Made by a program: the position numbers and the translations under genes. Source: Deltaproteobacteria bacterium (GTDB lineage Bacteria; Desulfobacterota; Dissulfuribacteria; Dissulfuribacterales; QOAL01). From it: a DNA stretch of 33,677 nucleotides. The stretch spans positions 1-33,677 of the forward strand of contig JALVJO010000107.1 of NCBI GenBank assembly GCA_027028245.1. Reading direction: 5' to 3'. The number at the start of each line of letters is the position of its first letter. The stretch's first letter is position 1. The notes under the pieces were generated by a model. That model saw nothing but the letters and a program-made list of their open reading frames with translations, searched no databases and was not told the DNA's origin. Shown here piece after piece: positions 1 through 33,677 of this stretch.

Positions 1-29
1 AAAAGATCAGGTAAGGGGCATTTCGTGCC

Positions 30-302
30 ATGAAAATTGAAAGACAGGTGGTCATCCTGAACAGACTCGGACTGCATGCGAGGCCTGCGTCAAGATTTGC
101 CCAGCTGGCCAGCGGTTTTGAATCAAAGGTATGGCTTACGCGAAATGGTGAATCTGTTGACGGCAAATCCATCCTTGAGGTCCTGACCTTTGCCTGTCCT
201 AGGGGTACCGAGCTGATAGTTTGCGCAGAAGGTCCTGATGCCAAGGAGGCAGTAGAAGCCCTTTCGGAACTAGTGGCCAGCCGCTTCGGTGAAATTGACT
301 GA
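30..302 (+). CDS. ptsH: HPr phosphocarrier protein of the PTS
   Basis: HPr carries phosphate from enzyme I to sugar- or nitrogen-type EIIA proteins in the cytoplasm. The 90-aa length is normal for HPr. The phospho-acceptor motif GLHARPA is present with His16, and a regulatory-serine motif GKSILEVL places Ser47 where HprK would phosphorylate Ser46 of the family. The ATG at 30 has a weak upstream AAGGGG. One reading frame entering from the left edge ends with TGA at 31-33, so the start may overlap the stop of an upstream gene as ATGA; that gene is outside the window. ptsI follows after 79 bp. No permease is visible, so a regulatory PTS or a mannose-type PTS upstream is plausible but unproven. 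Family assignment is secure. Confidence 0.95.
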   Translation: MKIERQVVILNRLGLHARPASRFAQLASGFESKVWLTRNGESVDGKSILEVLTFACPRGTELIVCAEGPDAKEAVEALSELVASRFGEID

Positions 303-381
303 GGTTGCCGTTTGAAACAGCGGGACACAAAATCCTCGATATTTAGAGACAGACTCATGTTTTTTGGGAGAAAAATCTGAC

Positions 382-2157
382 ATGGAGATCTTGAAGGGAA
401 CTGCAGCTTCTCCAGGAATTTCAATAGGAAAAATATTTCTCCTTGATGATGGAAAATCAAAGACACTTAGAAAGAAGATTCCGCAGGATCAGATTCCGCA
501 GGAAAGGGAAAGATTCCGCCGGGCCGTTGAGACCGTGGAAGAACAGCTTCATCGGCTGATCGATGAGCTTCCAGAGGAAATAAAGGAACACAGCAGTATT
601 CTGCAGTCCCACATACTCATGCTCAGGGACAGGATGCTTTATGACAGGACCCTTGCTCTCATTGGTGAAGAAGGCATAAATGCCGAATGGGCGCTTAGGA
701 AGGCCCTGTCTCAAGTAAAGGCGATATTTGCAAGGATCAAGGATGCATATATCAGGGAACGCCTTGAAGACATTGAATTCGTGGTGAACAGGGTTGAACA
801 GGTGCTTGCAGGCCAGGGCCCTACTGTTGACCTTTCTGCCGTGGACGAGCCGGTAATTATCGTTGCAAGGGATCTTTCTCCTGCAGATACCCTTCAAATC
901 AGCAGGGAAAAGGTAATAGGTTTTGTTACGGAGCTGGGCAGCAGGACTTCACACACCGCAATTCTTGCAAGATCCCTGGGCATTCCTGCCGTCACAGGGG
1001 TGGAAGACGTCACCATTCACAGCCTTTCAGGAGACATTGCCATTGCAGACGGCCTGAAAGGCCGTATCATTATCGATCCCGATGAATCCACCCTTCTTGA
1101 ATACCAGAAAACGCGCAGCCGCTACGTGCAATACAGGCTGGAGGTTGTTCAGAGCAGCAATCTTCCTGCAGAAACCCTTGACGGGTTCCGGATAAAGATA
1201 AAGGCAAACATGGAGCTGCTGAACGAAGTTTCCATGGTAATTCAGCATGGAGCAGAAGGTGTCGGCCTCTTCAGAACAGAATTTCTATATCTTGCAAGAA
1301 AGGGGCTTCCCACGGAAGAACAACTCTTTCAGTCCTATAAAGAAGTGGCCGAAAGGCTTTCTCCGTATCCGGTTACCATCAGGACCCTTGATATAGGCGG
1401 GGACAAGTTTGTTTCCAGCGTATCCCTTGGAGATGAGATAAATCCTGCCCTGGGTCTCAGGGCAATCCGTCTGTGCCTGCAGGAAAGGGGGCTTTTCAGG
1501 GCACAGCTCAGGGCAATACTGAGAGCAAGTGCCTTTGGTGAAATAAGGCTCCTTTTTCCAATGGTATCGGGGAAGAGCGAAATTCTTGAAGTCAAGAATC
1601 TTTTGAACGAGGTCAAGGAGGAACTGTACAGGGATGGAATTTCCTTTGACAGCAATATGAAAACGGGAATAATGATCGAGGTGCCTTCTGCTGCCCTCAT
1701 TGCAGATGTCCTGGCCAGGGAGGTGGATTTTTTCAGTATCGGGACCAATGATCTCATCCAGTATTCCCTTGCAATAGACAGGGTGAATGATGCCGTTTCC
1801 CATCTTTATGAACCGCTTCACCCCAGCGTGCTGAGGATGATCAAGATGATAGTTGATGCAGCCCATGGTGCCGGCATAGAAGTGGGTATGTGCGGTGAAA
1901 TGGCTGGAGAACCGCTCTATGTCCCGCTGCTGCTGGGCATGGGGCTTGATGAATTGAGTATGAATGCAATGGCCGTTCCCAAGAACAAAAGGCTGGTCAG
2001 ACAGAGCAACCAGGAAGACTGTGCTGCATTTGCGGCAGAACTCTTGACTCTTGATTCTGCCAAGGCCATCAAGAAAAGGGCGGTGGAATTCTTTCGTCAG
2101 AATTATCCCTCCGACATGGAAACCAGTGATTTCCTGGAATTTGGCATCAAACTTTAG
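382..2157 (+). CDS. ptsI: PTS enzyme I (phosphoenolpyruvate-protein phosphotransferase)
   Basis: Enzyme I takes phosphate from phosphoenolpyruvate and passes it to HPr. I start it at the ATG at 382, giving 591 aa beginning MEILKGTAASPG, which is the usual family N terminus. GGGAG at 366-370 serves as ribosome binding site; an in-frame TTG at 364 would leave no such site. The phosphohistidine motif SRTSHTAILA gives His191. The C-terminal PEP-binding TIM barrel shows GVGLFRTEFLY, the FSIGTNDLIQY motif and the MCGEMAG motif containing the catalytic Cys. Full length, no disruptions. It sits 79 bp after ptsH and 38 bp before rmlB, and is probably cotranscribed with ptsH. Confidence 0.96.
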   Translation: MEILKGTAASPGISIGKIFLLDDGKSKTLRKKIPQDQIPQERERFRRAVETVEEQLHRLIDELPEEIKEHSSILQSHILMLRDRMLYDRTLALIGEEGINAEWALRKALSQVKAIFARIKDAYIRERLEDIEFVVNRVEQVLAGQGPTVDLSAVDEPVIIVARDLSPADTLQISREKVIGFVTELGSRTSHTAILARSLGIPAVTGVEDVTIHSLSGDIAIADGLKGRIIIDPDESTLLEYQKTRSRYVQYRLEVVQSSNLPAETLDGFRIKIKANMELLNEVSMVIQHGAEGVGLFRTEFLYLARKGLPTEEQLFQSYKEVAERLSPYPVTIRTLDIGGDKFVSSVSLGDEINPALGLRAIRLCLQERGLFRAQLRAILRASAFGEIRLLFPMVSGKSEILEVKNLLNEVKEELYRDGISFDSNMKTGIMIEVPSAALIADVLAREVDFFSIGTNDLIQYSLAIDRVNDAVSHLYEPLHPSVLRMIKMIVDAAHGAGIEVGMCGEMAGEPLYVPLLLGMGLDELSMNAMAVPKNKRLVRQSNQEDCAAFAAELLTLDSAKAIKKRAVEFFRQNYPSDMETSDFLEFGIKL

Positions 2158-2195
2158 AAGCAGCACTGACCAAGGACTGCAGGAGATCCGTGCAA

Positions 2196-3200
2196 ATGAA
2201 AATACTTGTAACAGGCGGCTGCGGCTTTATAGGATCCAACTTCATAAGGCTTCTTCTTGAAACAAGGGATTACGAGATAATAAACCTTGATGCCCTGACC
2301 TATGCGGGCAACCCGGAAAACCTGAAGGACCTTGAGAATCATCCGCGCTACAGGTTTATAAGGGGCAGGATAGAAGACAGTTCTCTTGCCGGATCTATCA
2401 TGAAAGAGGTGGATTCAGTGGTGAATTTTGCCGCAGAAAGCCACGTGGATAGATCGATACTCAAGGCCTCACCCTTTATCGCAACAAACGTAATGGGGAC
2501 ACAGGTCCTTCTGGACGCGTTCAGGCAGTGTGAATGCAGGGGTGTATTTGTCCATGTATCCACCGATGAGGTTTACGGCAGCCTGGGGCCTGATGACCCT
2601 CCCTTCAGGGAAGACGATCCGCTGCTTCCCAACAGCCCCTATTCTGCATCCAAGGCATCCTCGGATCTTTTCTGCAGGGCGGCGTGGAAGACCTTCGGCC
2701 TTCCCGTGGTGATTACCCGCTGCTCCAATAACTACGGCCCCTTTCAATTCCCTGAAAAGCTGATCCCGCTCATGATCATCAACAGCCTTGAGAAAAGGCC
2801 ACTGCCCGTTTACGGAGACGGGCAGAACGTCAGGGACTGGATTTTCGTAGAGGATCACTGCAGGGGGTGCCTCGCAGCCATGGAAAAGGGCAGGCCGGGT
2901 GCCATCTATAACTTTGGGGGTCAGTGTGAGAAAAAAAATCTGGAAGTGGTCGGTGCAATTCTGAAAAAACTGGGCCTTTCCCGTGACCTCATCCAGTTTG
3001 TCAAGGACAGGCCGGGCCATGACCGCCGATACGCCATGGATGCAGGACTGGCAATGAAGGAGCTTGGCTGGAGGCCGGAAGTATCCTTTGGTGACGGGAT
3101 AGACAGGACGGTGGAATGGTACATTGAAAACAGGCAGTGGTGGGAAAGAATCATTTCGGGTGAATACCTGGATTATTACCGCACGCAGTACGGACAGTAA
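2196..3200 (+). CDS. rmlB: dTDP-glucose 4,6-dehydratase
   Basis: RmlB converts dTDP-glucose to dTDP-4-keto-6-deoxyglucose, the second step of dTDP-L-rhamnose synthesis. It is an extended short-chain dehydrogenase with the NAD-binding motif GGCGFIG at residues 7-13, STDEVYG at 122-128 providing the Asp-Glu catalytic pair, and the YSASK motif (Tyr149, Lys153). Its 334 aa are normal for the family. ATG at 2196 is preferred with AGGAG at 2181-2185; an in-frame GTG at 2190 lies too close to that site. The TAA stop overlaps the rmlD ATG by one base, indicating translational coupling. rmlA and rmlC are not in the window. Confidence 0.95.
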   Translation: MKILVTGGCGFIGSNFIRLLLETRDYEIINLDALTYAGNPENLKDLENHPRYRFIRGRIEDSSLAGSIMKEVDSVVNFAAESHVDRSILKASPFIATNVMGTQVLLDAFRQCECRGVFVHVSTDEVYGSLGPDDPPFREDDPLLPNSPYSASKASSDLFCRAAWKTFGLPVVITRCSNNYGPFQFPEKLIPLMIINSLEKRPLPVYGDGQNVRDWIFVEDHCRGCLAAMEKGRPGAIYNFGGQCEKKNLEVVGAILKKLGLSRDLIQFVKDRPGHDRRYAMDAGLAMKELGWRPEVSFGDGIDRTVEWYIENRQWWERIISGEYLDYYRTQYGQ

Positions 3201-4060
3201 TGAAAAGGCTGATTGTAACAGGTGCCGGCGGGATGCTCGGTGCAGACGTCACAAGGCAGTTTTCTTCCAATTTCAAGGTGACTGCTCTTACCAGGAAGGA
3301 ACTGGATATCACTGACAAGAAGGCGGTAAGGCAGGTATTTAAGCATTACAGGCCTGAAATAGTCATAAACTGTGCTGCGTTTACCAGGGTGGATGACTGC
3401 GAATCCATGAAGGAGACCGCTTTTTCCGTAAATGCAGAAGGCCCGGGCATTCTGGCATCTGCCTGCAGGGATTCAGGCGCGCTTCTTGTCCATATCAGTA
3501 CTGATTACGTCTTTGACGGCTCGAAGAAGAGTCCGTGGAAGGAGGACGAGCCCAAGGCCCCGCTTAATATCTATGGGGAGTCAAAACTTCAGGGTGAAAA
3601 GAGGGTGGAGGCCAGGTGCGATAATTACCTCATAATTCGAACGTCCTGGCTTTTCGGCTTAAATGGTCCGAATTTCATCACTACAATGCTGGATCTTTCC
3701 AAAAAAAGGGATGAGTTATCTGTTGTAAACGACCAGGAAGGTTCTCCCACCAGCACCAGGGACTTGGCATGGGGGATAAAAATGCTCGTTATGCACGACC
3801 TGTGCGGCGTCTTTCACTGCTGCAACTCCGGCTCCTGTACCTGGTTTGACCTATGCAGGTTTGTATTTGAAAAAAGGGGTATAAAGGGCGTAACCCTGAA
3901 ACCGGTTCCTTCCGAAAGTTTTCCAAGGCCGGCTGCCAGGCCTGAATATTCCGTTCTCGACACCAGCCGTTTCAAGAAATTTACTGGGAGGAAAATGAGG
4001 CCGTGGCAGCAGGCGGTTTCGGAATATCTGTCAGATCTGGAAAAAGGGGCCACCATCTGA
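3200..4060 (+). CDS. rmlD: dTDP-4-dehydrorhamnose reductase
   Basis: RmlD performs the last step of dTDP-L-rhamnose formation, reducing dTDP-4-keto-rhamnose with NAD(P)H. The N-terminal Rossmann motif GAGGMLG lies at residues 8-14, STDYVFDG at 100-107, and the active-site YGESK gives Tyr125 and Lys129. At 286 aa it matches the family. Its ATG shares a base with the rmlB stop, so the two are coupled. Rhamnose is used in O-antigen and exopolysaccharide, which fits the LPS-export genes lptF-lptG that follow after 40 bp. The missing rmlC epimerase must be encoded elsewhere if the pathway is complete. Confidence 0.93.
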   Translation: MKRLIVTGAGGMLGADVTRQFSSNFKVTALTRKELDITDKKAVRQVFKHYRPEIVINCAAFTRVDDCESMKETAFSVNAEGPGILASACRDSGALLVHISTDYVFDGSKKSPWKEDEPKAPLNIYGESKLQGEKRVEARCDNYLIIRTSWLFGLNGPNFITTMLDLSKKRDELSVVNDQEGSPTSTRDLAWGIKMLVMHDLCGVFHCCNSGSCTWFDLCRFVFEKRGIKGVTLKPVPSESFPRPAARPEYSVLDTSRFKKFTGRKMRPWQQAVSEYLSDLEKGATI

Positions 4061-4100
4061 CCCGGCACTGCCATGGTAACGTGGATATTCTAAGACATTA

Positions 4101-5210
4101 ATGAAATCTTCAATCCTAACCGGGATGGTAATCAGGGAAGTGGCGCTGCCCTTTATCTTTTCACTTGGGGCAATGAGCATTCTTTTCCTTGTGGGAAAGC
4201 TCTTCAGCCACGTGGAGCCCCTCTTGGCTGCAGGTATCAGTCTCAAGGAATTTCTCAAGCTTAACCTTCTCATGCTTCCCATATTTCTCTATGTCCTTAT
4301 TCCAATATGTTCACTGCTTGGAGTCTTGATAGCATTTCTCCGCTTTTCCAGGGACAGCGAGATAGTTGCTCTGTTTTCCTGCGGTATCGGTCCCTCCCGG
4401 CTGCTTAAGCCCCTTCTTGTCATAGCGGTTGCGGCCCTTGTTTCTGCCCTTCTTGTATCTGCAGTGGTGGTTCCATATTCAAAACGGGAGACAGGAAAAT
4501 TCATGGAAGATATCACGGAAAAGGCCCTTCTGAGGGGAATCCCGGCAAAGAGATTTTTCACGCCTACAAGGGGGCTGACCTTTTTTGTGGACAGCACCTC
4601 TGAGCAGGGCAGAAAGTTTCAGGGGGTCTTTATCAGGGATGCCAGGAATGAATCCTTTGCCTACGATATCCTGGCCAGAAAGGGCGGGCTCTCCATAGAT
4701 GCCAGGTCGGGACATGTAGTCTTGAAGCTTCTGGACGGAAGATTGTTCAGTGTCTCTCCTGATTATCAGCGGGCTGACACGGTGGATTTTCAAAGATATC
4801 TTCTTTCCATCACAAGTGTGTCGGAACAAGGAGGCAGGAAGAGGAGGGGAGAGATGACCACCTGGGAACTCCTGGATGCAAGCAGGGACCAGTCCATTAA
4901 AACAGAAAAACGCCTGAAGTACCTGGTTGAATTTCACAAGAGAGTAGGCATCCCCTTCGGTGCCTTCATAATGAGTCTGCTGGCAGCCCCACTGGGGATA
5001 TTTTTCGGCCGGGGAGGCATGTCACAGGGCATCTGCATAGGGCTTGCGGCATTTCTTGCCTATTACCTTGCAATACTGTTCGGGACCACCCTGTCAGAAG
5101 ACGGGGATCTGCCTGCCTTCTTGGGGGTATGGATCCCAAACCTTCTACTTGCAATTTTGACCCTTGCGGCTTACAGAAGACTGTTCCTGAAAGGACCTCT
5201 CCAGGGATAA
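4101..5210 (+). CDS. lptF: LPS export permease LptF
   Basis: LptF is one of two inner-membrane partners of LptB that extract lipopolysaccharide and feed it to the LptC/A/D bridge. The 369-aa protein has the YjgP/YjgQ family layout: about three hydrophobic segments in the first 120 residues (around 12-35, 50-75 and 97-120), a polar periplasmic domain at roughly 125-270, and three more membrane segments at about 280-365. The early PIFLYVLIPICSLLG and RDSEIVAL stretch is typical of the family, and the conserved C-terminal pattern around KRVGIPFGAF is present. The ribosome binding site is weak. The lptG ATG lies 5 bp after its stop, so the two are a coupled pair. Confidence 0.92.
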   Translation: MKSSILTGMVIREVALPFIFSLGAMSILFLVGKLFSHVEPLLAAGISLKEFLKLNLLMLPIFLYVLIPICSLLGVLIAFLRFSRDSEIVALFSCGIGPSRLLKPLLVIAVAALVSALLVSAVVVPYSKRETGKFMEDITEKALLRGIPAKRFFTPTRGLTFFVDSTSEQGRKFQGVFIRDARNESFAYDILARKGGLSIDARSGHVVLKLLDGRLFSVSPDYQRADTVDFQRYLLSITSVSEQGGRKRRGEMTTWELLDASRDQSIKTEKRLKYLVEFHKRVGIPFGAFIMSLLAAPLGIFFGRGGMSQGICIGLAAFLAYYLAILFGTTLSEDGDLPAFLGVWIPNLLLAILTLAAYRRLFLKGPLQG

Positions 5211-5215
5211 GCCGG

Positions 5216-6277
5216 ATGATACTTGAAAGATTCATAACCGGGCGTTTCATGTCCTATCTGCTGGTTCTGTTTTTCGGGCTCACAGGGCTTTATCTCCTCA
5301 TAGAGGCATTTGAAAGCCTGCCCGATTTTCTTGATGCAGGAGCAGACTTTTTCACGGTCTCTGTTTACTTCGGCCTGATTTCCCTGAGAATCATCTATGA
5401 ACTGTCCCCGCTTATAATACTGCTGGCTGGTCTTGTGACCCTGGTTACCATGGGAAAAAGCAGGGAGCTCATGGCGCTCAGATCCATCGGTATTTCTGTC
5501 TGGCGGATCTACATGCCCATCTTGGCTTCTGCCCTTCTGCTTTCCATGCTTTTTACCGTGATGAAGCTTTTTATCGTGCCCCAGGCCGACAGGGCAGCAA
5601 GCATCATCATGACCAGGGAAACAGGTCAAAAGGCCCGAAGCGGTATCGTGGCCGAAGGGGGGAGGCTCTTCTACCGGGGCAGAAACAGCATACTCAGTGC
5701 TGAAATCCTGCTGCCTGATGCCTCTGTGCTGGCCGACCTGGAATGGCTGTTTTTCGATTCCGGTTATGAACTTTCCAGCATAATAGCTGCAAGGCAAGGG
5801 CGGTATGAAGAAGGCAGGTGGGTTTTTTCAGAAGGGGTCAGGGAAGAAGGAGGCAAAAGTAAGTTTTTCAACCAGCTGTCCGTGAATATAGACTTGGCAC
5901 CCCAGGACCTGGTGGCAGTGGAGACACCTGTGGAGGAGGCCAGTGCCTCCCAGCTTCTCAAGGCATTGCTCAGGCTCAAAAGCCTTTCCCTTCCATATCA
6001 CCAGCAAGAGACAGCGCTTCTCAGCCAGCTCTTTTACAGTCTGCTTGGCTTCACCCTTCTCTATGCCTGCCTGCCCCTGGTGTTTTTCAGGGTGCAGGGA
6101 GGGGCTGCACTCGGCCTTGTGCTGGGAACAGGGACGGGGTTTGCAGTCTGGGCCCTGTGGAATATGCTGATTTCCATGGGCAAGACAGGAGCACTTTCTC
6201 CGCTTCTTGCAGTTATGGGGCCTCATCTCCTGCTCATAGGGGCAGGAATCTGGACCAGGAAAAAATTCCAGTTTTAG
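5216..6277 (+). CDS. lptG: LPS export permease LptG
   Basis: LptG pairs with LptF in the LptB2FG transporter of the inner membrane. I start it at ATG 5216, giving 353 aa beginning MILERFITGRFM; a longer in-frame reading from 5129 would overlap lptF by 80 bp and lacks a good ribosome site. Hydrophobic segments lie near residues 12-32, 55-80 and 95-118, and again in the last 90 residues, flanking a periplasmic domain of about 140 residues. MGKSRELMALRSIGIS is the family hallmark after the second membrane segment. Which of the two genes is F and which is G rests on order and divergence, so paralogue naming is slightly less certain than family membership. Confidence 0.9.
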   Translation: MILERFITGRFMSYLLVLFFGLTGLYLLIEAFESLPDFLDAGADFFTVSVYFGLISLRIIYELSPLIILLAGLVTLVTMGKSRELMALRSIGISVWRIYMPILASALLLSMLFTVMKLFIVPQADRAASIIMTRETGQKARSGIVAEGGRLFYRGRNSILSAEILLPDASVLADLEWLFFDSGYELSSIIAARQGRYEEGRWVFSEGVREEGGKSKFFNQLSVNIDLAPQDLVAVETPVEEASASQLLKALLRLKSLSLPYHQQETALLSQLFYSLLGFTLLYACLPLVFFRVQGGAALGLVLGTGTGFAVWALWNMLISMGKTGALSPLLAVMGPHLLLIGAGIWTRKKFQF

Positions 6278-6293
6278 AAAGGACTGAAAATTC

Positions 6294-6935
6294 ATGACGG
6301 AAAAGCAGAGGATAAAAGAGATAATCACAAGGCTTGAAAAAGAATATGGCCAGGCCCACATAGCCCTTGAATACAAGGACCCGTTTCAGCTCCTGGTTGC
6401 AGTCATTCTTTCAGCCCAGTGTACAGACGTCAGGGTAAACATGATCACCCCGGCACTTTTCAAGAAATTTCCAGGTCCCAGGCAGATGGCTGAGGCCGAT
6501 GTAGGTGAGATAGAGGAAATCATCAGGTCCTGTGGTTTTTTCAGAAACAAGGCAAAAAACATAAAGGCTGCTGCTAAAATGATCGTGGAGGAATTCGGCG
6601 GCAGGGTGCCGGACACAATGAAGGACCTCCTCAGACTTCCTGGAGTGGCAAGAAAGACTGCCAATGTTGTGCTGTTCAATGCATTTGGAGTCACTGAGGG
6701 TATTGCAGTGGATACTCATGTCCGGCGTCTGGCAAACCGCCTTGGGCTTTCAAGGGAAAAAGACCCTGTAAAGATAGAAAGAGAGCTCATGGAAAAGATT
6801 CCCAAAAAGCTTTGGGGCAGGATCACCTATCTGCTCATAGACCACGGAAGAAAGATCTGCAAGGCAAGAAAACCCCTTTGCGGAGACTGCATCCTAAGGG
6901 ATCTGTGTCCATATTATAAATCTTCCGCTAAATGA
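6294..6935 (+). CDS. nth: Endonuclease III (DNA glycosylase/AP lyase)
   Basis: Nth removes oxidised pyrimidines from DNA and cleaves the abasic site, starting base-excision repair. The 213-aa protein shows the helix-hairpin-helix LPGVARKTANVVL with catalytic Lys121, the following VDTHVRR with catalytic Asp140, and a complete C-terminal [4Fe-4S] ligand set C-X6-C-X2-C-X5-C at Cys189, 196, 199 and 205. All match the bacterial enzyme of about 211 aa. An AAAGGA-like site precedes the ATG. Its stop is 11 bp before the preferred start of the next gene, so it appears part of the same long plus-strand transcription unit. Confidence 0.96.
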   Translation: MTEKQRIKEIITRLEKEYGQAHIALEYKDPFQLLVAVILSAQCTDVRVNMITPALFKKFPGPRQMAEADVGEIEEIIRSCGFFRNKAKNIKAAAKMIVEEFGGRVPDTMKDLLRLPGVARKTANVVLFNAFGVTEGIAVDTHVRRLANRLGLSREKDPVKIERELMEKIPKKLWGRITYLLIDHGRKICKARKPLCGDCILRDLCPYYKSSAK

Positions 6936-6946
6936 GGCATGATGCA

Positions 6947-7783
6947 ATGAATTCATACAGACAAAAAGTGGAAGAAGCCTTGGAATTCTTGGAAAAAAGG
7001 CTGCCCTTTAGGCCGTCGGTAACCATAATGCTGGGAACCGGGCTTGGCGGGCTTTCCGAGGCCATGGAAGTGGAGCTGTCTCTCCCCTACAGGGCAATAC
7101 CAAATTTCCCGGTCTCCACAGCCCCTGAGCATGCCGGCAACCTGCTGGTCGGCCGCATTGGCGGGACCAGGTGTGCATTGTTTCAGGGAAGGTTTCATTA
7201 CTATGAAGGTTATTCTACCAGGAAGCTGACATTGCCTGTAAGGGTCATGTCCCTGGCAGGCAGCAGGGTGCTTGTCACCTGTAATGCATCGGGAGGGCTC
7301 AATCTCAACTTTGAATCCGGTGATCTCATGCTGATAAAGGATCACATAAACCTCATACCGGATAATCCATTGAGGGGAGAAAATATCGAAGAATGGGGTC
7401 CCAGGTTTCCAGATCTTTCCGATGCTTACAGCCAGGCCCTCAGGAAGCTGGCAAGGGGTGTGGGCGGAAGCTTCGGCATACTGTTAAGGGAGGGGGTCTT
7501 TGTTTGCGTACCAGGTCCCAGTCTGGAAACCCCTGCAGAGACCAGATACCTGAGACTTATTGGAGCCGACGCAGTAGCCATGTCCCTTGTCCCCGAGGTG
7601 ATTGTTGCAAGACATGCCGGCATGGAAGTACTGGGCATTTCAGTCATTGCTAACGTAAACAATCCGGACGACTTCAGGCCGATCCTTATAGAGGACGTGG
7701 TTGCCCAGGCCGAGAAATCAGAAAAAAACCTGGAAAGGCTCCTTGAGGGTCTTCTCATGGAGTACCCAGATGAAGAAGAGTAA
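6947..7783 (+). CDS. Purine nucleoside phosphorylase (PNP/MTAP superfamily), possibly acting on methylthioinosine
   Basis: This trimeric-type PNP splits purine nucleosides with phosphate. With the ATG at 6947 (TGAGG at 6933-6937) it is 278 aa; an ATG at 6932 overlapping the nth stop is possible but has no ribosome site. Motifs are GRFHYYEGY (81-89), CNASGGLN (112-119), PGPSLETPAE (189-198) and AMSLVPEVIVARH (211-223). Aligning by eye with human PNP gives Glu194, Met212 and Asn236 at the purine-contact positions; Asn favours 6-oxopurines, whereas true MTA phosphorylases carry Asp. The gene overlaps the MTA/SAH deaminase by 14 bp. That context suggests it phosphorolyses the deaminated product methylthioinosine, as a Pseudomonas enzyme does, although inosine or guanosine remain possible. 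Confidence 0.88.
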   Translation: MNSYRQKVEEALEFLEKRLPFRPSVTIMLGTGLGGLSEAMEVELSLPYRAIPNFPVSTAPEHAGNLLVGRIGGTRCALFQGRFHYYEGYSTRKLTLPVRVMSLAGSRVLVTCNASGGLNLNFESGDLMLIKDHINLIPDNPLRGENIEEWGPRFPDLSDAYSQALRKLARGVGGSFGILLREGVFVCVPGPSLETPAETRYLRLIGADAVAMSLVPEVIVARHAGMEVLGISVIANVNNPDDFRPILIEDVVAQAEKSEKNLERLLEGLLMEYPDEEE

Positions 7784-9077
7784 AAAAGGCTTCCTGGTCT
7801 CCGGAGAATATCTTCTGGCCGGCCCGGACGGGCAGGCTATTGAAAACGGAGCTGCAGCAGTAGTCTCTGACAAGATCCTGGAAGTCGGCACCTATGATGA
7901 GCTGAAGGAAAGATATCGGGACCTTTCGGATCTGCGCCGTCCTTCAGGACTTATAATGCCTGGTCTCATAAACAGCCATACACATGCGCCCATGGTGCTT
8001 TTTCGCGGAATGGCAGACGATCTGCCCCTTAAGACATGGCTTGAGGAGCATATATTCCCGGCAGAAGCAGGACTCAACAGGGAACTTATTGCCCTGGGGG
8101 CCGAGCTGGCATGTGCGGAAATGATTCGCGGAGGCACTACGAGCTACGTGGACATGTATCTTTTCGAGGAAACCATAGCACAGGTTACGAAAAAGGCAGG
8201 GATGCGGGCATGGCTCTGTGAGGGACTTTTTGATTTTCCGTCTCCTGCCTTCGAATCGGGGTTTGAGGCCCTGAAGGCAACCAGAAACATGGCTCTTAAG
8301 TGGCGAAATGACCCGCTTATCACCATAACAGTAGGTCCTCACACCCCTTATACGTGCAGTGCTGAACTCCTGGAAAAGGCGCGGGATGCCGCAGCCGAGT
8401 TGAATCTTCGCATGGTAATTCACCTTTCAGAGACCAGATGGGAGATAGAAGAAATAAAGAGAATAAGAGGCGTAAGCCCTGTAGAATATCTGGATTCCCT
8501 GGACCTTCTCTGCCCGGAACTATTGGCAGTTCACTGTGTCTGGCTGGAGGAAAAGGATATGGACCTCATGGCAGAGCGCAGGGTAAACGTGGTTCACTGC
8601 CCTGAAAGCAACCTGAAACTGGGCTCTGGCATGGCGCCCATTGCCAGACTGATTGAAAAGGGGGTAAACATCACCCTGGGAACCGATGGTGCTGCCAGCA
8701 ACAACGACCTGGACATGTTCTGCGAGATGGACACGGCTGCCAAGCTGCCCAAGGGGACAGACCAAGACCCTTCTGTCGTATCAGCGGGACAGGTGCTGGC
8801 CATGGCAACCACTCATGCTGCCTTTGCCCTGGGAAGGAAGGACCTCGGGGTATTGGCCCCTGGCAAACAGGCCGACTTGATAATTTTGGATCTTGACCGT
8901 CCTTCCCTGAGACCCTGCTATAATTGTAAATCCCAGGTGGTCTATGCAGCCAAGGGATCTGATGTCACAGATGTCATGGTTGCAGGAAGGCTCCTCATGG
9001 AAAAGGGCGAACTCAAGACCATTGATCAGGAGGAAATCCTGGGCAGGGTAAAGGAAATAAAGTCTGTCTTTAAATAA
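7770..9077 (+). CDS. mtaD: 5-methylthioadenosine/S-adenosylhomocysteine deaminase
   Basis: This amidohydrolase-superfamily enzyme deaminates MTA and SAH to the inosine forms. I start it at ATG 7770 (GGAG at 7759-7762), giving 435 aa and a 14-bp overlap with the phosphorylase gene. The metal-binding NSHTHAP motif gives His70 and His72; the HLSETRWEIEE stretch carries the substrate-contact Glu; AVHCVW provides another metal His; and GTDGAASNNDLDM carries the metal Asp. The C-terminal strand GRKDLGVLAPGKQADLIILD is typical of the cyclic amidohydrolase fold. Related guanine or chlorohydrolases share the fold, so substrate is inferred from the SNNDLDM motif and the neighbouring phosphorylase. It is the last gene of the leftmost run. 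Confidence 0.88.
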   Translation: MKKSKKGFLVSGEYLLAGPDGQAIENGAAAVVSDKILEVGTYDELKERYRDLSDLRRPSGLIMPGLINSHTHAPMVLFRGMADDLPLKTWLEEHIFPAEAGLNRELIALGAELACAEMIRGGTTSYVDMYLFEETIAQVTKKAGMRAWLCEGLFDFPSPAFESGFEALKATRNMALKWRNDPLITITVGPHTPYTCSAELLEKARDAAAELNLRMVIHLSETRWEIEEIKRIRGVSPVEYLDSLDLLCPELLAVHCVWLEEKDMDLMAERRVNVVHCPESNLKLGSGMAPIARLIEKGVNITLGTDGAASNNDLDMFCEMDTAAKLPKGTDQDPSVVSAGQVLAMATTHAAFALGRKDLGVLAPGKQADLIILDLDRPSLRPCYNCKSQVVYAAKGSDVTDVMVAGRLLMEKGELKTIDQEEILGRVKEIKSVFK

Positions 9078-9147
9078 CCGTTTCTGCTTTTTTAATTATT
9101 TGCCTGCAGTATCTAGCGTGCAGACTGCAGAAAACAAAGGGGAAGAC

Positions 9148-10518
9148 ATGGACAAGGTGCGGAAAAGATACATTTTGGTGTTACTGGCAACGGCTTTCTT
9201 GGCTGCAGGATGCGCACAGGTCCCCAAAAGGGCTCTCAGCAATCCTGAAGCCGCACTTGATACCGGCGGCAAGACCACCATGCTCTTTCATTCTGTTCTT
9301 TACTATCCAGGGGCCATCAGCCTGAACTTTCCCGGATATATCATTGGAATAGAAAAGAGCCCGGTGGAAAAGGTGGTATCCGCAGATGAAATCCTGGTGA
9401 GGGGAATACCAGAAGACGGACTCAGCAGGAAGGATGCATACAGCCAGGTGGTGGACAAGAAGATACTCTATATTTCCCACATAATTCAGGATATCAATGC
9501 CCCTTTCGGAATAGGAAACTGCGCCCTTTACAATGCATATATCCAGCCGGGAGACAATGAAACACGACAGCTCATTGAAGCCTGTAGCGGATACCATTCG
9601 GAAGTCCCTGTGCCCCCTGAAAAGGCCTATGTGAAGAGCTGGGATGCACTGGATGTCCTCAGGGCCTCCCTGGCCCGGCAATTGAGAACCGGCAGATTTA
9701 CCCATGTCGTGGTACTTACCATGGGCTGGAACACCGTACAGGAAGAGGCGGTAAGAAATTTCAACACCATCCTCAAAAACATCAAGCAGGCAGCGGACAG
9801 ACGCCGGGAAGATTTTCGTCCCCTTTTTATCGGGGTCACCTGGCCAAGCCAATGGCAGAGTGATTGGCTGGGGCCGCTGTACAAAGCCTTCAGCTTTCCG
9901 GTAAAGGCCTATGATGCCGACGAGCTTGGACTGATGTGGCTGGGAGTACTGATTCATGACACCCTGCCAAGGGCCATGGATGAAAGCAGGCCTCTTCCCC
10001 TGGTTGTAATCGGACACAGTTTCGGTGCCAGGGCTTCCAGTGTTGCAGCATGTGCCGGGCCTGTCATCTACAGAAAAGAACCAATTCAGACAAGGAAAAT
10101 CGCCAGCCCTTTCATTCTCATAAACCTCCAGGGCGCCTTTTTTATAAAACGCCTTCTGGGACAGGAACACGACAGGGGGCTATTCTTTCACGACATGTGC
10201 TCGAGTGTTTCAAGGGTCTTTCTAACTTCATCCAGATTTGATCTGGCCATGGATGCCATGTTACTTGGACCCTATGCAGGAAACAACAAGAGTTATGATG
10301 AATTCTGCAGCGGGGAAAACCCTCCTGAATTGACTTGTTTGCATGCAGACAAAACCGGAGCGGTCATTGAAGAGGGTCCTTTAAAACATATTGTCTACAT
10401 AAATGCAGACAAGGTGATTTACCAGAATGCCTATCTTTCAGGAGGCGGCGCCCACAGCGACATCTACCGCAGGGAACATGGTGTTCTGATATGGGATATG
10501 ATATCCTCAATGAAATAA
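9148..10518 (+). CDS. Predicted lipoprotein with alpha/beta-hydrolase serine motif
   Basis: I do not recognise a named family. The ATG at 9148 is preceded by AGGGG and starts a 456-aa protein with a clear lipoprotein signal: basic MDKVRKR, a hydrophobic stretch and lipobox LAAG-Cys22. A reading from a TTG at 9100 would spoil the signal. The motif VIGHSFGARASS at about 288-299 is a G-x-S-x-G nucleophile elbow with Ser291, and the preceding region (VVVLTMGWN, then FIGVTWPSQW) looks like the alpha/beta-hydrolase core used in esterase or DUF900-like proteins. The acid and His of the triad cannot be assigned by eye. A membrane-anchored esterase or lipase-like role is inference. It follows mtaD by 70 bp. 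Confidence 0.75.
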   Translation: MDKVRKRYILVLLATAFLAAGCAQVPKRALSNPEAALDTGGKTTMLFHSVLYYPGAISLNFPGYIIGIEKSPVEKVVSADEILVRGIPEDGLSRKDAYSQVVDKKILYISHIIQDINAPFGIGNCALYNAYIQPGDNETRQLIEACSGYHSEVPVPPEKAYVKSWDALDVLRASLARQLRTGRFTHVVVLTMGWNTVQEEAVRNFNTILKNIKQAADRRREDFRPLFIGVTWPSQWQSDWLGPLYKAFSFPVKAYDADELGLMWLGVLIHDTLPRAMDESRPLPLVVIGHSFGARASSVAACAGPVIYRKEPIQTRKIASPFILINLQGAFFIKRLLGQEHDRGLFFHDMCSSVSRVFLTSSRFDLAMDAMLLGPYAGNNKSYDEFCSGENPPELTCLHADKTGAVIEEGPLKHIVYINADKVIYQNAYLSGGGAHSDIYRREHGVLIWDMISSMK

Positions 10519-10555
10519 ATCAGCTGCATCAAATAGACTGTGGAGAACAATCATA

Positions 10556-11173
10556 GTGAAGACAGGAAACATTAGCCGGACAGGCATGGTTTCGAAGTAT
10601 TGCCTGGTGCTGCTCTTTTTATCCCTTGCAGTCGGTTTCATCTCAGTGTGCCTGGTTCGAAAGGCTTCAGCGGCAGAAGTATATGTCAACTGCGGCAGGT
10701 CGTCTCCACCAGACAAATCGCTTGAACCGCTTCTTGCATGGTTTCCCAGGGCCCTTGCCGGCTGGAGGTCTTGTCCGGGGGAGATATTTCTTAAAACGGA
10801 ATCACTCCTGCAGATCCACAAGAAATACAGCCGTATAAGCGACGGTGCAGAACTGGAAATACTTGTGCTGGCTGTCACTGGAGCCAGCAGCAACGGGAAA
10901 GATCAGGCCTTGACAGATCCGGCGTGGGGAAAGATAGCCATGGTAATGGGAGGAGAAACCTTTTACTGCCAGGGCTATAAGGGGATACTTATAACACAGG
11001 ACGGAAAGACCGTGCTGAAATTCATATTGAGGGACAAACATCTTGAAATAGACCTGATGCTTGACAAGGATGACAAGGACGCCGTCAAGAGATACGGCAG
11101 CCTTCTGGATATTAAAAAGGCAGCAAGTCTCTTTTTTGAAACAAACTCCACGGCCGGCAACAGCCATGAGTAA
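10556..11173 (+). CDS. Small exported protein of unknown function
   Basis: No family recognised. The frame opens with GTG at 10556 (GGAG at 10542-10545) and encodes 205 aa; an ATG at 10586 would shorten it by ten residues and still leave the signal intact. An N-terminal hydrophobic segment (about residues 15-35) ends in ASAAEV, a good signal peptidase I site near residue 40, so the mature protein of about 165 aa is likely periplasmic. The mature part has two early cysteines (in VNCGRSS and WRSCPGE) that could form a disulfide, and a charged C-terminal half. It lies 37 bp after the lipoprotein gene, so the two envelope proteins may be cotranscribed. Confidence 0.7.
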   Translation: MKTGNISRTGMVSKYCLVLLFLSLAVGFISVCLVRKASAAEVYVNCGRSSPPDKSLEPLLAWFPRALAGWRSCPGEIFLKTESLLQIHKKYSRISDGAELEILVLAVTGASSNGKDQALTDPAWGKIAMVMGGETFYCQGYKGILITQDGKTVLKFILRDKHLEIDLMLDKDDKDAVKRYGSLLDIKKAASLFFETNSTAGNSHE

Positions 11174-11188
11174 TCGTCCTTTTCTTGC

Positions 11189-11204
11189 AGGGCAGCGCTG
11201 CCCT
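11189..11204. repeat. 16-bp perfect palindrome between genes
   Basis: A perfect GC-rich palindrome, AGGGCAGCGCTGCCCT, lies 15 bp after the stop of the small exported protein and about 42 bp before the HAD gene. It has no T-run after it, so it is not a standard intrinsic terminator. It could be an RNA hairpin protecting the 3' end, or a dimeric protein binding site upstream of the HAD gene. Confidence 0.6.
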
Positions 11205-11246
11205 TAAGTCCCCTCCTTAAACTTCTGTTAAGTGGTTAGAAAAGAT

Positions 11247-11909
11247 ATGCCAGATAAAACAACAGCCCCTTCGCTTCTGCTGGACATGGACGGGGTAGTA
11301 CTTGACAGTATGCGTTTTCACGTGGAGGCCTGGATGAAGGCCCTGCGGGAACATGGCTTCAAGGTAAAAGAGGACATCCTCTATTTATACGAAGGGGCCA
11401 TAGAACCTGAAATTGCAGTGAATCTATTTTCCTCAGAAGGCTGCACCATGAGCCAGGAGAAATTCAAGAGGGTGCTGAAAAGACAAAAGGAGATATTTGT
11501 CTCAGATTTCAAGAGCCGGGTCAAGCCCTTCCCCGAAATCCCTGATTTACTTTCCATGATGAAGGGACAGGGATGTTGCCTGGCCCTGGTGACAAGTTCC
11601 CACGGAGAAATACTTGAGGCAGTTCTTCCCAAGACCCTTTTCTCCCTCTTTGACAAGGTCATTACAGGGGACCAGGTAAAGAGAAGAAAGCCCCATCCTG
11701 ATCCATATCTCAAGGCAATGAGGGCACTTGGCATCAACGGAAGCAAAAATGCCTGTGCTGTGGAGAATGCTCCCTCAGGAATAAAATCAGCCAAAAATGC
11801 AGGCCTGAAAACCATAGCCATAACTACTACACTGCCTGCAGAGAAACTGGCAGGGGCAGACACCATAATTTTCGCTCACAGCCAGCTCCTGGATGTAATT
11901 AAGCAATAA
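11247..11909 (+). CDS. HAD-superfamily phosphatase/phosphomutase (beta-phosphoglucomutase-like)
   Basis: This cytoplasmic hydrolase belongs to HAD subfamily IA. From ATG 11247 it is 220 aa; an upstream GTG at 11232 adds five residues. Motif I is LLLDMDGVVLDS, with nucleophile Asp13 and acid/base Asp15; motif II is VTSSHG; motif III is the Lys in KRRKPHPDPYL; motif IV is the VENAPSGIKSAKNAG stretch, where Glu replaces the more common Asp-Asp pair, as in the phosphoglucomutase group. The cap domain lies between about residues 20 and 85. Substrate cannot be told from sequence; sugar phosphates or phosphoglycolate-type compounds are possible. It is followed after 12 bp by an unknown small gene. 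Confidence 0.85.
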   Translation: MPDKTTAPSLLLDMDGVVLDSMRFHVEAWMKALREHGFKVKEDILYLYEGAIEPEIAVNLFSSEGCTMSQEKFKRVLKRQKEIFVSDFKSRVKPFPEIPDLLSMMKGQGCCLALVTSSHGEILEAVLPKTLFSLFDKVITGDQVKRRKPHPDPYLKAMRALGINGSKNACAVENAPSGIKSAKNAGLKTIAITTTLPAEKLAGADTIIFAHSQLLDVIKQ

Positions 11910-11921
11910 AACGGGATAAAC

Positions 11922-12269
11922 ATGTCTGTACAGCTTTGCCTTCAGCCAGTATATCCTTTGCCAGGCCAGCAAATCAGATTGAAGGAAGGAAGACTGAATC
12001 TCACGGTCCAGGTGACCTTGAGCTGCGGAATGCCCACCTGTGCAGGGGGCAGGTGGAACCCGGAGCGTTTCAAGCTGACTGCCAGGCTGATTTCAGCAGA
12101 TCAAAGGGAAATGACCACGGATCTGCACTTTAGCGGACGGGCAAGTGAATTTTCAGGATCAGTTGAGACAGCAGGTTCCGGCAGCTGTTCACTGCTGGTC
12201 TATGCCCAGGACCCTGAAACCGGCGCTGCAGGAAGACTGAACATCCAATTCAGGATAAAGACAGTTTAG
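11922..12269 (+). CDS. Conserved-looking 115-aa protein, beta-rich, unknown function
   Basis: No family recognised. The 115 residues alternate hydrophobic and polar in a way that suggests a single beta-sandwich: short strands around LNLTVQVTLS, FKLTARLIS, GSCSLLVYAQ and RLNIQFRI. A CGMPTC pair at about residues 35-40 could bind metal or form a disulfide. There is no signal peptide. It begins 12 bp after the HAD gene and is probably cotranscribed. Its TAG stop overlaps the TAA of the opposing glgP by two bases, an extremely compact convergent junction. The intact frame and spacing make it likely real. Confidence 0.6.
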   Translation: MSVQLCLQPVYPLPGQQIRLKEGRLNLTVQVTLSCGMPTCAGGRWNPERFKLTARLISADQREMTTDLHFSGRASEFSGSVETAGSGSCSLLVYAQDPETGAAGRLNIQFRIKTV

Positions 12270-14833
12270 CCCTTGCTGTCCCACCATTTGAGAAGCCCCA
12301 TTTCAAAGGGATGGGCAAGCTCCTTGCGGTACGGGTAACATCTTACGGTAAAACCTATCTGGCCGCTGGAAAGGCAAAGCAGATTGCCCCTGAAGACATG
12401 ACCTTTGTCATTGGTGTCTCCAGTGTACAGGAGGGGCAGGGGATGGCCCTCCACAAGTTCTCCCTTTTCATCCAGATGTCCTATGTAGGCATCAACCCTG
12501 ACTTCATCGGGTGTCAGCTCTCCAAGAAATACCGTGGCAGTGATGGGAATCCTGTCCCCTACCTTTGGAGAGCCGCCGGTGGGAAGCTGGACCTCAACGA
12601 TTTTAACACTGTTCCATACAGAATAGATCCTCTTTTTCCACTGAGAAAGCTCCCTGGCCTCCTTCCAGCCGGTTTCCAGGAACACCTTCCACCTGGCTGC
12701 ATTGGGCAGGTAAAATTTTGAGCTGTATTCCTCTACCATCCTGTTGGTGTTGAAGTAGGGACAGGTGGTCTGAATGGAATTCTTTACCATCTCTATCCAG
12801 CCCGAAGGGATGTCGTGGCCGGAGCGAGTGTAAAACAGCGGCACAACCGTATTTTCCAGGAGCTCGTAAAGAAGTCTGCTCTCCACCTCGTCCTGGTATT
12901 CATAATCATCGTATTCTTCACCGGCACCTATTGCCCAGCCGTTTTTGCCGTTGAAGCCCTCCACCCACCAGCCGTCGAGTATGCTTAAATTTATTCCGCC
13001 GTTGGCTGTGACCTTCATCCCGCTGGTTCCACTGGCCTCCATGGGCCTTCTCGGAGTATTGAGCCATACATCCACTCCCTGGACCAGGTACCGTGCCACC
13101 TCAATATCATAATTTTCTATGAAGACAATATGGTTCCTGAGCTCGGGCCTGTTGGCCATTTGGACTACCTGGTGTATCAGTTCCTTGCCGAACTTGTCCT
13201 TGGGATGCGCCTTGCCGCTGAGTATGATCTGGACAGGTCTTGAGGGGTTGGTCAGTATCTTGATTAGCCTTTCTTCGTCTCTGAAAAGGAGGGTAGCCCG
13301 CTTGTAGGTGGCAAAACGCCTTGCAAAACCGATGGTAAGGGCTTCGGGGTCAAGGACCTCGTCTGCCATCTTTATCTGATATTTAGGTGCCCCCTTGTTT
13401 TCCAATTGTTTCTTGAGCCTTCTGCGGGCAAAGGAAATAAGCCTGTCTCTGAGTCTTTCCCGACTTCTCCACAGCTCGAAATCTGCAATGTGTTCAACCC
13501 TTTTCCAGATTGAATGATTAGTGGGCTCATCTATCCAGCGGGATCCGAGGTATCTTTCATACAGCCTGGACATCTCTCGCGACAGCCAGCCCAGGGTATG
13601 GATGCCGTTGGTCACGTGGGTGATGGGGACCTCGTGCTTTGGGATCTGGGGCCATATCTTCGCCCACATGTTTCTAGAGACCTCACCGTGGAGTTTGCTG
13701 ACCCCGTTGGTCTGTGAAGCCATCTTGATGGCAAGGACTGCCATGCAGAATTCCTCGCTCTGGTTGCCTGGCTGAATGCGGCCCAGGTCCAGGAATCTCT
13801 CTATCCCAATGCCGATTTCGTCGGCCACCCTGCTAAAGTAATGCCGCATCAGATCATTGGGAAACCTGTCTATCCCCGCCGGCACTGGTGTATGGGTGGT
13901 AAAGACACTGGTAGCCCTGACGGCCTCAAGGGCTTCGTCAAAGGTGAGGCCTTCATTTTTTATGAGCTGCAGAAGCCTTTCGATTGCCATAAATGCAGAG
14001 TGACCCTCGTTCATATGGCAGACCGCCGGCACCTCATCCAGCATCCTGAGGAGTCTTATACCTCCCCGGCCAAGCACGATTTCCTGTTCCAGCCTGGTCT
14101 CGATGCTGCCCCCGTACAGGTGAGAGGTAATCTGCCTGTCCTTTCTGCTGTTGAGGGGCACATCCGTATCAAGCATGTAAATCTTTACCCTGCCCACGTG
14201 GATCTCCCAGGCCTGGCAATAAACATTCCTGTTGTCCAGTTCCACCTGGACCATTAGAGGATTGCCGTCATTATCTCGAACAGGAGACAGCGGCATGTTG
14301 TAGAAGTCATTTGTGGGATAGGTTTCGAGCTGCCAGCCGTCTGGATTCAGGTACTGCTGGAAATAGCCGTGTTTGTATAAAAGGCCGATGCCCCTCATGG
14401 GGAGTCCGAGATCACTTGCGGACTTCATGTGATCTCCTGCAAGGATTCCCAGGCCTCCGGAATACAATGGAAGGCTTTCATGCAGGCCGAACTCTGCAGA
14501 AAAATATGCGAAGTACCCCTCTCCGGTGGAGCCGTTTACCTTCTTGAACCATGTCTGGGCATTGAGATAGCGGTTGAGTTCCGTAAGGACTGAGTCCATC
14601 CTTGCAAGAAAAACCTCGTCCCTTTCCAGCTCTTCGAGTCGGGGCTGCTCAATGGCCCCCAGCATGGCAATGGGATTGTGGCCGGTGTTGTCCCAGAGGT
14701 CTGCATCCATGTCCTTGAACAGATAAATGGCTTCAGGTGTCCAGGTCCACCAAAGGTTCTTTGCAATACCTATGAGGGGCCTCAGTTTTTCCGGCAGGTT
14801 TGGGCTTATGGTGATGGTTCTAATTATGGGCAT
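12266..14833 (-). CDS. glgP: Alpha-glucan (glycogen/maltodextrin) phosphorylase
   Basis: GlgP cleaves terminal alpha-1,4 glucose with phosphate to give glucose 1-phosphate. The 855-aa protein belongs to the shorter GT35 class found in Thermus, Thermotoga and many anaerobes: N terminus MPIIRTITISPNLP, catalytic-site stretch YFSAEFGLHESLPLYSGGLGILAGDH, and the PLP motif EASGTSGMK in which Lys607 forms the Schiff base, followed by NGGINLSILDGWWVEG. All expected blocks are present and uninterrupted. The start ATG lies about 10 bp after the clpA stop, so glgP may be read from the clpS-clpA transcript. The C-terminal stop overlaps an opposing gene. Confidence 0.93.
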   Translation of the reverse strand: MPIIRTITISPNLPEKLRPLIGIAKNLWWTWTPEAIYLFKDMDADLWDNTGHNPIAMLGAIEQPRLEELERDEVFLARMDSVLTELNRYLNAQTWFKKVNGSTGEGYFAYFSAEFGLHESLPLYSGGLGILAGDHMKSASDLGLPMRGIGLLYKHGYFQQYLNPDGWQLETYPTNDFYNMPLSPVRDNDGNPLMVQVELDNRNVYCQAWEIHVGRVKIYMLDTDVPLNSRKDRQITSHLYGGSIETRLEQEIVLGRGGIRLLRMLDEVPAVCHMNEGHSAFMAIERLLQLIKNEGLTFDEALEAVRATSVFTTHTPVPAGIDRFPNDLMRHYFSRVADEIGIGIERFLDLGRIQPGNQSEEFCMAVLAIKMASQTNGVSKLHGEVSRNMWAKIWPQIPKHEVPITHVTNGIHTLGWLSREMSRLYERYLGSRWIDEPTNHSIWKRVEHIADFELWRSRERLRDRLISFARRRLKKQLENKGAPKYQIKMADEVLDPEALTIGFARRFATYKRATLLFRDEERLIKILTNPSRPVQIILSGKAHPKDKFGKELIHQVVQMANRPELRNHIVFIENYDIEVARYLVQGVDVWLNTPRRPMEASGTSGMKVTANGGINLSILDGWWVEGFNGKNGWAIGAGEEYDDYEYQDEVESRLLYELLENTVVPLFYTRSGHDIPSGWIEMVKNSIQTTCPYFNTNRMVEEYSSKFYLPNAARWKVFLETGWKEARELSQWKKRIYSVWNSVKIVEVQLPTGGSPKVGDRIPITATVFLGELTPDEVRVDAYIGHLDEKGELVEGHPLPLLYTGDTNDKGHVFRGNLLCLSSGQIGFTVRCYPYRKELAHPFEMGLLKWWDSKG

Positions 14834-14842
14834 GTTTTTATG

Positions 14843-17119
14843 TTATCTCCGGCAGCGGATGGTTAAATCAGAATTATCATCTACCACTATTTCAACCTCC
14901 ATCCCCTTTTTGAGACCGCCAAAAAGAAGGGCGTCGGCAACAGCATCCTTTATCTTCTCCTGAATAAGCCTGCCTAAAGGCCTTGCACCATGCTCAGGAT
15001 CAAAGCCTTTTTCTGCCAGCCATTTCCTGGCAGGATCTGTCAGAATGAGCCTTACCCTTTTATCTGAAAGCTGTGCCCGGACTTCGTCCATGAGCTTGTC
15101 CACCACCATTTCCATGATTTGCGGAGTGAGCCTGTCGAACTGAACCACGGCATCCAGTCTGTTTCTGAATTCAGGGCTGAACAGCTTTTTGACTGCCAGG
15201 GCGCCCTTTTTCTTTTTGTCATCCTTCTGGCCGCTGCCGAAACCTATGGCCCTGGCTTCCATCTCTCTTGCCCCGATATTGGAGGTCATGATCAGGATAA
15301 CGTGCTTGAAATCCGCGGTTCTACCAGTGTTATCGGTCAATTTTGAATAATCCATGATCTGGAGGAGAATATTAAAGATATCCGGGTGGGCCTTTTCTAT
15401 TTCGTCCAGAAGCAGCACGCTGAAAGGGTGCTTTCTTATGGCCTCGGTCAGGAGCCCACCCTGGTCAAACCCCACATAGCCGGGAGGTGCGCCGATGAGC
15501 CGCGCCACGGCATGTTTTTCCATGTATTCGCTCATATCGAACCTGTGGAAATGGACTCCCAGGATCTTGGCAGTCTGGCGGGCAAGCTCGGTTTTGCCCA
15601 CACCAGTGGGGCCTGTGAAAAGGAAGGAGCCAATGGGCTTGTCCGGATGAGTAAGACCTGCACGGGAACGTTTTATGGCCTTTGTCACAGTACGAATCGC
15701 CTCGTCCTGTCCAAAAAGAACGGCCTTTAAAGAAGGTTCAAGTGCTTCCAGTCTGGCTATATCCGATCTTGTAAGATTCCTGGCAGGGATGTTTGCCATC
15801 TTGGAGATGACATTTTCCACGTGCCTTATTGTAATTGTGGCAGGCCCTTCGTTAACCGGCCGGTTCAGCCTTAGAAGGGCTGCAGCCTCGTCGATGACAT
15901 CAATTGCCTTGTCGGGCAGGAAGCGGTCTGAAAGGTATCTTGCAGACAGCTCGGCAGCGGCCTTGATGGCATTGGCGGTGTAACGCACATTGTGATGTTT
16001 CTGGTAGTGGCCTTTCAGCCCATGCAGTATCTGGACAGTTTCCTGTATTGAAGGCTCCCTGAGGTCTATCTTCTGAAATCTCCTGGAAAGGGCACGATCC
16101 TTTTCAAAGTAATTTCTGTATTCCTCGTAGGTGGTTGAACCTATACACCTTATCTCTCCCCCGGTCAGGGCAGGCTTCAAGATGTTTGAAGCATCCAGGG
16201 AACCACCGCTTGTGGCGCCTGCACCGACTATGGTGTGTATTTCATCTATGAACAAGATTGCATCTTTCTTGTTGACCAGTTCTTCAATGACTTCTTTCAG
16301 CCTCTGTTCGAATTCCCCCCTGTATTTTGTGCCTGCCAGGAGGGCGCCAAGATCCAGGGCATATATGGTTATACCTCTAAGGGCTTCGGGAACGCTCTTT
16401 TCCCAGATCTTCCGGGCAAGGCCTTCTGCAAGGGCAGTTTTCCCCACGCCGGGCTCGCCCACATATATAGGATTGTTCTTCTTCCTCCTGCAGAGCACCT
16501 GCATGGTACGCTCCAGTTCATTCTCTCTGCCTATGAGCGGGTCTATCCTTCCGGATGCGGCCTTTTGGGTGAGATTTATGGTGAATTTTTCCAGGGCCGA
16601 AGTGGGCTTTTCAGTCTGCTTGCCTGAATCCCCTTGGCGGGTTTCCTGGTCAGGTACAGGTACCTTGGCAGAAAAGGATGACCCTGCCACCTTAGCAATT
16701 CCATGGGATATATAGTTGAGGATATCCAGCCTGGAAATGCCTTCCTGCCGGAGGAAGTACACGGCATAGGAGTTTTCTTCGGTCATCAGGGCGCTGAGCA
16801 GGTCCCCGATGTCTGCCTCCTGTTTTCCCGCTGATTGAACATGCATTATGGTCTTCTGGAGCACCCTCTGCAGAGAAGTTGTTGGCTGCGGGGTCTCCTG
16901 ACCGCCGCTGGATAGTTTCTCAAGGTGGGTGTTAAAAAAATTTTCAATCCTTTTTTTCAAACGCTCAGGATCACCGCCGCAGGCAGTAATGACCTCCTCG
17001 CCGTGTTCATGGTGAATAATGGCAAAAAGGAGGTGTTCCAGGGAGAGATATTCATGATTTCTCAAATGGGCTTCCCTGGCAGCTGCCCCCAGCATTAATT
17101 CTACGTCTTTACTTATCAT
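14843..17119 (-). CDS. clpA: ClpA, ATPase subunit of the ClpAP protease
   Basis: ClpA unfolds substrates and threads them into ClpP. I start it at the ATG at 17119, giving 758 aa beginning MISKDVELMLGAAAREA, identical in length to the E. coli protein; an upstream TTG frame would overlap clpS. The N domain covers about 1-145. The first AAA module has GEPGVGKT at 221-228 and AILFIDE Walker B near 287-293; the second has GPTGVGKT at 503-510 and LLLDEIEKAHPD near 569-580. The ClpP-docking IGF loop lies at 625-627 in RAIGFGSGQ. clpS ends 7 bp upstream, so the adaptor and ATPase are one operon. clpP is not in the window. Confidence 0.96.
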   Translation of the reverse strand: MISKDVELMLGAAAREAHLRNHEYLSLEHLLFAIIHHEHGEEVITACGGDPERLKKRIENFFNTHLEKLSSGGQETPQPTTSLQRVLQKTIMHVQSAGKQEADIGDLLSALMTEENSYAVYFLRQEGISRLDILNYISHGIAKVAGSSFSAKVPVPDQETRQGDSGKQTEKPTSALEKFTINLTQKAASGRIDPLIGRENELERTMQVLCRRKKNNPIYVGEPGVGKTALAEGLARKIWEKSVPEALRGITIYALDLGALLAGTKYRGEFEQRLKEVIEELVNKKDAILFIDEIHTIVGAGATSGGSLDASNILKPALTGGEIRCIGSTTYEEYRNYFEKDRALSRRFQKIDLREPSIQETVQILHGLKGHYQKHHNVRYTANAIKAAAELSARYLSDRFLPDKAIDVIDEAAALLRLNRPVNEGPATITIRHVENVISKMANIPARNLTRSDIARLEALEPSLKAVLFGQDEAIRTVTKAIKRSRAGLTHPDKPIGSFLFTGPTGVGKTELARQTAKILGVHFHRFDMSEYMEKHAVARLIGAPPGYVGFDQGGLLTEAIRKHPFSVLLLDEIEKAHPDIFNILLQIMDYSKLTDNTGRTADFKHVILIMTSNIGAREMEARAIGFGSGQKDDKKKKGALAVKKLFSPEFRNRLDAVVQFDRLTPQIMEMVVDKLMDEVRAQLSDKRVRLILTDPARKWLAEKGFDPEHGARPLGRLIQEKIKDAVADALLFGGLKKGMEVEIVVDDNSDLTIRCRR

Positions 17120-17126
17120 AACCTGA

Positions 17127-17441
17127 TCAAACCTTTTCTGCGGTTGCAAGCAGGGGAAACCCTGCAGCCCTGGCCCGCGAGTGTACTGTGTCTACTTTTG
17201 TTTCAGCAATCTCTGCAGGATAGGTACCGCATTCACCTATTCCCTGCTTGTGAACGCGCAACATTATATTGGTGGCCTCGGAAGGGCTTTTATGAAATAC
17301 TTCCTCCAGGATCTTTACCACAAAATCCATTGTGGTGAAATCATCATTGTGCAGCAGCACCTTGTATCTGGGGGGCTCCCGAAGTTCATCTTCTATCTTT
17401 TCCCTGGTCTTCAGATCTTGTTCAAAATCAGAAAGTGTCAT
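17127..17441 (-). CDS. clpS: ClpS adaptor protein
   Basis: ClpS delivers N-degron proteins to ClpAP and binds the ClpA N domain. The 104-aa protein has the family core LHNDDFTTMDFVV (about residues 30-42), in which Asn and Asp contact the substrate N terminus, and the later HKQGIGECGTYPAEIAETK block. The first 25 residues are the flexible arm. A strong GGAGG precedes the ATG by about 10 bases. The upstream 210 bp to tlyA is strikingly A+T-rich and probably holds the promoter, but I could not fix one sequence with confidence. Confidence 0.95.
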   Translation of the reverse strand: MTLSDFEQDLKTREKIEDELREPPRYKVLLHNDDFTTMDFVVKILEEVFHKSPSEATNIMLRVHKQGIGECGTYPAEIAETKVDTVHSRARAAGFPLLATAEKV

Positions 17442-17653
17442 GGTTAAACGCCTCCTGCATTGATTGTTCCGATGGGTACCTGAATGGACCGCTGGGAATG
17501 TATTGTTTTTGAAAAATGATCTTTATCTTCAAAATCTTATAAATTTCTACCTTTCATTCCTTTTAATAATTCACATTGTATTTTTTATATTTTTGACATG
17601 AAGGCTAACATCTTAATTTAATTGAAATATAACACATTTAATTCCTTTGGGCA
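17442..17653. other. A+T-rich intergenic stretch upstream of clpS
   Basis: No gene is seen here. The stretch from about 17500 to 17650 is much richer in A and T than its neighbours, with long T- and A-rich runs. It is the only non-coding sequence upstream of clpS-clpA, so a minus-strand promoter is expected. A minus-strand TACAAT lies near 17575 but no matching -35 box was found at standard spacing. Confidence 0.4.
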
Positions 17654-18403
17654 TCAAGGATCTTCACATTTCAAGTGGATAAGAAACTCTCTATTGCCCT
17701 TGGCTCCGGTAACCGGAGACTCGGTGACCCCCAAACACTTGAGACCGCAGCTCGAGGTGAAATCCTCTTTCAGCTCTGAGATGATCTCCTTGTGTATTGC
17801 AGGATCTCTTATGATACCGCCCTTTCCCACCTTTTCAGGTCCGGCCTCGAATTGGGGCTTGATCAGGGCGATGATCTCGCCCTTATGCAGGATCAGCTGT
17901 TTCAACTTGGGGACGATAATTTTCAGGGAGATGAAAGAGACATCGACTGTTGCAAGATCCGGAATCTTTTCAAAATGGTCCCTTGATACGTACCGGATAT
18001 TGGTCTTCTCCATGTTTATAACATCAGATCTGTTACGCAATGTCCAGTCAAGCTGACCGTAGCCCACGTCAACGGCATATACAAGTCTTGCCCCGTGTTG
18101 AAGCAGGCAGTCGGTGAACCCCCCGGTGGAGGCACCAACGTCCAGGCATATTCGACCAGCAGCCTTGACATGGAATTCCTCCAGTGCCCGCTGCAGCTTC
18201 AAACCGCCCCTGCTTACAAAGGGACAGGGGTTTTTCATCAGCTCTATTTTCTGAGACCTTGAAACTGCAAAGCCTGCCTTGGTCACCTTGCCGCCGTCTA
18301 CACGGACGCATCCGGCCATAATCAGGGCCTGTGCCTTTGTCCTCGATGGAGCGAGCCCCTTCTCCTTAAGCATTATGTCAAGCCTGAGCTTTTCTTTTGC
18401 CAT
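17654..18403 (-). CDS. tlyA: TlyA-family rRNA (cytidine-2'-O)-methyltransferase
   Basis: TlyA proteins 2'-O-methylate cytidines in rRNA in some bacteria and are linked to capreomycin sensitivity. The 249-aa protein has an N-terminal S4 RNA-binding domain (about 4-62, LRLDIMLKEKGLAPSRTKAQ) followed by an FtsJ/RrmJ-type methyltransferase domain with the SAM motif CLDVGASTGGFTDCLL near residues 85-100, and the DVSFISLKIIVP and ALIKPQFEAG blocks carrying the catalytic Asp and Lys. Length and order are normal. Some members were called hemolysins, a name not supported by the sequence. It is transcribed alone, divergently from mrp, with 218 bp between. Confidence 0.92.
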   Translation of the reverse strand: MAKEKLRLDIMLKEKGLAPSRTKAQALIMAGCVRVDGGKVTKAGFAVSRSQKIELMKNPCPFVSRGGLKLQRALEEFHVKAAGRICLDVGASTGGFTDCLLQHGARLVYAVDVGYGQLDWTLRNRSDVINMEKTNIRYVSRDHFEKIPDLATVDVSFISLKIIVPKLKQLILHKGEIIALIKPQFEAGPEKVGKGGIIRDPAIHKEIISELKEDFTSSCGLKCLGVTESPVTGAKGNREFLIHLKCEDP

Positions 18404-18474
18404 GGATTCAATATTTATGTTAAACTCTTAAATGCTAACATGCAGATCCCTGACAGATACTGCATGCCTGCCAA

Positions 18475-18505
18475 TGAAAATACATCATCCCGATTTGTAT
18501 TTTCA
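18475..18505. repeat. 10-bp inverted repeat between tlyA and mrp
   Basis: TGAAAATACA at 18475-18484 is matched perfectly by its reverse complement at 18496-18505, with an 11-base spacer. It sits in the 218-bp divergent region between tlyA and mrp, about 70 bp upstream of tlyA and 115 bp upstream of mrp. A T-run does not follow on either strand, so a dimeric regulator site fits better than a terminator; the regulator is unknown. Confidence 0.55.
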
Positions 18506-18621
18506 CGGTAATATTCCTGGAATGCAGGTAACTTTACCCAATGAAACAGCATAGAATCACTTTCAGGATAATATTTTAACTTTTCTGTCTTGCAATATAA
18601 GACCAATGGGAGATACGGCAA

Positions 18622-19683
18622 ATGGCTATTTCCAAGGAACAGGTACTCCAAGCCCTGAAAAAGGTGAAAGATCCTGAACTACATAAGAGCCTGGTAGATC
18701 TGGGCATGATACAGGACATAGAGATAGCAGGAGACGCCGTCAGGGTAACTGTCGCTCTGACCATGGCTGGATGTCCCCTGAAAGACCAGATAAAACGCGA
18801 TGTCAAGGAAGCCGTGGGGGGCATTCCAGGGATAAAGGAGGTGAGGGTGGTTTTGACCACCATGACTTCAGAGCAGAGGGCGAAGATATTCGGCCGCGAA
18901 CCCTCTGAGATGGAAGGCATGAAGAAGGTGAAGCATGTGGTGGCAGTGGCCAGCGGCAAGGGAGGGGTGGGCAAAAGCACTGTTTCCGTAAACCTGGCCC
19001 TGGCCCTTTCAAAAAAAGGATTCAACGTTGGAATTCTCGATGCAGACATGCACGGACCTGATATCCCCATAATGCTTGGAATCAAGGAGCGACCGGTAGG
19101 GAAGGGGGGCATGCTCATGCCCCTTGAAAAATACGGTATCAAGATGATGTCAACAGGTACTCTGGCCGGGGAGGGTACCCCCATTGTGTGGAGGGGGCCC
19201 CTGGTAAACAAGGCCATCAAGGAGTTTCTCGGGCACGTGGACTGGGGCAGCCTGGATTTTCTGATTGTTGATCTGCCGCCTGGAACAGGGGATGCACCCT
19301 TGACATTGGCCCAGGCCATCCCCCTGGCCGGTGTAATAATTGTTACCACGCCTCAGAAGGTAGCCCTTTCCGACGTAAGACGTTCCATAGCATTGTTCAA
19401 CAGTCATGATATACCAGTACTTGGAATAGTAGAGAACATGTCCTTTTTCAGAATTCCCGGAGGTGATGAAGTGGTTGACATATTCGGATCCGGAGGCGGG
19501 GATAAGATTGCAAAGGCCTTCAAGCTTCCTGTATTGGCAAAGGTCCCCATTGACCCTGACATCAGGAAGGGCGGAGATGAAGGACGGCCCGTGGTACTGG
19601 ATGAAAAAAGCGAAGTCACAAAGGTCTTTTTGGACATGGCTGAACGAGTAGCTGAACTTGCGGATCAAAAAAACAATGAGTAA
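18622..19683 (+). CDS. mrp: Mrp/ApbC-type P-loop ATPase (Fe-S carrier family) without CxxC
   Basis: Mrp/ApbC/NBP35 proteins carry or assemble Fe-S clusters. The 353-aa protein has an N-terminal MIP18-type domain (about 1-85), then the ATPase with the deviant Walker A SGKGGVGKSTVSVNLA at about 112-127, DADMHGPDIPIML, and VDLPPGTGDAPLTL. In most family members a CxxC after the VENMS motif bridges a cluster between subunits; here VENMSFFRIPGGDEVVDIFG has no cysteine. Cys-less variants are known in some lineages, so it may act without a bridging cluster. GGGAG at 18608-18612 supports the ATG. A kinase gene follows after 8 bp. Confidence 0.9.
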   Translation: MAISKEQVLQALKKVKDPELHKSLVDLGMIQDIEIAGDAVRVTVALTMAGCPLKDQIKRDVKEAVGGIPGIKEVRVVLTTMTSEQRAKIFGREPSEMEGMKKVKHVVAVASGKGGVGKSTVSVNLALALSKKGFNVGILDADMHGPDIPIMLGIKERPVGKGGMLMPLEKYGIKMMSTGTLAGEGTPIVWRGPLVNKAIKEFLGHVDWGSLDFLIVDLPPGTGDAPLTLAQAIPLAGVIIVTTPQKVALSDVRRSIALFNSHDIPVLGIVENMSFFRIPGGDEVVDIFGSGGGDKIAKAFKLPVLAKVPIDPDIRKGGDEGRPVVLDEKSEVTKVFLDMAERVAELADQKNNE

Positions 19684-19691
19684 CCATAGAT

Positions 19692-20825
19692 ATGCTGTCT
19701 AATATCCCAAAAAATCAGGATAAATTACTGAACGTTGATTCTGTAAGAAAGGACGAGCTTTTTGATCTGATAGTAACGAACTTTCCTGTGGGACTTATCA
19801 TCCTGGATAGAGATGAAAAGATATTGGAATTTAACCCGGCAGCAGAAGAAATTACAGGCTTCAAAAAACAAGAGATATACGGCAAAAGTTGTCATGCCGT
19901 GCTCATTGGAATTCCCTGTCACCTTTCCGAGCTGAAAGAATCGGCATCGGCTGATGAAATTCTTGTGCATACAGAGGGCACCATAAGGCACAAGGACGGC
20001 CACGAGATTCCAGTGCGCTACACTGCCTCTCCCTTGGTCAAGGACAATAAACTCAAGGGCGCAATTGCCATATTCCGGGATGTAACCAAGGAAAAACAAC
20101 TGGAACAGCACAGGCGTGTACTTATTTCCATGTTCGCCCATGACCTGAAGGGCCCCCTTGCCGTTGCAGGAGGGTTTCTCATGAGACTCAGACAGGGCAA
20201 GGCAGGCCCCTTGAACAAAAAACAGCTCCAATACGTGGATACCGTGCTGAAGGAGGTGGGAAGGGTTGAAAAGTACATTCGTTCTTTCCTGGATATTGTG
20301 CGAATGGAAGCAGGGCAGATCACCCTTTCCAGGGAATTCTGCGACTTAAGCCGCCTGTTTTCAGATCTGCTGGACTCCATAAAACTTAAGGCCGGTCAAA
20401 AAAATATAAAAATAGAGGTGGAAATACCTGAAGATATATCCCCTGCATATGTGGACAAGACCCAGTTTTCAAGGGTTATCCAGAACCTGTTGGATAATGC
20501 CATAAAATATTCACCTGAAAATTCCGTGGTCAGGATCAAGTGCACGGAAAGTGATAAAAATATACTGATTGCCGTAGAAGACAGCGGCCCAGGCATTGAG
20601 GAAGAAGACCTGCCTTATATCTTTGATCCATTCTACAGGGCCAACTATTCAGGAGACGTGGAGGGCTGCGGAATAGGACTGGCCATTGTCAAAACCATCG
20701 TGGAAGCACACGGTGGCAAGGTTTGGGTCAGGAATAAGCGGCCTCCTGAACGGGGAGCCATTTTCTCATTCTCCATTCCAAAGTTCCAGGAAAGCCGCAA
20801 ACAACCAAACATTTTGAAGGCCTGA
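19692..20825 (+). CDS. Soluble PAS-domain sensor histidine kinase
   Basis: A two-component sensor of 377 aa with no membrane segment, so it probably senses a cytoplasmic signal. A PAS domain covers about 22-135 (FPVGLIILDRDEKILEFNPAAEEITG) and holds cysteines at 67 and 76 in a GKSCHAVLIGIPCHL stretch. The HisKA H-box MFAHDLKGPL carries phosphoacceptor His150. The HATPase domain has the N-box NLLDNAIKYS (Asn265, Asn269), DSGPG at 297-301, FDPFYR and GCGIGLAIVK at 325-334. No response regulator is adjacent; the next gene is a hybrid with an H-box and could be a partner. It begins 8 bp after mrp, possibly cotranscribed. Confidence 0.92.
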   Translation: MLSNIPKNQDKLLNVDSVRKDELFDLIVTNFPVGLIILDRDEKILEFNPAAEEITGFKKQEIYGKSCHAVLIGIPCHLSELKESASADEILVHTEGTIRHKDGHEIPVRYTASPLVKDNKLKGAIAIFRDVTKEKQLEQHRRVLISMFAHDLKGPLAVAGGFLMRLRQGKAGPLNKKQLQYVDTVLKEVGRVEKYIRSFLDIVRMEAGQITLSREFCDLSRLFSDLLDSIKLKAGQKNIKIEVEIPEDISPAYVDKTQFSRVIQNLLDNAIKYSPENSVVRIKCTESDKNILIAVEDSGPGIEEEDLPYIFDPFYRANYSGDVEGCGIGLAIVKTIVEAHGGKVWVRNKRPPERGAIFSFSIPKFQESRKQPNILKA

Positions 20826-20894
20826 TCACTGCATCTGGATTGTTTCTCGCCGCATTTTATTCCGATATGCAATAAAAAATCCCCAGGGGTTTTT

Positions 20895-21968
20895 ATGCCT
20901 AAAATAAAAGAAGACGCCGGGAACGGGCTGGTCCTGTATCCAGACAGAAACGCATTTTTATCTGATGCCGAAAAGGAATTACAACGAGTCAAGAGATATG
21001 GCGGCAGGGTATCTTTTCTGATCATAGAAACAGATAGTAATGCCGATATCACCGAAAGTTACGAAAAACTTTTATATAATGATATCAAAAAAATATTAAG
21101 GGCCTGCGACAGACTGTATTGGTCTGGAGCCGGTATTTTTTATGCAATCCTTCCGGATACACCGGAAGGTGGAGGCGAATTCGCTGCATTGCGGCTGAAA
21201 AAAGAAATATTTGATGCCTCCAGGCAAAAAGGCATGAGTACAACCCTGCATGTGGGACTCTTCAGCGCAGGAGCCGAGGGAATCCCAGATGCCGAAGAAT
21301 TGATGGCCGCCCTCCAAAGGGACCTCCGGCGAGACCGCAGAAGCCAGGTCTTTTTCCAGGCTGAAGAGGAGCCAGTTCCAGTCACAAAGAAAAGACTTCT
21401 CGTCCTTCCTCCCGAGCTTAAAAAGACTGAAATCGTACAAAAGACCCTTGATTCTGTCTGTACCATGATCACAACCGGCAAAAAAACAGGCAGCGTCTCC
21501 ATTCCAAAAGAGATTGAAAGATGTGTGATAATTCATAAAGGAAAGGGCGCGGCGGACCATATACAAGAGAAGATACGGAAACATCAAAGGTTAAAAAGTA
21601 TATTTAATATAATGCTCGGGACTGCGGAAGACCCTGCCGCTTTCGATCTTGTAATTCCTGAAGAATATGATCCCAAATTCCTATGTTATGCTGTATTAAA
21701 GGCATTTTCCGGAGAAGACCCCGAAAAAGGCGTTTCAGCCAGGTATAAAAGGAAATACGAAGATGCGCTTTCTGCCATAAGTGCTGCCACGCATCAGCTT
21801 AACCAGCCGCTTCAGATTATTTTGGGGAAAATGGAACTTTTGCTTCTGGATTTGGACAGCGGTCACATGGAACCTGGTGAAATAAAAAATACCCTGGCAG
21901 AGATCAGAACACACATCCTGCAATCTGCAGATATAAACCAGAAAATTAACCGTCTGACCAAGATTTAG
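20895..21968 (+). CDS. Degenerate GGDEF domain fused to a histidine-kinase H-box without ATPase domain
   Basis: Not a recognised named protein. In the 357 residues, about 10-155 read like a GGDEF domain: YPDRNAFLSDAEKELQRVKRYGGRVSFLII at the start and SGAGIFYAILPDT at 77-89 in place of the catalytic GGDEF-x-ILLPDT, so cyclase activity is unlikely. Residues about 165-275 (KRLLVLPPELKKTEIV to FDLVIPEEYDPKFLCYAVLKAF) recall a receiver-like alpha/beta fold. Residues 287-357 form a DHp-type helix pair with the H-box ATHQLNQPLQIILG (His300) resembling DctB/NtrB kinases, but the protein ends there with no N, G1 or G2 box. It may be a phosphotransfer or dimerisation partner for the upstream kinase. 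AGGGG at 20885-20889 sets the start. Confidence 0.75.
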   Translation: MPKIKEDAGNGLVLYPDRNAFLSDAEKELQRVKRYGGRVSFLIIETDSNADITESYEKLLYNDIKKILRACDRLYWSGAGIFYAILPDTPEGGGEFAALRLKKEIFDASRQKGMSTTLHVGLFSAGAEGIPDAEELMAALQRDLRRDRRSQVFFQAEEEPVPVTKKRLLVLPPELKKTEIVQKTLDSVCTMITTGKKTGSVSIPKEIERCVIIHKGKGAADHIQEKIRKHQRLKSIFNIMLGTAEDPAAFDLVIPEEYDPKFLCYAVLKAFSGEDPEKGVSARYKRKYEDALSAISAATHQLNQPLQIILGKMELLLLDLDSGHMEPGEIKNTLAEIRTHILQSADINQKINRLTKI

Positions 21969-22110
21969 ATTCGGATTCGGACAACTAGCTGATTTTATAA
22001 AAGTTTAACTTATTTTACATAATGTATCTTATGCGACATTAACAAAATACAAATGGATGACCGATATTATTCGGCCTTTCTCTTTTTTGGGAAAAATGGC
22101 ATAAAAAAAG

Positions 22111-22137
22111 AAAAAGGGGTGATATTCACCCCTTTTT
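22111..22137. terminator. Bidirectional intrinsic terminator between the GGDEF/H-box gene and flgM
   Basis: A 12-bp perfect stem, AAAAAGGGGTGA at 22111-22122 pairing with TCACCCCTTTTT at 22126-22137, encloses a 3-base TAT loop. Read on plus it ends in a T-run; read on minus it is followed by another long T-run. It lies between convergent genes and should stop transcription from both sides. Confidence 0.88.
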
Positions 22138-22166
22138 CCTGGGGAGAGGAGGAGGAGAAGAAGAAA

Positions 22167-22481
22167 CTAACCTAAGTCCTTGATGAGGTCCTTGAGCATG
22201 GCATTTGCAACTTTTTCTGCATCGACCTTATATGTCCCATTCTGGACCTGTTCCTTGATCATCTGGAGCCGTTCCGTCCTTTGAGGCTCCTGGGAACCGG
22301 CGGTGTTCTGCACCCTATTCATCAGCCTGGACCTGCTTGATATTTGAACCGTATCTGTCTTTACCTGTGCTGTATTTTGCTGCTGGGCATTTTCCGCCTG
22401 CCTGTTCTGCTGGTTGTTTACACCCTGGGTATTTAGATATTTTTCAATTTGAAGATTTTGAGTCTGATCTCCTATTTTCAT
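22167..22481 (-). CDS. flgM: FlgM anti-sigma-28 factor
   Basis: FlgM holds the flagellar sigma factor FliA until the hook is complete and FlgM is exported. The 104-aa protein has a low-complexity Gln/Asn-rich middle (about 22-45), DTVQISSRS, then the C-terminal sigma-binding helices RLQMIKEQVQNGTYKVDAEKVANAMLKDLI, which are diagnostic of the family. It follows a 140-aa gene with only 3 bp between stop and start, so the two are coupled. A strong terminator lies just downstream. No other flagellar structural genes are in the window. Confidence 0.93.
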   Translation of the reverse strand: MKIGDQTQNLQIEKYLNTQGVNNQQNRQAENAQQQNTAQVKTDTVQISSRSRLMNRVQNTAGSQEPQRTERLQMIKEQVQNGTYKVDAEKVANAMLKDLIKDLG

Positions 22482-22484
22482 CTT

Positions 22485-22907
22485 TCATTCTCCATTGTTG
22501 GTTTCACATGAATATAAGTTTTCCACCATTTTTTTCAAATCGTTGATGGAAAGTTCCTTGATGGTTTCAGCGCTGCCTTCCTTATCGCTGACGACCCTGA
22601 ATCTGAAATCAGGAGTATTTTCCCGATCCGCAAAAAGTTCTATGGGCTCGGTCAATTTTTTACCTATCTTCTCAAACAAATTCTCGTTTATTAAACCAGT
22701 ATCGGTTTCTTGTTCCTTGGCCCGGGATACTATATCGTGGGTTATCTGGTCCATCACCTGCCTGCGTTTTGCCTCTGTGGATATGGATATAATATCCGAG
22801 GCATGCCGGGATAGCCCGGATGATTTGAGGTTCAGCAGATTTTTTCTGCCAATCCTCTGGCCGTAAGCCTTTATGACATGCTGTATGTGAAAACTGGTCA
22901 CATTCAT
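22485..22907 (-). CDS. Small FlgM-associated protein of unknown function
   Basis: The 140-aa protein, charged and helical, ends three bases before flgM. Its N terminus, MNVTSFHIQHVIKAYGQRIGRKN, is followed by SDIISISTEAKRRQVMDQITHDIVSRA. I believe it belongs to a family of uncharacterised proteins found next to flgM in deltaproteobacteria (the Desulfovibrio DVU0524 type), but this is from memory and was not checked. A role as a FlgM partner or flagellar chaperone (FlgN-like position) is inferred only from linkage. There is no signal peptide. The ATG has a weak AAAGG upstream. The 300 bp ahead of it contains a foldback repeat and the hupB terminator. Confidence 0.75.
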   Translation of the reverse strand: MNVTSFHIQHVIKAYGQRIGRKNLLNLKSSGLSRHASDIISISTEAKRRQVMDQITHDIVSRAKEQETDTGLINENLFEKIGKKLTEPIELFADRENTPDFRFRVVSDKEGSAETIKELSINDLKKMVENLYSCETNNGE

Positions 22908-23009
22908 GATGGCTGATGTGCCTTTTCAATATTTTTATAACCGCGTATCTTGTTATTTTTTTCGTCACTTACTGCCTGTAACTTAAATAATGTCCCCTGT
23001 TTGCCGCTG

Positions 23010-23125
23010 GAGCATTCCCAGGAAGAATTTGAAACTTGCACAGCGGCTTGGTGAACCTTGAAAGAAATACACCGATCCTTGCCCTTCCTCGCCATTTCTC
23101 GTCCGGGGACAAACCGGGAATGCTC
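23010..23125 (-). repeat. Foldback repeat, short copy (MITE-like)
   Basis: The element is bounded by a perfect 10-bp terminal inverted repeat: GAGCATTCCC at 23010-23019 and GGGAATGCTC at 23116-23125. Read on the minus strand it resembles the left half of the 224-bp element at 33432-33655, sharing a perfect 34-bp block (23037-23070 against 33478-33511, inverted) plus flanking partial matches. It contains no credible gene. It lies between the flgM operon and hupB, 26 bp from the hupB terminator. No target-site duplication was seen. Confidence 0.8.
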
Positions 23126-23151
23126 TCATTGCGCTTTGCGGAAAAATACAC

Positions 23152-23177
23152 AAAAAAAGCCGGCTGAAGAACCGGCT
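23152..23177 (-). terminator. Intrinsic terminator of hupB
   Basis: On the minus strand an AGCCGG/CCGGCT 6-bp stem with an 8-base loop is followed by seven T residues (the A-run at 23152-23158 on plus). It lies about 30 bp after the hupB stop and should make hupB a single-gene unit. It also isolates the flgM operon and the foldback repeat from hupB transcription. Confidence 0.8.
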
Positions 23178-23207
23178 GCAACGATTGAACTTTATCTTGT
23201 AATCTTC

Positions 23208-23480
23208 TTATTTTGCTGAGTCCGCCAGCCTGGAGCCTGGGCGAAACTTGACCACCTTCTTGGCCGGGATTTTCATCTGTTTGCCTGTTTGTGGGTTTCT
23301 TCCCGTCCTCGCCTTTCTTTCTGTCACGTAAAAAGTACCAAATCCAACCAGTGTTACCTTGTCGCCGGAACCCATGGCGTCCATTACCGCGTCCATGAAG
23401 GCATTGAGTGCCCTCTCGGCAGCCGCCTTGGAAATTCCAGCTCCATTTGCCATCTGTTCCACCAATTGTCCTTTATTCAT
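23208..23480 (-). CDS. hupB: HU-family DNA-binding protein
   Basis: HU bends and compacts DNA as a dimer. The 90-aa protein matches the family end to end: MNKGQLVEQMANGAGISKAAAERALNAF N-terminal helices, the VTLVGFGTFYVTERKARTGRNPQTG saddle with the DNA-intercalating Asn-Pro at about 62-63, and a basic C terminus KKVVKFRPGSRL. GGGAGGG precedes the ATG by about five bases. Upstream are a predicted promoter and an inverted repeat. HU and IHF subunits are close relatives; the sequence is closest to HU, and the symbol suffix is nominal. Confidence 0.94.
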   Translation of the reverse strand: MNKGQLVEQMANGAGISKAAAERALNAFMDAVMDAMGSGDKVTLVGFGTFYVTERKARTGRNPQTGKQMKIPAKKVVKFRPGSRLADSAK

Positions 23481-23515
23481 AAAGGCCCTCCCATAATCTT
23501 ACAGATTTTGCCCAC

Positions 23516-23568
23516 GAGCAAACCGAGCATATTTGCTCTTATATTAGGGAAAACCAAAGAAAAGTAAA
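23516..23568 (-). promoter_or_regulatory. Predicted hupB promoter with overlapping inverted repeat
   Basis: On the minus strand, TTTACT (23563-23568) and TAATAT (23541-23546) are separated by 16 bases; TATAAG at 23538-23543 is an alternative -10. Immediately downstream a 7-bp inverted repeat, GAGCAAA at 23516-23522 and TTTGCTC at 23532-23538, overlaps the likely start point. It could be an operator or a 5'-UTR hairpin. Box matches are moderate (4 of 6 each). Confidence 0.4.
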
Positions 23569-23577
23569 GAGTTTTAT

Positions 23578-24357
23578 TTAATTTTTCAAAAAAAAGGTAA
23601 ATCTCTCATCTATCCTTTCTATCTCTTCAAAATACATTTTCATGCACTCATTTTCGTAGGTTTCGACAAAAATATAAATGGATTTGTTAATTATCCTGAT
23701 TCTTTTTGGATTAATCCTTTTTAGCCTCAAAAAATCTTCTAATTTTTCAATTATATTCAAAATTTCAATAGAAATTCTATTATTTCTTTCTATACGTGTA
23801 GCCATGCATGATTCAGATTTCCTGTTCCAGAAAGTCAAACCCCACTTTCTTGATGCATATCTTATTTCATGCTTTCTCAGCCCTGCATCAGCCATGGGGA
23901 TCAATACCCCCATTTCCTCCAGTGCCCTTAGGCCGGGGCGGTGACTGGAGATATCATCGGCATGAGTGCCGTCTATCAGGTAGCCTGCTCCCTTCCGTTT
24001 CCCGGCTTGGAGCATCAGGGTGTACATTCTTTTCTTGCAGAAATAACACCTGAGAGCATTGTTGGAACAAACAGCCTCATCATCCAGGGCATTCCAGTAA
24101 ATATAAGCTGGCTCAATGCCTATATGTTGTGCAGTCTTCTCCATTAGCCCCTTTTGATAAGACGAGATAAATGGTGATATGACACAAAAGGGGATAACCG
24201 GATAGCGGCTCCATTTAAGAAGGGCGGACAGCAGGAAGGCACTGTCCACGCCTCCTGAAAAACCAATGCCGACCGGACTGTCCAGTTTCTCTATACAGCG
24301 TCTGAGTTTTCCCAGTTTTTCTGCAAGGACAGAATCCCCGGGTTCACTAACAGGCAT
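23578..24357 (-). CDS. LarE-like ATP-dependent sulfur transferase
   Basis: LarE adenylates a pyridinium dinucleotide and donates sulfur from its own cysteine or a cluster when making the nickel-pincer nucleotide. The 259-aa protein shows the PP-loop SGGVDS at 34-39, RCYFCKKRMY (Cys104, Cys107) and SCMATRI with Cys184, the three cysteines expected in cluster-type members. DGTHADD near 129-135 is also conserved. The last 70 residues are unusual: encoded by very A+T-rich DNA and lacking the RxRxHG-like motif I expect there. The gene begins 2 bp after the homocysteine-synthase stop, so it may serve that enzyme instead of, or as well as, the Lar pathway. Confidence 0.78.
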   Translation of the reverse strand: MPVSEPGDSVLAEKLGKLRRCIEKLDSPVGIGFSGGVDSAFLLSALLKWSRYPVIPFCVISPFISSYQKGLMEKTAQHIGIEPAYIYWNALDDEAVCSNNALRCYFCKKRMYTLMLQAGKRKGAGYLIDGTHADDISSHRPGLRALEEMGVLIPMADAGLRKHEIRYASRKWGLTFWNRKSESCMATRIERNNRISIEILNIIEKLEDFLRLKRINPKRIRIINKSIYIFVETYENECMKMYFEEIERIDERFTFFLKN

Positions 24358-24359
24358 CT

Positions 24360-25526
24360 TCAGGAAGGAAGAAGCTCCTGGGGCTCGCCCAGAAGGAAAT
24401 CACCCTTCTGGATCCATTTTTTCAGTATCTCGGCGATTTCTCTTGCCCTAACGTAGCTGGATAAAGGGGCTGTCTTGACTTTTTTGCCGTCGATCTCTAT
24501 TTCCCCGGTTTTGAGCTGGGCATAGCTTACTTCCTTGATACTTTTTGACTTGCCCTTGGGATAGGCAGCGCCGTAGTCCACCACTTGGGTAAATATCTCT
24601 TCATCACCGGTGCCTGTCTGGCCTGCAATGTCCTCGTTTAATATGGGAATGGGAACACCAAGGCCTACAGCAAGGGAGCAGCCGTACCCCAGGATGCTCA
24701 CCCCCACCAGCCACCTGGGGGACATGTTTCTGAGATCTCCACTGACCATCAGGGTACCTGCAGGAGTGCGTGGCATACCTTTGTCAGTCCTCTCCACCCT
24801 TGGATTATGCTGGGTGCCGGGACCGATGATATAACCGGTACTGCCACCCAGAAAGATGCGCGTTCCTATCCCCATTGTCTTGTATTCGGGGTCGTTGAAA
24901 AGAGGACTGAGCTGTCCGGACGTGCAGTAATTTGCATTTGCCATCCTGGGTTTCAGGGTGCCCATATAGGTGAACACTGTCTTATCCGTTAGATTGACTG
25001 CGCAATTGTAGTTCTGGTATGCGTTCCTGGGATTGCAGAGCTGGGCAAAGGGCATATCTTTCAGGGTTATGCGTTTTTCCACAAATCGTTTAGGATAACA
25101 GTGGGTTCCGTATGCCTCAGCCCGCAGGGTGACGGGCTTTCCAGATACCAGATCATGGATAACATGCCCTCCGCCGTAAAGGAATTCCCCGGGATATATC
25201 TTGTTCAGGGGATCGTCTTCCCTTGGTTCTGTGGCCCCGATATAACAGTCAACCGCGGCAAGACCGGCATATGTAGGAACTCCGTTCAGCCATACCCTGG
25301 CAGCCTTTATTCCCGGCTTGGTATGTCCTATGTTCAGGAAGGCACCGGAAGAGCACATGGGAGAAAAGGTACCGGTAGTGACCACGTCTACTTCCCTGGC
25401 AGCCTTTACCCTGCCCTTTTTCCTGACTATGCCCACCATCTCTTCCGCCGTGACAACAACGGCCTTACCCTGCCGAATCTTTTCGTTGATCTCTTGAAAG
25501 GTCTTTTTTACCTGAAAGTTTGCCAT
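24360..25526 (-). CDS. COG1900/HcyBio homocysteine biosynthesis protein (aspartate semialdehyde sulfurtransferase family)
   Basis: Members of this family (DUF39) insert sulfur into aspartate semialdehyde to give homocysteine in methanogens and sulfate reducers, bypassing O-acyl-homoserine. The 388-aa protein has the DVVTTGTFSPMCSSGAFLN stretch with conserved Cys58, the DCYIGATEPRED and YGGGHVIHDLVSGK blocks, and GYIIGPGTQHNP with RTPAGTLMVSGDLR. Methanogen enzymes use a partner NIL-ferredoxin; none is visible here. Instead a CBS-CBS-ACT protein lies 29 bp upstream and a LarE-like sulfur transferase starts 2 bp downstream. The start ATG has only a weak purine-rich site. Confidence 0.88.
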   Translation of the reverse strand: MANFQVKKTFQEINEKIRQGKAVVVTAEEMVGIVRKKGRVKAAREVDVVTTGTFSPMCSSGAFLNIGHTKPGIKAARVWLNGVPTYAGLAAVDCYIGATEPREDDPLNKIYPGEFLYGGGHVIHDLVSGKPVTLRAEAYGTHCYPKRFVEKRITLKDMPFAQLCNPRNAYQNYNCAVNLTDKTVFTYMGTLKPRMANANYCTSGQLSPLFNDPEYKTMGIGTRIFLGGSTGYIIGPGTQHNPRVERTDKGMPRTPAGTLMVSGDLRNMSPRWLVGVSILGYGCSLAVGLGVPIPILNEDIAGQTGTGDEEIFTQVVDYGAAYPKGKSKSIKEVSYAQLKTGEIEIDGKKVKTAPLSSYVRAREIAEILKKWIQKGDFLLGEPQELLPS

Positions 25527-25555
25527 CTCGTCTCTTTAAGAAAACCCGCGTCTTT

Positions 25556-26158
25556 TTACTCTATCAAGGAGAGGACCTTGTGGCCCATGTTCTCTATTGC
25601 GTTTATGATCGGATCCATGTCAGCCTTTTCTAGGCGGATGTAATAGACCTTTTTCCTGGAAGACTGGGTATCAACGCCGACGCTAATGGTCCTGCCGCCG
25701 AGATTCCTTATAACCTTTAAGACATCATCAATGTTTCCATATTTTTCGTCCAGGACAATGTCGAGCCTGGTACTTTCTTCCAGGAGCCCTAAAAGCTCTA
25801 TAAAGGCACCGAGTATGTCTGTTATGGTAATGATGCCCACAAGCCTGCGCTTTTCCAAAACAGGAAGACCCCCTATCTTGTACTGATATATGAGCCTGGC
25901 TGCGGAATCCACGCTGGCATTCGGATCTATGGTGATGGGATTGATAATCATCACATCAGCCATGGTAAGGTCATTGATCATGTCGGTGAGAAGGTACTGG
26001 CGCAGGTTGCTCTCTGTCACAAAACCGAGCATTTCATCCTTATCAAGGACTGGCAGATGCCGGATGGAATGGTGATGCATTATCTCTATGGCGTCTTTCA
26101 GACCCGCATCCGGAGAAATGGTGATGACGTTTTTGTTCATCCAGTTTTTGACCTTCAC
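25556..26158 (-). CDS. CBS-CBS-ACT regulatory protein
   Basis: The 200-aa protein contains two CBS domains (about 6-58 and 68-122: ITISPDAGLKDAIEIMHHHSIRHLPVLD and ITIDPNASVDSAARLIYQYKIGGLPVLE) followed by an ACT-like domain (about 130-200). CBS pairs bind adenosine ligands such as SAM, AMP or ATP; ACT domains bind amino acids. The GTG at 26158 is used as start because VKNWMNKNVITISPD is the usual CBS opening and GGGAGGA lies upstream; an ATG at 26140 is possible. Placed just before homocysteine synthesis, it could sense SAM, methionine or homocysteine; this is inference. Confidence 0.85.
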   Translation of the reverse strand: MKVKNWMNKNVITISPDAGLKDAIEIMHHHSIRHLPVLDKDEMLGFVTESNLRQYLLTDMINDLTMADVMIINPITIDPNASVDSAARLIYQYKIGGLPVLEKRRLVGIITITDILGAFIELLGLLEESTRLDIVLDEKYGNIDDVLKVIRNLGGRTISVGVDTQSSRKKVYYIRLEKADMDPIINAIENMGHKVLSLIE

Positions 26159-26395
26159 GGCTGTTACGTTCCTCCCATTGGCATTTCTGCGGCCGATCCA
26201 CGGCCTTGAATCAGCTTATAATATGGCAGCGGCCCCTCCTTTTCAATGGAAAAGAGTAAAATAGCCCTTCCCATGCCGCTTTCAAGGCGTTTTTTTATTT
26301 CTCCTCCTGCTATCTAGTCCGTTTGCTGTTTACAGGCAGTCTTTCAGGGATTAAAAAGCCAGTGTCAAATGCATAGATCCAGGAGGAAATTTACT
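26159..26395. other. Intergenic region upstream of the CBS gene and the 39-aa gene
   Basis: No other gene is seen in this 237-bp divergent region. It must hold the promoter of the minus-strand CBS-hcy-larE unit and probably of the plus-strand basic protein. A GCC/GGC stem followed by seven T residues near 26277-26298 is too weak to call a terminator. Confidence 0.35.
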
Positions 26396-26515
26396 ATGGC
26401 AAAGCATAAAAAGAGAGAAAGAGAAAGAGAAATTGAAAGGCGCAGGCGCAGGAGAAAGAAGAGGAAAAAGCTCAGGGCCAAGGGCCTGCTGCCGCCTGCT
26501 GATCAGAACGGTTAA
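26396..26515 (+). CDS. 39-aa extremely basic protein
   Basis: This short gene encodes MAKHKKREREREIERRRRRR followed by a KKRKK run and the neutral tail LRAKGLLPPADQNG. The Shine-Dalgarno AGGAGGA at 26381-26387 is eight bases before the ATG and is the best in the window. Nearly half of the residues are Arg or Lys, mixed early with Glu, which suggests an RNA- or DNA-binding or ribosome-associated peptide; no family is recognised. The TAA stop overlaps the TAA of the opposing larB. It is the only plus-strand gene between hupB and the bio cluster. Because the region is purine-rich a chance reading frame is possible, but the ribosome site argues for expression. Confidence 0.6.
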   Translation: MAKHKKREREREIERRRRRRKKRKKLRAKGLLPPADQNG

Positions 26516-27279
26516 ACGGATTCTCCACCTGACCGCACTATGGCAGCCGCAAGGGCGGCAGCGCCGTAACCGTTATCGATGTTTACAACACCGATGCCTG
26601 GGGCACAGCTGTTCAGCATGGCAAGAAGGGGCACAAGGCCTTTCATGTTGGAGCCGTAGCCTGTACTGGTAGGAACAGCAACTACCGGACATCCCACAAG
26701 CCCTGCCACTATGCTGGGCAGGGCCCCCTCCATCCCTGCTATACAGATAATAACCCTGGCCTGTTCCATGAGCTCAAGGTGACTGAACAGCCTGTGAAGA
26801 CCAGCTATCCCTACGTCCACCAGCTCTTCATACCAGATGTTCATGAGTTTCAACGTCAGACAGGCCTCCCTGGAAACGGGCAGGTCTGAAGTTCCTGCTG
26901 CAATAACCAAGACCTTCTCCCTGGGAGAATTTTCTGGCTCAAGGGGGCTTTCAGGCAGGTAATATAAAGCCCTGGCAAGGGGATCATATTCGAGACCTTT
27001 CAGGTCTTCCTGGAGCGTCTTTGCCGTTTTTTCATCGACCCTGGTGACCAGAACGGGCCCTTCCTGTTTCATAAGGCCGCGAACTGCCTCCCTTATTTGC
27101 CTCTTTGTCTTTCCGCTACCGTAGATAACCTCTGGAAATCCCTTTCTGATATGCCTGTGATGATCAAGGAGGATGTCATCCATCTCCTCATAGGGAAGGA
27201 TCTTCAGGCGCTCAAGGGCGTCGTCCACAGACAACCTGCCTTGGCTTACATTTTGCAGAAGCTCTCTGAGGTGTTTCAA
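26512..27279 (-). CDS. larB: LarB, pyridinium-3,5-biscarboxylic acid mononucleotide synthase
   Basis: LarB carboxylates and hydrolyses nicotinic acid adenine dinucleotide in the first step of nickel-pincer nucleotide synthesis. The 255-aa protein has an N-terminal helical part (1-60) with FPEVIYGSGKT, and a C-terminal PurE-like domain with VLVIAAGTSDLPVSREA, DVGIAGLHRL, GMEGALPSIVAGLVGCPVVAVPTSTGYG and GIGVVNIDNGYGAA. These match the family. A larE homologue is 2.2 kb away on the same strand, but larC and larA are not seen. The start ATG is 9 bp after the preceding gene, so they are likely cotranscribed. Confidence 0.92.
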   Translation of the reverse strand: MKHLRELLQNVSQGRLSVDDALERLKILPYEEMDDILLDHHRHIRKGFPEVIYGSGKTKRQIREAVRGLMKQEGPVLVTRVDEKTAKTLQEDLKGLEYDPLARALYYLPESPLEPENSPREKVLVIAAGTSDLPVSREACLTLKLMNIWYEELVDVGIAGLHRLFSHLELMEQARVIICIAGMEGALPSIVAGLVGCPVVAVPTSTGYGSNMKGLVPLLAMLNSCAPGIGVVNIDNGYGAAALAAAIVRSGGESV

Positions 27280-27288
27280 CGGACGGGC

Positions 27289-27846
27289 TTACCTGAGATA
27301 TGCCTTGAGGGGTTCGAGCTGCTGCTCAAACTGCTGGCTTATTTCAGCAGAAAGTTTATTCCATTCATCCTGCATGGATGCAAGGGCATTGAGCCCTTCT
27401 GCATCCATGGCCATGGAGGCCATGTCCTGCCCGCCCATCTTCTGGCTGATCTGCTGTTTGAACTGTGCCTTGTAATGATTCATTGTGCTTTCATAATTTT
27501 GGAGAAGCTGTTCGATCTGGGGCATGACCTGCGATGCAACACTGCCCTTTATTTCCACCAGCCCCTGCATGGCCTTTTTGATGGTATCCCATTGATAGGA
27601 CTCCCTGGGAAGAACGATATTTCTCAGCAGGATATCGCTGACCCCGTCTAAAACCTTCTGCAAATGCTCGGGTGGAATATCCCGGAGACCTTCCTGAAGG
27701 CTTTCTATCTTGCCGTTTAAAAAGGCCGCAGCAGTCTTTTTGCCCTGTTCTTCCCATTTTTGTGCTTCCAGTTCTTCCTTGCTGAGAGCACCTATCTTTT
27801 CTGCCCTCTCCATGGCGATTTCGAAAGCACTCTTGATTTCTGCCAT
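27289..27846 (-). CDS. Conserved-looking hypothetical protein upstream of larB
   Basis: No family is recognised. From the ATG at 27846, which has a strong GGGGGAGGA, it encodes 185 aa; a GTG six codons earlier would leave no room for a ribosome site. The sequence is almost wholly helical and charged, starting MAEIKSAFEIAMERAEKIGALSKEE, with a likely coiled coil in the middle (IEQLLQNYESTMNHYKAQFKQQ) and no membrane segment or signal peptide. It precedes larB by 9 bp. A scaffold or chaperone-like role is conceivable but nothing supports a function. Confidence 0.7.
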   Translation of the reverse strand: MAEIKSAFEIAMERAEKIGALSKEELEAQKWEEQGKKTAAAFLNGKIESLQEGLRDIPPEHLQKVLDGVSDILLRNIVLPRESYQWDTIKKAMQGLVEIKGSVASQVMPQIEQLLQNYESTMNHYKAQFKQQISQKMGGQDMASMAMDAEGLNALASMQDEWNKLSAEISQQFEQQLEPLKAYLR

Positions 27847-27922
27847 TTTTCCTCCCCCTGTCACCTTAAGATTGTAAATTTTTTACCCATTGGCTAAACT
27901 CGCCCTCAATTCGAATCAATTT

Positions 27923-27928
27923 TATAAT
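27923..27928 (+). promoter_or_regulatory. Possible -10 box upstream of the kinase-fold/bio genes
   Basis: TATAAT at 27923-27928 is a perfect -10 consensus in the 139-bp divergent region between the hypothetical gene and the kinase-fold gene, but the base positions for a -35 box at 16-18 bp spacing match poorly. It may be an activator-dependent promoter or a chance match in A+T-rich DNA. Confidence 0.25.
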
Positions 27929-27985
27929 CACTAAAAAGCCTTACATCAAGGAGACATAATTCACCTGAAACATATGGAGAACACT

Positions 27986-29572
27986 ATGGAAAATCAACCC
28001 GAATGGCTTGATGCCATGAAGGAGCCCTCATTTTATCCCCACAGACCAGAGAGTGTGCAGCTGGTACAGACACATCTTTCCTGGGTTTTTCTGGCTGGAC
28101 CACGGGTCTACAAGGTCAAAAAGCCTGTGGATTTCGGCTTTTTGGACTTTACCACCCTGGAAAAGCGGAAATTTTTCTGTAAGGAGGAAATCCGGCTCAA
28201 CAGGAGACTTTGTCCCGAGATATATCTGGGTACAGCGTCTATTAACAGGGATGAAAATGGAAATTTTTCTCTGAACGGTGGTGGAGAGACCATAGAATGG
28301 GCAGTCGAAATGGAGAGGATGCCTGACGACGGTCTCATGTCTGCACTCATCCAAAGGGATGAGGTCAGCCGGGACGATATCAACGGCATCGAAAAGCTGC
28401 TTGTGCCTTTTTACAAAATGGCCAAGGCACCTGAGGAAAAGCTGTATCTGGGCGGAATAGAAACAGTAAGGGAAAACTGTGAGGAAAATTTTCAGCAGAT
28501 CCGTGAATTCGTTGGCACTGCACTTTCGGAAGAATCAAACAGCCTGATAATTTCCTATACCAGGCAGTTTATGGCTGAAAACCAGGACCTGTTCTCCCTT
28601 AGACAGAGACAGGGCTGGGTCGTAGAAGGGCACGGGGATCTTTATTCAGCCAATATCTGCATTGACCGTGCCAGGGACAGGATCTACATATTTGATTGCA
28701 TAGAGTTCAATGAGAGGTTCCGTTACGGGGATGTTGCAGTGGATGTGGCATTTCTTGCCATGGATCTTGATTTTCTCGGCCTTTGTGATCTTTCAGTACA
28801 TTTCTGCCGCATATTCCAACAGGACATCCAGGACCCTGACCTTGACAGGCTGCTGGATTTCTACAAGTGCTACAGGGCAGTCGTAAGGGGAAAGATAGGC
28901 TGTTTCACCTGGGCAGCTCCGGGAGTGGATGAAGATACCAGGACCAGAAGTATCCAGCAGGCAAGAAGGTATTTCAAACTGGCCTGCAGATATGCAGGGG
29001 GAGTAAAGAAGCAGCCGAGGCTCTATGTTTTCATGGGTCTTTCGGGAACAGGAAAATCCACAGCGGCCAGGGCCTTTGCTGAATTTCTCGGTCTGAAGGT
29101 ATTCAATTCTGATGTAGTAAGAAAGGAATATGTTTCCGGCATAAAGGCAACCGAGCAAAGACATGAACCCTTCGGCCAGGGTATATATTCCTCCCGATTC
29201 ACCCAAAAGACCTATAAGGCCCTTGCAAGACTTGCTGGACGGGAGCTGATTGTAGGAAACTCTGTTGTGCTCGATGCCACGTATCTGGATGATGAAAAAA
29301 GAAAACTCGTAAAAGAAGTAGCCGAGGCAGCAGGAGCCGAGCTGATCTTTGTGGTGTGTTCCTGTCCGGAAGAGGTGGCGAGAAAAAGGCTGGCAGCCAG
29401 GGCCATGGAAAAGGAAAAGGTCTCCGATGGAAGGATAGAAATATTTGAAAGACAGAAGGAGATCTTTTCAGAGCCTGAAGAAGACAGAATGGTCAGGGTG
29501 ATAAGGCTTAACACCGACAAGGCTGTGGAAGCACTGGTTTCAGAACTTTCAAACTTAACCAGGCAGGATTGA
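27986..29572 (+). CDS. Fusion of APH-like kinase fold and P-loop kinase domain
   Basis: Two domains: residues about 1-340 are like the COG2187 aminoglycoside-phosphotransferase fold, with VEGHGDLYSANICI (His-x-Asp catalytic loop) and the following IFDCIEFNERFRYGDVAVDVAF; residues about 350-528 are a P-loop nucleotide kinase with MGLSGTGKST. This tandem is known in proteobacteria, but its substrate is unknown. Start 27986 is preferred because GGAG lies five bases upstream; an ATG at 27974 is poorly placed. It has no signal peptide. Its TGA overlaps the bioF ATG, so translation is coupled to biotin synthesis genes, though no link to biotin is known. Confidence 0.82.
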   Translation: MENQPEWLDAMKEPSFYPHRPESVQLVQTHLSWVFLAGPRVYKVKKPVDFGFLDFTTLEKRKFFCKEEIRLNRRLCPEIYLGTASINRDENGNFSLNGGGETIEWAVEMERMPDDGLMSALIQRDEVSRDDINGIEKLLVPFYKMAKAPEEKLYLGGIETVRENCEENFQQIREFVGTALSEESNSLIISYTRQFMAENQDLFSLRQRQGWVVEGHGDLYSANICIDRARDRIYIFDCIEFNERFRYGDVAVDVAFLAMDLDFLGLCDLSVHFCRIFQQDIQDPDLDRLLDFYKCYRAVVRGKIGCFTWAAPGVDEDTRTRSIQQARRYFKLACRYAGGVKKQPRLYVFMGLSGTGKSTAARAFAEFLGLKVFNSDVVRKEYVSGIKATEQRHEPFGQGIYSSRFTQKTYKALARLAGRELIVGNSVVLDATYLDDEKRKLVKEVAEAAGAELIFVVCSCPEEVARKRLAARAMEKEKVSDGRIEIFERQKEIFSEPEEDRMVRVIRLNTDKAVEALVSELSNLTRQD

Positions 29573-30732
29573 TGGTCTCCTGGGTCCGGGAAGAGCTTGA
29601 GAAGATCGGCCAGGCCGGGCTGATGAGAAAGACCGTTCCTGTGGAAAGGGCCGGGCCGGGAAGACTGATGATTGACGGCAGGTCCCTTGTAGACTTTGCC
29701 TCTAATGATTATCTGGGTCTCAGCTGCAGACAGGAGCTCATACAAGCATGTGAAGAAGGGGCAAGAAAATGGGGCTGCGGCAGCAGGGCCTCGCGTCTTA
29801 TGAGCGGCACCCTTGAACTTTTCCATCATCTTGAAGAAAAAACTGCCAGGTTCAAGGGCACAGAAGCATCCCTCTGCCTGGGAAACGGTTATATTGCCAA
29901 CAGCACCATGGTTCCTGCCCTTGTGGGCCCAAGGGATGTGGTCTTTCTGGACAGGCTTTGTCATGCCAGCATAGTTGACGGGGTCCTTCTTTCTGGGGCA
30001 CGTTTCTTCAGGTTCAGCCACAATGATCCGACAGACCTGGAAAGGCTGCTTGCAAAATACCGCAAGAATTACAGACGAAGTCTGATCATTATAGAGACCC
30101 TTTACAGCATGGATGGGGATATCGCGCCTATCAGGCAGATCACAGAGCTGAAATCAGGGCATAATTCAATGCTCATGGTGGATGAGGCCCATGCCCTTGG
30201 TATTTTCGGACCTTATGGAGAAGGCATTATTTCCCGGCGGGAAGAGAAAAAGCCCGAGGTAATTGTTGGAACCTTTGGAAAGGCCCTTGGAAGTTACGGT
30301 GCCTTTGCCGCCTGCAGCACCGACATGAAGACCTACCTCATAAACAGATGCCGGGGATTCATCTTTTCAACTGCCCTGCCTCCCTCCGTGATATCAGCAG
30401 ATATAAAGGCCCTAGAAATACTGCCTGGAACATCAGAAAAACGGAAAAAGGTCCTGGAACTGGCCGGCGCCTTGAGAAATTTCATTACCAAATCCCTTAA
30501 CAGGCAAACCAAAGGGCAGTCCCAGATCGTACCCCTTATACTAAGTGACCTGGAAGAAACCGTGGCCCTTGAAAGATTCCTTTTTGAAAACGGTGTATTC
30601 ACCAGGTCCATACGTCCGCCCACCGTTCCGAAAAATGCCCCGAGGATCCGTTTCTCCATTACTGCTGACCATACTGAAAGGGACATGGAAAAACTTCAGG
30701 CCTTACTTCTGAAGTTTTTTTCAGCCACTTGA
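29572..30732 (+). CDS. bioF: 8-amino-7-oxononanoate synthase
   Basis: BioF condenses pimeloyl-ACP (or CoA) with alanine to form KAPA, the first ring-building step of biotin. The 386-aa PLP enzyme has DFASNDYLGLS, GCGSRASRLMSGT, DEAHALGIFG (204-213) and GTFGKALGSYGAF with the PLP Lys237. Length is normal. The ATG overlaps the stop of the upstream fusion gene (TGATG), with AGGCAGGA as ribosome site. Related enzymes of the alpha-oxoamine family include 2-amino-3-ketobutyrate ligase, but the downstream bioH-like and bioC genes fix the role. Confidence 0.93.
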   Translation: MVSWVREELEKIGQAGLMRKTVPVERAGPGRLMIDGRSLVDFASNDYLGLSCRQELIQACEEGARKWGCGSRASRLMSGTLELFHHLEEKTARFKGTEASLCLGNGYIANSTMVPALVGPRDVVFLDRLCHASIVDGVLLSGARFFRFSHNDPTDLERLLAKYRKNYRRSLIIIETLYSMDGDIAPIRQITELKSGHNSMLMVDEAHALGIFGPYGEGIISRREEKKPEVIVGTFGKALGSYGAFAACSTDMKTYLINRCRGFIFSTALPPSVISADIKALEILPGTSEKRKKVLELAGALRNFITKSLNRQTKGQSQIVPLILSDLEETVALERFLFENGVFTRSIRPPTVPKNAPRIRFSITADHTERDMEKLQALLLKFFSAT

Positions 30733-30738
30733 TGTTTC

Positions 30739-31416
30739 ATGGTTTTTTGTTATTACCCGCAAGGATATAAAAAGACACTTGTGATCTTGCCGGGCTGGGG
30801 ATTTGACTGCCAGATGTTTGAAGAGTGCTGCCTGCAAAGAAATATTGTGGCACCAGCCGGGCCCCTTGTAAAGAATGCGTGGTCCGAGCTCGCAAGCTTT
30901 CTGGAAAAAAACCGGCTGAAGCAGGTGGATATACTGGGCTGGTCCCTGGGTGCTGCCTGGGCTGTGGAGTTTTCAAAAAGACATGAAGACCTGGCAGAAG
31001 GCCTCATACTTGTTTCTGCAAGAGCTGCCTGGCCCCTGGAAATGATAGCTGATCTGGAAAGACAGATCAGGGAAGACCGGATAAAGGCCCTCAAGAAGTT
31101 CTATCTGACCGCCTTTTACAGCCAAAAAGCAGACTACAGGCTCTTCAGACAGAAGCACCTTTCAAGGCTTCTGGAATTGTGGATGGAAAAAGACCTGCTA
31201 AAGGGTCTGAAGTTTCTTCTGGATTTTCCTGTAAGTCCCCATGTTTTTAAAAGAACCAGACTGCTCATGGTCCACGGCAGTAATGACTTGGTGGCCCCGC
31301 CCGAGGCAATGCCGTCCATTTCTTCATCAAAAGGCTGCAAAAAGGTCATAATGAAGGGCACAGGCCACCTTCCCTTCCTGCATCCGGAATTTCCGCACAT
31401 TCTTGAAGATCTCTAA
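30739..31416 (+). CDS. bioH: BioH-like pimeloyl-ACP methyl ester esterase
   Basis: This alpha/beta hydrolase should remove the methyl group from pimeloyl-ACP methyl ester to end fatty-acid elongation. The 225 aa show the LVILPGWGFD opening, the nucleophile GWSLGAAW with Ser69, an acid in VHGSNDLVAP (Asp183) and GTGHLPFL with His210, a complete triad. The sequence differs from E. coli BioH and could be another esterase group such as BioG; position between bioF and bioC supports the function, the exact subgroup is uncertain. It starts 6 bp after bioF without a clear ribosome site and overlaps bioC by 14 bp. Confidence 0.8.
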   Translation: MVFCYYPQGYKKTLVILPGWGFDCQMFEECCLQRNIVAPAGPLVKNAWSELASFLEKNRLKQVDILGWSLGAAWAVEFSKRHEDLAEGLILVSARAAWPLEMIADLERQIREDRIKALKKFYLTAFYSQKADYRLFRQKHLSRLLELWMEKDLLKGLKFLLDFPVSPHVFKRTRLLMVHGSNDLVAPPEAMPSISSSKGCKKVIMKGTGHLPFLHPEFPHILEDL

Positions 31417-32191
31417 GAAAGACATAAGGGCTTCCTTTTCCAGGGCGTCTGAAACCTATGATTCCAGCGCATGGATACAGCAGGAGGTTAACCGCCTGCT
31501 GTTGAAGCAGCTGCCCTCTGCCAAGATAAAAGACATCCTTGAAATCGGATGCGGGACAGGCAGCCTGACCGTGGAAATTGCCTCCAAACTTTCACCTGAC
31601 AGGCTGGTGGCAATTGATATTTCCAGCGGCATGCTTTCAATGGCCGTAAAGAGGATCGGCCGCCGTTGCGGCAAAATACATTTGGTCTGCAGCGACGGAG
31701 AAAATATCGCCCTGCGCCCTGGCACCAGGTTCGATCTCCTGGTATCTGCCAGCACTATGCAGTGGTTCAAGGATTTAGGGTCTTCTGTACACCTGCTCTG
31801 TCATGAATACCTGGAGGAAAACGGCCTGCTTGTTGCGGCATTTTTCGGTAAAAATACCCTTAAAGAACTCTCTCTGGCAATTTCTGATGCCTTTGCTGAC
31901 AGGGAGGTACTCCTGCCCCCGGAGCTTTTCCCTGAGTTCAGCAGCCTTTTCGGCATGTTTGGCTGTCTTTTTACCCATCTCGAGATTCGGCGGAAAGTAA
32001 TAGTAAAAGAGTACCAGGATCTCTTACAGCTTTTGAGGCATCTAAAGATGACAGGTGTCTCCCCGGGAGGACGCCCTCCCCTTCTCACTTCACCTGGCGC
32101 CCTTTCAAGGCTTGAGCGCTGCTACCTGGAAAGGTTTGGGACCATAAGGGCAGGTTTTGAGATAATTTTCATGAAGGGCAGGAAAAGATAG
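31403..32191 (+). CDS. bioC: Malonyl-ACP O-methyltransferase
   Basis: BioC methylates malonyl-ACP so that fatty-acid synthase can build pimelate. The 262-aa protein opens IRASFSRASETYDSSA, typical of BioC, and has the SAM motif DILEIGCGTGSLT (about 44-56) and a LVSASTMQWF motif near 112-121. The frame opens with TTG at 31403, inside the end of the bioH-like gene; no later ATG or GTG would keep the conserved N terminus, so a TTG start with translational coupling is the simplest reading. bioA, bioD and bioB are not in the window. Confidence 0.85.
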   Translation: MKISKKDIRASFSRASETYDSSAWIQQEVNRLLLKQLPSAKIKDILEIGCGTGSLTVEIASKLSPDRLVAIDISSGMLSMAVKRIGRRCGKIHLVCSDGENIALRPGTRFDLLVSASTMQWFKDLGSSVHLLCHEYLEENGLLVAAFFGKNTLKELSLAISDAFADREVLLPPELFPEFSSLFGMFGCLFTHLEIRRKVIVKEYQDLLQLLRHLKMTGVSPGGRPPLLTSPGALSRLERCYLERFGTIRAGFEIIFMKGRKR

Positions 32192-32267
32192 CTGCCACTG
32201 AGAACAGACCGTTTTCATTACAGAAGATCCCTACCATCCTGGAGGAGAAAAAACTGCCGGCCGCTTC

Positions 32268-32876
32268 TTAAAAACCCGTACGAAAAACCAGTCTCCGACG
32301 AAGCTCAGGGTTTAAAAGACCAGGTAGTTTTTCTTCATGAAATCCCAGTTTCCGGTGAAGCCCCAGTGATGGAAGGTTTTGCCTGTCAACATAGGAAACC
32401 AGGATCTGTGCCCTGATTTCAACCGCGAATCCCACGGCATGGGAAAGGAGTTTTGAACCTACGCCCTGGCTCCTGTAGGCTCTCAAAACACCTATTCCCC
32501 TGATGAAGCATTGATTTTTTCCACTTGATCTTTCTACCAGGACAAAGCCGCATACCCTTTTGCCATGAAGTGCAACAAACAAGCCCGTTGTTTCTGGGCA
32601 GGAAACAACCTGGATCAGCTGGGATTTTCTTGCATGTCTTGGGCACCCGAAGACCGACTCCTGAAGCCTGATAAGAGCTTTTATAATGTTGAAGTCAAGC
32701 CCTTCAACTCTTTTAATCAGGACCTGGGGCCTGATACTTGCTGAAATTATTTTTCCTGCGTCCAGCCCATGTGCTTTATTGTAGGAAGGCCTTAGATGAG
32801 AGTGAAAAGGTCTGCTGATCCAGCAAGGGAAGTACTTAAGTTCCTTTAAGCCATCTGTTTTGACCCGGCCGTTCAC
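32268..32876 (-). CDS. GNAT-family acetyltransferase
   Basis: The 202-aa protein has an unassigned first 50 residues, then a GNAT fold (about 50-190) with IRGIGVLRAYRSQGVGSKLLSHAV, which contains the acetyl-CoA pyrophosphate-binding R/Q-x-x-G-x-G/A motif (here RSQGVGS). The substrate cannot be told. The start is GTG at 32876, only 3 bp after the stop of the Fe-S gene, and there is no ribosome site, so it depends on coupling or starts further in. It converges on bioC with 76 bp between and no terminator that I could see. Confidence 0.75.
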   Translation of the reverse strand: MNGRVKTDGLKELKYFPCWISRPFHSHLRPSYNKAHGLDAGKIISASIRPQVLIKRVEGLDFNIIKALIRLQESVFGCPRHARKSQLIQVVSCPETTGLFVALHGKRVCGFVLVERSSGKNQCFIRGIGVLRAYRSQGVGSKLLSHAVGFAVEIRAQILVSYVDRQNLPSLGLHRKLGFHEEKLPGLLNPELRRRLVFRTGF

Positions 32877-32879
32877 AAA

Positions 32880-33401
32880 TCAGCCAATAAGCCTTTGCAC
32901 TTTTTCCATTGTCCCGCTATCGCCTGAAAGAGCCGGGCATGCCCCTGGAGATTGTCTTCCCAGGGCAAGTTTAACGGCAAATGCCAGGCAGGCAGATTCG
33001 CCGCATTCCCTGCAATTGGTGCCGGGCAAAAGCTTGTAGATTTCCATGGCATTTGCCCTTCTTTTGGGCTTGAAATTGGGTCTGATTTCATGGGATCTTG
33101 CCCATGTTTCATTCAGATAATCCAGGACTTCAGAAAGTGCTTTTTCTCCCTCTTTTCTGTCCTTTACAGGTCCTACTGCTATTTCATGGCTCCTGAGGGC
33201 AACCCTGCAGCCGCCGATCTTTAAGATCATGACAGGCTCTTCACCAGGTTCGTACTGGATGACGTCTGCCACGGCATTTAAAAAGGGCATCAATTGGGAC
33301 AGGTCCTCTCCAGTGCCGATCTTCACCCTGTAACATGGTTCATCCAGATGACAGGCTGATGCTTCAAGATCAAAGTGTTCAGGAAAGTCAAGTTTTTTCA
33401 T
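32880..33401 (-). CDS. Fe-S cluster protein with RnfB/AcsC-type domain
   Basis: The 173-aa protein ends in a [4Fe-4S]-binding domain of the type found in RnfB and the corrinoid Fe-S protein: IYKLLPGTNCRECGESACLAFA and GACPAL give Cys130, 133, 138 and 155, a C-X2-C-X4-C-X16-C set. The first 110 residues have no recognised fold. Such stand-alone proteins occur in deltaproteobacteria near electron-transfer or methyl-transfer genes, but none is here; only a GNAT gene follows. A large foldback repeat starts about 30 bp upstream of its ATG and could affect its transcript. Confidence 0.8.
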   Translation of the reverse strand: MKKLDFPEHFDLEASACHLDEPCYRVKIGTGEDLSQLMPFLNAVADVIQYEPGEEPVMILKIGGCRVALRSHEIAVGPVKDRKEGEKALSEVLDYLNETWARSHEIRPNFKPKRRANAMEIYKLLPGTNCRECGESACLAFAVKLALGRQSPGACPALSGDSGTMEKVQRLIG

Positions 33402-33431
33402 GTCTTTTTGGCCTTTAAGAAATCCGCGTCA

Positions 33432-33655
33432 GGGAGCATTCCTGGTTTGTCCCTGGACGAGGAAGGGCAAGGAAGGGGTATTTCTTTCAAGGTTCACCAA
33501 GCCGCTGTGCAGATTTCAAATTTTTCTCGAATACAGACATCGCCAATCTCAGCGGCTTGACTGCGGCTGAAGTTGGCTTCCTTGTGGTGAAACCTTTCAA
33601 GAAACACCCCTTCCTTGCCAGTGACACAAAAGGCTGACAAACCGGGAATACTCCC
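33432..33655. repeat. 224-bp foldback repeat with nested inverted repeats (MITE-like)
   Basis: The ends are 20-bp inverted repeats with two mismatches (33432-33451 against 33636-33655). Inside lie a perfect 14-bp pair (33466-33479 with 33606-33619) and a perfect 10-bp pair CAAGCCGCTG/CAGCGGCTTG (33498-33507 with 33550-33559). The whole element can fold into one long hairpin with bulges. It shares a 34-bp perfect block, inverted, with the short copy at 23010-23125. No transposase or convincing gene is inside. Confidence 0.8.
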
Positions 33656-33677
33656 TCCGGGTCATGTTAAGAGACCA

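Follow-up and report, generated by a model that had tools for sequence, protein, structure and literature searches.

The window, a stretch of 33,677 nucleotides from a Deltaproteobacteria bacterium, encodes a 357-amino acid protein in which a degenerate GGDEF domain, a degenerate receiver and a DHp hairpin follow one another without an ATPase domain. Across its family the ATPase domain is absent and the cyclase site is lost, and the I-site and the phosphoacceptor His are retained in full. The protein is probably a c-di-GMP receptor that binds the nucleotide through its I-site. Because the histidine arm has been kept and the dead domain holds a c-di-GMP pocket, it probably links c-di-GMP to phosphate signalling. 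We see about an even chance that it is a non-enzymatic histidine kinase-like protein whose DHp dimer, under the control of c-di-GMP, docks receivers made elsewhere or exchanges phosphate with them.

Domain layout and conservation of the family

The features are listed in Table 1. The initial annotation described a dead GGDEF site (SGAGIFYA, residues 77–84) and a DHp with His300 but no ATPase domain, and the open reading frame, Pfam and the end of the protein 57 residues past His300 all agree with that description. It overlooked the degenerate receiver between these two parts and the intact I-site. Pfam gave a weak HisKA match in the window copy (17.2 bits against a cut-off of 26.9) and matched neither GGDEF nor HATPase there; in one relative (L083) GGDEF scored above the cut-off (42.1 bits). 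A profile of 25 relatives searched against the PDB found the GGDEF structure 6zxm_A (E 4.1e-9) and the FrzS receiver (E 3.3e-7). The structure model of the protein has a mean pLDDT of 76.9 and about 90 in the first domain; its packing of the domains is not trusted because the pTM is 0.43. The predicted N-terminal domain aligned with PleD bound to c-di-GMP (2wb4_B) over 143 positions (residues 3–152; Z 18.0, rmsd 2.4). The protein is not a histidine kinase, since it lacks the ATPase domain and thereby the N and G boxes, nor a diguanylate cyclase, since GAGIF stands where the GG(D/E)EF site would be, nor a response regulator, since the phosphorylation-site position of its receiver is a His.

Table 1. 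Features of the 357-amino acid gene and its surroundings, in window coordinates
Feature	Position	Strand	Evidence
ORF for degenerate GGDEF, degenerate receiver and DHp (357 aa), without ATPase domain	20895..21968	+	ORF list, Pfam, alignment, structure model, profile search
Degenerate GGDEF domain, residues 15–152	20937..21350	+	pLDDT ~90; fold match to PleD + c-di-GMP; profile match to 6zxm_A
I-site motif R69-A-C-D72 (RxxD)	21099..21110	+	R and D in 32/32 family N-terminal domains
Former GGDEF motif, now GAGIF, residues 78–82	21126..21140	+	Ordinary residue at 78–81 in 0–3/32 members
R100, third I-site residue (arginine), +22 from motif start	21192..21194	+	32/32 members, 27/37 ordinary GGDEF domains; same offset as SgmT R794
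Degenerate receiver-like domain, residues ~166–273	21390..21713	+	Profile matches to FrzS and PhoP receivers
DHp helical hairpin, residues 280–356, protein end	21732..21962	+	Model helices 280–322 and 327–356; weak HisKA; Foldseek match to LvrB
His300 of H-box HQLNQPLQ	21792..21794	+	H in 25/25 members
Upstream soluble PAS histidine kinase	19692..20825	+	PAS, HisKA, HATPase_c (Pfam); 18/29 loci
Mrp/NUBPL-type P-loop NTPase, constant upstream neighbour	18622..19683	+	Pfam; locus comparison
Terminator-like stem-loop between the 357-aa gene and convergent flgM	22108..22140	.	Weak: 5 such sites against 5.4 expected in shuffles

Matches at E <= 0.001 were found in 35 of 60 related genomes; several of these 35 are GGDEF-only or DHp-only matches, and the family counts use aligned sets instead. 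The full-length alignment holds 25 members, the window copy and 24 others, and family members are about 21–44% identical to the window protein. Named records with relatives are metagenome-assembled Deltaproteobacteria or Thermodesulfobacteriota, one labelled Thermodesulfatator and one SeepSRB2. Identity and invariance were read from an alignment of 25 rows, 24 of them common to the full-length set and one more divergent. Invariant over those rows are, among others, R69, D72, E91, R100 and K102 in the N-terminal part, and H300, Q304, P305, L306, Q307, I347, N348, K350, I351 and R353 in the C-terminal part.

This conservation bears on the reading of the gene as a decaying pseudogene of a kinase–cyclase hybrid. 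Three enzymatic parts are dead, and among 32 copies there are three, L057, L058 and L062, that are split or too short; some family copies are interrupted by contig ends. Against decay stand 25 full-length open copies across an order, with invariant residues and one common end point. The initial annotation had named relatives with a full ATPase domain as the sign of a truncated pseudogene; instead, every one of the 25 full-length members ends 55–63 residues past the invariant His. Truncation is thereby ruled out, the pseudogene as a general reading is already refuted by the conserved family, and we give it hardly any remaining weight.

The I-site of the dead GGDEF domain

We set the N-terminal domains of 32 family members against 37 ordinary GGDEF domains from related genomes, and a residue present in at least 70% of the latter defined a conserved column. 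Among the 44 such columns, only R69, D72 and R100 are kept in 32/32 family domains; the next best, L86, G121 and L144, are kept in 29/32. The ordinary residue survives in 0–3 of the 32 domains at motif positions 78–81 and in 2–9 of them in the substrate and metal region (positions 45, 47, 49, 50 and 53). Were three fully kept columns drawn randomly from the 44, the chance of obtaining exactly R69, D72 and R100 would be 1/13244. These residues are found in 35, 36 and 27 of the 37 ordinary domains, and because they are common in active cyclases too, their retention may be partly structural; the argument for an I-site rests on three residues surviving while nearly all other conserved columns have been lost.

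R69, D72 and R100 lie at −9, −6 and +22 from the start of the motif (residue 78). The same offsets are found in SgmT of Myxococcus xanthus, whose dead A-site starts at G772 and whose tested residues were R763, D766 and R794 (PMC3509222). According to that paper, c-di-GMP binding by SgmT depends on the I-site, the reported role of its GGDEF domain is I-site controlled clustering, and deletion of the domain left phenotype and gene expression no different, which counts against the reading proposed here. SgmT resembles the window family in coupling a GGDEF domain with a degenerate A-site and an intact I-site to a histidine-kinase DHp; it differs, as described there, in being a complete hybrid kinase that also has GAF, ATPase and receiver domains and in carrying the GGDEF domain at its C-terminus. 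PopA of Caulobacter, as cited in PMC3509222, is likewise a c-di-GMP receptor with a degenerate A-site and an intact I-site. In the window family the A-site is degenerate, and the RxxD and the spacing to the second arginine are present in 32/32 domains. PopA is not known to carry a DHp, unlike the window family. The genome encodes six recognisable GGDEF domains, the 357-amino acid protein not being among them, and seven PilZ domains, so c-di-GMP is probably present in the cell. Ligand sensing through the GGDEF remnant is the best-supported part of the earlier reading, and c-di-GMP is the likely, predicted ligand given the I-site kept throughout.

The upstream kinase and the gene neighbourhood

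The initial annotation noted a soluble PAS kinase directly upstream and no response regulator nearby. Pfam confirms the PAS, HisKA and HATPase_c domains of the former, and none of the 61 Response_reg matches of the genome falls on this contig. The kinase gene and the 357-amino acid gene share a strand and are 69 bases apart. It had also been suggested that the 357-amino acid protein takes phosphate from this kinase on His300 or inhibits it through mixed dimers, and that conservation of the linkage would be informative. We examined 29 loci, the window and 28 others, that have mrp upstream of the gene in the same orientation. The mrp gene is the constant upstream neighbour; between mrp and the gene there is a PAS kinase in 18/29 loci, a methyltransferase in 10/29 (three of them with the kinase too) and neither in 4/29. 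The kinase is thus missing from 11/29 loci in which both mrp and the gene are visible. No close copy of it was found elsewhere in six kinase-less f2/g6 genomes (G019, G029, G039, G041, G044 and G045), where the best kinase match has 30–34% identity or nothing matches at E <= 1e-30; of the 11 genomes searched, G042 carries a copy away from the locus, a 41% match that lies on a different contig. In G002, of the same genus, mrp and the PAS kinase are present with no copy of the 357-amino acid gene beside them. The H-boxes of the two DHp domains also differ (HDLKGP in the PAS kinase vs HQLNQP). Since the kinase is often absent, or present without the gene, it is a possible partner in this genome and not a general one. 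Gene order and the genome-wide kinase searches weaken it as an obligate partner, and despite adjacency and the 18 linked loci we regard phosphate donation or mixed dimers as improbable. A SAM methyltransferase (Methyltransf_11) lies between mrp and the gene in L041, L042, L046–L052, L057 and L133 and is absent from the window.

Downstream, flgM is convergent in 19/28 loci; in others the contig ends. A flagellar role through this neighbour is unsupported as a rule. No flagellin match was found in G019, G039, G041 and G044, which carry the gene and are each at least 90% complete, and the flgM neighbour occurs in G021, G035 and G036 in the absence of the 357-amino acid gene. A short FlgM-like ORF still lies beside the gene in L048, L049 and L051 (G039, G044 and G041, respectively), genomes without a flagellin match; L050 (G019) ends before the FlgM position. 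Beside flgM, the window also encodes a 140-amino acid protein (22485–22907, minus strand) that is conserved in the order and has no Pfam match at E <= 1e-5.

The DHp hairpin, its relatives and its possible role

Whole-model fold searches were filled by the GGDEF domain, and residues 160–357 were modelled alone. With this part, Foldseek returned AmiR and LvrB (PDB 8vc9, E 1.3e-4). A VIA comparison, which mainly concerned the receiver-like part, gave Z up to 9.6 for unrelated TIR domains and 8.9 for the DrrB receiver; among the 50 matches listed, no histidine-kinase DHp stands out. LvrB of Leptospira, a REC-controlled histidine kinase, shares the REC–DHp arrangement. It has an ATPase domain, unlike the window family.

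The position after the phosphoacceptor His is usually acidic. Here it is Gln in 22/25 members and Lys in 3/25, and N303, Q304, P305, L306 and Q307 are kept in 24–25 of 25. We take the H-box HQLNQPL to be compatible with DctB/NtrB-like kinases, which it may resemble. The planctomycete proteins L100 and L102 combine HQLNQPLQ with complete ATPase domains (judged by eye), so Gln after His is compatible with kinase use generally. The phosphorylation-site Asp of the receiver remains in 8/25 members. Because Gln or Lys replaces the acid in 25/25 members and the protein's own receiver site is gone, the phosphate chemistry could have been lost too. We rate phosphotransfer through His300 slightly below an even chance.

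The histidine arm has a possible origin outside the family. In G305, which belongs to another family, Mrp and a methyltransferase are followed by a 262-amino acid REC–DHp protein with an intact receiver and HELNQPLQIILGKIELLL (H-box HELNQPLQ). It matches the family model at 4.5e-40, the next best outside the order being 1.5e-23, and an intact syntenic REC–DHp was present in one genome among the 41 searched around G305. This syntenic protein suggests descent of the family from a REC–DHp protein whose receiver site was lost and to which the GGDEF front was added, on the evidence of one genome. Nine REC–DHp loci were compared (L133–L140 and L144), of which seven have the His. A single-receiver gene directly follows REC–DHp in five of the nine, suggesting from gene order a relay from kinase to REC–DHp to receiver; these pairs are L134 8521–9599, L135 2894–3957, L136 8186–9290, L138 8513–9654 and L144 6902–7973. 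In L137 (6879–7553) and L140 (8042–8716), both ATPase-less REC–DHp proteins, an Asp replaces the phosphoacceptor His (LSDKINTP), so this His can be lost when unneeded.

Such ATPase-less DHp proteins recur widely in Desulfobacterota. Eighteen of them have in common a C-terminal motif, YxxKxYxGxxxIIDI, with the second Tyr invariant and the Asp nearly so, which may be a docking motif; this tail is absent from the window family. A profile of the 18 tails matched 159/198 genomes at E <= 1e-12, a count that is not the size of the class because the matches include complete kinases. Among its best 30 loci, eight of which are rows of the profile itself, 28 end shortly after the His without an ATPase domain; the exceptions are a full kinase (L231) and an interrupted frame (L230). 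A search for intact receivers by a strict regular expression (3/27) proved too narrow and was set aside. The loci of the class are L133–L144, L205–L234, L032 and L033, and the last two belong to the window's own genome, as a contig-edge piece (L032) and a 333-amino acid protein with a receiver (L033).

By its sequence, the 357-amino acid protein is a non-enzymatic histidine kinase-like protein in the sense of PMC5847659 (HisKA, no HATPase): the C-terminal HisKA-like hairpin carries the His in 25/25 members, though with a sub-threshold Pfam score, and HATPase is lacking. The archaeal proteins so named share the C-terminal hairpin, the conserved His and the absence of HATPase; they carry PAS, GAF and other sensors, whereas the bacterial window family has a degenerate GGDEF domain and a dead receiver. 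It is proposed, and unproven, that they act as phosphoacceptors, in phosphotransfer or as phosphatases, and P2CS labels such proteins 'possible incomplete histidine kinase' (PMC5847659). ChpT and Spo0B, as presented in PMC3433190 and PMC9981736, are DHp dimers that lack kinase activity and shuttle phosphate through a His, properties that are predicted here. ChpT has a degenerate ATPase-like C-terminal domain; the window protein ends at the DHp with no such domain after it and has ligand and receiver-like domains in front. By analogy, the protein could work like a c-di-GMP receptor of the SgmT/PopA type fused to a DHp, and could serve as a shuttle like Spo0B or ChpT.

In the mechanism that we propose, the DHp hairpins would dimerise into a four-helix bundle presenting His300 to a receiver encoded elsewhere, and the dead receiver would act as spacer or lever. 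Binding of c-di-GMP would alter whether the bundle accepts, hands on or removes phosphate, or alternatively where in the cell the protein is positioned. A more specific version would make the protein a c-di-GMP-gated histidine phosphotransferase without a catalytic domain, one branch of the Desulfobacterota class of ATPase-less DHp proteins, and that class, often REC–DHp followed by a single-receiver gene, would represent fused Spo0F–Spo0B-like relay parts; we consider this joint reading possible and on balance doubtful. The DHp dimer might instead bind a receiver, or be its phosphatase, and titrate it from its kinase under c-di-GMP control. The missing ATPase domain, the missing acid after the His and the dead receiver would fit such an antagonist, and a phosphatase role toward response regulators has been proposed for HisKA proteins without HATPase (PMC5847659); a pure docking surface, however, would not need the invariant His, yet H300 is found in 25/25 members, and we think this reading unlikely. 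That the hairpin is a dimerisation handle only, with c-di-GMP setting the position of the protein as reported for SgmT and PopA, draws on the clustering described for the SgmT GGDEF domain (PMC3509222) and on the DHp domains with Asp for His in L137 and L140; it sits poorly with the conservation of His300 and the surrounding N-Q-P-L-Q motif and appears quite improbable.

In the open-access literature, with the terms used, we found no published description of a GGDEF–receiver–DHp protein without an ATPase domain. The puzzle of ATPase-less HisKA proteins is known from archaea; to these the window family contributes bacterial members that have a predicted input, c-di-GMP, and an invariant His, which opens the role of these proteins to direct biochemical test. 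Should the proposed function of the family hold, the point at which c-di-GMP acts on a phosphorelay would lie downstream of any kinase.
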